Shown here in pieces: positions 1 through 64,000 of a stretch of 64,000 nt of DNA. This stretch comes from Arthrobacter sp. AQ5-06. GTDB taxonomy: Bacteria; Actinomycetota; Actinomycetes; Actinomycetales; Micrococcaceae. The number at the start of each line of letters is the position of its first letter. Position 1 is the stretch's first letter. The stretch is taken from the NCBI RefSeq assembly GCF_003287955.1, contig NZ_QMKP01000002.1, positions 1 to 64,000 on the forward strand. The letters run 5' to 3'. The translations under genes were made by a program, and so were the position numbers. Below the pieces are notes generated by a model that saw only the letters and a list, made by a program, of their open reading frames with translations, made no database searches and was not told the DNA's origin.

Positions 1-153
1 CGGCGCAACCAGGACCACGGAACACCACCGGCAGCAAGGCCGGGAACCCCGTCATGCCCATCGACCGAAACCCGGACAAAGATCAGAACAACCCCGCCCC
101 ATCAAACCCGACCGGTGGATCGAGGCTTAGCCTCGGGGCCGCACGAATCCGGG
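1..153. other. window edge, no gene supported
   Basis: All three plus-strand frames are open at the window edge, and one closes at a TAG near base 129, so the tail of a plus-strand gene is possible. The visible residues (rich in Pro, Arg and Gln) match nothing I recognise. A short hairpin, CGAGGC-tta-GCCTCG, spans the candidate stop. Confidence 0.3.
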
Positions 154-188
154 ACCGCCGGCCACGCCTTGCAGCGCGGCCGGCGGTT
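154..188 (-). terminator. GC-rich hairpin after ABC gene
   Basis: ACCGCCGGCC (154-163) pairs with GGCCGGCGGT (178-187) around a 14-base loop. It lies about 40 bases past the stop of the minus-strand ABC gene. No T-tract follows, so it is only a possible terminator. Confidence 0.3.
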
Positions 189-224
189 CCTGCGTGGACT
201 GGGTGACACTAGGCCCTGCCGTCG

Positions 225-2084
225 TCAGACGCCCTCGGCCTCCTCCACCGTCAGCTGGGATTCGAACATCCTGAAGTAGCGGCCCCGCAGCGCCACCAGT
301 TCCTTGTGAGTGCCCTGTTCCACAATCTGCCCGTCCTCGAGCATGTAGACAATGTCGGCCTTCTCAATGGTGGCAAGCCGGTGGCTGATGGCAATGATGG
401 TGCTGCTGCGGTCCGCGAAAAGCCGGGTGAAGATCCGGTGCTCGGCCAGTGCATCGATGGCGGACGTCGGCTCGTCCATGACCATGAAGGTGACGTTGCG
501 GTAGAAATTCCGGGCCATTGCGAGCCGCTGCCACTGGCCGCCGGAGAGCCCGCTCCCCTTACGGCCGCGCGGATCCTCCATCCAGTTGCTGACGTAGTTG
601 TCCAGGCCGTTGGGCAGCTTATTGATGAACTCCAACGCTTCGGCGTCGCTGGCTGCCTGGCGGATCCGTTCGTCGTCACGGGGCGAATCGACGTCGCCAA
701 AGCGGATGTTGTCGGCGGCAGTGGCGAATTCGTACTTGAGGAATTCCTGGCTCAACACCGCCAGGTGGCGGTGCCAGGACTTAACGTCGACGGCGGCGAG
801 GTCAACGCCGTCGAGCATTACCTGCCCTGAGTCCGGCCGGTAGAGTCCGGCGAGGATCCGGATCAGGGTGGACTTCCCTGCGCCGTTCTCACCCACGACG
901 GCGATGTGCTGGCCCTCGCGGATGGTCATGCTGATGCCGCGGATCACCTCGATGTCGCTGCCCGTGTAGGTGAAGCGGATGTCCCGAAGTTCCACGGTTT
1001 TTGGTGCCTGTAGCAGCGGCGGCGAATGGTCCGAATGCACCGGCATTGCCATGAACAGCTCGTAGTCCTTGAGGTTGGCGAGATCCTCGTCAATCGAACT
1101 AAGGGAGGACACCAGGCTGTTGGCCGTGGACAGTGCGCGGCTGACGATCTGCTGGACATAGAGGAACTGGCCAACGGGTTGGGCGCGGGCGATGATCTGG
1201 CCCACCACCCAGATCAGGGAGATCACCTCGGCGCCGTACTGCAAGGCATCGGCGGCGAGCTGCTTAGGAATGTAGCGCTTCTGGAAGTCCAGGCGGCGCC
1301 GCTCATCCGCGTCGCGCAGCCTGGAGCGGAGGTCCATCAGGTAGCCCACGATCCCGTACAAGCGCATTTCGGCGATGTGCTGCGGGCGGAGCAGGTTGGT
1401 CTCGATCATCCGCCGCTGCCGGCGGGAGTCCACCTGCGTGTTCCAGTGGGCGATCTGTTCGCGCGAGAGCTTGAACTGCAGGTAGACGCTGGGCACGATG
1501 GCCAGCAGGACAATCACCGCGATCCACCAGCTGACCAGCAGCAGGGCTCCCACGGCCAGGATCACGGAGACCAGCTGGGTGAAGATGGCCGCGATCCGGT
1601 CCAGTACGCGGGCATAGGAATCAGAGAACCGTTTGGCCCTGTCGTAGAGGTCCACGGTTTGTTTGTCGTCATAGCGCCAGAACTCCAGCGCCAAGAAGCG
1701 CTCGTACATCTGGTCGCCCACGATGGCGCCCACCCTGAAGCTCATGAGCTGCTGGATGTAACGGTCCACGCTGCTGAAGCCGCCCCAGAAGAGCCCCAGG
1801 ACAGCCGTGATGATGACGTACACAATGGCCTGTTGGCCTGCTGCGGAATCACCGGAGTAAGCAGCCGCCAGCGCCGTGGTGGTCAGCGCTGCGAAGTATG
1901 TGGTCACCAATGGCAGCGTCGCCGAAATGAGCGAACCGACTACTTTCATCACGACGGCGGCCGGCGAGGCCCGGAAGCTGACCCGCAGCACCTGCGCCAC
2001 AGCCCGCGCGTAGGGCCTCAGCGCCAAACGCCGCTGAGAATCCCTTTTCGGGTTCAGTTCGGCAGGGTGGCGTGGTTCGGACAT
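225..2084 (-). CDS. ABC exporter, fused permease and ATPase
   Basis: 619-aa half-transporter that should work as a dimer at the cytoplasmic membrane. The N-terminal two-thirds holds about six hydrophobic segments (roughly residues 40-340) and the C-terminus an ATP-binding domain. Walker A reads GENGAGKST, the signature LSGGQWQRLAMAR, Walker B FMVMDEPTSAID, and the switch His is in AISHRLATIEKAD. Length and domain order are normal for type-I exporters of the MsbA/MdlB kind. The substrate cannot be told: no biosynthetic cluster adjoins it, and the nearest neighbour is an unrelated lipoprotein gene on the same strand. The ATG at 2084 is the only reasonable start. Confidence 0.93.
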   Translation of the reverse strand: MSEPRHPAELNPKRDSQRRLALRPYARAVAQVLRVSFRASPAAVVMKVVGSLISATLPLVTTYFAALTTTALAAAYSGDSAAGQQAIVYVIITAVLGLFWGGFSSVDRYIQQLMSFRVGAIVGDQMYERFLALEFWRYDDKQTVDLYDRAKRFSDSYARVLDRIAAIFTQLVSVILAVGALLLVSWWIAVIVLLAIVPSVYLQFKLSREQIAHWNTQVDSRRQRRMIETNLLRPQHIAEMRLYGIVGYLMDLRSRLRDADERRRLDFQKRYIPKQLAADALQYGAEVISLIWVVGQIIARAQPVGQFLYVQQIVSRALSTANSLVSSLSSIDEDLANLKDYELFMAMPVHSDHSPPLLQAPKTVELRDIRFTYTGSDIEVIRGISMTIREGQHIAVVGENGAGKSTLIRILAGLYRPDSGQVMLDGVDLAAVDVKSWHRHLAVLSQEFLKYEFATAADNIRFGDVDSPRDDERIRQAASDAEALEFINKLPNGLDNYVSNWMEDPRGRKGSGLSGGQWQRLAMARNFYRNVTFMVMDEPTSAIDALAEHRIFTRLFADRSSTIIAISHRLATIEKADIVYMLEDGQIVEQGTHKELVALRGRYFRMFESQLTVEEAEGV

Positions 2085-2125
2085 GGCTTCAGCCTAGTTC
2101 CATGCCTGGCTACAGACTCCTGCGG

Positions 2126-2644
2126 CTAGTACTTTTCCCCATACTCGTACTCGGGGAAATCGAAACAGGCGCTGAAGCCTGCCACCCGCAGCGTCTCAGG
2201 CGAATCGTAGAACGAAACTAGCAGGTGAGTTCCATCGTCATGGAGTATGTCCACCCGGCGGCCTCCATCCTGATCCGTGTCGTCGGAGACCTTCCACCCG
2301 TCGCGGCCCGCAATCGAGTCCCGCACCTTGTCCAGGAAGACTTCTCGGTCGATGCCGGGGGCGAGCTCAATTTCGGCGGCTCCAGTCCACTTCTTTTGCT
2401 CACCATCGCAACGCATCAGGCTCGACACGTCATTGGCAAAACGGGAGATCACTAGATCTTCGGGAACCATCACCGTGATTTCCTGCTGCAGCGAGGTGAC
2501 CTTTGATTTGGCTGATTCGAGTGTCGTTGTCATCGTTTTTCCGCTCTCCGCCTGACCGCACGCTGCCAGCGTGAGGGACAGGAATATAGTTGCAGCCGTG
2601 CGCCAGTTCAATGCCGTCCTGCGCGCTTTGCCGTTATCTACCAC
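2126..2644 (-). CDS. small lipoprotein, unknown function
   Basis: 172 aa, not recognised as a family. The N-terminus is basic (KARRTALNWR), then a hydrophobic stretch ending in the lipobox LTLAAC, so it is probably a lipid-anchored exported protein. The mature part is acidic and soluble, with one visible Cys pair candidate (RCDGE and SACFD). The GTG at 2644 is chosen because AAGGAA lies 6 bases ahead and gives a normal signal peptide; a longer frame reaches 2701. It overlaps the end of the upstream hydrolase gene by 11 bases, so the two are probably translationally coupled and may act together at the cell surface. Confidence 0.7.
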   Translation of the reverse strand: MVDNGKARRTALNWRTAATIFLSLTLAACGQAESGKTMTTTLESAKSKVTSLQQEITVMVPEDLVISRFANDVSSLMRCDGEQKKWTGAAEIELAPGIDREVFLDKVRDSIAGRDGWKVSDDTDQDGGRRVDILHDDGTHLLVSFYDSPETLRVAGFSACFDFPEYEYGEKY

Positions 2645-3980
2645 GAATTTCCTTATCAACATCTTCCAGCGCCTTCTCGTTATCCGGACCTGTGGTCGCA
2701 ATGAGGCTGTGGTTCTCGAAGCTCAAGCCGTCCGACCATTCGCAGCCCCCGGGCGGGGCATAGACGTGCTTGTCAAAAGCCGGTTCTTTCATCGGGTAGT
2801 TTTCACCAACGACACCGCTGAGTTCCGCGGTCAGCAGGCCGTCCGGATACGTGAAGGTGGAGTATTCGGTTCCCTGATTTGGGTTCCAGCCGGGTGGCAT
2901 TGCAGCACCGGACAAGGCGATGACCTTGTCATAACGTGCCCCGTCATTCTCCGAGCCCGCTATCAGCCGGAACCCCCAGCTGTGGCCCATCGCCGCGGTC
3001 AGGGCGGATGCCGGCTTCTCCAAGTCCACGGCTGCCTGAAAGTCCCGGAGAGCGGGAGACTTGTCGGCAACGAAATGATCGCTCTTGGCTTCCACCAGGA
3101 ACGCCTCACCGTAGTTTCCGTCAGGAAACTCCGACCCCTTGTAGACAAAGGCCACCGTTCCGCCAGTCCCGTCGGACTCAACGAGATATCTCGGGACGTC
3201 CTGCAGTCCCCCGCCGTAGAACGAGGCCTCGTTCGTCAAGGTACCCGGCACGTACGTCACGCCCGTGGTCGTGCCGCTGTCGAAGTCTCCGATCATCTCC
3301 ACTATGGAGTTTTTGCCCGGGTCGTATGCGGCCAGCTTGATGTCTCCGTCCACCACTTTTTGCAGGTATGACTGGCGCCTTTCCCACGCTTCGTGTTGGG
3401 CGGTGAACCGTTGCGGATAGCCCGCATCCATGAGCAGCGGGTTGAACAACGGCTCGGGGTCGTTCTGGTTGAGCCAATCGATCCGGTTTTGCGCATTGAT
3501 GCGGTTCGCCTCTACGCGGGTATCGAAGGGGATGCCGTTAGTGTTGCCTGCCTCCACGGGGTGGTCACGGATAAAGTGCTGCCGCTCGCGCTCCGTAAGC
3601 CCTGCCCACCAGTTTTTAATCTGCGCCGCGGATTTGCCTTGAAGGTCCAGCGGGTCTGGCTTCCACACATACACGCCAGCGGAGCTCGGCGGGAACACTG
3701 GTCCTCTCACCGCCGAACTCGCCGCATCCTGCTCGTTGGCGTTCCTGCTCAGCTCTGCGGCCGCGCTGTTGAGAAAGGACACGGCATCCCGAAGGACACG
3801 GCTGTGGCCGGACTTCCAGTCCTGCCGGAAGTACTCCGCATCCGGGCCTGGCCACCGGGTGGACGCAATGCCTGAACTGAAATTGCTTAGCTGCATCTGC
3901 AACGTGGTTCCGGCAGACCGCATCGCCGTCGCCAGATGCCTCAGCTGGGCAACGTCTGCGCCATAGAACCCGTCCGACAC
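2634..3980 (-). CDS. WXG-like / alpha-beta hydrolase fusion
   Basis: 448 aa. The first ~100 residues are a helical WXG100-like module with the turn RWPG near residue 45, as in type VII (ESX) secretion substrates. The C-terminal part carries MGHSWG, a GxSxG nucleophile elbow, in a DUF1023-like alpha/beta hydrolase context (inferred from the motif and the N-terminal module). The start is GTG with GGGGAG 4 bases ahead. It is first in a two-gene unit with the downstream lipoprotein. No ESX machinery is in the window, so the export route is unknown. It could be a polymorphic-toxin-like enzyme or a housekeeping lipid esterase. Confidence 0.65.
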   Translation of the reverse strand: MSDGFYGADVAQLRHLATAMRSAGTTLQMQLSNFSSGIASTRWPGPDAEYFRQDWKSGHSRVLRDAVSFLNSAAAELSRNANEQDAASSAVRGPVFPPSSAGVYVWKPDPLDLQGKSAAQIKNWWAGLTERERQHFIRDHPVEAGNTNGIPFDTRVEANRINAQNRIDWLNQNDPEPLFNPLLMDAGYPQRFTAQHEAWERRQSYLQKVVDGDIKLAAYDPGKNSIVEMIGDFDSGTTTGVTYVPGTLTNEASFYGGGLQDVPRYLVESDGTGGTVAFVYKGSEFPDGNYGEAFLVEAKSDHFVADKSPALRDFQAAVDLEKPASALTAAMGHSWGFRLIAGSENDGARYDKVIALSGAAMPPGWNPNQGTEYSTFTYPDGLLTAELSGVVGENYPMKEPAFDKHVYAPPGGCEWSDGLSFENHSLIATTGPDNEKALEDVDKEIRGR

Positions 3981-3992
3981 GTCGCTCCCCCA

Positions 3993-4022
3993 TATTCGAT
4001 CAAGTATTTACTCCATCGAATA
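3993..4022. promoter_or_regulatory. inverted repeat, candidate operator
   Basis: TATTCGAT (3993-4000) and ATCGAATA (4015-4022) form a perfect 8-bp inverted repeat with a 14-base spacer. It lies 13-42 bases ahead of the WXG-hydrolase start in a conspicuously AT-rich patch. Symmetry, spacing and position suit a dimeric repressor or activator site overlapping the promoter. Confidence 0.45.
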
Positions 4023-4097
4023 TACAATGCCTGCGACCGATTGGAGATGGGCAGGCCTCCCCATCAACTGCCGGACGCAGGCTGAACCAGCGGGGGG

Positions 4098-4153
4098 CCC
4101 ACGGCGCCCGGGTTCCCTGGCCGCAGCGAAGCAAGGTCAGGGAGGCGCCGGGG
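4098..4153. repeat. extragenic hairpin element, copy 1
   Basis: About 56 bases directly after the guaB stop. Outer arms GGCGCC (4103-4108 and 4144-4149) enclose a second stem, TTCCCTGGCC against GGTCAGGGA, around AGCGAAGC. The same layout and much of the sequence recur after groEL at 13754-13808. It may end guaB transcription, though no T-tract follows. Confidence 0.6.
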
Positions 4154-4154
4154 A

Positions 4155-5756
<1,602 letters not shown>

Positions 5757-5949
5757 TTAGTACATTCGGGTGCCTCGTGCGCGGTCACCGTGCAGAAAGC
5801 TTTGAATAAATATTAGAACCTCGACGCCGATCCCCCTATTCCGGGAGTCCATTGTGAGCAACGGCACGGATCCCCACCCGATCCCTAAACTCGCCGCTGC
5901 GGCTCCACGGCCAGGGAACCCTGCGGGCGTGGGCCCTACTGCCGGCGTG

Positions 5950-8058
5950 TCAGTTCCAGCCCGTCGCCGCCAGCATCCGCTCCTCAAACATGGGAATCAT
6001 GCTTTCCACATACGTCCGGCTGAGGTGGTTGTCGTCCTTGTACACGTAGACGTTGCCCACCACGGCCGGGCAGATACCGCCGGCGCAGATGAAGTCGCTC
6101 AGGTCCATCAGGTGCAGCCCGACGACCTTCCCGCGGTAGCTTTCCAGCGGTGATGGCTCCACCAGCGATTCGTTCAGCGGCGGGTTGCAGGCCGGGGCGT
6201 CCGCGCCGTGGCGCTGGACGCACTCGGGCATGTTGATGGTGAAGCGCGGGTTGTCCCGGATGCCGACGATCTCGATGCCGGCGTCCGCGATGGGCTGGAT
6301 GCCTTCGAGGTACGCCGGCACCTCGGTCTCGAACGGGGCTTCCTCATGGGTCAGGGTGGCCACGGTGAAGACGGCATCCGGCCGGTGTTCCAGCACGTAC
6401 GCTGCGCTGGCCCGGTTGTAGGCGTTGCACTCGGCACTCCGGGCCTCGGATTCGGCCCCGAAACGGCATGCCGGCATCAGCAGGGTGACCAGCTCCCAGC
6501 CGCGGGCTTCCGCGATGGGAGCCAAGGCGGCCAGATACTGCTGGGCATGGGAGTCGCCCAGCACAACGATTCGTTTGGTGGCTTCGCCTTCAGGGACGGC
6601 CTGCTGGCACCCTTCGAGGACAGGGTCCTCGGTGGCATTCGGACCGACACAGGGCCCTTGGATTCCGGCCCAGTCGTTGTCCAGCGCGGTGGGCCCGGGA
6701 ATGATCCTCCCCTGCGGCGCCGGCGCTCCGGCGTTGCCCGGGGTCAATAGTGCCGCTCCCGGCGACAGCTCGCGGGGCTGCGCGGCAGTGGCAGCTTCCT
6801 CCGCGGTGAGGCTCGTCTGCCAGACCGCCACCGGTCCGGCCAGCAGGGCACAGCAGGCAACCACGACGACGGCGGTGCGCCACGTGCGCACCTGCGGCCA
6901 GCGCCACTCGCGAAGCGGACTTTCCACAAAGCGGGTGGTGAGGATGGCCAGGACCACCGAGGCGGCGATGATCGCGGCGCCTTGGATGAGGCTGGGTGAC
7001 TCGACGCCAGTAGCGGCCAGCGCAAGCACCAGGATGGGCCAGTGCCACAAATAGAGGGCGTAGGAGTTGTCTCCCAGGGAGACCAGCGGCTTCCAGCTCA
7101 GGAGGCGGTCCACACCAAACCGGCTCCCGCTCTGCCCGGCTACGATGATCGCCGCGGCAGCCAGGGTGGGCCACAGTGCCACGAATCCGGGGAACGCCCG
7201 GTCCACGGTCAGCAACAGACCGCAGGAGACCATGGCCACCAGACCGGCCCAGCCGAGCACCACACGCACGAATTTCCCCGGTTTCAGGTGCGGCAGGCTA
7301 AGTGCCAGCAGCGAGCCCAGTGCGAATTCCCAGAGCCGTGTCCGGGTGTCGAAGTAGGCGTAGGCCTGGTTAGCGGCCGTCTGGTCAATCGAGAACGCGA
7401 GCGAGGCAACGAGGATGCCGGCGAACACGGCTGCCACCACCGCGCGATAGCTGGCGTTGTACCGGTGCCGGAGGAGCCGCCACACAACAGCGGAAGCGGC
7501 GAAGACGAGAGGCCACAGAATAAATACCTGTCCCTGGATGGACAGGGACCAGAAGTGCTGCAGGGGGCTCGCCGCGGCGTGGTCCTGGGCGTAGTAGTCC
7601 ACGGCGGTGTCCGCCAGTAACCAGTTCTGCCGGTACAGCAGTGCCGCCCAGGCCTGGTCCAGGATGACGGGCCAGCGGCCTTGCGGGAGGATCAGCCACG
7701 TGCCTGCCAGGACCCCGAGGATCACCACGACGGCGGCCGGCAACAGCCGCTTGAAGAGGTGCAGCCAGTGCCGCAGCAGATTGAGGGAGGTGCCGGCTTC
7801 CACCTTCCGGACGAAGGACAGCGTCAGCAGGAAGGCCGAGATCAGGAGGAAGATATCCACCCCGCCGGACACGCGGCCGAGCCATACGTGGTAGGTCACC
7901 ACCATCAGTACAGCGAGGGCGCGGAGGCCTTGGACTTCGGGGCGGAATGTCGGTTTCCGGGCGGCCTTCCGCGTGCCGGTCTTTGCGTCCAGCGCAGTGT
8001 GCGGGGCAGCCTCGGCTGGTGCACTGGACACAGAAGACCTCTCGAAGCGGGTACGCAA
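5950..8058 (-). CDS. OafA-like acyltransferase with SGNH domain
   Basis: 702 aa. An N-terminal acyltransferase-3 membrane domain (about residues 35-400, some ten hydrophobic segments) begins with FRPEVQGLRALAVLMVVTYH, the usual opening with its conserved His. The C-terminal extracytoplasmic SGNH hydrolase-like domain has block I as VLGDSHAQQY and the late Asp-His pair in KDDNHLS. Such proteins O-acetylate cell-surface polysaccharide or peptidoglycan. Two Cys pairs in the external domain may form disulfides. It stands alone between guaB and the monooxygenase, so the acceptor is not indicated. Confidence 0.9.
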   Translation of the reverse strand: MRTRFERSSVSSAPAEAAPHTALDAKTGTRKAARKPTFRPEVQGLRALAVLMVVTYHVWLGRVSGGVDIFLLISAFLLTLSFVRKVEAGTSLNLLRHWLHLFKRLLPAAVVVILGVLAGTWLILPQGRWPVILDQAWAALLYRQNWLLADTAVDYYAQDHAAASPLQHFWSLSIQGQVFILWPLVFAASAVVWRLLRHRYNASYRAVVAAVFAGILVASLAFSIDQTAANQAYAYFDTRTRLWEFALGSLLALSLPHLKPGKFVRVVLGWAGLVAMVSCGLLLTVDRAFPGFVALWPTLAAAAIIVAGQSGSRFGVDRLLSWKPLVSLGDNSYALYLWHWPILVLALAATGVESPSLIQGAAIIAASVVLAILTTRFVESPLREWRWPQVRTWRTAVVVVACCALLAGPVAVWQTSLTAEEAATAAQPRELSPGAALLTPGNAGAPAPQGRIIPGPTALDNDWAGIQGPCVGPNATEDPVLEGCQQAVPEGEATKRIVVLGDSHAQQYLAALAPIAEARGWELVTLLMPACRFGAESEARSAECNAYNRASAAYVLEHRPDAVFTVATLTHEEAPFETEVPAYLEGIQPIADAGIEIVGIRDNPRFTINMPECVQRHGADAPACNPPLNESLVEPSPLESYRGKVVGLHLMDLSDFICAGGICPAVVGNVYVYKDDNHLSRTYVESMIPMFEERMLAATGWN

Positions 8059-8120
8059 AGCATCAAGCCTACGGAGCCGCGCGGCCGATGGCCAATCAGG
8101 ATCCGGTCCCGAAGGGCACT

Positions 8121-9227
8121 TCAGGCCGGCGCGCGTGCGGATTCGCGGTGGGCCGGAACAGGGATCCGTCCCGCCAGATAGCGCGCATCACGGCATGCCC
8201 CGGGCAGCGTCGCCGACGCCGCCGCGTACATGAATTCCTGGCCCAGGAAGAACAATCCAGGGGTATCCAGTGCCACGCCGCGCCGCTGCCTGGGCAGCGC
8301 GCCGCCGTCGAGCATTGCCGGATCCATCCAGCCGAAGTCATCCCGGAATCCCGTGCACCAGATCACGTTCGAAATCTCCAGCCGGGTCCCGTCCGTGAGG
8401 ACAGGAAGCCCGCTCTCCACCCCGGCCACCCGCGGCACGAACTTCACGCCTGCGGCCGCCAGATCCTTGGACCTCGTCCTGATCAGGGGCGCCGCGTGTG
8501 CTTTGAACGACGGCGCGGCCTTTCGGCCGATCGGGTTGTTGAGCGTGAGGATGTGGAGCCCGACAAACCGCACCACCGGCAGGAAGTACTGGGCCGCCGT
8601 CGGGCCGTGCTTGACCGGAATCTCACCGCCGGGCTTGCCGGCCACGATAGTGGGATGCGTGCGGCACACTTCCAGGCCGATTTCCGCTCCCGAATTCCCC
8701 AACCCGACCACCAGGACGGGCCCTTCCTGCAGCTGCTCCAGGTTCCGGTATTCACTGGAATGGAACTGGACGACGGCGGGGTTCAGTTCCGCGGCGAAAT
8801 CCGGTACTTTGGGCGCTTGGCTGCAGCCGGTGGCGACGACGACGTTGTGCGCCTCCCAGCGGCGGCCGTTGGAAGCAGCCACGAAACGGTCATCTTCCCG
8901 CCACAGGTGTTCGATCCGGACCCCGTTAAGAATGGGCAGGTCGAACCTTGCGGCGTACCCCTCTAGGTATCCGGCAACGTCTTCCTTAGTCGGGAAGGAC
9001 AACGGGTCCGCCGGGAACGGAACGCCCGGGAGTCCGTCGTACTTTGCGGGTGTAAAGACCCGGAGGGAATCCCAGCGCTGGCGCCAGGCGTCACCGGTTC
9101 TGGGACTTGCGTCCAGGATGAGGAACGTCCGGTTTTGCGCTTTCAGGTAGTGGCCGAGGGCCAGGCCTGCTTGCCCGCCACCGATGATCATGGTGTCCAG
9201 CGTGCCGGTCACACCGTTGTTGTTCAT
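8121..9227 (-). CDS. flavin-containing monooxygenase family
   Basis: 368 aa. The FAD fold is near the start (IIGGGQAGLALG) and a second dinucleotide fold sits at GLGNSGAEIG, the two-Rossmann layout of class B flavin monooxygenases and YpdA-like flavoproteins. It probably oxidises a small organic substrate with NADPH and O2. ATG 9227 is chosen because AAAGGAG lies just ahead and the FAD motif then falls near residue 12; a longer frame to 9596 only reads across the upstream gene. It overlaps the upstream small membrane protein gene by 4 bases (ATGA), so the two are coupled. Confidence 0.85.
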   Translation of the reverse strand: MNNNGVTGTLDTMIIGGGQAGLALGHYLKAQNRTFLILDASPRTGDAWRQRWDSLRVFTPAKYDGLPGVPFPADPLSFPTKEDVAGYLEGYAARFDLPILNGVRIEHLWREDDRFVAASNGRRWEAHNVVVATGCSQAPKVPDFAAELNPAVVQFHSSEYRNLEQLQEGPVLVVGLGNSGAEIGLEVCRTHPTIVAGKPGGEIPVKHGPTAAQYFLPVVRFVGLHILTLNNPIGRKAAPSFKAHAAPLIRTRSKDLAAAGVKFVPRVAGVESGLPVLTDGTRLEISNVIWCTGFRDDFGWMDPAMLDGGALPRQRRGVALDTPGLFFLGQEFMYAAASATLPGACRDARYLAGRIPVPAHRESARAPA

Positions 9228-9544
9228 GGCTGATCTCCTTTGTTGTCCATGGGGATGGGTATAGCTGAAGCTTCCGTGGGCTGACCCGCTTTCCGGTACC
9301 GGAGCCACCAGGCCAGCATCAGCGCGGATGCCAGGAGGTAGGCCAGGTGCAGGGCCCAAATGGGTCCGGCCGGGAGGTTGAAGACGTAGACGGAATGGAC
9401 GGCGTTGGCAACGTTGGTCAGCAACAGGTTCCCGAGGCTGTAGGAAGCCAGGTCCTTCGTCCGGGCCGCCTTGACCAGCATCGGCAGCATTCCGGCGGCG
9501 AACAGCACCGTCGAAAGTGTGCCGGCGAGGACTGGAAGGTTCAT
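9224..9544 (-). CDS. small PQ-loop/SemiSWEET-like membrane protein
   Basis: 106 aa with three hydrophobic helices: residues 1-25, about 40-58 and about 62-83. The opening (MNLPVLAGTLSTVLFAAGMLP) and the Lys-rich first loop resemble one three-helix bundle of the PQ-loop/SemiSWEET fold, which dimerises to make a transporter. The classic PQ pair is not present; ML-P occupies the place. Translational coupling to the monooxygenase suggests uptake or release of that enzyme's substrate or product, an inference from gene order alone. Confidence 0.6.
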   Translation of the reverse strand: MNLPVLAGTLSTVLFAAGMLPMLVKAARTKDLASYSLGNLLLTNVANAVHSVYVFNLPAGPIWALHLAYLLASALMLAWWLRYRKAGQPTEASAIPIPMDNKGDQP

Positions 9545-9637
9545 GCTTTGAGGCTATGGCCGCGCCCCTGGTGCCCGCATCGGCCAAATCATGCAACTCT
9601 GGGCCGGCACCCGATGGGTATTTCTGTGTAGGCCGCC

Positions 9638-11272
9638 TTATCCGGCGAGCCCGTGCTCGAACGCATATCTCGTGGCTGCGGCGCGGGAGGATAGGCCCAG
9701 TTTCAGGAAGATGTTGCTGATGTGCCGCGCAACCGTCTTCTCACTGAGGTAGAGCTCGGCGGCAATGGCCCGGTTTCCTTCGCCGGACGCGACCATCCGG
9801 AGCACTTCGGTTTCCCGGCGTGTCAGTGGTCCTGTTGCGCCGCCGGCGCTTTCCCGCATCAGTGACGCGACCCAGCCGGCAGCCGGAGCCGCACCAAGTT
9901 CCAGGAACCCCGCATGCGCCGCCTCGAAATCCATCTGCGCGGACGCTTCGTCGCCAAGGGCGTGGCAAGCACTCCCGATCAGCGCCCTGCAGCGCGCGGC
10001 CTCGTAGGGCACACCGAGTTCCAGCCACAGCCTCCACGCCTCCCGGAGCGACTTCAGGGCAGCGGAGGGGTCGCCGTCGGCCAGCCGGACCGCGCCGTCC
10101 GACTGGCCGGCAACGGCCCGGACCATGGGCATAGGGCATTCACGGGCCAGGGCTTCCAGCTCCTGAACACCTCGCCGCGCGGCTTCCAGGTCGGAGGCAG
10201 CCAGCTCGATCTCCACCAGTGCCGGCAACATGTTCCGGCGGGTAGCGACGTCTGCCGCGCCAGCTGCCCTACGGATCATCGCTTGTGCCTGCTGCGCATT
10301 TTTACGGGCCAGCCAGAGCAGCGCGAGGCCAGGCTGTGGCTCATAGCCAGATCGTGCAGCCTGCCGGTAGGAAGCTTCGGCGTCGTCCAGTTTTCCACTC
10401 AGCCGTTCCACCTCTCCCTGCTGGTAGTAGCCCCCGTAAAGCGCCTGGGGATCACCCTTTACGGAAAGTCCCTGGGCGGCCGCAGCCGCCATCAGCGCCT
10501 CGGCCCAGGCCCCGTGGAGCATAAAGAGTTCGGCGCGGTGTGACTGGCACTGGCCGCTGAACGACACCATGTCAGGGCGTGAACTGCACCAGCGGTCCAG
10601 GGCAGTCGTCCATTCCAGGGCCCTCTCCAGGTCGAGGGCCAGGTGGCAGTTGCCGATTACTGCGCAGTAGATAATCCCCGAGGGGATCGGAGAGAGTTCA
10701 CCTGCCGTGACAGCCACCATGACCTCGTCGAACATCTTGAGTCCCTTGTCAGGGTGACCAAGCATCAGGGTGGCCTGGCCTGTGCCGAGGAGGCCCAGCG
10801 CGGACAGGTCTTTGTCGTGGAACCGCTGGCCGAATTCGCCAACGCGGGAGAAAGCCTGCAGGGCGCCTGCCGGATCACCGCCGTAAAGTTTTCCCAGGCC
10901 CTCCGGGAGGAGCAGGAGGCCCTGCACGGCGCTAGGCTCGGCCAGTTCATCCACGAGCCGCTGGCCGCGGGCTAACCACCCTCCGGCCCGAGCCGGCTCC
11001 CCAAGGAACATCAGTTGCATGCCCATCCAGCCCGCGCACCGGGCAGCACCAGCGACATCGCCCACCACCAAGAACTCCTCGTGCGCCCGCGTCAGGGAAT
11101 CCAGGCCGGCGGTGGTATTGCCCGTCAGTAGTTCCGCCGTGGCGAGCCGTTCCAGGTCCGTCGGCGGCAGGCCCCCTCGCTCGTCGGCGTCACGGAGGTT
11201 TTCAAAAGCATCGGTCCACCGGTGCTCCAGGAAGGCGGATCTGCCTTCGTCAATGCCCGTCTCAGCTGACAC
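9638..11272 (-). CDS. LuxR-family regulator with TPR-like repeats
   Basis: 544 aa. The first ~470 residues are an all-helical TPR-like array. The C-terminus is a LuxR helix-turn-helix (about residues 475-540) with LTRRETEVLRMVASGEGNR and the recognition-helix region YLSEKTVARHISNIF. No ATPase P-loop is seen, so it is a shortened relative of LAL regulators rather than a full MalT type. The GTG at 11272 is chosen because GGAGGAGG lies 6 bases ahead. It lies just upstream, on the same strand, of the membrane-protein/monooxygenase pair (93-base gap) and may control it. Confidence 0.85.
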   Translation of the reverse strand: MSAETGIDEGRSAFLEHRWTDAFENLRDADERGGLPPTDLERLATAELLTGNTTAGLDSLTRAHEEFLVVGDVAGAARCAGWMGMQLMFLGEPARAGGWLARGQRLVDELAEPSAVQGLLLLPEGLGKLYGGDPAGALQAFSRVGEFGQRFHDKDLSALGLLGTGQATLMLGHPDKGLKMFDEVMVAVTAGELSPIPSGIIYCAVIGNCHLALDLERALEWTTALDRWCSSRPDMVSFSGQCQSHRAELFMLHGAWAEALMAAAAAQGLSVKGDPQALYGGYYQQGEVERLSGKLDDAEASYRQAARSGYEPQPGLALLWLARKNAQQAQAMIRRAAGAADVATRRNMLPALVEIELAASDLEAARRGVQELEALARECPMPMVRAVAGQSDGAVRLADGDPSAALKSLREAWRLWLELGVPYEAARCRALIGSACHALGDEASAQMDFEAAHAGFLELGAAPAAGWVASLMRESAGGATGPLTRRETEVLRMVASGEGNRAIAAELYLSEKTVARHISNIFLKLGLSSRAAATRYAFEHGLAG

Positions 11273-11461
11273 CTGGCCTCCTCCGGATACCACCGCCAAA
11301 CCGGTGTGGCCCGCCGCACGCTGGGCGTGACGGTGGTTAAGCGCCACGGTACGCCCGCGGCATTCCCGGCACAAGCGGGCCGCAGGTGCCTCGTGGCCCT
11401 GATCCCGGTGTCAGCTGCGGCGCGTCGAATGCGGCCGGCCCGAAGGATTCCCCTTCATCCA

Positions 11462-12985
11462 CTACGAACGCAGCAGTGCGCGCAGCGTCTGAACGGTGTC
11501 GGCCTCCGCCGCCGACTTGTCGTCGCGGTAGCGCTTGACGCGTGCGAACCGCAGCGCGATTCCACCCGGATAGCGCGAGGAACGCTGCACGCCGTCGATC
11601 GCGACCTCGACCACGGTGACGGGCTCGACCCAGACGGTACCCGCCGTGCGCCGCACCTCGAGCTCTTGGAACCTCTCGGTCTGCCAGCGCAGCAGGGCGT
11701 CGGTGAGACCCTTGAATGTCTTGCCCACCATCACGTACCCGCCGGGTTTGCCCAACTCGCCGGTCGGGTCGAGGGCTCCGAGGTGCAGGTTCGACAGCAG
11801 CCCAGTGCGCCGTCCGGACCCCCACTCGCAGGCGAGCACCACCAGGTCGTAGGTGAGCACCGGCTTCACCTTGATCCAGTTGGAACCACGCCGACCGGCC
11901 GCATATGCCGATCCGACGGCCTTCACAACCACGCCCTCATGGCCCGCGGCGAGCGCATCGCGCGACACTCTCTCAGCCACGGCCGCATCCGCTGTGATCT
12001 CCCCCGGGATCCGGTGCTCGGGGGCGATGCGCTTGAGCACGCCGATGCGCGTCGACAGCGGCTCGTCGAGCAGGTCGCGCCCGTCGATGTGCAGCACGTC
12101 GAAGAACCACGGATGCAGCACCGTAGCGCGCGCCGCATTCGCCCCGAACCGGGCCATGGTCTCCTGGAACGGTCGCGGGCCGCCGTCCTCGTCGAGGGCG
12201 AGGGTCTCGCCGTCGAGGATCACATCGCGCACCGGCAGTCCGCGCACCACCTCCACCACCTCAGGCAGCCGGTGGGTCACCTCGGCCAGGGTGCGTGTGT
12301 AGATGCGAACATCGTCGCCGATGCGATGCACCTGGATGCGCGCCCCGTCGAGCTTGTATTCCACGGATGCCTCCCCCGTGGCCAGCAGCGCCGCTCCAGC
12401 ACTGGCCGCGGTTGCAGCGAGCATGGGCCGCACGGGACGGCCGACGACGAGGCCCACGTCGTCAAGCTGGGCCGCCGTGCCCGTAATCGCCAGCATGGCC
12501 GTCTCGCCGAGATCGCCGGAGAGCATCGCCGCGCGGCGTACGGCGTTGACGGGCCGATCGGCGGCGCGGGCAACGGCATCCGTCAGCACCGCCTCGAGGG
12601 CGCCAGTACGCAATTCACCGAGCAGCACGCCGGCGATGAAGGCCTGCTCGCGCTCGGTGGCTGCCCCCGTGAGCAACCGGAGGGTCGCGGCGCGGTCCGC
12701 GACTGATCCAGCGCCTGCTGTGACGAGCAGCCGATCCAGCGCAGCGTCGAGGTCGGCCACAGTCAGACTCGGCTCGGCGGCAGGCTCCCCCATGGCCGCT
12801 GTCATGCCGCGCCAGCCGATCCCTACGCGGCCCTGTCGCGGCTTGGCGATGAGCAAGCCGACGGCCGTCGCGATGTCCACGGGCTCAAGCCGGCGCAGTA
12901 GGTCGGCCAGTGCATCGACCTTCGCGAGTCGGGAGCGGGTCGATGCGACGGCATCCGTGGTTCTCACGAGCTCGTCGAGCAGCAT
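11462..12985 (-). CDS. ligB: ATP-dependent DNA ligase
   Basis: 507 aa, the length I recall for mycobacterial LigB. The adenylation motif is EYKLDGARIQVHR, with Lys211 as the expected AMP attachment site; motif III-like FFDVLHIDG, motif IV EGVVVK and motif V WIKVKP follow. The N-terminal ~190 residues form the helical DNA-binding domain of this family. It seals nicks in DNA repair and is usually dispensable beside NAD-dependent LigA. ATG 12985 gives MLLDELVRT, the normal family start; the long upstream extension in frame reads across the divergent gene. The gene prefers TCG/ACG/GCATCC-type words more than its neighbours. Confidence 0.92.
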   Translation of the reverse strand: MLLDELVRTTDAVASTRSRLAKVDALADLLRRLEPVDIATAVGLLIAKPRQGRVGIGWRGMTAAMGEPAAEPSLTVADLDAALDRLLVTAGAGSVADRAATLRLLTGAATEREQAFIAGVLLGELRTGALEAVLTDAVARAADRPVNAVRRAAMLSGDLGETAMLAITGTAAQLDDVGLVVGRPVRPMLAATAASAGAALLATGEASVEYKLDGARIQVHRIGDDVRIYTRTLAEVTHRLPEVVEVVRGLPVRDVILDGETLALDEDGGPRPFQETMARFGANAARATVLHPWFFDVLHIDGRDLLDEPLSTRIGVLKRIAPEHRIPGEITADAAVAERVSRDALAAGHEGVVVKAVGSAYAAGRRGSNWIKVKPVLTYDLVVLACEWGSGRRTGLLSNLHLGALDPTGELGKPGGYVMVGKTFKGLTDALLRWQTERFQELEVRRTAGTVWVEPVTVVEVAIDGVQRSSRYPGGIALRFARVKRYRDDKSAAEADTVQTLRALLRS

Positions 12986-13048
12986 GGCACCAGTCTGCCA
13001 CGCCAGCCGATGCTGGACAGCGCCGGAACGCTGTTCCAGAATGGACGC

Positions 13049-13651
13049 GTGGGGATCATCGTGGCGAACCTGTTTGTCACCCTCGACGGCGTCTATCAGG
13101 CGCCCGGCGGCCGCGAGGAGGACACCGAGGGTGACTTCGCCTTCGGTGGCTGGCAGGCGCCGGTGTCCGATGACGAGGCCGGCGCGGCCATCGGCGCCGA
13201 GATCGGCCTCATCGACGCACTGCTTCTCGGCCGGAAGACCTATGACATCTTCGCGGCCTACTGGCCGCACCAGTCTGACGACATCGGCCGCACGCTCAAC
13301 AGGGTGCCCAAGTTCGTCGTCTCCAGCACCCTGACCGCTCCGAGCTGGGCGGGCACCACGGTACTGCCGGATGCCGCGGCCGCGGGTCGGCTCCGCGGGG
13401 AGTACGACCAGGTGCATATGTTCGGCAGCGGCGTCCTCATCCGTTCACTGCTCGCGGCAGACTTAATCGACCGCCTCCACCTCTGGCTGTATCCGATCAC
13501 CCTCGGGCAGGGCAAACGCCTCTTCGACGCCGGAACTATCCCCGCCTCCTTCAGCCTCGCCGAGCCGGCGCGCACCTTCCCGAAGGGGGCGGTGTCGCTG
13601 GTCTACGAGCGTGCGGGCGACGTTGAAACGCGGGACATGCCGGGCGCATAG
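13049..13651 (+). CDS. dihydrofolate reductase-like protein
   Basis: 200 aa, RibD C-terminal/DHFR-fold family (YyaP/YwjB type). LFVTLDGVYQAPGG opens the fold, LGRKTYDIF sits in the nucleotide-binding region, and GSGVLIRSLL and DRLHLWLYPITLGQGKRLF are the family's later landmarks. It is probably an NADPH reductase of unknown substrate; this group is distinct from true FolA. GTG at 13049 is chosen because homologues begin within a few residues of this NLFVTLDG block. It diverges from the ligase gene with only 63 bases between, sharing a promoter region. Confidence 0.85.
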   Translation: MGIIVANLFVTLDGVYQAPGGREEDTEGDFAFGGWQAPVSDDEAGAAIGAEIGLIDALLLGRKTYDIFAAYWPHQSDDIGRTLNRVPKFVVSSTLTAPSWAGTTVLPDAAAAGRLRGEYDQVHMFGSGVLIRSLLAADLIDRLHLWLYPITLGQGKRLFDAGTIPASFSLAEPARTFPKGAVSLVYERAGDVETRDMPGA

Positions 13652-13701
13652 GGCGGAACGTGCCCGGGCCGGCCTCAGACGGCGATCCCTCCTGTGAGCA
13701 C

Positions 13702-13737
13702 AAAAAACCGGCCCAGCGGAGGCTGGACCGGTTCTTT
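13702..13737 (-). terminator. intrinsic terminator, groESL side
   Basis: AACCGG-c-CCAGC (13706-13717) pairs with GCTGG-a-CCGGTT (13722-13733) around GGAG. Read on the minus strand the stem is followed by six T's (AAAAAA at 13702-13707 on plus), a good terminator for groES-groEL. On the plus strand a shorter TCTTT follows, so it may also end the DHFR-like gene. Confidence 0.75.
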
Positions 13738-13753
13738 GTGCAGAGGCTCTGGG

Positions 13754-13808
13754 CCCACGCCGTCAGGGTTCCCTGACCGAGCGAAGCGAGGTGAGGGAGA
13801 CGGTGGGG
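13754..13808. repeat. extragenic hairpin element, copy 2
   Basis: About 55 bases directly after the groEL stop. Outer arms CCCACgcCGTC and GACGGtGGGG enclose TTCCCTGACC against GGTgAGGGA around GAGCGAAGCGA. It matches the element after guaB (4098-4153) in layout and at most positions. Confidence 0.6.
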
Positions 13809-13809
13809 A

Positions 13810-15432
<1,623 letters not shown>

Positions 15433-15497
15433 TCAAAGACAGAACCCCGCGCTGCTGTTCAGTCAGTGACGGAACAGCAGCACGGGGATCCAAAGAG

Positions 15498-15791
15498 TTA
15501 CTTTACGACGATCGCCAGAACGTCGCGGGCGGACAGCACGAGGTACTCGGTGCCACCGGTCTTGACTTCAGTTCCACCGTACTTGGAGTAGATAACGACG
15601 TCGCCTACGGCTACGTCGACGGGAACGCGGTTGCCATCTTCAAAGCGGCCGGGGCCTACTGCAACAACTTCGCCTTCCTGCGGCTTCTCCTGTGCGGAGT
15701 CCGGGATAACCAGGCCGGAAGCCGTGGTCTGCTCGGCTTCGAGCGGGCGGACAACAATACGATCCTCAAGAGGCTTAATAGAGACCGACAC
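15498..15791 (-). CDS. groES: co-chaperonin GroES
   Basis: 97 aa, full length. It caps the GroEL ring. The sequence begins [20 protein letters not shown]; the mobile-loop region is [18 protein letters not shown], and the beta-barrel part [23 protein letters not shown] is typical. First gene of groES-groEL, with the shared promoter and two CIRCE sites 110-190 bases upstream of its start. Confidence 0.97.
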
Positions 15792-15903
15792 TCGGACCTC
15801 TCCTTCTACGTCAGCAAATTCATGGACAGTTGAGCTGCTTCGCCGTGGCTGGCAAACCGTCGTCGCGGTGCCGGCAGCAGCCTGGCTGGCAGCTCTTCGT
15901 GTA

Positions 15904-15930
15904 TTAGCACCCTCCTAGGGAGAGTGCTAA
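15904..15930. promoter_or_regulatory. CIRCE operator 1 (HrcA site)
   Basis: TTAGCACCC (15904-15912), 9-base spacer, GAGTGCTAA (15922-15930). It differs from the consensus TTAGCACTC-N9-GAGTGCTAA at one position. It lies directly downstream of the groES -10 box, where HrcA would block initiation until heat stress. Confidence 0.92.
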
Positions 15931-15935
15931 TGATG

Positions 15936-15964
15936 ACTCTATGTATTGGTTAGCACTCGGTCAA
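15936..15964 (-). promoter_or_regulatory. groES sigma70-type promoter
   Basis: On the minus strand TTGACC (15959-15964) and TAGAGT (15936-15941) are separated by exactly 17 bases, a near-ideal housekeeping promoter. It is sandwiched by the two CIRCE sites, the upstream one covering the -35 box. Confidence 0.8.
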
Positions 15965-15976
15965 GGCGAGTGCCAG
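15950..15976. promoter_or_regulatory. CIRCE operator 2 (HrcA site)
   Basis: TTAGCACTC (15950-15958), 9-base spacer, GAGTGCCAG (15968-15976). The left arm is perfect and the right arm has two mismatches. It overlaps the groES -35 box. Confidence 0.85.
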
Positions 15977-16000
15977 AATTATGTCTCCGGCGAACAGCCT

Positions 16001-16384
16001 TTACCGGTCGGTGAGGTCCTCAAGATCGACGTCCTCGTCGCCGTCGTCCCCTTCATCGACGGTGCCCCGCCGCAGGTACAACACCACGGCGCCGCCCACG
16101 GCAGCCAGCAGCGAGAGCACCAGCAGGATGATACCGCCCACGCGTGCCCCGCTGTAGAGGCCGCGGATGTCCCGTGCCTCGTCCGTGGCGTCCTGGATGT
16201 CGTTGCCGCCCACGGAGTAGACCGTGGCGTTGAACGTGTCCAGGAAGAAGATGATCACCAACAGCGCGACGCAGACCACGGCCACTGCGGATCCTGCAAT
16301 CAGCGCGGGACGGGCGAACTTCACCAGGTCCGGTTTGCTGGCTTGGCGTGGTCCGGACGGCTGGGTGCCTGCACTGTCTTCCAT
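16001..16384 (-). CDS. two-helix membrane protein, unknown
   Basis: 127 aa, not recognised. Two hydrophobic segments (about residues 28-50 and 80-103) flank an external loop containing NATVYSVGGNDIQDATDEARDI. The C-terminal tail is strikingly acidic (DEGDDGDEDVDLEDLTDR), probably cytoplasmic. ATG 16384 is preferred to an upstream in-frame start because the longer version runs into the divergent methyltransferase leader. It ends 25 bases from the CIRCE region and reads toward groES. Confidence 0.7.
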   Translation of the reverse strand: MEDSAGTQPSGPRQASKPDLVKFARPALIAGSAVAVVCVALLVIIFFLDTFNATVYSVGGNDIQDATDEARDIRGLYSGARVGGIILLVLSLLAAVGGAVVLYLRRGTVDEGDDGDEDVDLEDLTDR

Positions 16385-16439
16385 GCCTTCAACCCTAGCG
16401 GGAACTGGCCGCGGGGCCACCTCCACTAGGCTTGAACCC

Positions 16440-17669
16440 ATGGCTCAAGCACCGCAGGACCAGATCGCCCCACTGCTCACGAGCGAAGGCTGGGAGCTGC
16501 TGGCGTCCCTGGGCCCGTACCGCGAGGACAAGGCCTTTGAGCTCAACGCGGCCCTTCGCAAGGCCGGGCACTCCCCCGCGCTGGTCTCCGCCGTCCTCAC
16601 CCAGTCCCGGCTGCGCACCAAGGCCGAGCTGAAGTTCGGGGAGTTCGCCCGGAGCATGCTCTTCACTCAGGCCGGGCTGGAACAGGCCACGCGTCTCACT
16701 GTTGCCGCCCGGCATGCCGAGCGCTTTGCGCAGGCCGGCGTCCGCCACGTGGCCGACCTCGGGTGCGGCCTTGCCGCGGACTCCCTCGCCCTGGCATCGA
16801 TGGACATCACGGTCACGGCCGTGGAAATGGACGAAACCACTGCAGCCTGCGCCACGGTCAACCTCATCCCCTTCCCCAATGCCACCGTGGTGCATTCGGA
16901 CGCCACCACCGTCCCTTTGGACGGGGTCGACGGCGTCTGGCTGGATCCCGCACGCCGGGTTACCTCCACGTCGGGTACCAAAAGGATCTGGGATCCTGAG
17001 GCGTTTTCGCCCCCGCTGTCCTTCGTGGAATCGCTCGCAGCCACCGGGCGCGCCGTTGGAGTCAAAATGGGCCCCGGCATGCCGCACGAGTCAGTTCCCG
17101 CCGGCTGCGAGGCGCAGTGGGTATCGGTGGGCGGCGACGTCACCGAGGTGGCCCTATGGTTCAACTCCGTGCGCCGGCCCGGAATCCGCCGGGCGGCCCT
17201 GCTGCTTGGCCCGCAGGGTGCCGCCGAGCTGACCAGCGCTGAAGACTTCGACGGCGGTCCCGCCGCGCCGGTGGGTCCGGCGGCGGGCTACCTGTATGAG
17301 CCCGACGGTGCGGTGATCCGCGCCGGCCTGGTGGCCGACGTCGCGCTTCAACTGGGCGGGCACCTGCTGGACGAGCACATCGCCTACATCTGCGCCCCGG
17401 AACTGGTGGACACGCCGTTCGCGCGGGCCTACAAGGTCCTGGAAGTGATGCCGTACAACGTCAAGGCGCTCAAGGCCTGGGTGAAGGAGAACGGCATCAC
17501 GGTGCTGGACATCAAAAAGCGCGGCACCGCGGTAACCCCGGAGGAACTGCGCAAGCAGCTGTTCGCCGGAAGCAAAGGGGCCGGGAAGAAGGCCGGACAC
17601 AAAACAGCCACCCTGGTCCTGACCCGCATCGGGGAGGACCGGGTGGCCATCTCGGTGGAACCGGTCTGA
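16440..17669 (+). CDS. class I SAM methyltransferase, THUMP-like
   Basis: 409 aa. A helical N-terminal ~95 residues, then a Rossmann methyltransferase core with motif I VADLGCGLAADSLALAS, the acidic end of strand 2 TAVEMDE, and WLDPARR at the catalytic (D/N)PP-like position. The C-terminal ~120 residues correspond to the THUMP-like RNA-binding module (KRGTAVTPEELRKQL). Probably an RNA methyltransferase of unknown target. The start is the ATG at 16440, 55 bases from the divergent small membrane gene. Confidence 0.8.
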   Translation: MAQAPQDQIAPLLTSEGWELLASLGPYREDKAFELNAALRKAGHSPALVSAVLTQSRLRTKAELKFGEFARSMLFTQAGLEQATRLTVAARHAERFAQAGVRHVADLGCGLAADSLALASMDITVTAVEMDETTAACATVNLIPFPNATVVHSDATTVPLDGVDGVWLDPARRVTSTSGTKRIWDPEAFSPPLSFVESLAATGRAVGVKMGPGMPHESVPAGCEAQWVSVGGDVTEVALWFNSVRRPGIRRAALLLGPQGAAELTSAEDFDGGPAAPVGPAAGYLYEPDGAVIRAGLVADVALQLGGHLLDEHIAYICAPELVDTPFARAYKVLEVMPYNVKALKAWVKENGITVLDIKKRGTAVTPEELRKQLFAGSKGAGKKAGHKTATLVLTRIGEDRVAISVEPV

Positions 17670-17694
17670 GGCATCGCCCTTCGGAGACCCGGCC

Positions 17695-18525
17695 TTACTG
17701 GGCGCGCATAAAGTCCTCGGCCGCCCGGACCTGCTCCGCCGTGGGACGAACGCCGGTGTATAGCACAAACTGCTCGAGCGCCTGGATGGTTGCCACTTCG
17801 GCGCCCGTGATGACCTGTTTCCCGGCGGCGCGGGCCGCCTTGATCAGTGGCGTCTCGGCCGGCAGCGCCACAACATCGAACACCACTTTGGCTGCGGCGA
17901 TCGCATCTTCCGGGAAGGACAGGGAATCCACTTCCGGACCGCCCTGCATACCTCCTGCCATACCGATAGGCGTGACGTTGATGATCAGGTCTGCGGTGCC
18001 GCCGTCGAGCGTTGCCTTCCACTGGAACCCGTACTGCTCAGCGAGCGCCCGTCCGGTATCTTCGTTCCGGGCGATGACGGTGACGTCCGTGAAGCCGGCG
18101 TCGCGCAGGGCCGCGACGGTGGCCTTGGCCATGCCGCCGGCGCCCTGGACCAGCACCGAGTACTCCGTGGGCACGGCGTTGACGGCGAGGAGATGCTCGA
18201 TGGCGGTGTAGTCGGTGTTGTAGGCCTTCAGGTGCCCGTCGGTGTTGACGATGGTGTTGACCGAATCGATGGCTTTAGCGGAGGGATCCAGCTCATCCAC
18301 GAGGGCCATCACGTCCTCCTTGTACGGCATGGATACGGCGCAGCCACGGATGCCCAGGCCCCTGACGCCGGCAATCGCCTGGGCCAGGTCGGTGGGGGCG
18401 AAGGCCTTGTAGATCCAGTTCAGGTCCAGCTGCTCGTAGAGGTGGTTGTGGAACCGGGTCCCGTTGTTGCTGGGCCGGGCCGACAGCGAAATACACAAGG
18501 TCATGTCTTTATTCAGAATGGGCAC
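17695..18525 (-). CDS. shikimate dehydrogenase family protein
   Basis: 276 aa. The substrate-binding half contains CAVSMPYKEDV with the conserved Lys and SVNTIVN; the NADP half has VQGAGGMAKATVAAL (Rossmann turn) and ARNEDTGRAL. It lacks the SxS opening of canonical AroE and carries SMPYK where AroE has TxPxK, so it is a paralogue such as those accepting shikimate, quinate or an aminoshikimate. GTG 18525 (VPILNKDMTLCISL) is chosen because homologues share the LNKD opening. The longer frame would start at a TTG inside a palindrome. Confidence 0.8.
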   Translation of the reverse strand: MPILNKDMTLCISLSARPSNNGTRFHNHLYEQLDLNWIYKAFAPTDLAQAIAGVRGLGIRGCAVSMPYKEDVMALVDELDPSAKAIDSVNTIVNTDGHLKAYNTDYTAIEHLLAVNAVPTEYSVLVQGAGGMAKATVAALRDAGFTDVTVIARNEDTGRALAEQYGFQWKATLDGGTADLIINVTPIGMAGGMQGGPEVDSLSFPEDAIAAAKVVFDVVALPAETPLIKAARAAGKQVITGAEVATIQALEQFVLYTGVRPTAEQVRAAEDFMRAQ

Positions 18526-18543
18526 CTGTCCATTAAACGCGTT

Positions 18544-18610
18544 CCCCAACTGGGTCGCAGTAGATGTCGTTATGAGCGCTCACGACGACACCTACTGCTA
18601 CCTAGTTGGG
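18544..18610. repeat. 67-bp extragenic palindrome
   Basis: Arms CCCCAACTgGGTcGCAGTAG... (from 18544) and ...CTACTGCtACCtAGTTGGGG (to 18610) pair over about 28 bases with only four mismatches. The centre holds the perfect palindrome TGAGCGCTCA. It lies between the GH3 stop and the shikimate dehydrogenase-like gene. The paired mismatches look like a drifting repeat family rather than a simple terminator; no T-tract follows. Confidence 0.8.
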
Positions 18611-18624
18611 GTGGGTACGTTCCG

Positions 18625-20343
18625 TTACGGGCAGCCGGTCCCGGCTGGATGACTTCCGACGGCGGCGGGCAGCTTTCCCGGGGCAGGCGCCGTGCCTGCC
18701 AGCACGGCAACCAGGGCGTCAAAGGCACCCGGGGTCCGGCCGTACAGCGCAATTTTCACCGGCGCGCTGGAATCCTGCAGCGGCCACGGCGCATCCAGTG
18801 CCACAGCGATATCGCCCTCGACCGGCCGCCCGGCGTAGCCGATGAGGCTGACCAGGGGGCCCGCCCCTGTGCCGAGCCCGGCCTTCGCTGCGGCCGCCTC
18901 AAACCGCGCCCTGTCCTGCGCTGATCCGCCGGCAATCCGGAGGCTTCCCTGGACGATTGGAGCGCCGCAGTGTCCGGACAGCACTGTGACGGCGGCCGCG
19001 GAGACCCGCGCCGAGATGTCCCCGCCGCTGCCGGGGGCGGCGCTGGCAGGGGCGGCTCCCGGCGGTGAGGCGATGCGGCCGCGCCAGGTCATCATGGTGG
19101 CCACGCGGTTGGCCGCTTCGTCCAGGCGTGCCGCGGGCAGGGTTCCGGCGGCCACCGCACTCACGATGGCTGCGTGGGCCTGCCCCACGTCCGTAGGCAT
19201 CAGGAGCAGGTCGGCCCCGGCAGCGAGCGCCGCCGTTGCAGCGGAGCCGCCCGGGTATTGCTTCTGGACTGCACCCATGTTGAGGGCATCGGTCACGGCC
19301 ACGCCTTTGAAGCCCATGCCGCGCAGCGCAGCATACGTGGGGCCGGACAACGACGCCGGGACTCCTGGCTCCAGGGCCGGTACAGCGATGTGCCCGGTCA
19401 TGACCATGGGCACACCGGCTGCGATGGCTGCCCGGAACGGCTTCCAGTCCCGGGCCTCGAGCTCCGCGATGCCCGCGGGCTGCACCGGGAGGTCCTGGTG
19501 CGAGTCAACGGTGACGGAGCCGTGACCCGGAAAATGCTTGACGGCAGGCAGGACGCCTGACTCCTGCATGCCCTGGGAGAACGCCACGGCAAGCGCCCCC
19601 GCTGCGTCCGGGCTGCCGGACATTGACCGGGCACCGACGGTTGGATCTGCGGGGCCGATGGTCACGTCTGCAACGGGCGCGAAGTCCACGGTGAAGCCCA
19701 GCGACCCGATCTCCGCGGCCAAGGCCCGGCCGGCGTCCTTGGTGAGCGGCACATTGCCGGCCGCCCCGTAGCTCAGGGCGGTCGGCCATTCGGTCAGGGG
19801 CGCGCCGAGCCGCGCCACAAACCCGCCCTCCTGGTCCACGCCGATGAGACCGGGCCAGGGCCTGCCGTCGGCCTTGGCGGCCTGGGCGAGCCGGGCATTG
19901 ACCGCCGTCATGGCTGCCGTGTCCGCTTGACCGCGCGCGTCGAGCGGGACGTTGTCGCCCATGATGATAGACCCGGCCAGATGGAAGCGTTCAATGATCG
20001 CGGCCTGGGCTTCGGGGTCGGTCCCGGCGTACACGGGCATCAGGACCTGACCGGCCTTCTCCTCGACCGACATCGCCGCCACTGCGGCTGAGGCAGCATC
20101 CTGGTCCCGCTGTTCGGGGCCCCAGCCCAGCGGCCGCAGCCCGGCGTCAGGTGAGGGAGAAGCGGACGGAGGTGCCGTCGTCGGACGCTCTGATTCCGGC
20201 GTTGAGGCCGGCACTGAGCCAGAAGTCGCCGGGGCGGTGGCGGGAACCGCCGTGCAAGCAGTCATGGCGGCCACGGCGGCAGCCGCAAAGAAGAGGGTGG
20301 ATTTGTGAATACACTCACGGGTCCACATGAACAAGGCCATCAA
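18625..20343 (-). CDS. GH3 beta-N-acetylhexosaminidase lipoprotein
   Basis: 572 aa. It opens with a signal peptide ending in the lipobox AMTAC, followed by a Ser/Thr/Pro/Ala linker, so it is anchored outside the membrane. The GH3 barrel has the NagZ fingerprints KHFPGHGSVTVDSHQDLPV and the nucleophile region VTDALNMGAV. It probably trims N-acetylglucosamine from peptidoglycan fragments or chitooligosaccharides. About 180 extra C-terminal residues form a second domain. The exact start is uncertain: AGGGGG lies 13 bases ahead of the ATG at 20343, and a second ATG is 15 bases further in. Confidence 0.88.
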   Translation of the reverse strand: MMALFMWTRECIHKSTLFFAAAAVAAMTACTAVPATAPATSGSVPASTPESERPTTAPPSASPSPDAGLRPLGWGPEQRDQDAASAAVAAMSVEEKAGQVLMPVYAGTDPEAQAAIIERFHLAGSIIMGDNVPLDARGQADTAAMTAVNARLAQAAKADGRPWPGLIGVDQEGGFVARLGAPLTEWPTALSYGAAGNVPLTKDAGRALAAEIGSLGFTVDFAPVADVTIGPADPTVGARSMSGSPDAAGALAVAFSQGMQESGVLPAVKHFPGHGSVTVDSHQDLPVQPAGIAELEARDWKPFRAAIAAGVPMVMTGHIAVPALEPGVPASLSGPTYAALRGMGFKGVAVTDALNMGAVQKQYPGGSAATAALAAGADLLLMPTDVGQAHAAIVSAVAAGTLPAARLDEAANRVATMMTWRGRIASPPGAAPASAAPGSGGDISARVSAAAVTVLSGHCGAPIVQGSLRIAGGSAQDRARFEAAAAKAGLGTGAGPLVSLIGYAGRPVEGDIAVALDAPWPLQDSSAPVKIALYGRTPGAFDALVAVLAGTAPAPGKLPAAVGSHPAGTGCP

Positions 20344-20415
20344 GACGATGCTACCCCCTGCATTAGACTTGAATGCGGCGCGTGCCCAGGGATATCCGAA
20401 CAGTTAGGGGAACGC

Positions 20416-21567
20416 ATGAAGATTGATTTCGCTTCATCGAAGCAATCAACTCTTGGTGTGGAATGGGAGCTTGCCCTCGTGGACGGCCAGACCGGCGAAC
20501 TGGCATCGGTAGCCAACGAAGTGCTCAGCGGCGTGGTTGCCAAGCACCCCGAACTCAATGAAGACGACGAACACCCGCACATCAAGCAGGAACTGCTGCT
20601 CAACACGGTGGAACTGGTCACCGGTATCTGCGAGACTGCAGCCGAAGCCAAGGAAGACCTCAGCCGGTCCCTGGCCGCCGTCCGCGAAATCACCGACCCC
20701 ATGGGCGTCGAGGTTTTCTGCGCCGGCAGCCACCCGTTCAGCCCGCCGCAGCTGCAGCCCGTGACGGACAAGGCCCGGTATGCCAAGTTGATCGACCGCA
20801 CCCAGTGGTGGGGCCGGCAGATGGTCATCTACGGAGTGCACGTCCACGTTGGCTTGGATCGGCGCGAAAAGGCGCTCCCCGTGCTGGACGGCCTGGTCAA
20901 CTACTTCCCGCACTTCCAGGCGCTTTCGGCGTCGAGCCCGTTCTGGGGCGGCGAGGACACCGGCTACGCATCGCACCGCGCCCTGATGTTCCAGCAGCTG
21001 CCGACGGCGGGCCTGCCCTTCCAGTTCCGGTCCTGGTCAGAGTACGAGTCCTACGTCCAGGACATGTTCACCACCGGCGTGATCGACACCCTGTCCGAGA
21101 TCCGCTGGGACATCCGGCCCGTTCCCAACCTCGGCACCATCGAAATGCGCATCTGCGACGGCCTGGCCACACTTGAGGAGGTGGGCGCCATTGCCGCGCT
21201 CACCCAGTGCCTGGTGGATGAATTTTCCACCACGCTGGACAACGGCGGCACCATCCCCACCATGCCGCCGTGGCATGTCCAGGAAAACAAGTGGCGTGCC
21301 GCCCGCTACGGCATGGAGGCCATCATCATCCTCGACGCCGCCGGCAGGGAAAAGCTGGTCACCGACCACCTCCTGGAGACCTTGAACCGGCTTGAGCCGG
21401 TGGCCGCGAAGCTCGGCTGCCCGGACGAACTGGCCGACGTCGAAAAGATCATCCGTCGCGGCGCCGGGTACCAGCGGCAGCGCCGCGTCGCTGCCGAGCA
21501 CGGCGGCGACCTGCAGGCCGTGGTGCTGGACCTGGTCAAGCAGATGCGGAACGGCCCGACGGGCTAA
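20416..21567 (+). CDS. carboxylate-amine / glutamate-cysteine ligase
   Basis: 383 aa, GCS2 family (YbdK type). LGVEWELALVDGQTGEL opens the ATP-grasp-like catalytic fold, HVHVGL carries the metal-binding His, and RWDIRPVPNLGTIEMRICDG is a family hallmark. In E. coli YbdK has weak glutamate-cysteine ligase activity. Here a role in gamma-glutamylcysteine or ergothioneine supply is possible but unproven, as mycothiol is the main thiol in this lineage. ATG 20416 follows TTAGGGGAACGC; the upstream frame overlaps the divergent GH3 signal sequence. Confidence 0.85.
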   Translation: MKIDFASSKQSTLGVEWELALVDGQTGELASVANEVLSGVVAKHPELNEDDEHPHIKQELLLNTVELVTGICETAAEAKEDLSRSLAAVREITDPMGVEVFCAGSHPFSPPQLQPVTDKARYAKLIDRTQWWGRQMVIYGVHVHVGLDRREKALPVLDGLVNYFPHFQALSASSPFWGGEDTGYASHRALMFQQLPTAGLPFQFRSWSEYESYVQDMFTTGVIDTLSEIRWDIRPVPNLGTIEMRICDGLATLEEVGAIAALTQCLVDEFSTTLDNGGTIPTMPPWHVQENKWRAARYGMEAIIILDAAGREKLVTDHLLETLNRLEPVAAKLGCPDELADVEKIIRRGAGYQRQRRVAAEHGGDLQAVVLDLVKQMRNGPTG

Positions 21568-21576
21568 ATCCCCCCG

Positions 21577-21635
21577 TTGCTCTATCAGTTTTGGTCCCTA
21601 AAACCGTGGTTTGGGGACCAAAAATGATAGAGCAA
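21577..21635. repeat. 59-bp palindromic element, copy A
   Basis: TTGCTCTATCAGTTTTGGTC begins one arm and GACCAAAAATGATAGAGCAA ends the other; the arms pair almost fully around a tiny loop. It fills the gap between two convergent genes. Copies B (31992) and C (33032) have the same 59-base length. Confidence 0.88.
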
Positions 21636-21653
21636 ATGGGATGAATCGTCGGA

Positions 21654-22790
21654 TCAGGCGGGGAGTGACACCGCGGTGACCGGCATCGAGGAGTCCGGGG
21701 CGAAGCGGATGCCGCTGGGCCTGATCCCGGCCATCACCAGCTGAGCACCGAGGGCTGCCACCATGGCGCCGTTGTCTGTACACAGGTCCAGCGGCGGCAC
21801 GTGGAGTTTAATTCCGGCTAACGCACAGCGCTGACCGGTGAGTTCCCGCAGCCTGGAGTTGGCCGCCACTCCCCCGCCCAAGAGCACATCTTTGATGCCC
21901 TGCTCGCGGCAGGCCAGGACCGCCTTGGACGTGATCACATCCACCACCGCTTCCTGGAAGGCTGCGGCGATGTCGGCCACCGGCACCTCCTCGCCACGGG
22001 CCTCGAACTGCTCGACGCACCTCGCCACCGCCGTCTTCAGGCCGCTGAAGGACCAGTCGTAGCGGTGCTTTCCCGGTTCCTGGGCGGTGCCCATGTACTT
22101 GGGCTGGCTGAGGCCGCGCGGGAACCGGATGGCTTTGGGGTTACCAGTGGGGGCCAATTTGTCGATAGCCGGGCCGCCCGGGTAGCCGAGGCCCAGGATG
22201 CGGGCCACCTTGTCGTAGGCTTCGCCGGCAGCGTCGTCGATGGTGGAGCCGAGGAGCTGGACGTCGCTGGTGATGCTGTTGATCTTCAGGATCTCGGTGT
22301 GCCCGCCGGAGACCAGCAGGGCGCCCAGGTTCTCCGGGAGACGCCCGCCGTGGCCGAGCCCTGAGGCAAGAGCGGCGGAACGGCCGGCGCCAGCACCGCC
22401 GTCGGGGTTTCCGTCCAGCAGCCCGACGCCGACATGCGCCACCAGGTGGTTGATGGCATACAGCGGCTTTCCGGTAGCCACGGCCAATGCCTTCGCGGCG
22501 CAAACCCCCACCATCAGCGCGCCGGCGAGCCCCGGGCCGGAGGTGACGGCGATGGCGTCGATGTCCTCCAGCGTCACAGCGGCTTCGGCGAGGGCCTGGC
22601 GCAGGGTGGGCACAAAGGCATCAAGGTGCGCGCGGGAGGCTATCTCGGGGATCACTCCGCCAAAGCGAACGTGCTCGTCCATTGAGGAAGACACAGTGTT
22701 GGTGAGCAGCGTGGTGCCGCGGACGATCCCGACGCCGGTTTCGTCGCAGGAGGATTCGATGCCCAGCACCAGGGGCTGCGAGCGGTTCAT
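21654..22790 (-). CDS. tsaD: tRNA t6A synthase subunit TsaD
   Basis: 378 aa. With TsaB and TsaE it transfers the threonylcarbamoyl group to A37 of ANN-decoding tRNAs. The start is [15 protein letters not shown], the metal site is the HxxxH in INHLVAHVG, and VSGGHTEI and [12 protein letters not shown] complete the ASKHA fold. Slightly longer than usual because of a Gly/Ala-rich insert around residue 130. It is last in alr-tsaE-tsaB-rimI-tsaD and overlaps rimI by 4 bases. Confidence 0.96.
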
Positions 22791-23332
22791 GCCTGGCCTG
22801 CTTCTGTTGAGCGATCAAGGGCTGGTGTGGAGTCGGCTGGTGTGGGGTCCGGCACTGAGCCTTCGGGGAACATCTGCAGTCGCATGATCAGGGCGTCAAC
22901 CCCGTCGCGGTAATACCCCCGGCGGACGTGGATCTGTTCGAAGCCGAACCGCACGTACAACTGCTGCGCCCGGGGATTGTCCGCACGGACCTCTAGGAGG
23001 ACGTCCGCCGCCCCGCGGTGCCGGGCTTCCTCAATCAGCCGGGTCAGGAGCGTTGAGCCGATGCCCCGGCCTTCGAATTCAGGCACGACGGCGATGGTCT
23101 GGACATCCGCGATGGGCTCGATGCACATCAGGCCGGCGTAGCCCACAATGTCCCCGCCGCTTTCCGCCACCAGGTAGCGGCGCGTTTCGCGCTGGGAAAG
23201 TTCGGACAGGAACATGTGCAGCGGCCAAGCGTCCGCCGGGAACAGCCGCTGTTCGAGAGCGTCCACAGCGGGCACATCCTCCAGGGTCATGTCCCGAAAG
23301 ACCACTCCGTCAGCACTGGTCGGCATGCTCAC
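22787..23332 (-). CDS. rimI: ribosomal protein S18 alanine acetyltransferase
   Basis: 181 aa GNAT enzyme. The acetyl-CoA loop reads [15 protein letters not shown], followed by [20 protein letters not shown], the RimI signature. In bacteria it is habitually placed between tsaB and tsaD, as here; substrate range may include other N-termini. About 20 extra C-terminal residues ([13 protein letters not shown]...) look unstructured. Four-base overlaps with both neighbours. Confidence 0.92.
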
Positions 23333-24000
23333 AGGGCCCGCTTTCGCGGGCCGGGCACCTGGGCGTCGGATTCCCGGAGGTACAGGGGCGTGGAGTCGAG
23401 CAACTGCGCGCCGGCGGCGAGCCGGGCCAAGGCGAACTGTCCGAGGTAGAGGGCGTCCGGCTGTTCATTGCTGAAGCCAGGGTCTGCGCGCAGCACATCA
23501 CTGTAGAGTCCGGCGCCGGCGCCGTAGGCCGGGAGGTCCGGCAGGTCCGCGGCGAAACTGACATGCGGACCGTCCTCAAGCTGCGGCAACTGGCCTTCGG
23601 CGAGGCTGTAGCGCGCCCAGTAGACCTCCTTGCGCCGGGCGTCCGTGACCACCAGGAATTCGGCCGCAGCATCGGTGGACTCTGCCACTTCCAGGGCCAC
23701 GGCGTCCAGGCTCATCAGCCCGTACAGCGGCTTGTCCCAGACGAAGGCGAGCGTCCTGGCGGTTGCGATCCCGGAGCGCAGGCCGGTGAACGGGCCGGGG
23801 CCCACGCCTGTCACGATTGCGTCGATGTCCCGGCCGGTGACGCCGGCAGAGGCAAGGAGGTCCTCGATGCCGGGGGCCAGCACTTCGGCGTGGCTGCGGG
23901 TGTCCTCGGTGGAGAAGCTGGCCACCACGCCTTCGAGGGCGTCGTCCGAGACCAGTGCGGCACTGGCCACGGCGGAGGTGTCGATGGCGAGAATGAGCAT
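23329..24000 (-). CDS. tsaB: tRNA t6A synthase subunit TsaB
   Basis: 223 aa. It is the ASKHA partner that scaffolds TsaD. LILAIDTSAVASAALV opens the fold, and GVGPGPFTGLRSGIATARTL is the family's strongest signature. ATG at 24000 overlaps the tsaE stop by 1 base (TGATG) and its own stop overlaps rimI by 4, consistent with one coupled message. Confidence 0.94.
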   Translation of the reverse strand: MLILAIDTSAVASAALVSDDALEGVVASFSTEDTRSHAEVLAPGIEDLLASAGVTGRDIDAIVTGVGPGPFTGLRSGIATARTLAFVWDKPLYGLMSLDAVALEVAESTDAAAEFLVVTDARRKEVYWARYSLAEGQLPQLEDGPHVSFAADLPDLPAYGAGAGLYSDVLRADPGFSNEQPDALYLGQFALARLAAGAQLLDSTPLYLRESDAQVPGPRKRAL

Positions 24001-24596
24001 CAGGGTGTCCCTTCGATGGCGTCGCCCAGGGCAGGCCTTGTGCTCCAGCGGGGACCAAACCCGCGCAGCACGATGGTGCGGGGTTCGTCGAGGTCCTCAG
24101 TGTCAAAGTCCAGGATTTCGGCGTGGGCGGGGTTGGGTTCCCGTGCCGTGGAGTCCAGCCCGATCGCGCGGTGCAGGTCCACTTCCAGCCGGCTCTCGCT
24201 CAGGTGCTCCACCCGGCCGCGTCCCCACTCCACCACAGTCACGGACGAGTCCAGCGTGTTTTCCAGGTCAATATCGTCGATTTCCGACGCCGATCCCAGC
24301 CGGTACGCGTCAACGTGCACCAGATCCGGGCCACCGGGTCGCGGGCCGTCGGGCAGGTTGGGGTGGATGCGGACCAGGACGAAGGTGGGCGAGATGATGC
24401 CCGCGCGGACGCCCAGGCCCTCGCCGAGCCCCTGCGTGAAGGTGGTTTTCCCGGCACCCAGCTCGCCGGTCAGCACCAACAGGTCCCCGGCCTGCAGCTC
24501 TGCCCCCAAAACGGCTGCGAGCGCGTGAGTCTGGTCCGCCGTCGTGACTCTCAGCGTCTCTTCCCAGTGGGGCATCTCTGCCGGGGGCACGCTCAC
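24000..24596 (-). CDS. tsaE: tRNA t6A synthase ATPase TsaE
   Basis: 198 aa. It hydrolyses ATP to drive turnover of the TsaBD complex. The P-loop is LTGELGAGKTTFTQGL; SPTFVLVRIH, HVDAYRL and VTVVEWG are the later family motifs. It is longer than the typical ~155 aa through a C-terminal tail. The GTG at 24596 is chosen because it overlaps the alr stop by 4 bases (GTGA), the pattern of the whole operon; an internal ATG at 24575 is the alternative. Confidence 0.92.
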   Translation of the reverse strand: MSVPPAEMPHWEETLRVTTADQTHALAAVLGAELQAGDLLVLTGELGAGKTTFTQGLGEGLGVRAGIISPTFVLVRIHPNLPDGPRPGGPDLVHVDAYRLGSASEIDDIDLENTLDSSVTVVEWGRGRVEHLSESRLEVDLHRAIGLDSTAREPNPAHAEILDFDTEDLDEPRTIVLRGFGPRWSTRPALGDAIEGTP

Positions 24597-25843
24597 GGTG
24601 TTGCCTGCCCGGCGCCGGGAGCGTCGCCGGCAGGGCTGCTGCCGGAAGAGTCGACGGCGGGACTGTCGTTTATGAACCGGCGCGGCACCCGCGGGCTGAT
24701 CCGGGTCACGATCTCGTAGTTGTTGGTGCCGGCGGCGACCGCCCAGTCGTCCGCCGTGGGCCCGCCGTCGTCCCCGTTGCCGAACAGCACCGCCTCGGCG
24801 CCGAAGAGGTCCGCGCCGGCGGGGCCGATGTTGCCGAGGTCGATGACCATCTGGTCCATGGCTATCCTGCCCACCACGGGGTAGGTCCGGCCAGCCACCC
24901 GGACCGGACCACCGGTGGCGATGCGGGGCACACCGTCGGCGTATCCCAGCGGGATCAGCGCCAGGGTGCTGGGGCCGCTGGTGCGGTAGCGCAGGCCATA
25001 GGAGACACCCTGCCCGTCGGGGACCTGCTTGCATTGGGATACCAGGGTGCGCAGCGTCATCGCGGGGCGGAGGCCCAGTTCGGCGGACGTCTGGCCTTCA
25101 AAGGGCGAGAGGCCGTAAATGCCCAGCCCTACACGGACCAGGTCAAAGTGCGTATCGGGGCGGGACAGTGTGGCCGGGGTGTTGGCCAGGTGGCGGACTT
25201 CGGGGTCCACGCCGGCGTCCTCGGCCAGAGCCAGCACCTCGCGGAAAGCCGCCAACTGGTCATCGGTTTCCGGCCGTTCGGGTTCATCGGCCACGGACAG
25301 GTGGGAGAAGATGCCCACCACCCGCAGGAGGCCCTGGTCCTGGTACTCCATGGCTTCGCCCAACAACTGGTCCCAGGCATCGAGCGTTGCGCCGTTCCGG
25401 CCCAGGCCTGTGTCCACTTTCAGGTGGATGCGCGCGGGACGCTCTTGGTCACGCGCGGCAGCCACAATCCGGTCCAGTTCCCAGCCGGAGCAGCCGATGT
25501 CGACGCCGGCGGCAACCGCTGCGGCAAAGTTGCTTTCGGCCGTGTGCAGCCAGGCCAGCAGCGGCGCCTCGATGCCCGCGGCCCGCAGTGCCAGCGCCTC
25601 AGAGATATGTGCGACGCCCAGCCAGGATGCGCCGGCTTCGAGGGCGGCCCGGGCCACCGGAACCGCGCCGTGTCCGTAAGCGTCGGCTTTCACCACCGCC
25701 ATGACCTTGGCGGGTGAGGCAGCGTCCGCCAGCCGCCGCACGTTGTGGCGGATGGCGTCCAGGTCGATGACGGCGGACCGCTCGTACAGAGGATCAGGTC
25801 CTGAGGCCGCGCTGAAGTCACCGGTTGTTACGGGATAAGTCAC
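24593..25843 (-). CDS. alr: alanine racemase
   Basis: 416 aa PLP enzyme making D-alanine for peptidoglycan. The PLP-Lys motif is AVVKADAYGHGAVPVARAAL; the second catalytic base Tyr lies in GLRYRTSGPSTLALIPLGYADG, and RIAMDQMVIDLG is also diagnostic. GTG 25843 (VTYPVTTGDFS) gives a normal N-terminus; the open frame reaching 26068 runs through the upstream kinase gene. The ribosome site ahead of the GTG is weak. First gene of the operon with tsaE, tsaB, rimI and tsaD. Confidence 0.93.
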   Translation of the reverse strand: MTYPVTTGDFSAASGPDPLYERSAVIDLDAIRHNVRRLADAASPAKVMAVVKADAYGHGAVPVARAALEAGASWLGVAHISEALALRAAGIEAPLLAWLHTAESNFAAAVAAGVDIGCSGWELDRIVAAARDQERPARIHLKVDTGLGRNGATLDAWDQLLGEAMEYQDQGLLRVVGIFSHLSVADEPERPETDDQLAAFREVLALAEDAGVDPEVRHLANTPATLSRPDTHFDLVRVGLGIYGLSPFEGQTSAELGLRPAMTLRTLVSQCKQVPDGQGVSYGLRYRTSGPSTLALIPLGYADGVPRIATGGPVRVAGRTYPVVGRIAMDQMVIDLGNIGPAGADLFGAEAVLFGNGDDGGPTADDWAVAAGTNNYEIVTRISPRVPRRFINDSPAVDSSGSSPAGDAPGAGQATP

Positions 25844-25923
25844 CTTAGTGATTCTAGTGCGGGCGATCAGGGCGGGATAATCGCGCTGCGTTCCGCGCGT
25901 TCCCGGCGCCCCGGCGTAGGGCG

Positions 25924-27024
25924 TCAGGCATCGGACAGGTGCGCGATGGTGGCGGTGGCGCGGCGCTGCGCCGCGAGCGGGACGTCGCTGACAATGTCGG
26001 CGAGGAAACCGAAGCGGCGGAGCCACTGGCTGCTCTGGCGTTCCGGCCTGGAGTTGGCCCGCTTCCACCAGTCGGCGATGTCGCCCCAGCCTGGCGCCGC
26101 CAGCGAACCGCCCACCTCCTGCACGGCCAGGGAGGCGCAGAGGTTGGCGAAACGGAGCCGGTTGCCCAGCGGCCAGCCGGCCAGGCTGCCCACGATGAAG
26201 GCCGCGTCAAAGCAATCGCCGGCCCCGGTGGGATCAAAGGCAGTCACCGGCAGAGACGGTACCCACTCCTCCTCCCCCGTCTCCGAGTCCACGGCCATGG
26301 CACCTTGCGCGCCGAGCGTCACCACGGCCACGGGCACACGGTCCGCCAGCGCGTACAGCGCGGACCACGGATTATCCTTACCCGTGAAGGCCATCGCCTC
26401 GCGCTGGTTGGGCAGGAAGGCGTGGAAATACTGCAGGTTCTCGAGCCGGACCGGTGACCACTTCCCGCTGGGGTCCCAGCCGACGTCCCCGAACAGCTTG
26501 ACGCCGGCCTGTTGCGCGGCCACGGCCCACGGTTCAACCTCATCGTCCAGCTCGGCAATGCCGGCGAGCGCTGGCGGCGGCGAACCGATCAGTTCCGACG
26601 ACGTCACGGGGGCCGGGTGGCCATGCGTCACCAGGGAACGGTCGTTCTGGACGCTGAGCGAGACGGTGACCGGGGAATGCCACCCCGCGATGCGCCGCGA
26701 CAGGCTCAGGTCCACGTGTTCCTGCCCGGCCAGGATTTTCCAGTTGTAGTCCCCGTAGCCGTCGTCCCCGAAGGCGGCTGCCAGTCCCGTGCGCAGTCCC
26801 AGCCTCGCCGCGGCAATGGCCTGGTTCGCGACGCCGCCCGGGCAGCTGCCCATGCCTTCGCTCCAGATTTCCGTGCCCGGCTCGGGCGCGTGCGGCAGTC
26901 CGGTGAAGATGATGTCCTGGAAAACCGTGCCGGCCAGCAGCAGGTCGAATCCGCCGTCGGACGGTGTGCGGACGGTTGAGAGCGGATCGAAGCGGCGGTC
27001 CGGGATGGCGTCCATGTCCGGCAC
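25924..27024 (-). CDS. PfkB-family carbohydrate kinase
   Basis: 366 aa. PfkB signature 1 region is GSCPGGVANQAIAAARLG and signature 2 DPTGAGDCFDAAF, with the catalytic Asp in the latter. It phosphorylates a sugar or nucleoside with ATP; substrate unknown. It is divergent from a GH4 glycosidase with about 60 bases between, which suggests the two share a sugar-use pathway: GH4 enzymes split phospho-sugars. A second ATG at 27015 could be the true start. Confidence 0.88.
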   Translation of the reverse strand: MPDMDAIPDRRFDPLSTVRTPSDGGFDLLLAGTVFQDIIFTGLPHAPEPGTEIWSEGMGSCPGGVANQAIAAARLGLRTGLAAAFGDDGYGDYNWKILAGQEHVDLSLSRRIAGWHSPVTVSLSVQNDRSLVTHGHPAPVTSSELIGSPPPALAGIAELDDEVEPWAVAAQQAGVKLFGDVGWDPSGKWSPVRLENLQYFHAFLPNQREAMAFTGKDNPWSALYALADRVPVAVVTLGAQGAMAVDSETGEEEWVPSLPVTAFDPTGAGDCFDAAFIVGSLAGWPLGNRLRFANLCASLAVQEVGGSLAAPGWGDIADWWKRANSRPERQSSQWLRRFGFLADIVSDVPLAAQRRATATIAHLSDA

Positions 27025-27085
27025 ACTACGCCCTGCCGCGGCCCCACGGTAGGGGCGCGCCCGGCGGCCCCCTAGACTGCTGACT

Positions 27086-28516
27086 ATGCGGCTTATGATT
27101 GCCGGCGGCGGCGGATTCCGCGTGCCGCTTGTCTACCGGGCGCTGGCGTCCGGCGCGTTTGCGGGGCTGGTCAGCGAACTGGTGCTGTTCGACGTCGATC
27201 CCGCCCGCCTCCGCGCCATCGCCGCGGTTCTGGACGCCATGCCGGAGTCCGACGGCGGTGCTGCCGCCGGCGCCAACGAGCGTGCCCAACCTCCCGCCGT
27301 CCGTACCACCAGGTCCCTGCCGGAGGCCCTCGCCGGGGCAGACCTGGTGTTCGCGGCGATCCGCCCCGGCGGCACGGCCGGCCGGATCAAGGACGAACGC
27401 GTGGCTCAGGACCTTGGCCTGCTCGGCCAGGAAACCACCGGCGCGGGCGGCATTTCCTACGCCCTGCGCACCATCCCCGAGATGCTGCACCTGGCACGTC
27501 AGATGCGGGAGCTCTGCCCGGACGCCTGGCTGATCAACTTCACCAACCCGGCCGGCATGGTCACCGAAGCCCTGCTGCCCGTCCTCGGCCGGAAGGTCAT
27601 CGGGATCTGCGATTCCGCGGGCGGGCTGGTGCACCGGGCGGCCCGCGCGGCCGGCATGCCGCTGCCGGACGGAAGGCTCGACGGCGTGGGTTACTTCGGT
27701 CTCAACCACCTGGGCTGGCTCTACCGGCTGGAGTCCGGCGGCCGGGATCTGCTGCCCGCGCTGCTGTCGGACCCGGCCGCCCTAGGCACTTTTGAGGAAG
27801 GCCGGCTCTTTCCGCAGCCGTTCCTCAAGGATCTCGGCGTCCTGCCCAACGAATACCTCTATTACTACTACCGGCGGGACAGCGCCGAAGCGGCCATGCG
27901 CGCCATGGCCCAGACCCGCGGTGAGTCCATCCACCACCAGCAGGCCGAGCTGTATCCGCGGCTCGCATCTGCAGGGGCGGATGCGTACAGACTGTGGGAC
28001 GCGGCCCGCCGCTCGCGGGAGGAAGGCTACCTCGCGGAGGCACGGACCCACGGCGAGCAGCGCGACGAGGACGACCTCGCCGGCGGCGGCTACGAACGCG
28101 TGGCTCTGGCCGTGATGCGCGCATTGGCGGGGGCCGGGGATGCCCAGCTGATCCTCAACACCCCCAACATGCTTCCGTCCGATCCTGGCGGGGCGACCAC
28201 CCCCGGAAGCACCACCCCGGAACCGGCCATTCCGGGACTGCCGGCGGACGCCATCGTCGAGGTCCCCTGCACGGTATCGCCCGACGGCGCGGTGCCGCTT
28301 CCGCAGTCAGCCCCGGGACCGGAGCAACTCACCCTGCTCCGGCGCGTCAAGGAGGTGGAGCGGCTCACTGTCCGGGCAGCGACGCACGGAGACCGGGCGG
28401 ACGCCGTCGGCGCCTTCAGCCGGCATCCCCTGGTGGACTCCCCCGCCCTGGGCGCCGAGTTGCTGGCCGGTTACGAGCGCGCCTTCCCTGCTCTGCCTGG
28501 GGTTTGGCGCGGCTAG
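27086..28516 (+). CDS. GH4 family 6-phospho-beta-glucosidase
   Basis: 476 aa. It begins with a Rossmann NAD site, RLMIAGGGGFRVPLVYRAL; GH4 enzymes use NAD and a divalent metal in an unusual redox-elimination mechanism. The metal ligands are expected in GICDSAGG (Cys) and GLNHLGWL (His); NFTNPAGMVTEA is another hallmark. An insertion rich in Gly/Thr/Pro (GGATTPGSTTPEPA, near residue 370) is unusual for the family. The C-terminus overlaps the convergent GNAT gene by 4 bases. Divergent from a PfkB kinase. Confidence 0.88.
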   Translation: MRLMIAGGGGFRVPLVYRALASGAFAGLVSELVLFDVDPARLRAIAAVLDAMPESDGGAAAGANERAQPPAVRTTRSLPEALAGADLVFAAIRPGGTAGRIKDERVAQDLGLLGQETTGAGGISYALRTIPEMLHLARQMRELCPDAWLINFTNPAGMVTEALLPVLGRKVIGICDSAGGLVHRAARAAGMPLPDGRLDGVGYFGLNHLGWLYRLESGGRDLLPALLSDPAALGTFEEGRLFPQPFLKDLGVLPNEYLYYYYRRDSAEAAMRAMAQTRGESIHHQQAELYPRLASAGADAYRLWDAARRSREEGYLAEARTHGEQRDEDDLAGGGYERVALAVMRALAGAGDAQLILNTPNMLPSDPGGATTPGSTTPEPAIPGLPADAIVEVPCTVSPDGAVPLPQSAPGPEQLTLLRRVKEVERLTVRAATHGDRADAVGAFSRHPLVDSPALGAELLAGYERAFPALPGVWRG

Positions 28517-28851
28517 AGCTTCCGGTACATCACGTGCAGGCCCACGTATCCCAGCGTGGGGTGATTGAACGCCTCGGGGATGGTGGCACGGATTTCGAAG
28601 CCGATGCCCTGCCAGGCAGCCACCGCGCGGACATTGCTTTCCACCACGGCGTTGAACTGCGTGGCCCGGAAGCCCGCGTCCCGTGCCGCCGCCAGGGAGT
28701 AGGCGCACAGTGCCCGTGCCACGAACGTCAAGCCGGACCGGATGACGGGCTCCAGCAGGGCCCACATGCCGGGCCAGTCGGCGTCCGTGGCGTGTCGGAT
28801 CAGGTATTCTGCGGAACTGGGCCGAGTGGTGGCTGCGTTCACACGCGCCAC
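28513..28851 (-). pseudogene. GNAT acetyltransferase, internally deleted
   Basis: 112 aa against about 165 for the family. The N-terminus YLIRHATDADWPGMWALLEPVIRSG is the start of a typical GNAT, and the C-terminus FNAVVESNVRAVAAWQGIGFE the end of one. The middle, which should hold strands 2-4 and the acetyl-CoA Q/RxxGxG/A loop, is absent: SGLTF runs straight into VARALCAYSLAA. The frame is intact, so a short protein may be made, but it should not bind acetyl-CoA in the usual way. The start codon lies 110 bases from mshA, divergent. Confidence 0.6.
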
Positions 28852-28961
28852 GTTAGCAGCAGGTCACGTGCCGGGAGGCCGCCCGGGAGCGGCTGGAGTA
28901 GTGTTTTACCGAGTGGGCAACAGCGGGGCCCACGCCGCGCCAGCGGTGGGAAGGAGAAGCC

Positions 28962-30227
28962 ATGACATTGATCCGCAGGGTCGCGTTACTCTCCCTCCAT
29001 ACCTCCCCGATGGAGCAGCCAGGCTCCGGCGACGCCGGCGGGATGAACGTCTACATCCGGGAGCTGGCCTCTGCGCTCGCCGAGACAGGCGTGGAGGTGG
29101 AGATCTTTACGCGCTCCACGTCAGCCAAGCAGGCCGCCGTCGAACATCCGGACCCCGGCGTGTGCGTCCACAACGTCCTGGCCGGGCCGCCGCGGAAGAT
29201 CCCCAAGGAAGAACTCCCGGCACTGCTCCACAGCATGGTGGCCGAGATCGAGCAGATCCGCCGGCGCCAGCCGCACGGCCGCTATGACGTCATCCATTCG
29301 CATTATTGGGTGTCCGGGATCGCCGGCCTGGAGCTCTCCGAGCTCTGGGGCGTGCCGCTAGTCCACACTATGCACACCATGGCCAAGGTCAAAAACCTCC
29401 TGCTGGAGTCCGGCGAACAGCCCGAGCCGCGGCGGCGCGAAGAGGGCGAGCACCGGATCGTCGACGGCGCCGCCCGCCTGATCGCCAACACCAACGCCGA
29501 GGCCGAAGAGCTGGTGTCCCACTACGGCGCCGATTACGACCGCATCGATGTGGCGCCGCCGGGGGTGGACCTCAGCACCTTCACACCCGCGTTCCGGGCG
29601 CGGTCCCGGGCGGAGCGGGGTGTTTCGCCGGAGACGTTCCATTTGGTCTTCGCCGGCCGGATCCAGCGGCTGAAGGGCCCGCAGGTCCTGCTCAAGGCCG
29701 CGGCCCTGCTGCGGACCCGGCGCCCCGAGATCGATCTCCGGCTCACCATCCTGGGTGCCCTCAGCGGGAACAAGGATTTCAACCTCCGGCACCTGATCGC
29801 GGAGTCTGGAATGGACGACGTCGTCACGCACCTTCCCCCGGTCAGCGCGGCTGACCTGGCGTCCTGGTTCCGGGCGGCCGACGTTGTGGTGATGCCTTCC
29901 TACAGCGAATCGTTCGGGCTGGTGGCCATTGAGGCGCAGGCCTGCGGGACGCCCGTGGTGGGCACCAGGGTGGGCGGACTGCCCCGCGCCATCTGCCATG
30001 GCCGGACCGGGCTGCTGGTGGACGGGCACCACGCCTCGGACTGGGCGGACGCGCTCGAAGCCCTGTACGGCGATCCGGACACCCGGGCCGACATGGGGCG
30101 GGCCGCGGCCATCCGGGCGGAGAACCTGGGCTGGCAGCGCACTGCCGCCATCACGCTCGAAACGTACCACACCACCGTCGAACAGCATCTGGGCCACCGG
30201 CTGATCCCGGCGGCCCCGGCACCGTAA
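28962..30227 (+). CDS. mshA: D-inositol-3-phosphate glycosyltransferase
   Basis: 421 aa GT4 family enzyme for the first step of mycothiol synthesis: it adds N-acetylglucosamine from UDP-GlcNAc to inositol 1-phosphate. Landmarks are [46 protein letters not shown] and the sugar-nucleotide EX7E region [21 protein letters not shown] 28962 has AAGGAG 6 bases ahead. ino1, which makes the inositol phosphate acceptor, lies 3 kb downstream on the other strand. Confidence 0.93.
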
Positions 30228-30280
30228 GCGGCGGGCAGCCGCCGTCGGCCTTAGTACCCGCCCCCAACCAAAGGACAAGG

Positions 30281-31963
30281 ATGTCTGAACGGAATTCCCT
30301 CAGCGACCTCGAGATCGCACGGCAGGCCACCATGAGGCCCATCGAGGAGATTGCAGCTGCCGCGGGCATCAACGCCGCCGCGCTGGAACTGTACGGGCGG
30401 TACAAGGCGAAAGTTGATCCGGCACGGCTGACTGCTTCCGCGCCGGCCGGGAAAGTGGTGCTGGTCTCGGCGATGTCGCCCACGCCCGCTGGTGAGGGGA
30501 AGTCCACCACCACGGTGGGGCTCGCTGATGCGCTGGCCCGGGCCGGGCACAAGGTGATGATCGCGCTGCGGGAACCCTCACTGGGCCCCATCCTCGGCAT
30601 GAAGGGGGGCGCCACCGGCGGCGGCTACTCCCAGGTGCTGCCCATGGACGAGATCAACCTGCACTTCACCGGTGATTTCCATGCCGTGACTTCGGCGAAC
30701 AATGCCCTGATGGCGCTCGTGGACAACCACATCTATCAGGGCAACGAGCTGAACATCGACCCCCGGCGGATGACGTTCAAACGCGTCCTGGACATGAATG
30801 ACAGGTCGCTCCGCGAGGTCGTCATCGGCCTCGGCGGGCCCACCCAGGGTGTCCCCCGGCAGGACGGCTTCGACATCACGGTGGCTTCGGAGATCATGGC
30901 GGTTTTCTGCCTGGCCACCAGCCTGGCTGACCTCCGCGAGCGCCTGGGCCGGATCACGTTCGGCTACACGTACTCCCGGGTTCCGGTCACCGTGGCGGAC
31001 CTCGGCGTCCAGGGCGCCCTGACCCTGCTCCTGAAGGAAGCCATCAAGCCCAACCTGGTGCAGTCCATTGCCGGCACTCCCGCGCTGGTGCACGGCGGCC
31101 CGTTCGCCAATATCGCGCACGGCTGCAATTCGCTGATAGCCACCCAGACGGCGCGGCGGCTCGCGGACATCGTGGTCACCGAGGCCGGCTTCGGCGCCGA
31201 CCTGGGCGCGGAGAAGTACATGGACATCAAGGCGCGGATCGCTGACGTGGCGCCGTCCGCCGTCGTGGTTGTGGCCACCGTCCGCGCGCTCAAGATGCAC
31301 GGCGGCGTGCCCAAGGACCGGCTGACTGAGCCGGACCTTGAGGCGCTGCAGGCCGGCGTCGCGAATCTGCGGCGGCACGTGCACAACGTGGAGAAGTTCG
31401 GGGTGGCGCCAGTGGTGGCCATCAACAGGTTTTCGTCCGACACCGCAGAGGAGCTGGACTGGCTGCTGGAATGGTGTGCCGCGGAGGGGGTCCAGGCCGC
31501 GGTGGCGGACGTCTGGGGCCGGGGCGGCGGCGGCGATGGCGGCGACGAGCTGGCGGCGAAGGTGGCGGCCGCGGTTGCTGCGCCGAACAGCTTCCACCAT
31601 CTGTATCCCTTGGACCTGCCTGTGGAGGAGAAGATCCGGACCATAGCGCAGGAGATCTACGGGGCCGACGGCGTGGACTTCTCTGTCCCTGCCCTGAAGC
31701 GCCTGGCTGACATCGAAAAGAACGGCTGGTCCGGGCTGCCGGTCTGCATGGCCAAGACCCAGTACTCCTTTACGGATGACGCCTCCCGGCTGGGGGCTCC
31801 CAAAGGCTTCACCGTGCACGTCCGCGACCTCATCCCCAAGACCGGCGCGGGTTTCATCGTGGCCCTGACCGGTGCCGTCATGACGATGCCAGGCCTTCCA
31901 GCCGCCCCCGCCGCAATGCGCATGGACGTGGACGACGCCGGCAACCCAGTAGGCCTCTCCTGA
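30281..31963 (+). CDS. fhs: formate--tetrahydrofolate ligase
   Basis: 560 aa. It makes 10-formyl-THF from formate, THF and ATP for purine and one-carbon metabolism. The P-loop is [51 protein letters not shown] and [16 protein letters not shown] are all characteristic. Full length. ATG follows AAAGGACAAGG. It is 53 bases after mshA and could share its message. A 59-bp palindromic element follows the stop. Confidence 0.97.
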
Positions 31964-31991
31964 CCCTCCCTCCTACTCCCCTTTCCGCGGT

Positions 31992-32050
31992 TTGCTCTAT
32001 CACTTTTCGCTCTCATTCCGGCGGTTTAGCGACCAAAACTGATAGCGCAA
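31992..32050. repeat. 59-bp palindromic element, copy B
   Basis: The left arm TTGCTCTATCACTTTTCGCT and the right arm end GACCAAAACTGATAGCGCAA match copies A and C, but the left arm has drifted, so this copy pairs less well. It sits 28 bases after fhs and about 48 ahead of the DUF559-type gene. Confidence 0.8.
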
Positions 32051-32097
32051 GAGGGGGTGTGGATAACTTCTGCGGGCGGCAGCGGCTTCGGGCAACA

Positions 32098-33024
32098 ATG
32101 GTGCACATGCGCCCATCCTCGCCCCTGCCGACTCATCTTTCTTCCGTCCCGTTCACTGTCCATGAGGCGCGGGCCGCGGGTCTGAGCAACGGCAGGCTCC
32201 GCTCGTCAGACCTTGCCTCGGAGGGACGGTTGCTCTACCTGCCGACTGGCTGGGACTTTGAAATTCGGGAGTTGGCCAGAGCGCTCTCGGCAGCCACCCC
32301 GGGCGCATGGATCTCGCATCTGACCGCCGCAGTTTTGCTCGGACTCTGGCTTCCGACATGGTTCCGAGACTGCCGCGAACTCCATCTGAGCAAGCCCAGG
32401 ACATTACCGCCCGTACGGCGCAAGGGCGTAGTGGGCCACACCGTCCTGGCCTTTGACCAGGAGGTCATGGAGCTGGACGGGATGCGAATCTCCACACCGG
32501 CCCGGACCTGGCTTGACCTTGCCGGCATCCTCCCGCTGGAGGATCTGGTAGCCGTGGGTGACCAGTTGGTCCGTCAGCCCCGGCCCGGCCTCGAAGACCG
32601 CTTGGAGCCTTGGTCAACGCTTCCAGAGCTGCACGAAATGCTGAAGAGGCACCCGAAGCTTAAGGGCATCGTGAAGGCCAGGGAGGCTGCAGAGCTCATC
32701 CGCCACGGCTCAGATTCTGCACCGGAGACCTTTCTGCGCCTGGCCCTGACTGCTGCAGGCCTTCCCGAACCGGAACTGCAACTGCGGGTTGTGGAGGATG
32801 ACCCGTATTCGCCGGCGGCAGACCTGGGATATCGCGCACAACGGATCGCCATCCAGTACGACGGCGGCCAGCACCTGACCCGCGAGCAGCAGTCGCGCGA
32901 TAATCGCCGCGACGAATCATTCAATGCTGCCGGCTGGAGGTACTTCAAATTCAACGCGGACGATCTCGCGCAGAACTTCCGCCGTGCCGTCGTCCAGGTC
33001 CGGATTGCGGTCCAGTCCCGTTAA
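32098..33024 (+). CDS. DUF559/Vsr-fold protein with AbiEi-like N-terminus
   Basis: 308 aa. The N-terminal ~180 residues resemble the winged-helix and linker of AbiEi-type proteins (TVHEARAAGLSNGRLRSSDL, ISTPARTWLDLAG). The C-terminus is a Vsr/DUF559 nuclease-like fold with PETFLRLAL, a central Asp in ADLGYRAQRIAIQYDGGQH, and QQSRDNRRDE. Such genes are common and multi-copy in Arthrobacter; their function is not established. The start is uncertain: ATG at 32098 or 32107, neither with a good ribosome site. The gene is bracketed by two copies of the 59-bp palindrome. Confidence 0.7.
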   Translation: MVHMRPSSPLPTHLSSVPFTVHEARAAGLSNGRLRSSDLASEGRLLYLPTGWDFEIRELARALSAATPGAWISHLTAAVLLGLWLPTWFRDCRELHLSKPRTLPPVRRKGVVGHTVLAFDQEVMELDGMRISTPARTWLDLAGILPLEDLVAVGDQLVRQPRPGLEDRLEPWSTLPELHEMLKRHPKLKGIVKAREAAELIRHGSDSAPETFLRLALTAAGLPEPELQLRVVEDDPYSPAADLGYRAQRIAIQYDGGQHLTREQQSRDNRRDESFNAAGWRYFKFNADDLAQNFRRAVVQVRIAVQSR

Positions 33025-33031
33025 AAGCCAG

Positions 33032-33090
33032 TTGCCCTATCACTTTTGGTCGCCAAACCCGAGGTTTGGGGACCAAAAGTGATAGAGCAA
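33032..33090. repeat. 59-bp palindromic element, copy C
   Basis: The best-preserved copy: TTGCCCTATCACTTTTGGTC opens the left arm and GACCAAAAGTGATAGAGCAA closes the right; the 28-base arms differ at two positions around a 3-base loop. It starts 8 bases after the DUF559-type stop and lies between convergent genes. Confidence 0.9.
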
Positions 33091-33105
33091 CCAGAAAGGA
33101 AGTGG

Positions 33106-34191
33106 TTAGCGCTCGAGGTCTCCGCGGATGAAGGCCTCTACCTTTTCACGGGCGAGGTCGTCGTTGAACTGCTCCGGCGGGGACTTCATGAAGTAGCTCG
33201 AGGCGGAGAGCAGCGGGCCGCCGATGCCGCGGTCGAGGCCGATCTTGGCAGCACGGATGGCGTCGATGATCACGCCCGCGGAGTTGGGTGAGTCCCATAC
33301 TTCGAGCTTGTATTCCAGTGACACGGGTGCGTCACCGAAGTTGCGGCCCTCGAGGCGGACGAAGGCCCACTTGCGGTCGTCGAGCCACTGGACGTAGTCG
33401 GACGGGCCGATGTGGACGTTGCGCGGTGCAATGTCGGCTTCAACGTTGGACGTCACGGCCTGTGTCTTGGAGATCTTCTTGGACTCGAGGCGGTCGCGCT
33501 CCAGCATGTTCTTGAAGTCCATGTTGCCGCCGACGTTCAGCTGGTAGGTGCGGTCCAGTGTGACGCCGCGGTCTTCGAAGAGCTTGGCCATAACGCGGTG
33601 CGTGATGGTCGCACCGATCTGGCTCTTGATGTCATCGCCCACGATCGGGACGCCGGCCGCGGTGAACTTGTCGGCCCATTCCTTGGTGCCGGCGATGAAC
33701 ACGGGGAGGGCGTTGACGAACGCCACACCGGCGTCGATGGCAGCCTGCGCGTAGAAGTGGGCAGCATCCTCGGAGCCAACCGGGAGGTAGCAGACCATAA
33801 CGTCTGCCTTGGATTCGCGGAGCGCGGCGACGATGTCAACGGGCTCTTCGGCGGACTGCTCGATGGTCTCGAGGTAGTACTTGCCGAGCCCGTCGAGGGT
33901 GTGGCCGCGCTGGACGGTCACGCCTGTGGGGGGCACGTCGGCGATCTTGATGGTGTTGTTCTCGCTGGCCAGGATGGCGTCGGCGAGGTCCACGCCCACC
34001 TTCTTCCCGTCCACATCAAAAGCGGCAACAAACTGGACATCGTTGACGTGGTACTTGCCGAACTCCACGTGCATCAGACCCGGGATCGTGGCCTGGGGAT
34101 CGGCGTCGCGGTAGTAGTGCACACCCTGGACGAGCGAGGCGGCGCAGTTACCCACACCAACGATGGCAACACGAATCGGATTTGCAGACAC
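33106..34191 (-). CDS. ino1: inositol-3-phosphate synthase
   Basis: 361 aa actinobacterial myo-inositol-phosphate synthase. It turns glucose 6-phosphate into inositol 3-phosphate, precursor of mycothiol and phosphatidylinositol. [20 protein letters not shown] is the NAD site; [19 protein letters not shown] and [15 protein letters not shown] contain substrate-site residues. Full length for the group. It functionally pairs with mshA upstream. Confidence 0.96.
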
Positions 34192-34347
34192 GGAACTCCT
34201 TCGAAGACAACTTCAGCCGCGGGGAGGTCAGTACCGGAAAGTACGACGGCGGCATGCTGGCAGTGCGCCATTCGGCGCCTTTTCATCTTACCCAACCAAG
34301 CGGGGGACGGGATTGTTCCCGGCCCCGCCAGTTGAAGCGTTACGTGG

Positions 34348-35385
34348 CTACTTCTGCTTCCACAGGTTGATGTCCGATTCCACGGCGAACTCGTCGATGG
34401 CATTAACCTCGTCGGCGGTGAAGTCCAGGTTGTTGATGGCGGACAGGGTGTCTTCCAGCTGTCGGACGCTGGAAGCGCCGACGAGTGCGGATGTCACGGA
34501 GGAACCCCTGCCCTGCTCGCGGAGAATCCAGGCAATGGCCATTTGCGCCAGGGTCTGGCCCCGGCCCTCGGCGATCCGGTGGAGCCCGCGCACGCGGTCC
34601 AGATTCTCGGCGGTGATCATGGCTGAGTCCAGGGACTTGTCCTGTGCCGCCCTGGAATCTGCGGGCACGCCGTTGAGGTAGCGGCCCGTGAGCATCCCCT
34701 GGGCCAGCGGCGAGAAGGCGATGCAGCCGGCGCCCACCTGCTCCAGGGCCTCGTAAAGGTTGGGGCTGCCGTTCTCGGTCCAGCGGTTCAGCATGGAGTA
34801 GCTGGGCTGGTGGATCAGCAGCGGCGTGCCCATTTCCTTCAGGATCCGGGCCGCTTCGAGGGTCTGCTCCGGGGTGTAGGACGAGATGCCGGCGTACAGG
34901 GCCTTGCCCGAGCGGACGGCCTGGTCCAGCGCGCCCATGGTCTCTTCCATCGGCGTTTCCGGGTCCGGCCGGTGGCTGTAGAAGATGTCCACGTAGTCCA
35001 GGCCCATGCGCTGCAGGGACTGGTCCAGGCTGGCCAGCAGGTACTTGCGGGAGCCCCAGTTGCCGTACGGCCCGGGCCACATGTCGTAGCCGGCCTTGCT
35101 GGAGATGATGAGTTCGTCGCGGTACGGCCTGAAGTCGTCCTTGAAGTGCCGGCCGAAGTTGGTCTCGGCGGTGCCGTAGGGCGGACCGTAGTTGTTGGCC
35201 AGATCGAAGTGGGTGACGCCCAGATCGAAGGCGCGGCGCAGGATGGCGCGCTGCACTTCGAAGGGCTTGTCGTCGCCGAAGTTGTGCCACAGGCCCAGGG
35301 AAATGGCCGGCAGCTTCAATCCGCTGTGTCCGACGCGGCGGTAGGGCATGGATTCATAGCGGGTTTCCGCGGGTGAATAAGTCAT
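34348..35385 (-). CDS. aldo/keto reductase, MgrA/YghZ-like
   Basis: 345 aa. NADPH-dependent TIM-barrel reductase. The catalytic Asp-Tyr part is FDLANNYGPPYGTAETNFG, the His lies in DIFYSHRPDPETPMEET, and the NADP-binding end is VTSALVGASSVRQLEDTL. The closest characterised type is L-glyceraldehyde 3-phosphate reductase. ATG 35385 (MTYSPAETRYESM) has AGGATGG 5 bases ahead; longer in-frame starts lack one. No operon partner. Confidence 0.9.
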   Translation of the reverse strand: MTYSPAETRYESMPYRRVGHSGLKLPAISLGLWHNFGDDKPFEVQRAILRRAFDLGVTHFDLANNYGPPYGTAETNFGRHFKDDFRPYRDELIISSKAGYDMWPGPYGNWGSRKYLLASLDQSLQRMGLDYVDIFYSHRPDPETPMEETMGALDQAVRSGKALYAGISSYTPEQTLEAARILKEMGTPLLIHQPSYSMLNRWTENGSPNLYEALEQVGAGCIAFSPLAQGMLTGRYLNGVPADSRAAQDKSLDSAMITAENLDRVRGLHRIAEGRGQTLAQMAIAWILREQGRGSSVTSALVGASSVRQLEDTLSAINNLDFTADEVNAIDEFAVESDINLWKQK

Positions 35386-35436
35386 ACGTTCCATCCTGCC
35401 ACCTGTGACCCACGCGACAGACCGCAAGGGGCATCG

Positions 35437-38094
35437 TTACGGCCCCGGAGCCGGCAGGGAATTTACGACGGCGGCAATCGACGTTTCGTACTGGGGCGCC
35501 TGCAGGTAGTCGCTGTGGCTCACCACGAGGAACTGGTACGTGAACGGATCCATCTCCTGCGCGTAAGGGTCCGTCCCAATGTTCTCGGCACCTCCCGGAC
35601 CCTGGTAGAGCACCGGAAAGCCGAGGTAATCGGTCTTGCGGTACAGGTTCACCCACCGGTGAGCGCCGGCGCCGAGGATGTGGCTGAGGTTCACCTCGAA
35701 CTGAACGCTCGGATCGCCCGTGACGATGCGCTCGTCGTCCGGGCTCCCTGCGGCGGTGAGTTTTATCCGCGCGACCGGAGCGGTGGCGAGGACGGCCGGC
35801 CCCAGGAGTTCAGGGAAGAAACGGCCAAAGTAGGATCTCAATTGGGTTCCGTAGGTCAGCAATCCGATCCGGTTGAAAGGCAGGTCAGGCCGCGTTGACT
35901 TCAAATGGAACAGCGCGCTGACGGCGATAACCGCCCCGAGGCTGTGCGCCGAGATCGCCACCATCCCTGTCTTGGCAGGCTGAGGTGCGCCGTCGGCGCC
36001 ATCCAGCCAGGCCGCGATCCTGGCGGCAAATTCGGGGACCGCCCGCTCGCCGTAGCTGGGAGGACCGAACGGATGGGCGGTCTTGGGCATAAAGCACATC
36101 AGATCCCAGAGGAGTGCCAGTGGCCGGGAGTTCGGCTTGGCCGACATCACGGCGAGCGCAACAATCGTGGCGCCAGCCGCAGCCAGGCCCAGGACTCCCA
36201 TGCTTTCGATAAGCCCATAGAGCCCAGCCACCGCGCCGGTATTCCACCAGTCCTTGAAAGTCCCCAGAATAAGGGCAGACAGCAGTCCCAGGAAAATGAG
36301 GATGGCCAGCAACGACACCACGGCCTCCGCCCGGTGAGCGAGGGAAGCGGTCCGCCGGGCCGCCACCAGTTTGCGGCCGGCTGCTTCCTGTTGCGGCAAG
36401 GGCGGAACAGCATCATAGGCGGACAGCAGTTCCGACACTGCGGCCTCCTGCGTATTCCACGTCATCGAACGCAATGCCCGCCACGTGCAAACTCCCCATG
36501 CGACGGCCCCCGCGACGATCACTGCCAGCAGCAGCCCGCTGAACAGCGAGAAGACCGACGGCGGTATCAGGACGTCGCCAGCCACGGACCCAAACCGCCA
36601 CATCCCGTCGTCCGTGGCAGCACGCCGCTCGAGGTTGCGCTGCAGCACGGTGGCAGCGGCCCCCACAATCGCGCAGCTCAGGATAGTCGCCGATCCCAAT
36701 GCGAGGGTGGAGAAGACAGCCGAGCCTTTGCCCCGCCAGCCGAGGGTCCGCTCGTCATAGCCCTGCCTTCGGAGCCAGCTCATGGTGAGGATCAGAACCA
36801 GCATCACGAACATGAGCCCGGCCGGGGCAGTGCCGAGTCCCAGCATGCGCGCTGCGCCGGGGACCCCGCCGTCGGGAGCCCCTGAAAGAACGGCGGCCAG
36901 CCCGGCCGCCAAGACGCTGATGATGGCTCCGCCGGCAATCGCGCCCATCCGTGATGAGCCGTCCCGGGAGGGCATGTCCGGATTGTCCGAGGACTTCCGG
37001 ACCGTCTCAATCCCCGCAAGCACCACCGCACCCGCCGCGACCAGCCATGCGGCCATCATTAAGATCCCGTCCAGGCCGATTCGCCCGGGCGCCAGCGGGA
37101 CGCACTCCGTGAAGAATGTGCCCACGCTTCCGCAGGCGACGCCGTCGATCCGTGTCCAGAGGCCGTCCCAGGCGATGATGGCGCCAACCGCGGCCAGCGA
37201 CGCCCACACGTGCAGCCACCCGTTGTAGCGGATCTCCTTCCGCGCTTCCCAGAGATTCCGGATCATCAGGGTGGGGAGCGCTGATATTTCCTCGCCACTT
37301 GTGCCGGCCACCATCGGAGCACCGTCACCGAGGTTCGGGCGAGGGTGGAACCGTGTCCGCGCCAGGTAGGCGATGGCTGCCAGGACGGCCACCGCCACGA
37401 CGGGTATCAGGGCGAGCAGGACGATGCGCTGGCCCCGGGTCCAGCCGGCCAGGCCGTCCAGGAAGGCCGGCAGCGCGGAGCAGACGCGGCGTTCCTGGTC
37501 CGGAACGTCGGCCGGAAAACACTGGACGGCGATCAGGTCCATGGAGACCACGGCCGCCGTCACCACAAAATAGAGGGTCAGGACCAGCGCGAACAGCCTG
37601 ATCCGTCCCGCGCCGTCGCGCCCGCGGGGCATCTCGACTGCGTAATCGATGCGCGGTTCCGCCTGCCCGGACATTGGATCGGCACCGGCCTGCTGCTTCA
37701 CGGCGGGCAGCGGCCGGCTCCAGTAGGCCGCATTGGTCAGCCCGAAAGGCATCAGCAGGAACCACGCCGTCCGGACTGCGGCATCGGCGATCCTGCCGGC
37801 CATACCTACCCCCGTGAAGCGCGCCAACCGGCCCCACGAATAGGCCTCCACCACGCGGGGGCTGCCACCGTTACCTGCGGTACCGGACGCGACGGCTCCA
37901 GCCCCGGCGCCCGCCTCAGGCTTAGCCCGGTAGAAGCCCGCGAGCTCGTCACCCCAGGCGAGCTCAACGTCGTCGGGCTTAAGCGACCGGTTGCCGGACC
38001 GGAGGAGCTCGTGGGGCGGGGTATTGCGGATGCCATGGATGCGGAGTTCAAGCGTGGCAGGAACCTTCGACGCGCTATCCACGCTGCCATCCAT
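35437..38094 (-). CDS. large membrane protein with hydrolase-like C-terminus
   Basis: 885 aa, no family recognised. The N-terminus has a soluble block starting ATLELRIHGIRNTPPHELL. Roughly ten hydrophobic segments follow between residues 180 and 660. Then comes a C-terminal alpha/beta hydrolase-like region with ISAHSLGAVIAVSAL near residue 715, an AxSxG nucleophile elbow as in lipases. This suggests a membrane-embedded lipase, esterase or thioesterase of unknown substrate. ATG 38094 is chosen for GGAGG 5 bases ahead; the open frame extends to 38124. It is single, convergent to nothing and unlinked to the tre genes that follow. Confidence 0.65.
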   Translation of the reverse strand: MDGSVDSASKVPATLELRIHGIRNTPPHELLRSGNRSLKPDDVELAWGDELAGFYRAKPEAGAGAGAVASGTAGNGGSPRVVEAYSWGRLARFTGVGMAGRIADAAVRTAWFLLMPFGLTNAAYWSRPLPAVKQQAGADPMSGQAEPRIDYAVEMPRGRDGAGRIRLFALVLTLYFVVTAAVVSMDLIAVQCFPADVPDQERRVCSALPAFLDGLAGWTRGQRIVLLALIPVVAVAVLAAIAYLARTRFHPRPNLGDGAPMVAGTSGEEISALPTLMIRNLWEARKEIRYNGWLHVWASLAAVGAIIAWDGLWTRIDGVACGSVGTFFTECVPLAPGRIGLDGILMMAAWLVAAGAVVLAGIETVRKSSDNPDMPSRDGSSRMGAIAGGAIISVLAAGLAAVLSGAPDGGVPGAARMLGLGTAPAGLMFVMLVLILTMSWLRRQGYDERTLGWRGKGSAVFSTLALGSATILSCAIVGAAATVLQRNLERRAATDDGMWRFGSVAGDVLIPPSVFSLFSGLLLAVIVAGAVAWGVCTWRALRSMTWNTQEAAVSELLSAYDAVPPLPQQEAAGRKLVAARRTASLAHRAEAVVSLLAILIFLGLLSALILGTFKDWWNTGAVAGLYGLIESMGVLGLAAAGATIVALAVMSAKPNSRPLALLWDLMCFMPKTAHPFGPPSYGERAVPEFAARIAAWLDGADGAPQPAKTGMVAISAHSLGAVIAVSALFHLKSTRPDLPFNRIGLLTYGTQLRSYFGRFFPELLGPAVLATAPVARIKLTAAGSPDDERIVTGDPSVQFEVNLSHILGAGAHRWVNLYRKTDYLGFPVLYQGPGGAENIGTDPYAQEMDPFTYQFLVVSHSDYLQAPQYETSIAAVVNSLPAPGP

Positions 38095-38187
38095 GACGGC
38101 CTCCATCGCCCGTACGCAAGTCACCGAGCCGCCTATTACGGCTGGTCAGTACGCGATTAGTACGCCCAGGCAACACCAGCGTCTACA

Positions 38188-39978
38188 TTAACTCGAAGCT
38201 ACTTCTGCCCCAGTAGTCAGTACCGCCCCACTGTGTGCCGCCAGCAGGAACGCGTCGCCGTCCACCAAAGACGCCTCGTCCGTCGAAAGCAGCACCGTGC
38301 CCAGCGATGCCGGAAGCCGAACCGGCGACGCCGAGAAGTTCAGCAGCACCTCCACGGCCCCGCGGCGGAAGCGCAACCAGCCGGCGTCGTCGTCGAATGT
38401 CACGTCCGTTTCCGCGAACCCCAGGCCCGCCAGCTCGGGGTAAGCGCGCCGCACGGCCGTCAGCGACTGATAAAGCGACAGGAGGCGCGCGTGGTCGCCG
38501 TCGGCGGCCTCCGCCCAGTTGAGTTTGGAGCGCCGGAATGTTTCGGGATCCTGCGGATCGGGTACGACGGCGGGATCCCACCCCATGCGTTCGAACTCGC
38601 GGATCCTGCCCTCCGCCGTCGCCTTGCCCAGCTCCGGCTCGGGATGCGAGGTGAAGAACTGCCACGGCGTGGAGGCGCCAAATTCCTCACCCATAAACAG
38701 CATGGGCGTAAAGGGCGAGGTCAGCGTCAGCACCGCGGTCACGGCCAGCGGGCCGTACGGCAGGGACTGGGACAGCCTGTCCCCGATGGCCCGGTTGCCG
38801 ATCTGGTCGTGGTTCTGGCTGCACACCACCAGGGCCGCGGGGTGGACCAGCGAGGTGTTGATTGGCCGGCCGTGATGGCGTGAGCGGAAGCTGGAGTAGC
38901 TGCCGTCGTGCAGGAAGCCGTCCTTGAGGACCTTGGCCAGCACGCCGAGCGACGCGAAGTCGCCGTAGTACCCGGCGGTCTCGCCACTGACGTTAACGTG
39001 GACCGCGTGATGGAAGTCGTCGCTCCACTGCCCGGCGAGGCCATAGCCGTTGACATCGCGAGGGTAGATCAGCCGCGGATTGTTGAGGTCCGATTCGGCG
39101 ATGAGAGTCTTGGGAAGCCCGGTCTCCGCGGAGATCGAATCGCCCAGCGCGCCGAGCTCCTCCAGGAGGTGCACGGCCCGCTCGTCGCGGAGTGCGTGGA
39201 CGGCATCCAGACGCAGCCCGTCCACGTGATAGTCGCCAAGCCAGAGAGCCGCGTTGTCCAGGATGTATTCACGCACGACGTCGGACCCCGGGCCATCGAG
39301 GTTGACCGAATCGCCCCACGTGTTGGCGTCGCCTTGCTTGAGGTAGGGGCCGAATTTGGGCAGATAGTTACCGCTGGGTCCCAGGTGGTTGTAGACCACG
39401 TCCTGGATGACGCCCAGCCTGGCTGCATGGGCGGCGTCCACAAACCGCTGGTAGGCCGCAGGGCCGCCGTAGCCTTCGTGGACCGCGAACCACTGGACGC
39501 CGTCGTAGCCCCAGTTGTGGGTTCCGTTGAATCCGTTGACCGGCAGCAGCTCCACAAAATCGATGCCGAGGTCCGCGAGGTAGCCGAGTTTATCCGCGGC
39601 TGCATCGAGGGTTCCCTCGGGCGTAAACGTTCCCACGTGGAGTTCGTAGATGACCGAGCCGCGCAGTTCCTTCCCCAGCCAGCCAGCGTCCTGCCAGGCG
39701 TAGGAACCGGGATCGTACGTGCGGGACAGGGCATGGACGCCGTCCGGGAGGCGACGCGAACGGGGGTCCGGCAGCGGGTGCGTCTCGCCGTCGAGCAGGT
39801 AGCCGTAGTCCACGTCTGCGTCCGCCGGCGCGTCCGGCGCGGACCACCAGCCATCTGGGCCGGGGCCTCCGGACACCTGCTTCATGGGGTACTGCTGACC
39901 GTTGGCGAGCAGCGAGACGGCCGAGGCGTCCGGGGCCCAGACATCGAACCGGCCGGAACCGTGGTGCGTCAGGCTCAT
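38188..39978 (-). CDS. treZ: maltooligosyltrehalose trehalohydrolase
   Basis: 596 aa GH13 enzyme releasing trehalose from the end made by TreY. An N-terminal beta domain ([18 protein letters not shown]) precedes the barrel: [28 protein letters not shown] with the nucleophile Asp, and IAESDLNN with the acid. ATG 39978 ([11 protein letters not shown]) overlaps the treY stop by 4 bases; the in-frame extension to 40122 reads inside treY. Last gene of treX-treY-treZ. Confidence 0.95.
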
Positions 39979-42322
39979 GCGTTGTCTCCGTTCACGGGCG
40001 CGAGCAGCGCCACAGGGTAAGGCTGGAGGATCTCGGCCACCGGCACCGGGCCGGGGCCGTGCGTCCGGCCCGTAAGTTCGTCCCGCAATGCGGTGGAAAG
40101 TTCGACGACGGTGTCCCGCCACCCGCCCGCGCGTTCCAGTCCGAAGGGAAGCCTCGTCGCAAGGGTCAAGGCGCCGGGCGTGCTTCCAGTGCTGTTGCTG
40201 TCCGACCCGCGGTCGAACGCCACCAAGTGGTCCGCGGCTGCGCCGGAAGCAAGAACGGGCCGGTAGCCCTGGAAGAGTTCCGGCCGGTCCCGGCGGAGCC
40301 GGAGCGCCCGGGAGGTCAGCAGCAGTTTCGTGGCCTCGTCCCGGAAGTCCGCCGGAATCGTGCCGGCATCGAGTGCGGCCAAGGACGCTCCGCGGGATTC
40401 GAAGTCAACAGCCCGCCTATTGTCCGGGTCGGCCAGCGACCGGTCCCAGAATTCCGTCCCCTGATACACATCAGGCACCCCCGGCATGGTCAGCTGGAGC
40501 AGCTTCAGGGACAGCGAGTTGGCGGCGGCAAAGGCATCCGTCCTGGCGACGATGTCCTCGATCACCGTGGTGACCCGGGCATCGTCGAACGCAGCATCCA
40601 CAGCTGACTTGACGCGTGATTCGAACTTCTGGTCCGGATCCGTCCATGTGGTGGAGTTGGCTGCCTCCCGGGCAGCCTTCTCCGCATAGGCCTGCAGCCG
40701 TTCCCGCGACGCCGGCCACGCACCGATGACCGCCTGCCACAGCAAGGTCTCGAACGGGCCGTCGGGCACCGGGGCGAGCCCGCGAAGGGTGTCCAGGGTT
40801 GCTGCCCACTCCGGCAGCTCGGCGATCACGGAGATCCGTGCCCGGGTGTCCTCACTGCGTTTGGTGTCATGGGTGGTCAGCGTGGTCATGGACAGCGGCA
40901 TGGATTTCTGCCGCCCGGCCATCCGCCGGTGGAATTCGTCCGGGGCGAGCGAGAAATGGGACGGGTCCGCTCCCACTTCCGTCAGTGTCCCCAGCCGGGT
41001 GTAGCGGTAGAACGCCGTGTCCTCAACGCCTTTGGCCATCACCATGCCGGACGTCTGCTGGAACCGCAGTCCCAGTTCAGTCCCGGGCTTCAGGAGCAGG
41101 GGCAGCAGCGCGTCCAGGACCTCGGCCAGGTCAGGGCGCTGGCGAGCCGCGGCCGCGCAGGCCTCGCGCAGCACCTCCTCACCCGTAGGCAGGTACGTGC
41201 GGTACACGGGGAAGGCCGCTATGACCTGAGCCAGGGCATCAGCAGCGACGTCCACAGACAGGTCAGCGGACAGCCGCGCGTCAAAATGGACCAGGCGGGC
41301 CAGCCGCAGGATCTCGGACCGGAGCATGCCGTCCGCCACGGCGCGCTTGGTCCCCAGAATCATGGCCGCATAGTCGGCAGGCTCGCCGGAGCGCAGCTGT
41401 GCATCCAACGCGTCCAACGCAGCCTCGCCGGCCGGGTCCACCAGCAGGCGGTCCAGGTCAGCCAGGGCGTCGTAGCCGGTGGTTCCCTCGCAGGCGAATT
41501 CCGTCGGGAGCTCCTCCCCCGGCTCCAGGATTTTCTCTACCAGGACATAGGCTCCGCCGCTGAGGTCCTTGAGCCAGCGAAGATACCCGGCAGGATCCGC
41601 CAGGCCGTCCGGGTGGTCCACACGCAGCCCGTCAACCAGTCCGTCGTCGAACCAGCGCTTCACCTCGGCATGGGCCTGGTCGAAGACCCAAGGGTCCTCC
41701 ACCCGGAGGCCCGCAAGGGTGTTGACAGCGAAGAACCGCCGGTAGTTCAGCTCGCTGTCCGCCCGGCGCCAGGAGACGAGTTCGTAATGCTGCCGGTCAT
41801 GCACAGCCCGCGGAGAGTCGCCGTCGGAGCATGAACCTGCGGCCAACGGAAACCGGTGGCCGTAGTAATGGAGCTCGCCATCTGCCACCTCGAGAAGCCC
41901 AAGGTCGTCATCACTGCCCAGGACGGGAATCCGGATCCGGCCGGCACCAAAGTCCCAGTCGACGTCGAACGCTTCCGCGTAAGGCGAGCGGCGCCCTTCC
42001 TGCAGCAGCGACCACCACCACGGGTTCTGGGCAGGCGTGGCAACGCCGACATGGTTGGGGACGATGTCCACCAGCACGCCCATGCCATGCTCCCGCGCGG
42101 CTGCAGAGAGTGCCAGCAGCCCCTCCGGGCCACCCCGCTCCGGATCCACCGACGACGGATCTGTCACGTCATAGCCGTGATCGGACCCGCGTTCCGCCGT
42201 CAGGATCGGAGACAGGTAGACCCAATCAACGCCCAGTGATTTCAGGTACGGAACCGTCTCGGCAGCATCAAAGAGCGTGAAGCTGCTGCGGATCTGGAGC
42301 CGGTAGGTGGACGCCGGGACTT

Positions 42323-42326
<4 letters not shown>
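39975..42326 (-). CDS. treY: maltooligosyltrehalose synthase
   Basis: 783 aa GH13 enzyme that turns the reducing end of maltooligosaccharide into a trehalosyl end. [19 protein letters not shown] is the typical start; [35 protein letters not shown] and [12 protein letters not shown] carry the active-site regions, and [16 protein letters not shown] is diagnostic of TreY. Overlaps treX upstream and treZ downstream by 4 bases each. Confidence 0.96.
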
Positions 42327-44578
<2,252 letters not shown>

Positions 44579-44651
44579 GCGTGCTCCTCATCGTTTGTTC
44601 GACAGCGGGAGCGTGGACACAAAACCGCCCCTGCCTGTGCAGAACCTATGC

Positions 44652-46265
44652 CTACGGTAGCGGGTGGGTCTGACTATTACGTTTCCGGCCCGCTGGTTTA
44701 CCAAGCAGGCTGACTTTATGCCAAACGTCTGGTACAGCGTCCGCAATCCGGCCCGCCGTCAGCGGTCCACCGCCGGAAGCGGCCGCCCCCGCGAAGCCGT
44801 GGAGGCTGGCCCCAAGGGCGGCAATCGCCGCCCAGCGCTCGTCCGGATCTATGCCCGCATCACGGAAGCGCCCGACGTCGGACCCCACTTGGGCGAGCAG
44901 CGCACCGATGATCCCGGCCAGGACGTCGCCGCTTCCGGCGGTAGCGAGCCACGCCGTGCCGTCCGCCTGGCTGTAGAAATCCTGGAAGGGGGAGGCCACC
45001 AGCGTGGTGGCGCCTTTGAGCAGTACGGTGGCCTCGGTAAGCACGGCGGCATGCCGGGCAGCACCGAGGGTGGAAGCCTCGACGGCGGGACGGTCAGGGG
45101 CAGGATCAAAGTCCGGGCTGGCCGGGGACGAGCCGAGTCGCTCCAGGAGCGATGCTAGTTCGCCGGCATGCGGGGTGAGCACCACCTGTGGGCCCAGGAC
45201 CGCGGGCAGTGCCGGCAACGCCCCGGCATCGGCGATCACGGGCAGGCCGGATTCCACCGCGTCACGGGCGCGCTGGAGCTGTTCTGTGTCGCCCGGGCCC
45301 ATCCCAGAACCCACCAGCCACGCCTGGACGTGCAGGTCCGCCACGGAGCCCGTGCTGCAGACCACCTCGGGGCAGGACTGCCGCACCAGGGTGGCCACCT
45401 CGGGCGGGCCCAGGTAGCGGACCATCCCCGCGCCGGCAGCCAGCGCACCCCGGCAGGCCAGCACGGCGGCGCCCGGATAATCTGCAGATCCGGCGACCAC
45501 GCCCAGGACGCCGCGGGAATACTTGTGCGAGCGACTCCGGGGCTGCGGCAGGAGCCAGGCCAGGTCCACCGGCTCAAACCTTCGCAGCGCCGGCCAAGGC
45601 AGTTCCTCTTCGATGCCGATGGGCACCACGTGGACGCGGCCGGCGTGATCGGCGCCGGGGTCCGCCAGCAGCCCTACTTTGGCTGCTGCGAAAGTTACGG
45701 TCACATCCGCGGACAGCACCGGCGCATGGGCCTCACCGGTGTCGGCGTCCACGCCGCTCGGAACATCGCAGGCCACCACAATTCCCGGCTCCTGGGACGC
45801 CAGCCGCACTCCCGAAAGGCCGCTCACCAGGTCGGCCGCCGCTCCCCGAAGGCCGCCGTGGGCGCCCGTCCCCAGGATTGCGTCAATCACGACGTCGGCA
45901 CTCGCCACGTGAGCCGCCAGCTGGCTGGAATTGAAATCAGTGAGAAGGTGCACGCGCCCGCCGGCGCGCTCAAAAGCAGCCAGCGCCTCGGCGTGGGCCG
46001 TTCCGGCGGTGAGTACCGCCGTCGTACGCATTCCTCTGGCGGCTAGGAACGAGGCGGCGAAGAGTCCATCTCCCCCGTTGTTGCCTTTGCCCACCAGGAC
46101 GGCCACGCTGGCGCCGTAAAGCCGCCGGCCGCGTGCCTTCAGCTCGTGGACCACAGCGTTGGCGAGCCCATGGGAGGCTCTCTGCATCAGAACAGCGCCC
46201 ATCCCGGCAGTCAGGAACGGCTGTTCGGCCGCCCTGATCTGGGTTCCGGTATAGGCGCTGATCAT
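44652..46265 (-). CDS. nnr: bifunctional NAD(P)HX epimerase/dehydratase
   Basis: 537 aa. The N-terminal YjeF domain (epimerase; GKGNNGGDGLFAASFL, AILGTGAHGGLRG, CDVPSGVDADTGE) is fused to a C-terminal ribokinase-like dehydratase (GVLGVVAGSADYPGAAVLA, TPHAGELASLL, GSGDVLAGIIGALLAQ). It repairs hydrated NAD(P)H. The order is normal for the fused bacterial form. It precedes the trehalose operon by 73 bases without obvious functional link, and follows acpS, its usual neighbour in many bacteria. Confidence 0.95.
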   Translation of the reverse strand: MISAYTGTQIRAAEQPFLTAGMGAVLMQRASHGLANAVVHELKARGRRLYGASVAVLVGKGNNGGDGLFAASFLAARGMRTTAVLTAGTAHAEALAAFERAGGRVHLLTDFNSSQLAAHVASADVVIDAILGTGAHGGLRGAAADLVSGLSGVRLASQEPGIVVACDVPSGVDADTGEAHAPVLSADVTVTFAAAKVGLLADPGADHAGRVHVVPIGIEEELPWPALRRFEPVDLAWLLPQPRSRSHKYSRGVLGVVAGSADYPGAAVLACRGALAAGAGMVRYLGPPEVATLVRQSCPEVVCSTGSVADLHVQAWLVGSGMGPGDTEQLQRARDAVESGLPVIADAGALPALPAVLGPQVVLTPHAGELASLLERLGSSPASPDFDPAPDRPAVEASTLGAARHAAVLTEATVLLKGATTLVASPFQDFYSQADGTAWLATAGSGDVLAGIIGALLAQVGSDVGRFRDAGIDPDERWAAIAALGASLHGFAGAAASGGGPLTAGRIADAVPDVWHKVSLLGKPAGRKRNSQTHPLP

Positions 46266-46302
46266 GGTGTCAGGTCCGTTGGCGCGTCAGCCTTCGGCGC
46301 TG

Positions 46303-46650
46303 TTAGCTTTCGGCCAGTACTGTGGCGGTGGCGATCCCGCCGTCGTGGCTCATGGAGACGTGCCAGCGTTTGACGCCCTTGGACTCGGCCACCGCGAGAA
46401 CGGTGCCCTTGACCTGGATGGTGGGGCCGTGCTGGTCCAGGCCGATCCAGCAGTCCTGCCAGTTCATACCGGCCGGCGCGCCGAGGACCTTGGCCACGGC
46501 CTCCTTGGCGGCGAACCTCGCGGCCAGCGAGCGGGTGTTCAGCTCGCGTTCCGCGGGCACGAACAGCCGGTCCCGGAGGCCCGGGGTGCGCTCAAGCTGG
46601 CGGCCGAACCGCTCGATGTCTACAACGTCTACGCCAATGCCAACAATCAT
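46303..46650 (-). CDS. acpS: holo-ACP synthase
   Basis: 115 aa. It transfers 4'-phosphopantetheine from CoA to acyl carrier protein. [19 protein letters not shown] holds the Mg-binding Asp; [14 protein letters not shown] the Glu-Lys pair. Full length. It lies 37 bases ahead of nnr on the same strand and divergent from a wrecked hipA. Confidence 0.94.
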
Positions 46651-46706
46651 GGCGCTATTCTACGGGGACGCTCGTGGACCTGCCGCACACCGCGCACCGC
46701 GCTGCG

Positions 46707-47243
46707 CGATTATCAACCGGCCGAGTATTACGTCGTCGGCGCCGAATCCACTCATATCATCAAGCCGGTGGCTGCCGGGAACGAGCACGCCCTGCACGCC
46801 GAAGCGTTCTGCCTGGAGCTTTCGCGGCGGATCGTGCTGACCACGTTCGCCAGCGACGTGCGCACCTTTGCCGGCCGGACTGTCCTTGTCCTCGAACGCT
46901 ACGATCGCCGGGTCGCCGGGTCGCCGGTCGAAGCGTAGAGCGTATCCATCAGGAGGAAGGCGCCCAGGCTCTCGGACTGAACATGTCCCTCCGGATCAAC
47001 TCCCCCGCCTGTCAGCCGTCAGTGACGGTAGATGACCTTGTCACCGAAGGCGTCTCCTGGGGACTCGACGAACGGCATGCACGGCACGCCGTCACCGGAA
47101 CGCTCGAAGAGCTGGCCCATTCCCTCGAACAGGCCGACGCATCCGCCGTCGGGGAGGAAGTGGCACGGTACATCGGCCACGGGAAACGGAATCTTCTGGA
47201 CGGCAAGGCTGCCGGAATCGGCGGCGCGCACCCGTCCCTGGCC
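46707..47243 (+). pseudogene. hipA kinase remnant
   Basis: Pieces of a HipA-type Ser/Thr kinase toxin in two frames. The first (to about 46930) reads THIIKPVAAGNEHALHAEAF...TFAGRTVLVLERYDRR, the ATP-site half. After a frame change near 46920-46935 comes VERIHQEEGAQALGL in the next frame, then directly MSLRINS...VTVDDLVTEGVSWGL, which belongs near the HipA C-terminus. The intervening catalytic core (DLHxRN region) and the N-terminal subdomain are missing. The frameshift coincides with a tandem GGGTCGCC repeat, a likely slippage site. No hipB is nearby. Confidence 0.75.
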
Positions 47244-47305
47244 GCACCGGGCCCAGTACCGGCCATGCCGCCGCGGAGCTGACAGTCGAGCCTGCGCACC
47301 AGGAA

Positions 47306-47340
47306 CGGAAGCCCCGAGCCTAGGGCTCGGGGCTTCCGTT
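47306..47340. terminator. intrinsic terminator
   Basis: ACGGAAGCCCCGAGCC (47306-47321) and its exact complement (47325-47340) form a perfect 16-bp stem with a 3-base loop. It lies 40 bases past the glmS stop and could end transcription from both sides; TTT follows on the plus strand. Confidence 0.8.
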
Positions 47341-47380
47341 TCGCTGAGCACCAACCGGCACGGGGCCAGTCAGCCGCCGG

Positions 47381-49273
47381 TTACTCTACGGTGACGCTCT
47401 TGGCGAGGTTGCGGGGCTGGTCTACGTCGTAGCCCTTGGCCGAGGCGAGGGCCAGGGCGAAGATCTGCAGCGGGACCGTGCTGAGCAGCGGGGCCAGCAG
47501 GGTGTCGGTCTCCGGGATGTAGAAGACGTGCTCGGCGTAGGCCTTCACGGCCTCGTCGCCCTCTTCGGCGATCACAATGGTCTTGGCGCCGCGCGCCCGG
47601 ACTTCCTGGATGTTCGAGACAACCTTGGCGTGCAGTGAGTCGCGGCCGCGCGGGGACGGGACCACCACAAACACGGGCTGGCCTTCCTCGATCAGCGCGA
47701 TGGGGCCGTGCTTCAGCTCGCCGGCGGCGAACCCTTCGGCGTGGATGTAGGCGAGCTCCTTGAGCTTGAGCGCACCCTCCATGGCCACAGGGAAGCCGAC
47801 GTGGCGGCCCAGGAACAGCACAGACTTCGCGTCGGCCATGGACGCGCCGAGTTCCTTGATCTGCGCCTCGTTGTCCAGGATCCGCTGGATCTTGGCGGGG
47901 ATTTTGTTCAGGTCCGCCAGGATGTCCTTGATCTCCCCCTGGAACTTGTTCCCGCGCAGCTGCGCCAGGTACAGGCCCAGCAGGTACGCGGCGGTGATCT
48001 GCGCCAGGAACGCCTTGGTGGAGGCAACGGCGATTTCCGGGCCGGCGTGCGTGTAGAGCACGGCGTCGGATTCACGCGGGATGGTGGAGCCATTGGTGTT
48101 GCAGATCGAAACCGTCTTGGCGCCCTGTTCCTTGGCGTAGCGGACGGCCATCAGGGTGTCCATGGTCTCGCCGGACTGGGAGATCGAAACGATCAGGGTG
48201 TTCGCGTCCACGATCGGGTCCCGGTAACGGAACTCGTGGGAGAGCTCCACTTCGGTGGCGATCCGGCACCAGCGCTCAATCGCGTACTTGGCCACCTGCC
48301 CGGCGTACGCGGACGTGCCGCAAGCCAGCACAATGATCTTGTCGACGTTCTTGAGCAGTTCCGGGTCGATCCGCAGCTCATCAAGGGTCAGCTTGCCGTC
48401 GATGTCCGACCGGCCCAGCAGGGTCTTGGCCACGGCGTCGGGCTGGTCATGGATTTCCTTCTCCATAAAGGACGGGAAACCGCCCTTCTCCGCAGATTCC
48501 GGATCCCAGTCAACGTGGTATTCCTTGCCCTCGGCCGGGGCGCCGAAGAAGTCGGTGATCTCCACCGAGTCAGCGGTGATGGTGACAATCTGGTCCTGGC
48601 CCAGCTCCACCGCGCGGCGGGTGTAGTCAATGAACCCGGAGACATCCGAGCCCAGGAAGTTCTCCCCTTCGCCCAGGCCAACCACCAGCGGCGAGTTGCG
48701 GCGGGCAGCCACCACAACGTCCGGCTGGTCAGCGTGAACGGCCAGGAGGGTGAACGCACCCTCGAGGCGCTGGCAGGCGAGCTGCATCGCAGTGGTCAGG
48801 CCGCCGTCGGACACGTCACCGTTGAACTTGGTGCGGAAAATGTCGCCCAGCAGCACCGCGGCGACTTCGGTGTCCGTCTCGGACTCGAAGGTGTAACCCT
48901 TGGCCACCAGCTCCAGCTTCAGTTCAGCGAAGTTCTCGATGATGCCGTTATGGATCAGGGCCAGCTTGCCGCCGTCGGCCAGGTGCGGGTGCGCGTTCTG
49001 GTCCGTGGGGCCGCCGTGCGTGGCCCAGCGGGTGTGGCCGATGCCCGTGAACGTCTCCGGCAGCGGATGTTCCTCCAGCTCGGCCAGGAGGTTGCTCAGC
49101 TTGCCGGACTTCTTCCGGGATTCGATGAACCCCTTGGAGACCACCGCCACCCCCGCAGAGTCGTAACCCCGGTACTCCAGGCGGCGCAATCCTTCAAGGA
49201 CTACATCCAACGCACTGTGACCGGTATTCCCACGGCCAGCAGAATGGCCCACATATCCAACGATTCCACACAT
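47381..49273 (-). CDS. glmS: glucosamine-6-phosphate synthase (isomerizing)
   Basis: 630 aa. It makes glucosamine 6-phosphate from fructose 6-phosphate and glutamine, the entry to peptidoglycan amino sugars. The catalytic Cys follows the first Met (MCGIVGYVGH); GHTRWATHG and the SIS isomerase domains (CGTSAYAGQVAKY, SQSGETMDTL) complete it. glmM, the next pathway enzyme, is 5.5 kb away on the same strand. The gap upstream is only 32 bases and holds no glmS ribozyme. Confidence 0.97.
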   Translation of the reverse strand: MCGIVGYVGHSAGRGNTGHSALDVVLEGLRRLEYRGYDSAGVAVVSKGFIESRKKSGKLSNLLAELEEHPLPETFTGIGHTRWATHGGPTDQNAHPHLADGGKLALIHNGIIENFAELKLELVAKGYTFESETDTEVAAVLLGDIFRTKFNGDVSDGGLTTAMQLACQRLEGAFTLLAVHADQPDVVVAARRNSPLVVGLGEGENFLGSDVSGFIDYTRRAVELGQDQIVTITADSVEITDFFGAPAEGKEYHVDWDPESAEKGGFPSFMEKEIHDQPDAVAKTLLGRSDIDGKLTLDELRIDPELLKNVDKIIVLACGTSAYAGQVAKYAIERWCRIATEVELSHEFRYRDPIVDANTLIVSISQSGETMDTLMAVRYAKEQGAKTVSICNTNGSTIPRESDAVLYTHAGPEIAVASTKAFLAQITAAYLLGLYLAQLRGNKFQGEIKDILADLNKIPAKIQRILDNEAQIKELGASMADAKSVLFLGRHVGFPVAMEGALKLKELAYIHAEGFAAGELKHGPIALIEEGQPVFVVVPSPRGRDSLHAKVVSNIQEVRARGAKTIVIAEEGDEAVKAYAEHVFYIPETDTLLAPLLSTVPLQIFALALASAKGYDVDQPRNLAKSVTVE

Positions 49274-49305
49274 GGGCTCCAGCTTATCGGCAGCGGGGTT
49301 CAGGT

Positions 49306-50508
49306 TTAAACCGCGTGACGAGACTCACGCCCAAACCTGCTGATGTAATCCGCCATCCCAGGAACGGTGAAGGCGAGATAGCCACGGCGTGGGGCGTAGA
49401 TGAGACCCGTGTGGATTAGTGACTGCCTCGCTGCGGACACCGCAGTTTGAACCCTGCCCAGCCGTGTAGCGATGTCGCTGACCAGTGAAGGGGCGTCGTT
49501 GTCCTGGGCCATGGCCGCCATGAACTCCTGCTGGGCAGTGGTCGCTCTTTCCCAGCGTGAGTTGTAGAGTCCGGCGTCCACTTCGTCGCGGGCCCTGCCG
49601 ATCCCTATGCGTGCGTCATCTGCGTCGATTGTCCGGGAAGCGGCAACATCCCAGATGTGCTTGCCGCAGGCCTGGACGAAATACGGGTACCCGCCGGATG
49701 CTTTCAGGACAACAACCAAGGCATTTTCGCTCCAGGTCACGCGCTCCCGCTGCGATGGTGTTACGAGGGCGTCTTTGGTGTCCTCGTCGCTGAGGAGCCC
49801 CACAGTTCGGTAAAGATACATGCGCTCTGCGTAAGTGGAAGCTTTGGCAAGGACGGAAGGCAGTGACGGGAGGCCCGTGCCAAGGAACATGAGCGGCGCG
49901 GGACGCGGATCTTGGCCGAGCTGGTGCAAGGCGACGTTGAGCGCCTCCAGGTCCTTCTTTGGTGCTTCTTGCAGCTCATCGACAGCCAGCAGAACTCCCG
50001 TTCCGGCGGCACGAGCGGCGAGGCCCAGCGATTCCAGCATTTCGGCAAGGTCTGTTGAGAGTTGTCCGCTGTCAGCCTTCCCTGCCGCGGCTTGGATGTC
50101 GAACCCGAAACCGTACGTGCCGGCCGGGTCGACTTTGAGCTGAAAGGAGCGGAAGACGGCGAAGGCCTCACGGAATGACCGCTTGACCTTCTCGGAGGCC
50201 GTGGCCGCTTTGCGTAGGGCGACGTAGATTTCTTTGGCCAGCTGAACCGCCAGCGGCTGGCTGCCGGATGCTTCAAGCTTGACGACGATCCAGCCTGCAT
50301 CAACGGCGTTTCGAGCGCATTGGTTCAGCAGCACGGTCTTGCCAACACCCCGAAGGCCGGAGATGATCCATGGCCGCGCCCCCTCGCCGTCGGCCGCTAC
50401 CCCTTCGAGCATGCCCATGAAATCAGCCAGTACAGCAGAGCGACCAGCCAGTTCAGGAGGTACCCGACCCGCGCCGGGCCGGAAAGGGTTAGGGGTATTC
50501 AGAATCAT
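49306..50508 (-). CDS. AAA ATPase, unknown role
   Basis: 400 aa. P-loop ISGLRGVGKTVLLNQ, Walker B LLAVDELQEAPKK, sensor region MFLGTGLPSLPSVL, and a C-terminal winged-helix-like part (TRLGRVQTAVSAARQSLI). The layout resembles STAND/Orc1-Cdc6-like ATPases; its task is unknown. ATG 50508 (MILNTPNPFRPG) is chosen because homologous ATPases open with NPFxPG; the frame extends to 50610 without a ribosome site. The AT-rich region upstream differs sharply from the surroundings and suggests acquisition. It abuts glmS by 32 bases. Confidence 0.75.
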   Translation of the reverse strand: MILNTPNPFRPGAGRVPPELAGRSAVLADFMGMLEGVAADGEGARPWIISGLRGVGKTVLLNQCARNAVDAGWIVVKLEASGSQPLAVQLAKEIYVALRKAATASEKVKRSFREAFAVFRSFQLKVDPAGTYGFGFDIQAAAGKADSGQLSTDLAEMLESLGLAARAAGTGVLLAVDELQEAPKKDLEALNVALHQLGQDPRPAPLMFLGTGLPSLPSVLAKASTYAERMYLYRTVGLLSDEDTKDALVTPSQRERVTWSENALVVVLKASGGYPYFVQACGKHIWDVAASRTIDADDARIGIGRARDEVDAGLYNSRWERATTAQQEFMAAMAQDNDAPSLVSDIATRLGRVQTAVSAARQSLIHTGLIYAPRRGYLAFTVPGMADYISRFGRESRHAV

Positions 50509-50509
50509 G

Positions 50510-50590
50510 AATCCAACCCTATCTGTAATTATTGCAAAATCAAGATAATTATGGATTATTTGGCATAAAGCAGCACCATCCGCGCAAGCA
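50510..50590. other. AT-rich patch ahead of AAA ATPase
   Basis: About 80 bases with runs such as TAATTATTGCAAAATC and AATTATGGATTATT, the most AT-rich stretch of this half of the window. It probably contains the promoter of the minus-strand ATPase gene (candidate -35 TTGATT, rc near 50535), but boxes cannot be placed firmly. Confidence 0.4.
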
Positions 50591-50684
50591 AAAATACCTG
50601 AGGCCAGCACAACACTTTTGCGAGCATCCTGACGGTAAGTCGTTACAACCGGTCACCGCATTTCGCTCTGGGCCGTACGCGGGG

Positions 50685-50690
50685 CAGAAT
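50685..50690 (+). promoter_or_regulatory. candidate coaA -10 box
   Basis: CAGAAT lies 7 bases ahead of the coaA GTG, which would place the transcript start at or next to the start codon. No ribosome binding site precedes coaA, so a leaderless message is plausible. No strong -35 box is seen. Confidence 0.35.
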
Positions 50691-50697
50691 CTCTAAA

Positions 50698-51663
50698 GTG
50701 ACTTTGCAACGCAACGAAGCGAACGGGGAGGGCGTCTCCCCGTTCGTGGAGCTGGACCGCCAGACCTGGTCCCGGCTCGCCGCCCAGATGGAGCAGCCCC
50801 TTAACGAAGAGGACATTGTCCGTCTGCGTGGCCTCGGCGATCCCCTGGACATGAAGGAGATCCGCGAGGTCTACCTGCCCCTGTCCCGGCTCCTGCACCT
50901 CTATGTGGAGGCCGCGGGCCAGCTTCATTCGGCCACCACCACCTTCCTGGGTGAGCAGACCCAGCGCACTCCGTTTGTCATCGGCGTGGCCGGCTCGGTG
51001 GCCGTGGGCAAGTCCACCATCGCCCGTGTGCTCCGGGAGATGCTGCGGCGCTGGCCCGGCACGCCGAACGTTGAGCTGATCACCACCGACGGCTTCCTCT
51101 ACCCCTTGGCCGAACTCAAGCGCCGCCAGCTGCTGGAACGCAAGGGCTTCCCCGAGTCCTACGACCGCCGCGCGCTGCTGCGTTTTGTGAGCGAGATCAA
51201 GGGCGGCGCGGAGGAAGTCCGGGCACCCTGGTACTCCCATGTCACCTATGACATCGTGCCGGACAAGGAAGTGGTGGTCCGCCGCCCGGACGTGCTGATT
51301 GTGGAGGGCCTGAACGTGCTGGCCCCGGCCCGCCCGCGCCATGACGGCAAGCAGGGGCTGGCGCTGAGCGATTTCTTTGATTTCTCCATCTATGTGGACG
51401 CCAAGACCTCCTACATCGAGGAGTGGTACGTGGAGCGGTTCCGCAAGCTCCAGAGCACCGCGTTCGCGCAGCCGGAGTCCTACTTCCACCGTTACGCAAC
51501 ACTGTCCGACGCCGAAGCCGAGCGCACGGCCCGGGATATCTGGAAACGCATCAACGAGCCCAACCTGGAGGAAAACGTCCTCCCTACCCGCGGCCGCGCC
51601 CAGCTGGTCCTGACCAAGGACGCGGACCACTCCATCCGCCGCATGCTTCTGCGGAAGGTTTAA
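50698..51663 (+). CDS. coaA: type I pantothenate kinase
   Basis: 321 aa. It phosphorylates pantothenate, the first and controlling step of CoA synthesis. The P-loop is [43 protein letters not shown] and [10 protein letters not shown] are CoaA landmarks. It starts with GTG ([12 protein letters not shown]) and lacks a ribosome site, so translation may be leaderless. Six bases separate it from the downstream carboxypeptidase gene. Confidence 0.96.
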
Positions 51664-51668
51664 CACAC

Positions 51669-52541
51669 ATGTGCCACAACTGCGCGGCAGGCGGTGTCTC
51701 CCCGGGGTCCAGCCGCCGGTCCTTCGCCCGCTTCCTCGCCGCCGGCGCCGGGCTTACGGTCCTGGCAGCGTGCACGCCGGAGGCACCGGCCGGGGTGGCG
51801 CCGTCGTCGTCCTCCCCCGCGCCGGCGGCGGCCTCCGCATCCTCCTCCCCCGTGGCAGTCCCCTCAGTGGAAAGCACGACGGCGGCAGCTGAGCCGCCGC
51901 CGCAGGTTCCCGTACCGCCGTCGGCAGCGCTGCCCCGGCAGTCTTCCCTGACGGATCCGGCCAGCCCGTGGCTGGTGGTCAACAAGCGCCGCCCGCTGTC
52001 GCCGCCGGACTATGTTCCGGCGGACCTGGTCCAGCCCAACATTCAGCTGGCAGTCTCCGGCGAGGCGGCGCTGCTGAACAGCACGACGGCGGCTGCCGCG
52101 GAAGCGATGTTCGCCGCGGCCGCGCAGGACGGCGTGAGCATGACGCTGGCAAGCGGTTACCGCTCCTACGGCACCCAGGTGGCAACTTACAACGGCTATG
52201 TTGCGGCCCGCGGCCAGGCCGATGCCGACACCGCCAGCGCCCGCCCCGGTCACTCGGAACACCAGACCGGCTGGTCCTTCGACATTGGGGACGGCGGCGG
52301 GGCGTGCGGATTCCAGCCCTGCTTCGCCGAGCAGCCGGCGGCAGTGTGGGCGAAAGCGAACGGTCACCGCTTCGGTTTTGTGGTGCGCTATCCGTGGATG
52401 TTCCACCCGATCACCGGCTACTACTACGAGGCGTGGCACCTGCGGTACATCGGCGTGGAAGCCGCCACCGACATGGCGAACCGGGGCATCAGCACGGTGG
52501 AGGAGTACTTCGGGGTGGAAGCGGCGCCGGGGTATTCCTAA
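51669..52541 (+). CDS. D,D-carboxypeptidase lipoprotein (VanY/M15B)
   Basis: 290 aa. It opens with a twin-arginine-like region SRRSFARFLAAGAG and the lipobox VLAAC, so it is probably exported by Tat and lipid-anchored. A Ser/Ala/Pro linker of ~70 residues spans the wall. The M15B zinc peptidase domain has ASGYRSYGTQ, SARPGHSEHQTGWSFDIGD (His and Asp ligands) and EAWHLRYIG (His ligand and general base). It trims the terminal D-Ala of peptidoglycan stems. Directly after coaA, likely co-transcribed; the upstream frame inside coaA is not coding. Confidence 0.92.
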   Translation: MCHNCAAGGVSPGSSRRSFARFLAAGAGLTVLAACTPEAPAGVAPSSSSPAPAAASASSSPVAVPSVESTTAAAEPPPQVPVPPSAALPRQSSLTDPASPWLVVNKRRPLSPPDYVPADLVQPNIQLAVSGEAALLNSTTAAAAEAMFAAAAQDGVSMTLASGYRSYGTQVATYNGYVAARGQADADTASARPGHSEHQTGWSFDIGDGGGACGFQPCFAEQPAAVWAKANGHRFGFVVRYPWMFHPITGYYYEAWHLRYIGVEAATDMANRGISTVEEYFGVEAAPGYS

Positions 52542-52632
52542 GCAGCACATACACAGCCCCAGTTCTCGGCGCGGCCAAAAGGATTACACGGTTGTCATCC
52601 GCCGTTCACAACCTTGCGCTAGCTTGGTTCCT

Positions 52633-53025
52633 ATGCTTACTGGATTCAAGAATTTCATTATGAAGGGCAACGTTGTAGACCTTGCCGTCGCCGTCGTGAT
52701 GGGTGCCGCTTTCGGCGCCGTCGTGACCTCAATCGTCGAGGGCCTGCTCACACCGCTGATCGGCCGCCTGTTCAATGCCAAGGGGATTGAAGAAATGCAG
52801 TGGGAGGGATTCCTGTACGGATCCGTCATCTCCTCGATTATTTCCTTCGTACTCGTGGCTGCCGCCATTTACTTCGTGGTCATCATGCCGATGAACCACA
52901 TGATCGAACTGCGCAACCGCAAGCTGGGCATTGACCGGGACGTCAAGGAAGAGGCTGCGGAAGACCCGCAGATCGCCCTGCTCACCGAAATCCGGGATGC
53001 GCTGAAGGCCGACGCACGCCGGTAA
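52633..53025 (+). CDS. mscL: large-conductance mechanosensitive channel
   Basis: 130 aa, full length. A pentameric emergency valve opened by membrane tension in osmotic downshock. MLTGFKNFIMKGNVVDLAVAVVMGAAFGAVV is the N-terminal helix plus TM1 (given here in parts: KNFIMKGNVVDLAVAVVMG), TM2 is ISSIISFVLVAAAIYFVVI, and the C-terminal bundle ends the protein. No ribosome site is visible ahead of the ATG. Its terminator was split by the IS30 insertion. Confidence 0.96.
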   Translation: MLTGFKNFIMKGNVVDLAVAVVMGAAFGAVVTSIVEGLLTPLIGRLFNAKGIEEMQWEGFLYGSVISSIISFVLVAAAIYFVVIMPMNHMIELRNRKLGIDRDVKEEAAEDPQIALLTEIRDALKADARR

Positions 53026-53034
53026 AGCCAAAAT

Positions 53035-53045
53035 GGCCCGTCTCC
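53035..53045. terminator. left arm of split mscL/glmM terminator
   Basis: GGCCCGTCTCC (53035-53045), preceded by AAAAT, is the exact complement of GGAGACGGGCC at 54747-54757, which is followed by ATTCTTTT. Together they would form a bidirectional intrinsic terminator between mscL and glmM. They are now 1.7 kb apart because of the IS30 element. Confidence 0.75.
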
Positions 53046-53055
53046 TACTTGGATT

Positions 53056-53059
53056 CTAG
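53056..53059. repeat. target duplication CTAG (left)
   Basis: CTAG directly outside the left IS end is repeated outside the right end (54731-54734), a probable 4-bp target duplication. Confidence 0.6.
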
Positions 53060-53060
53060 G

Positions 53061-53075
53061 GGTCGTTGCAACACC
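53061..53075 (+). repeat. IS30 left inverted repeat
   Basis: GGTCGTTGCAACACC, the exact complement of 54715-54729. Confidence 0.85.
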
Positions 53076-53081
53076 TGTTGG

Positions 53082-54386
53082 TTAAGTGGTTAGTAGTAAA
53101 TCACGTAGACGCTCGGCTGGAGTACTCCAGCCGAGCGTTTTGCGTGGGCGTCCGTTGAGTTCCTGGGCCACGTGTTCGAGGTCTTCAGGGCCGTAGGCGG
53201 ACAGGTCGGTGCCCTTGGGGAAGTACTGGCGCAGCAGCCCGTTGGTGTTTTCGTTCGAGCCGCGTTGCCAGGGGCTGGCTGGATCGCAGAAGTAGACGGG
53301 CATGTCGGTGGCAAGAGTGAATGATCGGTGGGTGGCCATTTCCGCGCCTTGGTCCCAGGTCAGGGAGCCTCGCAGGTGCTCCGGAAGGGTTGCCATGGTC
53401 TTGACGAGTCCGTCGCGGACGGTTTCGGCGGTGTGGTCATTCGGCAGGTGGACGAGCATCACGTAGCGGGTGGTCCGTTCGACCAGGGTCGCGATCGCTG
53501 ACTGGTTATAGGCGCCGGTAATGAGGTCCCCTTCCCAATGGCCTGGCACGCCGCGGTCCTCGATCTCGGGCGGGCGCTCGGAAATCATGACCATCGGGTC
53601 CACGAATCGGGGGGTGCGCTGCTCGCCGGTGCGGTGGGGTTTGCGGCGGGTCCGACCGGTGCGCAGCGCTGCCTGTATCTCGCGTTTGAGGCCGCCTCTG
53701 GCCTGGACATAGAGGGCTTGATAAATCGTCTCTGGGCTCACACGCATCTCCGGGTTGTCGGGGAACTCTTCGACCAGCGTGTAGCTGATCTGCTCCGGAG
53801 ACCAGCGTAGGAGCAGCTTGTCATTCACGTAGCCGCGCAGGTCCGACTCGCCAGCGAGCTTGGCCGTCTTGGGCCGCGCCCGCCGGGCAGCGGCCTTCCG
53901 ATGCGCCCCGTGCGGCAGGTAGCCCATCCGGGGATCGGTATTTCGGCCCAGCTCTCGGCTGATAGTTGAAGGCGATCGCCCGAGGGCGTGTGCCATCGAC
54001 CTGACCGAGGAACCGGCGGTGTGCAGATCCCGGATGAGCTCCCGTTCCTGCACGGTCAGGAACCGCGGATCGATAGATTTCTCCAATGCTGATACCGGTA
54101 CGGGGACCAGGGTCGTTCCGGTCGTGCCGGCGGGAGGGGTCATGGTCGTCACACCACGTTTGTAGTCGACGATTCTGCCATCCGGGTAAATGCGTCGGCC
54201 ACCGGACTTACGGATTCCCTGGTCCCACTCTTCGGCGGTCCGCAGATGTATCCCGACCGCCTCTGCCGCTTTCCGCCGGCTCACGCCGGTCTTGCGCAGC
54301 CGGAAGTATTCGTCCCGCCCTGGGTGAGGACCCGTCCCCGTTTGCCATGGCTTTTCAGCCCGGCTTGACGAACCCAACCGGCGCAA
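53082..54386 (-). CDS. IS30 transposase, main frame
   Basis: 434 aa DDE transposase. Helix-turn-helix parts are RRKAAEAVGIHLRTAEEW and SVRSMAHALGRSPSTISREL; the catalytic Asp-Asp-Glu are in GHWEGDLITG, LTWDQGAEMATH and SNENTNGLLRQYFPKG. The catalytic core is complete, so the protein could be active. Its first ~20 residues are probably not native: the homologous reading continues from the second frame (54281-54688) through a -1 shift around 54320-54350. Confidence 0.85.
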   Translation of the reverse strand: MRRLGSSSRAEKPWQTGTGPHPGRDEYFRLRKTGVSRRKAAEAVGIHLRTAEEWDQGIRKSGGRRIYPDGRIVDYKRGVTTMTPPAGTTGTTLVPVPVSALEKSIDPRFLTVQERELIRDLHTAGSSVRSMAHALGRSPSTISRELGRNTDPRMGYLPHGAHRKAAARRARPKTAKLAGESDLRGYVNDKLLLRWSPEQISYTLVEEFPDNPEMRVSPETIYQALYVQARGGLKREIQAALRTGRTRRKPHRTGEQRTPRFVDPMVMISERPPEIEDRGVPGHWEGDLITGAYNQSAIATLVERTTRYVMLVHLPNDHTAETVRDGLVKTMATLPEHLRGSLTWDQGAEMATHRSFTLATDMPVYFCDPASPWQRGSNENTNGLLRQYFPKGTDLSAYGPEDLEHVAQELNGRPRKTLGWSTPAERLRDLLLTT

Positions 54387-54688
54387 GTTGCGGGATTCAG
54401 TCCCAGCTCCCGTGCAGCGTGCGTCGTGCTCTTGAGCCGGTCGAACACGATGAAGAACTCGGCTTTCTGGGCAGGCGTGTATTTCCTCTGCCCAGCTTCC
54501 CGATTCCGTGGGACCCGCTCAGGGAGCCGAGATTTATGGACCCATTGGTAGCACGTCATCTGATTGAAGCCGAGCTCCGCTGCGGCCTCTCTCACACTCC
54601 CACACCGGTCCAACACCGAAAAGAACTGGTCCTTCTGCTCTGGCGTGTATTTCCTTCGGCCGGCGGTTTCTTTCGTTAAAAACGACAC
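54281..54688 (-). CDS. IS30 N-terminal HTH frame (orfA)
   Basis: About 135 aa with two tandem helix-turn-helix repeats: RRKYTPEQKDQFFSVLDRCG...AAAELGFNQMTCYQWV and QRKYTPAQKAEFFIVFDRLK...AARELGLNPATCAGWV. GTG 54688 is the likely start. It overlaps the main transposase frame, which lies in -1, and the two join naturally near KSHGKRG / PHPGRDEYF. Either a -1 programmed frameshift makes the full transposase or a base has been lost; no classic slippery heptamer is evident. Confidence 0.6.
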   Translation of the reverse strand: MSFLTKETAGRRKYTPEQKDQFFSVLDRCGSVREAAAELGFNQMTCYQWVHKSRLPERVPRNREAGQRKYTPAQKAEFFIVFDRLKSTTHAARELGLNPATCAGWVRQAGLKSHGKRGRVLTQGGTNTSGCARPA

Positions 54689-54714
54689 GGTCGTTGCAAC
54701 TCCCAAAATTTCTG

Positions 54715-54729
54715 GGTGTTGCAACGACC
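54715..54729 (-). repeat. IS30 right inverted repeat
   Basis: GGTGTTGCAACGACC, the complement of 53061-53075. Confidence 0.85.
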
Positions 54730-54730
54730 G

Positions 54731-54734
54731 CTAG
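54731..54734. repeat. target duplication CTAG (right)
   Basis: Matches CTAG at 53056-53059 on the other side of the IS. Confidence 0.6.
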
Positions 54735-54746
54735 AACCCGTCCTAC

Positions 54747-54765
54747 GGAGACGGGCCATTCTTTT
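54747..54765 (+). terminator. right arm of split mscL/glmM terminator
   Basis: GGAGACGGGCC followed by ATTCTTTT. See the left arm at 53035-53045; a fresh hairpin cannot form from this half alone. Confidence 0.7.
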
Positions 54766-54779
54766 GGGTGCTTTTCGGG

Positions 54780-56141
54780 TCAGTCCGCCACCAGCTCGAG
54801 CGCAAGCTCGGTGCGGACAACCTGAGCCAGGCGCTCGGCGATCGACTGGGCCGTGTCTTCATCGCCTGCCTCCACCATGACCCGGACAACGGGTTCGGTG
54901 CCGGAGGGCCGCAGCAGGACACGTCCGGTGTCACCCAGTGCGGCTTCGGCCACGACCACAGCCTGTGCCAGCGCCTCGGAACTTCCCACGCGTGTGCGGT
55001 CAACGCCCTTGACGTTGATCAGTACCTGCGGGAGCTTCGTCATCACGGTGGCCAGCTGCTTGAGCGGGCGGCCTGTCAGGGCCACCTGGGCGGCCAGCTG
55101 CAGCCCGGTGAGGACGCCGTCGCCGGTGGTGGCATAGTCGGCAAAGATCACGTGCCCGGACTGCTCTCCACCAAGGTTGAAGCCGCCGTCGCGCATTTCC
55201 TCCAAGACGTAGCGGTCCCCCACCGCCGTTTCACGGATGCTGATGCCGGCCTTGCGGAGAGCGATCTTGAGGCCAAGATTGCTCATCACGGTGGCCACCA
55301 GGACGTCGTCGTTGAGCTTGCCCGAGGCTTTCAGAGCGACAGCCAGGATCGCCATGATCTGGTCGCCGTCCACCTCTGTGCCTTCGTGGTCCACGGCGAG
55401 GCAGCGGTCGGCGTCGCCGTCATGGGCGATGCCCAGGTCTGCGCCGTGCTTGACCACGGCGGCCTTTAAGGGGCCGAGGTGGGTGGAGCCCACGCCGTCG
55501 TTGATGTTGTGGCCGTCCGGATCGGCGCCGATCACTATCACGTCGGCGCCGGCGTCCTTGAAGACCTGGGGTGAGCAGCCGCTGGCGGCACCGTGGGCGC
55601 AGTCCAGCACTACCTTCAGGCCGTCGAGGCGGTGCGGGAGTGTCTGCAGGAGGTGGACGATGTAGCGGTCCTCGGCGTCGGAGAACCGCTGGATCCGGCC
55701 CACGTCGCTGCCGAGCGGCCGCACGGGCTCCTTGCTCATCTGTTCTTCGATGGCGTTCTCGACGTCGTCGGGGAGCTTCTGGCCGCCGCGGGCGAAGAAC
55801 TTGATGCCGTTGTCCGGCGCGGGATTGTGGGAGGCCGAGATCATGACGCCGAAGTCGGCGTCGAGGTCTGCCACGAGGTAGGCCGCGGCGGGCGTCGGGA
55901 GGACACCGGCGTCGTAGACGTCAATACCAGAGCTGGACAGCCCTGCCTCGACGGCGGCGGCGATGAATTCCCCGCTGGCGCGGGGGTCACGCGCCACAAC
56001 GGCGCGGGGCCGTGAGCCGTTGGTATTGCGGTCATGACCCAGCACGACGGCGGCCGCCTGGGCCAGGTTCATCGCCAACTCGGCAGTCAACAGGCCGTTA
56101 GCCAGGCCCCGGACACCATCTGTTCCAAATAATCTAGACAT
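54780..56141 (-). CDS. glmM: phosphoglucosamine mutase
   Basis: 453 aa. It converts glucosamine 6-phosphate to the 1-phosphate, following GlmS. The phosphoserine loop is [17 protein letters not shown], the metal loop [11 protein letters not shown], the sugar loop [10 protein letters not shown] and the phosphate-binding end [14 protein letters not shown]. In actinobacteria glmM normally follows rplM-rpsI; here 6.9 kb intervenes, so it needs its own promoter. Confidence 0.97.
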
Positions 56142-56148
56142 CGGGTCA

Positions 56149-56154
56149 AGTGTA
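56149..56154 (-). promoter_or_regulatory. candidate glmM -10 box
   Basis: On the minus strand TACACT lies 7 bases ahead of the glmM ATG, so transcription would begin at the start codon and give a leaderless message. No ribosome site precedes glmM. The -35 region is unclear. Confidence 0.4.
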
Positions 56155-56198
56155 GGGGACGGACGTCTGAAGGCCTGAACATGCTGGTCAGGGACGGG

Positions 56199-56423
56199 TC
56201 AGCTCGGCCCCGTAGGTGCTGCGGGCGCGATTGTATTGAGCTGCCATTTCACGGCTTTTCCGTTTGCCCTCTTGGATGTACGGTGCCATCCTTTGCAGCC
56301 TCCGCATGGGTAGACGCTGGCAGACAGCTTGCCGCCCAATGAGGAGCTTTTGAGAACGATAATTCGGAGCGCCTGGTTTGCGTGCCAGACGGTCGGATAG
56401 GTGATCTTGTTGCAGATTGCCAT
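56199..56423 (-). CDS. small protein with CxxC, unknown
   Basis: 74 aa, not recognised. YPCGGCKGWHRTSK gives a CxxC plus His, perhaps half of a zinc ribbon, and the rest is basic. ATG 56423 (MAICNKITYPTVWHANQ) is chosen for GAAGGA 9 bases ahead; the frame extends to 56480. It lies in the interval between glmM and the rpsI-end duplication and may have arrived with the island. Confidence 0.55.
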   Translation of the reverse strand: MAICNKITYPTVWHANQALRIIVLKSSSLGGKLSASVYPCGGCKGWHRTSKRANGKAVKWQLNTIAPAAPTGPS

Positions 56424-56559
56424 CGGACGAAATCCTTCGTGAAGGACTACGCGCGGCTCATATCCACAGTTGGGCGGCACCCATCAGTGGCGTCCAGGGG
56501 TTCCACTCGAAGTGGCTGTGAGTCTTAACGCTAGCATCCCAGTCATCACGTGCAATGGC
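56424..56559. other. intergenic, nothing identified
   Basis: 136 bases between the small CxxC gene and the rpsI-end duplication. It should hold the promoter of the small gene; no clear box, repeat or reading frame is seen. Confidence 0.4.
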
Positions 56560-56651
56560 AGGAGCCCCCACCAATGGTGAGGCGGGCTCCTGAGTAGCGG
56601 ATTTAGCCCTCGGAGTTCTGCGGAGCGTTACTGGTCTGCTTGAGACCGGTC
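56560..56651 (-). repeat. diverged copy of rpsI 3' end and terminator
   Basis: It begins with a hairpin AGGAGCCC...GGGCTCCT around CACCA-a-TGGTG, then AGCGGATTTAGC, then a region matching the last ~14 codons of rpsI. Against 63099-63194 the best 55-base block has about 46 identities without gaps. On the minus strand it reads GLKQTSNAPQNSEG and stop where rpsI reads [14 protein letters not shown] and stop. Same orientation as the real rpsI, so the two form a direct repeat about 6.5 kb apart. Confidence 0.8.
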
Positions 56652-56807
56652 GCCGTCAAAGATGCCGGCAGTGACGTCGAGATGTCGCCACCGGAGCCCT
56701 GCGGCCCCGCTTAAACTCGGCCGCCCCGGCTGGACCTGACCGAATTCTCGGTGATACGAGTATGCTCGCTGCAGCTGTTGGTAACCGCGGCGAGGGGGAC
56801 GTAGGGC
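56652..56807. other. intergenic leader of acyltransferase gene
   Basis: 156 bases between the duplicated rpsI end and the acyltransferase gene. Similarity to rpsI stops here. It should carry the island promoter (a possible -10 is TATGCT near 56761) but I cannot place boxes with confidence. Confidence 0.35.
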
Positions 56808-57920
56808 GTGCCGACAATTCGCATTCAATTGAACAGTCTGACGGGGCTTCGCTTTTTCGCAGCGATGGCGGTGGTGCTCTACCACTTGCGGATCTACGTC
56901 CCCCAGATCAGCGACGGCCTTGCCGTGTTCGGGTACGGGTTCACGGGTGTAAGTTTCTTCTTCGTTCTATCCGGATTTGTCCTCACATGGTCTCACCGTT
57001 CCGATGTCCACTCGGGGCGGTTCTACTGGAATCGGTTCGCACGGATCTGGCCCCTCCATGTGTTGACCATGATCGTATCGATCTGGACTCCGTTGTTGAG
57101 TGCGACGACTTCAGCTACTTTCTCGGCGGTGCCGTTCGTCGTCACGCTAACCCAGGCGTGGATCCCGGGCAGCCCTTTCCTGACGTCGTTTAACGGGGTT
57201 TCCTGGTCGTTATCGTGCGAAGCGTTCTTCTATTTACTGTTTCCGCTCCTTTTTCGGAAGCTTGACGGTCATCGGTCAGTCGCCCGGATTGCTGGAGGCG
57301 TTGTTGCAGCTCTTGCCCTCGCGGGTCTCAGCTTGTCCGCCTTCACATCGATTTCGGTAGCGGATTATCTCTTGGGCACCATGCCGCTTTACCGCCTCGC
57401 AGAGTTCATCCTCGGCATGTGCCTGGCCACGGTGATGAAACGTGGCTGGCGCCCCCGGTTTCGACTTGTGCACGCGGTTGGACTTTCAGCGATTTCCATG
57501 GTCGTTTTGACCACGGTGTCGGTGATCTTCATGGGGCCATCCGGTGGTCTGCCGGTTATCTGCGCCAACTTAGTCATGATCCCCAGTTTCCTTGCGGTCA
57601 TCTCTGCGTCAGCAGGTCGAGATCTATCGGGCACTAGCGGCGGACCCGCATCGAGGGCGCTGGCGCGTCTCGGTCAGTGGTCGTTCGCGCTGTACCTCGT
57701 TCACGAGCTGGTACTACGGCTGGTCAGGCCCCTCATCGGCGAGCGGCCTGTGGAGGATGCCTGGACGGCCGCCGCCATCCTGATAGTTGCATCCATTGCA
57801 CTTTCTGGACTTCTGCACGAGTTCGTCGAGAAACCTGCGGAGAAATGGCTGCGATCTCGTCGCGGTTCTAAAATGAAGCCCCCGGCAACACCCGCTGAAG
57901 TACACCACCCGGGTGAGTAG
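56808..57920 (+). CDS. acyltransferase-3 family membrane protein
   Basis: 370 aa with about ten hydrophobic helices. It begins IQLNSLTGLRFFAAMAVVLYH with the conserved His and continues GYGFTGVSFFFVLSGFVLTW, the hallmark of this family. No SGNH domain follows. It would O-acylate a glycan at the membrane. First of four plus-strand genes of visibly lower G+C than the surroundings; the neighbours (GT2-GtrA and two GT39) suggest the glycan is the one they build. The 116-base gap to the next gene leaves room for a separate promoter. Confidence 0.9.
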   Translation: MPTIRIQLNSLTGLRFFAAMAVVLYHLRIYVPQISDGLAVFGYGFTGVSFFFVLSGFVLTWSHRSDVHSGRFYWNRFARIWPLHVLTMIVSIWTPLLSATTSATFSAVPFVVTLTQAWIPGSPFLTSFNGVSWSLSCEAFFYLLFPLLFRKLDGHRSVARIAGGVVAALALAGLSLSAFTSISVADYLLGTMPLYRLAEFILGMCLATVMKRGWRPRFRLVHAVGLSAISMVVLTTVSVIFMGPSGGLPVICANLVMIPSFLAVISASAGRDLSGTSGGPASRALARLGQWSFALYLVHELVLRLVRPLIGERPVEDAWTAAAILIVASIALSGLLHEFVEKPAEKWLRSRRGSKMKPPATPAEVHHPGE

Positions 57921-58036
57921 GTAGCCGAACCCTTTGTTGGTCTGGCGTCCCTCGCACTACTTGGTTTTTGCGTCTGAGTACTCGACTTTTGAAGGAACCC
58001 TCGCCACCCGCATCTCTGCACCCCTACGATCCATTC

Positions 58037-59275
58037 ATGACACCTAGCTATGGGGGCTTGGCGCTCGAAATTGTAGTACCGGTTTTCAATGAGGAAGCCG
58101 TACTCGAAAACAGCATCACGAAGCTCTCCGAATATCTGACGCTCGAAATGCCTTCGACGTGGAAAATCACGATTGCGGACAATGCAAGCACTGACAGAAC
58201 GCCAGTTATTGCCGCTCGGCTCAGCGAGCAGTTGCCCAACGTTCAGTACCGCCGTCTGGAAACAAAAGGACGGGGGTACGCTCTCCGGGATGCCTGGGGA
58301 GCTTCGGAGGCGAAAGTCCTGGCCTACCTAGATGTAGATCTGTCGACTGACCTCGCGGCTCTGCCGCCGCTGGTGGCACCGCTTTTGTCAGGGCATTCTG
58401 ATATTTCCATCGGCACACGGTTGGGTCAAAGTTCGCGCGTCAGTCGCGGTCCCAAGCGGGAATTCATTTCCCGTTCCTACAATTTCCTACTTCGCCGGAC
58501 GATGCAGGTGCGTTTTTCCGATGCGCAGTGCGGTTTCAAGGCAATTCGAGCTGATGTGGCAAAGCGATTGCTACCGCACGTTGAGGACAACGACTGGTTC
58601 TTTGACACCGAACTACTCATTATTGCCGAACGTTCCGGACTGCGCATCCACGAAATTCCCGTGGACTGGATCGACGATCCCGACAGCCGGGTGAATATTA
58701 AAAAGACCGCTTACGACGATCTCCGCGGGATGGTCCGCGTAGCCGGTTCCCTGGTCAGGGGAAAAATTCCGGTCCAGGCCATCTATGCCGAACTTGGCCG
58801 GCGGCCTATCGTTCCGCCCGGGCGGCCCAGTTTCTTCGGGCAAGTGATCCGGTTTGGCCTGGTGGGTGCTGTCTCGACGCTCGCCTTCGCCCTGCTCTAC
58901 TTGGTGCTCCAAGGTCCATTCACCTCTCAAGAAGCGAACTTCCTGGCCCTGCTACTGACAACTGTCGGCAACACTGCGGCCAACCGCCGGTTCACCTTCG
59001 GCATCAGCGGCCCCGGACGGCTATTTACGCAGCAATTGCAAGGCCTTATCGTCTTCCTGCTGGCTTGGGGAATTACGTCCTCTTCGCTTCTGATCCTTCA
59101 TTCGATCAACCTCAATGCCGCACCTAGTACGGAGTTACTCACGTTGACGGCCGCCAACGTTTTCGCAACGCTGATGAGGTTTGTGCTCCTCCGGATCTGG
59201 GTGTTCCGCGTCCGCCGTAGTGACGAACGATCTTCAATGCTCGCGCTTCGGCCTGCCGGACAGTCTGTCCGTTGA
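58037..59275 (+). CDS. polyprenyl-P-sugar synthase fused to GtrA
   Basis: 412 aa. The N-terminal GT2 domain (LEIVVPVFNEEAVLENSI, YLDVDLSTDLAALPPLV, DAQCGFKAIRADVAKRL) resembles dolichyl/polyprenyl-phosphate mannose or glucose synthases. The C-terminal ~130 residues are a GtrA-like four-helix domain (IRFGLVGAVSTLAFALLYLV, NTAANRRFTFG) proposed to flip the lipid-linked sugar. It would make and flip polyprenyl-P-sugar for the GT39 enzymes beside it. ATG 58037 is preferred; a TTG at 57968 is the alternative, neither with a strong ribosome site. Its stop overlaps the next start by 4 bases. Confidence 0.88.
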   Translation: MTPSYGGLALEIVVPVFNEEAVLENSITKLSEYLTLEMPSTWKITIADNASTDRTPVIAARLSEQLPNVQYRRLETKGRGYALRDAWGASEAKVLAYLDVDLSTDLAALPPLVAPLLSGHSDISIGTRLGQSSRVSRGPKREFISRSYNFLLRRTMQVRFSDAQCGFKAIRADVAKRLLPHVEDNDWFFDTELLIIAERSGLRIHEIPVDWIDDPDSRVNIKKTAYDDLRGMVRVAGSLVRGKIPVQAIYAELGRRPIVPPGRPSFFGQVIRFGLVGAVSTLAFALLYLVLQGPFTSQEANFLALLLTTVGNTAANRRFTFGISGPGRLFTQQLQGLIVFLLAWGITSSSLLILHSINLNAAPSTELLTLTAANVFATLMRFVLLRIWVFRVRRSDERSSMLALRPAGQSVR

Positions 59276-61152
59276 GCATCAAGGAGGCGAGCCCAGTCCC
59301 GGCTCGCACGAAAGGTACTGTCCGACATCGCCTGCCGTGGGAGCAAATCGGTCTGGCGGTCCTCCTCGCTGGCACCGCGGCAGCGTTCCTCTGGGGCCTG
59401 GACCGCAACGGCTGGGCGAACCCCTTTTACTCCGCAGCGGCTCAGGCCGGATCACAGAACTGGAAAGCCTTCTTCTATGGCTCCCTTGACGCCGGCAACG
59501 TCATCACCGTCGACAAACCGCCGCTGAGCATCTGGATCATCTCACTGTCCGTCCGGCTGTTCGGCCTCAACTCCTGGGCCATTTTGGCCCCCCAAGCCCT
59601 CATGGGCGTGGCCACGACCTTGCTGATCTATAAAGTCATCCGACGCAGCCAGCCTGCCCCAACAGCCTTACTGGGCGGTCTCATCTACGCAACGACACCC
59701 GTGGTTCTCCTGATGTCGCGCTTCAACAATCCCGAGCCACTCATGGGACTCCTGACGGTAGCCGCCGTCTACTACGGACTCCGGGCTATGGAAGACAACC
59801 GCTCGGCCTGGTATTTGCTTATGGGAACAGCCTTGGGCCTTGGGTTTATGGCAAAGCAAATTCAGGCCTTCCTAGTGATTCCCGCACTCCTCCTCGCGTT
59901 GCTTCTACTTGGCGTCGGAACCGTCAGGTCGCGCCTGCTCCGGCTGCTAGGAACGCTAGCCGCGATGGTTATCAGCGGCGGCTGGTGGATGACCATAGTT
60001 GACTTGACCCCCGCCGGCGAGCGGCCTTATGTTGGCGGATCTGCGTCAAATAGCATGCTCGAACTAACGTTGGACTACAACGGGCTGGCTCGTTTCCTAC
60101 GTTTCAGTGCGGACGCACAGCTAGGAAAAGCGGAAGCCCCTGTCCCGTCCGATATGAACTACGACGGCGGCCCTGGCCGTCTCTTTAACGCCAATTTTGC
60201 TCCCGAAGGAGCGTGGCTACTTTTCACCGCGTTGATTTGCGCCCTCGCTTTGTTAGTGCTGTGGCGCCAGTCAGGGAGCGGCAGACAGGGTTCGCGTCTG
60301 ATGACCGTTGGCGTTGTGTGGCTGGTCTCCGTCTACGTTGTCCTGAGCTACATGGGCACTATGACACACACGTACTATATTTTTTCCATCGCGGCTCCCG
60401 TGGCCATCGTGGTTCCTTTGGGAATCCAGCTTCTGTGGAATCTGAGGCATCGAGGAGTTCCCCGCCTTATCGGCGCTGTCCTTGTGTCCGGGACCGGCTA
60501 TATCGCAGTCCGAATTTTCCAGTACAGCAACGATTGGGGCCTGTGGCCGCTCGTCGTGGCATGCGCCGCGTGTCTGGCCACGGCGGGGTGGCTCTTGGCA
60601 GCAAGGCCGCTCGCGCGCGTCGCTGTCATGGCTCTAGTGGTTTTATCCATGGTGATTTCCCCAGTGGCAACTGACCTTATTACGTTAACTCGGCCCCAGA
60701 CGGGCACCAATCCCCTGTCGGGCCCGGTGGCCAACAACCCTGAGGCACTGGCGGCACATCTTGAGGCAGCCCGCCTCGGGAATCCTCCCCTTGCACGCCA
60801 TCTCGGATACGGGGTTGCACCATCAGATGCAGTGACAACACTTCTTAAAAAAACCAGCAATGCTGAATGGGCTGCGGCCACCTATACCGCCCAGAATGCG
60901 GCCCAATATCAACTGGCCTCTCAACGGCCGGTCATCGCGCTGGGAGGGTGGCTAGGTGAGGATCCCGCCCCTAACATCGAACAGTTCAAGAGCCTGGTCG
61001 AGAAGCAGAAGATCGGCTACTTCATATGGCAACAACCAATCCTAGACGGAGTACCGCTTGGAACCGATGCTGCTGCCATCACGGAGTGGGTCCACGCTAA
61101 CTACACGGGAGAAGAAGTTGACGGTGTCACAGTCTACGACCTTGGGAAATAG
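59272..61152 (+). CDS. GT39/GT-C glycosyltransferase 1
   Basis: 626 aa, about 11-12 hydrophobic helices then an extracellular ~150-residue domain. NPFYSAAAQAG, ITVDKPPLSIWI, SRFNNPEPLMGLL and MAKQIQAFLVIP are the conserved loops of the ArnT/PMT-like (B. subtilis YkcB-type) group, which use polyprenyl-P-sugars. The start is TTG overlapping the upstream stop (TTGA), so the gene is translationally coupled to the polyprenyl-P-sugar synthase, its probable donor supplier. The acceptor (wall glycan, lipid or protein) is unknown. Confidence 0.88.
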   Translation: MSIKEASPVPARTKGTVRHRLPWEQIGLAVLLAGTAAAFLWGLDRNGWANPFYSAAAQAGSQNWKAFFYGSLDAGNVITVDKPPLSIWIISLSVRLFGLNSWAILAPQALMGVATTLLIYKVIRRSQPAPTALLGGLIYATTPVVLLMSRFNNPEPLMGLLTVAAVYYGLRAMEDNRSAWYLLMGTALGLGFMAKQIQAFLVIPALLLALLLLGVGTVRSRLLRLLGTLAAMVISGGWWMTIVDLTPAGERPYVGGSASNSMLELTLDYNGLARFLRFSADAQLGKAEAPVPSDMNYDGGPGRLFNANFAPEGAWLLFTALICALALLVLWRQSGSGRQGSRLMTVGVVWLVSVYVVLSYMGTMTHTYYIFSIAAPVAIVVPLGIQLLWNLRHRGVPRLIGAVLVSGTGYIAVRIFQYSNDWGLWPLVVACAACLATAGWLLAARPLARVAVMALVVLSMVISPVATDLITLTRPQTGTNPLSGPVANNPEALAAHLEAARLGNPPLARHLGYGVAPSDAVTTLLKKTSNAEWAAATYTAQNAAQYQLASQRPVIALGGWLGEDPAPNIEQFKSLVEKQKIGYFIWQQPILDGVPLGTDAAAITEWVHANYTGEEVDGVTVYDLGK

Positions 61153-63022
61153 AGATACTGCCGCCTCCAGTGACTCTCATTTATCGCTCCGCAGACCTTG
61201 GTGGGAACCTCTAACACTCGTTCTAATCATGATTGGGGCCGCCATCCTGTATGTATGGGGATTAGCCGAGAATGGATGGGCTAACCCCTACTACTCTGCG
61301 GCAGTGCAAGCTGGTCTTCATGACCCGGCAGCATTCTTCTTTGGATCTGCGGACTGGGGCAACTCAATAACAGTGGATAAGCCGCCTCTCAGCCTTTGGA
61401 TCATGGGCTTGTCCGTCAGACTCTTCGGGCTGAACACATGGGCCCTTTTGCTCCCTCAGGCGGCTATGACCGCGGGTAGTACGCTGCTGATTTACCGTCT
61501 GGCCCGACGGCACCTGCCGCCCTATGCTGGCCTCCTTTCGGCCGCCGTCTTCGCTAGCACGCCCATCACAGTACTTCTCGCACGCTACAACAACCCCGAT
61601 CCACTGATGGTGCTCCTAATGCTATTGGCCATCTATGCAGGTATCCGAGCAACAGAGTCAGGCCGGGTCCGATATCTCTACCTAGCGGCCGGATTTCTGG
61701 CTCTGGGCTTCCTCGCGAAACAGCTTCAGGCGTTTCTTGTCTTACCAGCTATCGCCATTGTGTTCTGCCTGTATGTCCAGAAGAGCTGGTGGCAACGCTG
61801 GGTCTCGCTGGTTCTGACCGGTCTGCTTTTAGCAGCTGGCGCTCTTGCATGGCCGCTAGCCGTTGACCTTACGCCGGCTAACTCCCGCCCATACGTGGGG
61901 GGTTCAACAACTAATAGCATGCTCGAGTTGACTATTGGTTACAACGGAATCGATAGAATTGTCCAGGCGGGGGACGGGCCTTCGGCAGCACTGACCCCTC
62001 AAGAATTCCAGAGCATCACTACGGACGCCGGCTTTTTCCGTTTATTCAACTCCAATTATGGTCAGGAGTCAGGCTGGCTGCTGCTGCCAGCACTAATTGT
62101 TTGCGCCATTATTGCGGCTCAGGCCGTCCGTCGGCGAGATGACGCCAGTCGACCCGTATTTGCAGTAGCCGCAGCAACCTGGATGATCACGACTTACGCC
62201 GTGCTCAGCTTTATGGGCAATAGCATTCATTCGTACTACACGGCCTCAATAGCGGCCCCCTTGGCACTTTGCATCGGCTTGGGAAGCCAGATGGTAGTTT
62301 CGTCGGCTAAGTCGATTCCACAGCGTATCGGGATCGCGGCGGCCATTGTGCTCAGTTCGCTATTCTCACACGCAATGTGGCAGGTCAGTGCGTCCTATCC
62401 TGAGGCTGTGGGAACGGCCTTGCTGCTGATTGGGCTGATCGGCGCGGCAGCGCTCTCGGTGCCGGCCCCCTTCAAGTGGGTTAGGCCGGTCGCCGCCAGT
62501 CTCGGTATCGGCGCTTTGCTAGTTGGGCCCTTGGTATGCTCCATGCTGACTTTGACTTCTCCTCAGCAGGGCTCCAATCCGCTCTCAGGCGGTCTCTCCC
62601 GGAGCCCTAATACCATCAGCCGATTCTTGGACGGCGTCAAGCGCAATGACCCTGCATGGGCCACTGGCTTGGCAATAGGTGTCACACCCAGCCCCGCCCT
62701 ATCGGTATACATTAGAAACGCTCCGCCGGGCTGCACATGGGCCGCTGCCACTTATCCAGGACAGACCGCTGCCCGCTTCCAACTGGAGGTGGGGAGGCCG
62801 GTTATGCCGCTCGGCGGCTTTGCCGCCCTGGACGCTACGCCAACCCTTGAACAATTCAAGGAAATAGCCCAGAAGGGGCAACTTTGCTACTTGGTTGTAC
62901 AGCCCGAGCAACTAAAAGTGCCAGGCCTCAACAGCGAACTCTTGGCCATCCAGAAATGGGTTTCAGATAACTTCACTCCGCAGCATATTGACGGTGTCAC
63001 CGTATACGACTTGCGTAGATAG
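61127..63022 (+). CDS. GT39/GT-C glycosyltransferase 2
   Basis: 631 aa, a paralogue of the preceding gene: NPYYSAAVQAG, ITVDKPPLSLWI, ARYNNPDPLMVLL, FLAKQLQAFLVLP. Its external C-terminal domain has a Cys pair (PPGCTWAA and GQLCYLV) that the first copy lacks, a possible disulfide. The two proteins have clearly drifted apart, so this is an old tandem duplication, perhaps for different acceptors or sugars. GTG 61127 lies inside the end of gene 1 (26-base overlap); a TTG at 61121 is the alternative. Confidence 0.87.
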   Translation, partial: SQSTTLGNRDTAASSDSHLSLRRPWWEPLTLVLIMIGAAILYVWGLAENGWANPYYSAAVQAGLHDPAAFFFGSADWGNSITVDKPPLSLWIMGLSVRLFGLNTWALLLPQAAMTAGSTLLIYRLARRHLPPYAGLLSAAVFASTPITVLLARYNNPDPLMVLLMLLAIYAGIRATESGRVRYLYLAAGFLALGFLAKQLQAFLVLPAIAIVFCLYVQKSWWQRWVSLVLTGLLLAAGALAWPLAVDLTPANSRPYVGGSTTNSMLELTIGYNGIDRIVQAGDGPSAALTPQEFQSITTDAGFFRLFNSNYGQESGWLLLPALIVCAIIAAQAVRRRDDASRPVFAVAAATWMITTYAVLSFMGNSIHSYYTASIAAPLALCIGLGSQMVVSSAKSIPQRIGIAAAIVLSSLFSHAMWQVSASYPEAVGTALLLIGLIGAAALSVPAPFKWVRPVAASLGIGALLVGPLVCSMLTLTSPQQGSNPLSGGLSRSPNTISRFLDGVKRNDPAWATGLAIGVTPSPALSVYIRNAPPGCTWAAATYPGQTAARFQLEVGRPVMPLGGFAALDATPTLEQFKEIAQKGQLCYLVVQPEQLKVPGLNSELLAIQKWVSDNFTPQHIDGVTVYDLRR

Positions 63023-63096
63023 GCCGCACTGTCACTGCCTGGGTACGCGGAGCGCCCGTACCATCACAAAGCGGCACCCCATGTCGGCGCACGCCA

Positions 63097-63135
63097 AAAG
63101 GAGCCCGTCCCGCCAATGGCGGGACGGGCTCCTTT
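63097..63135. terminator. bidirectional terminator, rpsI/GT39
   Basis: AAAGGAGCCCGTCCCGCC (63097-63114) and its exact complement (63118-63135) form an 18-bp perfect stem around AAT. On the minus strand TTTT follows, ending rplM-rpsI. On the plus strand it ends the glycosyltransferase genes. Confidence 0.92.
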
Positions 63136-63194
63136 GTAAGCGGATTTAGCGCTTGGAGTACTGCTGAGCCTTACGGGCCTTCTTGAGACCGGCC
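63099..63194 (-). repeat. rpsI 3' end, intact copy of the direct repeat
   Basis: The rpsI terminator and last codons, matched by the diverged copy at 56560-56651. This copy is the functional one because it is continuous with rpsI. Confidence 0.8.
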
Positions 63195-63652
63195 TTCTTA
63201 CGCTCGATGACGCGTGCGTCACGGCGCAGGTAACCGGCCTTCTTCAGCGTGGCGCGGTTGTTCTCGGTGTCGATCTCGTTCAGGGAACGGGCGATGCCGA
63301 GGCGCAGGGCACCGGCCTGGCCGGAGATGCCGCCACCGTGGATGCGGGCAATGACGTCGTAAGCTCCATCAAGATCGAGGATCTTGAAGGGCTCGTTGAC
63401 GTCCTGCTGGTGCAGCTTGTTCGGGAAGTAGTTGTCCAGCGCGCGGCCGTTGATGGTCCACTTGCCGGTGCCGGGGACGATGCGCACGCGGGCAACAGCT
63501 TCCTTGCGGCGGCCAACTGCGGCGCCGGCAACGGTCAGTGCCGGGCGTTCCTTCTTGGGCGCTTCTGCTTCCGCAGGACCGCTCTCCGAGGTGTAGCTGG
63601 TCGGGTTTTCCTCAGCCACAATGGCCTCGGTGGTCTCTTCGTTCTGAGCCAC
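63146..63652 (-). CDS. rpsI: 30S ribosomal protein S9
   Basis: 168 aa. The core from [20 protein letters not shown] to the end is standard uS9, and the C-terminal [15 protein letters not shown] reaches the decoding site. A ~40-residue acidic N-terminal extension ([16 protein letters not shown]...) is typical of actinobacteria. It follows rplM by 38 bases. Confidence 0.97.
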
Positions 63653-63690
63653 GATTCTCCTTGTATAGATAAGTTGTTTGGTGGCCAGGA

Positions 63691-64000
63691 CTACTGGGCG
63701 ACCTGGGAAATTTCGAACGTCTTGGGCTGCTGGGCGGCGTGGGGGTGCTCTGCACCGCGGTACACCTTCAGCTTGCCCAGCTGCTGTGCAGCGAGGGAGT
63801 TCTTGGGGAGCATGCCTTTGATGGCCTTCTCCACGGCGCGGACCGGGTTGGATTCCAGGAGTTCCGCGTAGTTGACGGAGGTCAGGCCGCCCGGGTAGCC
63901 GGAGTGGCGGTATGCGCGCTTCTGCTCCAGCTTGGCGCCGGTCAGGGCTACCTTCTCGGCGTTGATGATGATGACGAAATCGCCCATGTCCATGTGGGAC
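63691..64000 (-). CDS. rplM: 50S ribosomal protein L13, 5' end off window
   Basis: The C-terminal ~102 residues of uL13 (147 aa in relatives); the gene continues beyond base 64000. [20 protein letters not shown] and [19 protein letters not shown] are diagnostic. First gene of rplM-rpsI. Confidence 0.95.

What the first reader, a model, noticed from the sequence alone, without database searches (positions are those of the whole stretch)
56560..63194. Glycosylation island flanked by a direct repeat of the rpsI 3' end
Two same-orientation copies of the rpsI terminator plus last codons bound about 6.45 kb: 56560-56651 (diverged) and 63099-63194 (functional). The best 55 bases match at about 46 positions without gaps. 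The insert separates rpsI from glmM, which are adjacent in actinobacteria such as Mycobacterium, and holds an acyltransferase, a GT2-GtrA fusion and two GT39 genes of visibly lower G+C (one sampled line near 61201 is about 52%). This looks like a recombination event that brought in a foreign rpsI end with its cargo, making this locus a swap site for surface glycan genes. No integrase is seen inside.
Basis: partly seen in the sequence, partly recalled or inferred. Interest (0 to 1): 0.75.

Follow-up and report, generated by a model that had tools for sequence, protein, structure and literature searches.

The report
Pilus-matched glycosylation genes beside rpsI
Arthrobacter-type soil bacteria keep a changeable set of genes for predicted sugar-attaching enzymes at one fixed chromosome spot that is empty in many relatives; the decayed extra end of the neighbouring ribosomal gene here is likely the scar of one acquisition, and because the enzyme types track the type of the cell's Tad pilus, they would likely decorate that pilus.

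Summary
The repeat is real: 56560-56651 is a decayed copy of the rpsI 3' end and terminator (E 4.9e-17). Sister strain AL07 shows it is a longer rpsI relic with an internal deletion. It faces ORF93-glmM, as intact rpsI does in four island-free genomes, so it is likely the displaced resident rpsI end; the functional copy is not visibly foreign.

The rpsI-glmM interval is an old glycosylation locus, not a one-off import: 30 of 81 loci hold over 1.5 kb, 50 under 350 nt, with at least 14 gains or losses. GT2-GtrA largely follows descent; GT39 genes are swapped. The relic occurs in 2 of 30 filled loci (one event); G047 has an independent rpsI relic beside another glycosyltransferase gene.

Unexpectedly, GT39 similarity tracks Tad pilus alleles beyond rplM (partial rho 0.55-0.74 over 63-64 loci; 0.67-0.78 in other genomes), while rplM-rpsI, glmM and prepilin peptidase give 0.06-0.09. 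In three genomes a DUF6541/GT2/GT39 module lies inside the pilus region. I infer that the enzymes glycosylate the Tad pilus; acceptor and sugar are untested.

The parts
63146..63652 (-). rpsI, functional (ribosomal protein S9, 168 aa)
   Evidence: Pfam PF00380
63097..63135 (-). rpsI terminator, functional copy
   Evidence: 19-nt perfect inverted repeat; -43.8 kcal/mol
61058..63022 (+). GT39b, PMT_2/YkcB_C membrane glycosyltransferase (start may be later)
   Evidence: Pfam PF13231, PF24878
59272..61152 (+). GT39a, PMT_2/YkcB_C membrane glycosyltransferase
   Evidence: Pfam PF13231, PF24878, PF02366
57968..59275 (+). GT2-GtrA fusion; an ATG at 58037 is a likelier start, as several homologues are about 410 aa
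   Evidence: Pfam PF00535, PF04138; homologue lengths
56808..57920 (+). membrane acyltransferase (Acyl_transf_3)
   Evidence: Pfam PF01757
56596..56649 (-). rpsI relic, last codons (decayed)
56560..56595 (-). relic of the rpsI terminator
56661..56679 (-). further rpsI-derived piece (rpsI nt about 294-312), joined across an internal deletion
   Evidence: weak here (25 of 500 shuffles), clear in AL07 (0 of 500)
56199..56480 (-). ORF93, small protein without a Pfam match; marks the likely older rpsI-ORF93-glmM arrangement
54780..56141 (-). glmM, conserved neighbour on the other side
   Evidence: Pfam
63691..64000 (-). rplM 3' part (continues beyond the window); named from synteny and recall, no family search run; the Tad pilus locus lies beyond it, about 0.8-9 kb from rpsI
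   Evidence: ORF; Tad genes on L113

Best explanation
The rpsI-glmM interval is a position-fixed locus whose genes for predicted membrane glycosyltransferases differ between related species, and the repeat of the rpsI end is likely the displaced end of the resident rpsI, left when DNA carrying rpsI plus this cassette was presumably joined beside it. Shown: the relic, empty and filled sites, repeated gain or loss, largely vertical GT2-GtrA against swapped GT39 genes, covariation of GT39 with Tad pilus alleles, and GT modules inside the pilus region of three genomes. Inferred mechanism of entry: one crossover by homology in rplM-rpsI, the other join illegitimate within or before the resident rpsI, so that the incoming rpsI is used and the old one decays. 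Inferred function: the GT2 domain puts a sugar on undecaprenyl phosphate, GtrA flips it, the GT39 enzymes pass it to surface acceptors, most likely Tad pilus subunits, and the acyltransferase may modify the product; a strain that changes its pilus would need matching GT39 enzymes.
For: Relic; shared with AL07 in a separate assembly, and the only second rpsI-end copies among 198 genus genomes searched are in these two. Relic = resident end: it faces ORF93-glmM, and 4 of 206 genomes have rpsI-ORF93-glmM without the island; its 3' end scores nearer to the empty-site sisters L001 and L003 than to the functional end, and the window's relic has a terminator stem pair found in only those 2 of 81 functional ends, 13 of which gave no readable stem. 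Second independent case: G047 (L224) has rpsI, a gene 81% identical in DNA to the L017 GT87 gene, a relic of rplM end-rpsI-terminator, then GT39-GT2. Locus: 50 of 81 intervals under 350 nt, 30 over 1500; at least 14 changes on the rpsI+glmM tree of 78; GT2 ortholog in 73 of 206 genus genomes at E 1e-170 or better; in a sister genus 9 of 9 stretches, chosen for a strong GT2 match, have rpsI-GT39-GT2, with glmM seen beyond in 8. Swapped GT39: rho with core 0.20-0.31 against 0.82 for GT2. Pilus link: first set partial rho 0.38-0.68 for five Tad genes; 0.67-0.78 for six Tad genes in 41 other loci; prepilin peptidase, which lies nearer, 0.19 (first set), 0.12 (other loci) and 0.06 (combined). Modules in the Tad region of AL07, G009 and G134, their GT39 75-80% identical to the rpsI-glmM GT39 of L005 and L228-L231.
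Against: Only two independent rpsI relics are known, so most exchanges left no such trace. The functional rpsI is not demonstrably foreign. The four ORF93 relatives between rpsI and glmM are only 39-43% identical, two with a stop codon, while the closest ones outside AL07 (G142 71%, G085 68%) lie elsewhere. The relics are too decayed to fix the crossover, and in G047 relic and functional terminators are nearly the same, which also fits a local duplication. The permutation counts are not calibrated: in the combined set the rplM-rpsI control reached 0 of 200 with a tiny effect (0.087), prepilin peptidase 5 of 200, so effect sizes carry the argument. In the smaller core clade (n 9) the link is weaker: CpaE 0.33 (49 of 500), TadA 0.53 (10 of 500). 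Exceptions exist: L075/L024 and L017/L228 share a GT39 type with different Tad, L080/L029 and L041/L037 the reverse. Pilin tails do not differ cleanly between filled and empty sister pairs. A CpaE match of 85% or more of its length occurs in 73 of 81 loci, so at least 43 without an island have a Tad locus and do not need these enzymes for it.
Confidence: 0.6

Rival explanations
1. A site-specific integrative element once inserted at the rpsI 3' end, as the streptococcal IMESag-rpsI does; the repeats are its attachment sites and the integrase has been lost.
For: The direct repeat covers the rpsI 3' end and terminator with cargo between; an element 3' of rpsI flanked by two attachment sites is described in Streptococcus agalactiae (PMC5090054, passages).
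Against: No integrase among the island genes or in 19 further proteins from relatives' intervals, apart from one transposase-type fragment in L037 (not every ORF was scanned). The AL07 relic reaches back to rpsI nt 291, and the G047 relic includes the rplM end and rpsI start, beyond a usual attachment core (recalled). 28 of 30 filled sites lack the repeat.
Confidence: 0.1
2. Ancestral island with many losses; rpsI was locally duplicated by chance, and the relic says nothing about acquisition.
For: GT2-GtrA follows the core tree (rho 0.82); the same arrangement in a sister genus; functional rpsI is clade-like.
Against: The relic is followed by ORF93-glmM, as in four island-free genomes. GT2 of L005 is not with OWN and L004 (AU p 0.031), and L063+L064+L076 is rejected (p 0.0018). 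GT39 genes hardly follow the core.
Confidence: 0.25
3. Tad and GT39 covary only because long blocks spanning both were exchanged together, with no functional link.
For: The loci lie within 10 kb on either side of rplM-rpsI; L016, L064 and L076 resemble OWN on both sides.
Against: rplM-rpsI and prepilin peptidase lie between and covary little with GT39 (rplM-rpsI 0.07, -0.03 and 0.09; prepilin peptidase 0.19, 0.12 and 0.06), and the effect does not fall with distance from rpsI.
Confidence: 0.3

Closest known systems
Replacement flexible genomic islands coding for surface glycosylation (PMC4033161, passages seen)
   Same: Surface-glycan genes at a fixed site between conserved genes, different content per lineage, no hallmarks of site-specific insertion; homologous recombination in the flanks is proposed there
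   Different: Many strains here are simply empty; an rpsI relic marks one junction; the content is matched to a second locus (Tad pilus) on the other side of rplM-rpsI
Multi-component transmembrane glycosylation systems, e.g. GtlA/GtcA/GtlB and YkcC/YkcB (PMC8035078, passages seen)
   Same: GT-A enzyme, GtrA-type flippase and GT-C enzyme (PMT_2/YkcB type by Pfam here)
   Different: GT2 and GtrA are fused; one to three GT39 genes per locus; known acceptors are teichoic acids and wall polysaccharides, and the functions of YkcBC are unknown there
Pilin glycosyltransferases TfpO/TfpW of Pseudomonas aeruginosa (PMC11841053, passages seen)
   Same: The glycosyltransferase type goes with the pilin type; glycosylation evades pilus phages
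   Different: Type IV pili of a Gram-negative; no sequence relation tested; here a Tad pilus, with the enzymes across rplM-rpsI
IMESag-rpsI and other elements at the rpsI 3' end (PMC5090054, passages seen)
   Same: Cargo 3' of rpsI between repeats
   Different: Site-specific recombinase and mobilisation genes there; none seen here

Membership tests
Integrative element at the rpsI 3' end | site-specific recombinase | tested here: not met
   none among the island genes; 19 proteins of relatives' intervals, one transposase-type fragment only
Integrative element at the rpsI 3' end | short attachment-site repeats at both ends | tested here: inconclusive
   repeat present, but the relic holds internal rpsI sequence and 28 of 30 filled loci lack it
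Replacement flexible genomic island | same site, different surface-gene content between conserved flanks | tested here: met
Replacement flexible genomic island | exchange by homologous recombination (identical islands in divergent backbones, substitution peaks at borders) | tested here: inconclusive
   tree discordance and GT39 swaps, but no identical island seen; border peaks not tested
Multi-component transmembrane glycosylation system | GT-A enzyme, GtrA flippase and GT-C enzyme encoded | tested here: met
   Pfam
Multi-component transmembrane glycosylation system | sugar transfer via undecaprenyl phosphate to a surface acceptor | not testable with these tools
   needs biochemistry
Pilus-dedicated glycosyltransferase (TfpW-like by role) | enzyme type matched to pilus type | tested here: met
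   covariation, with exceptions; modules in the pilus region of 3 genomes
Pilus-dedicated glycosyltransferase (TfpW-like by role) | glycosylated pilin | not testable with these tools
   pilin tail comparison gave no clear answer

The most novel reading that the evidence does not exclude
rplM-rpsI sits between two coupled exchange loci, a Tad pilus and its dedicated Und-P-sugar glycosyltransferases: pilus and glycosyltransferase types are exchanged but stay matched across ribosomal genes that are not exchanged, a first case of Tad pili with allele-matched glycosylation as far as my searches reach, and rpsI is the recurrent entry anchor that leaves rpsI relics.
Probability: 0.42. Interest if true: 0.8.

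Novelty: new variant of a known kind. Interest (0 to 1): 0.66.

Why it matters
GT39 enzymes of the YkcB type with GT2-GtrA partners are common in this genus (GT2-GtrA in 73 of 206 genomes), and for YkcBC no function is known (PMC8035078, passages). Matching them to Tad pilus alleles gives a concrete acceptor to test in harmless soil bacteria, and would make Tad pilus glycosylation and its role against pilus phages open to direct test. The rpsI relics give a visible trace of how surface genes may enter beside essential ribosomal genes without breaking them.

Tried and rejected
Foreign functional rpsI end: not supported. Low G+C as an import mark: rejected. Repeat as general swap mechanism: rejected; of 30 filled loci only OWN and L004 score clearly above shuffles. 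L066 (31 against a shuffle maximum of 29) and L002 (29 against 28) were taken as noise; L066 also has a 25-nt match (E 2.3e-6) right after its rpsI terminator, which I did not count as a relic. Of 11 further loci, L173 scored 39 against 34 and proved a gapped match of 44 rpsI bases, counted as none. Of 41 new loci (threshold 36), L224 is real; L229 (45) matches sequence after the rpsI stop codon, not rpsI coding sequence, and was not counted. A blastn scan of 67 loci gave L224, L004, OWN and the L066 match only. In one search, G016 and G134 also had a second short match (E 4.8e-4 and 7.5e-4) outside the rpsI part of the query. Composite transposon by the IS30-like element: one further full copy and partial copies lie on other contigs, none at the other island end. 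Pilin Ser/Thr content as a proxy for glycosylation: of four filled/empty sister pairs read by eye, two fit (L029/L031, L080/L079), one is neutral (L028/L021), one opposes (L032/L036). Island presence against Tad: nearest-neighbour agreement is no better by Tad (0.69) than by core (0.75). Tad-GT2 link without five loci is weak (partial 0.22, 41 of 1000).

Rows dropped: 3 of 81 loci without enough glmM (core set 78); of the 73 genomes, 59 were fetched plus a Tad-side stretch of G139; 18 of these 60 stretches shared their GT2 with the first set, then L239 (that Tad-side stretch) was left out of the final test. still held L239. The new loci are other genomes of the same genus, not an independent lineage.

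No structure prediction, homologous-protein search or DNA pattern scan was run.
Full report
Observation. The two rpsI ends are real. A 54-nt block (85%) and the terminator block (80%) repeat at 6542-6543 nt spacing, with E 4.9e-17 in the own genome and no third match there. In AL07 a further rpsI piece (nt 291-324, 29 of 33 identical, 0 of 500 shuffles) lies directly upstream, so the relic is a 5'-truncated rpsI with an internal deletion of about 135 nt, not just a terminator. The window's own copy of that piece is not significant alone (25 of 500).

What the relic is. Between relic and glmM lies ORF93. ORF93 relatives occur in 16 of 206 genus genomes, the window's included. In four of them (L119, L122, L124, L128; 39-43% identical) the order is rpsI-ORF93-glmM and no island gene was found in between. 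The relic thus stands where intact rpsI stands in island-free genomes. Against this, the closest relatives outside AL07 (G142 71%, G085 68%) lie elsewhere. The relic's 3' end scores nearest, after AL07's relic, to L001 and L003, the empty-site sisters (59.5 each against 55.5 for the functional end; for AL07's relic L001 56.0, L003 and L002 52.5, the window's functional end 46.0). The window's relic has a terminator stem pair seen in only L001 and L003 of 81 functional ends, 13 of them unreadable. The functional rpsI is clade-like throughout. I therefore read the relic as the displaced resident end and do not claim a foreign donor for the functional one.

The locus. Of 81 loci (80 plus the window), 50 have under 350 nt between rpsI and glmM, 30 more than 1500 nt, and one (L074) about 480 nt with an ORF93 relative. 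On a tree of rpsI+glmM DNA (78 loci) filled and empty states need 15 changes, 14 forced by starred branches. In the six-member clade of the window, two are empty (L001, L003), two share island and relic (window, L004), one has another island (L005) and one has GT39 pieces only (L002). GT2-GtrA orthologs occur in 73 of 206 genus genomes at E 1e-170 or better. In a sister genus, 9 of 9 stretches, chosen for a strong GT2 match, have rpsI-GT39-GT2 in the same order, with glmM visible in 8. The place is old. Other cargo includes GT87, DUF6541 and other acyltransferases.

What is swapped. Over 26 loci, GT2-GtrA distance follows the core (rho 0.82; median identity 76%); GT39 next to GT2 or to rpsI hardly does (0.31 and 0.20; medians 37% and 35%). 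Within the larger clade (17 loci) the values are 0.51 for GT2 and 0.13 and -0.02 for GT39. Some GT2 transfer is seen too: the core grouping of L005 with the window and L004 is rejected at p 0.031, and L063+L064+L076 at p 0.0018.

A second relic. In G047 (L224) the order is rpsI, a gene 81% identical in DNA to the L017 GT87 gene, a relic made of the rplM end and rpsI start (119 nt, 83%, E 8e-33), an rpsI middle piece (27 nt, weak, E 0.002) and terminator, then GT39, GT2, glmM. Here too a glycosyltransferase gene lies between the functional rpsI and a dead one. Two independent cases suggest, but do not prove, entry anchored in rplM-rpsI. The relic and functional terminators of G047 are nearly the same, so a local duplication is also possible.

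The pilus link. Beyond rplM lies a Tad locus (T2SSE, two T2SSF, RcpC/CpaB, TadE/G-like, an AAA_31 ATPase taken as CpaE, prepilin peptidase). Tad alleles of the window are closest to L004, L016, L064 and L076, while its core is closest to L001-L005. In the first set (25-28 loci per test) the similarity of the closest GT39 pair of two loci tracks Tad similarity after removal of core distance: partial rho 0.38 (CpaE), 0.42 (TadA), 0.49 (TadB), 0.68 (TadC), 0.58 (CpaB), each 0 of 500 permutations within two core clades; prepilin peptidase 0.19 (45 of 500); glmM 0.13 (357 of 500); rplM-rpsI 0.07 (78 of 500). It is strong in the larger clade (0.62, n 17) and weaker in the smaller (0.33 and 0.53, n 9). 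Without the window, L004, L016, L064 and L076 it stays at 0.37 for the four Tad genes pooled (n 20). In 41 loci not in the first set (39-40 usable) it is 0.67-0.78 for six Tad genes and 0.12 for prepilin peptidase; combined (67 loci, 60-64 usable per test) 0.55-0.74 against 0.06 (prepilin peptidase), 0.09 (rplM-rpsI) and 0.08 (glmM) (with L239 still in). The permutation counts are not calibrated for related sequences: the combined rplM-rpsI control also reached 0 of 200, so the contrast in effect size is the evidence. Exceptions run both ways. Four genomes had a second strong GT2 hit on the same contig. In three of them, AL07, G009 and G134, a DUF6541/GT2-GtrA/GT39 module lies within the Tad region, between TadC and TadE/TadG genes; in the fourth, G171, both GT2 genes lie between rpsI and glmM. 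The module's GT39 is 75-80% identical to the GT39 of L005 and L228-L231 in the rpsI-glmM site, against at most 66% to any other among the 67 loci searched.

Mechanism. By established knowledge of such systems (PMC8035078, passages), GT2 charges undecaprenyl phosphate with a sugar, GtrA flips it, and the GT-C enzyme transfers it outside. That the acceptor is the Tad pilus is my inference from covariation and context. TfpO and TfpW of P. aeruginosa go with their pilin groups and protect from pilus phages (PMC11841053, passages), which is an analogy, not a membership. How the cassette entered (homologous crossover in rplM-rpsI plus an illegitimate join) is inferred.

Literature. Searches for rpsI+glmM+glycosyltransferase+genomic island, Arthrobacter+rpsI+glmM and Tad pili+glycosylation+Arthrobacter found no paper in the held open-licence library; a looser search gave three, by their listing none on this subject. 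Two Arthrobacter-group genome papers (PMC9723602, PMC12025171; passages) do not mention the locus in the passages and term counts seen. PMC4701971 was seen in search listings only.

Noticed in passing
window 53000-54760: IS30-like transposase plus an upstream HTH_Tnp_1 ORF just downstream of glmM; one further full copy (95%) and several partial copies, some at contig ends, in the same genome.
   Followed up: partly
L113 / L114 (own genome beyond the window): The own genome has a second Tad-like gene set further upstream of rpsI (CpaE paralogue at about -12 kb, closest to L078).
   Followed up: no
L240:3910-9102, L241:4157-9342, L242:5847-11029: DUF6541, GT2-GtrA and GT39 module inside the Tad pilus region of three genomes; DUF6541 is of unknown function.
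   Followed up: partly
L002, L027: GT39 or GT2 genes look broken in these two strains, possible islands in decay.
   Followed up: no
L243:2174-10362: G171 has two GT2-GtrA genes in one rpsI-glmM interval.
   Followed up: no
L179:5987-6205: In G142 an ORF93 relative (71%) lies just past the 3' end of glmM instead of before its start.
   Followed up: no
L066, right after the rpsI terminator: A 25-nt match (96%, E 2.3e-6) to sequence near the rpsI 3' end directly follows the terminator, perhaps a doubled terminator.
   Followed up: no
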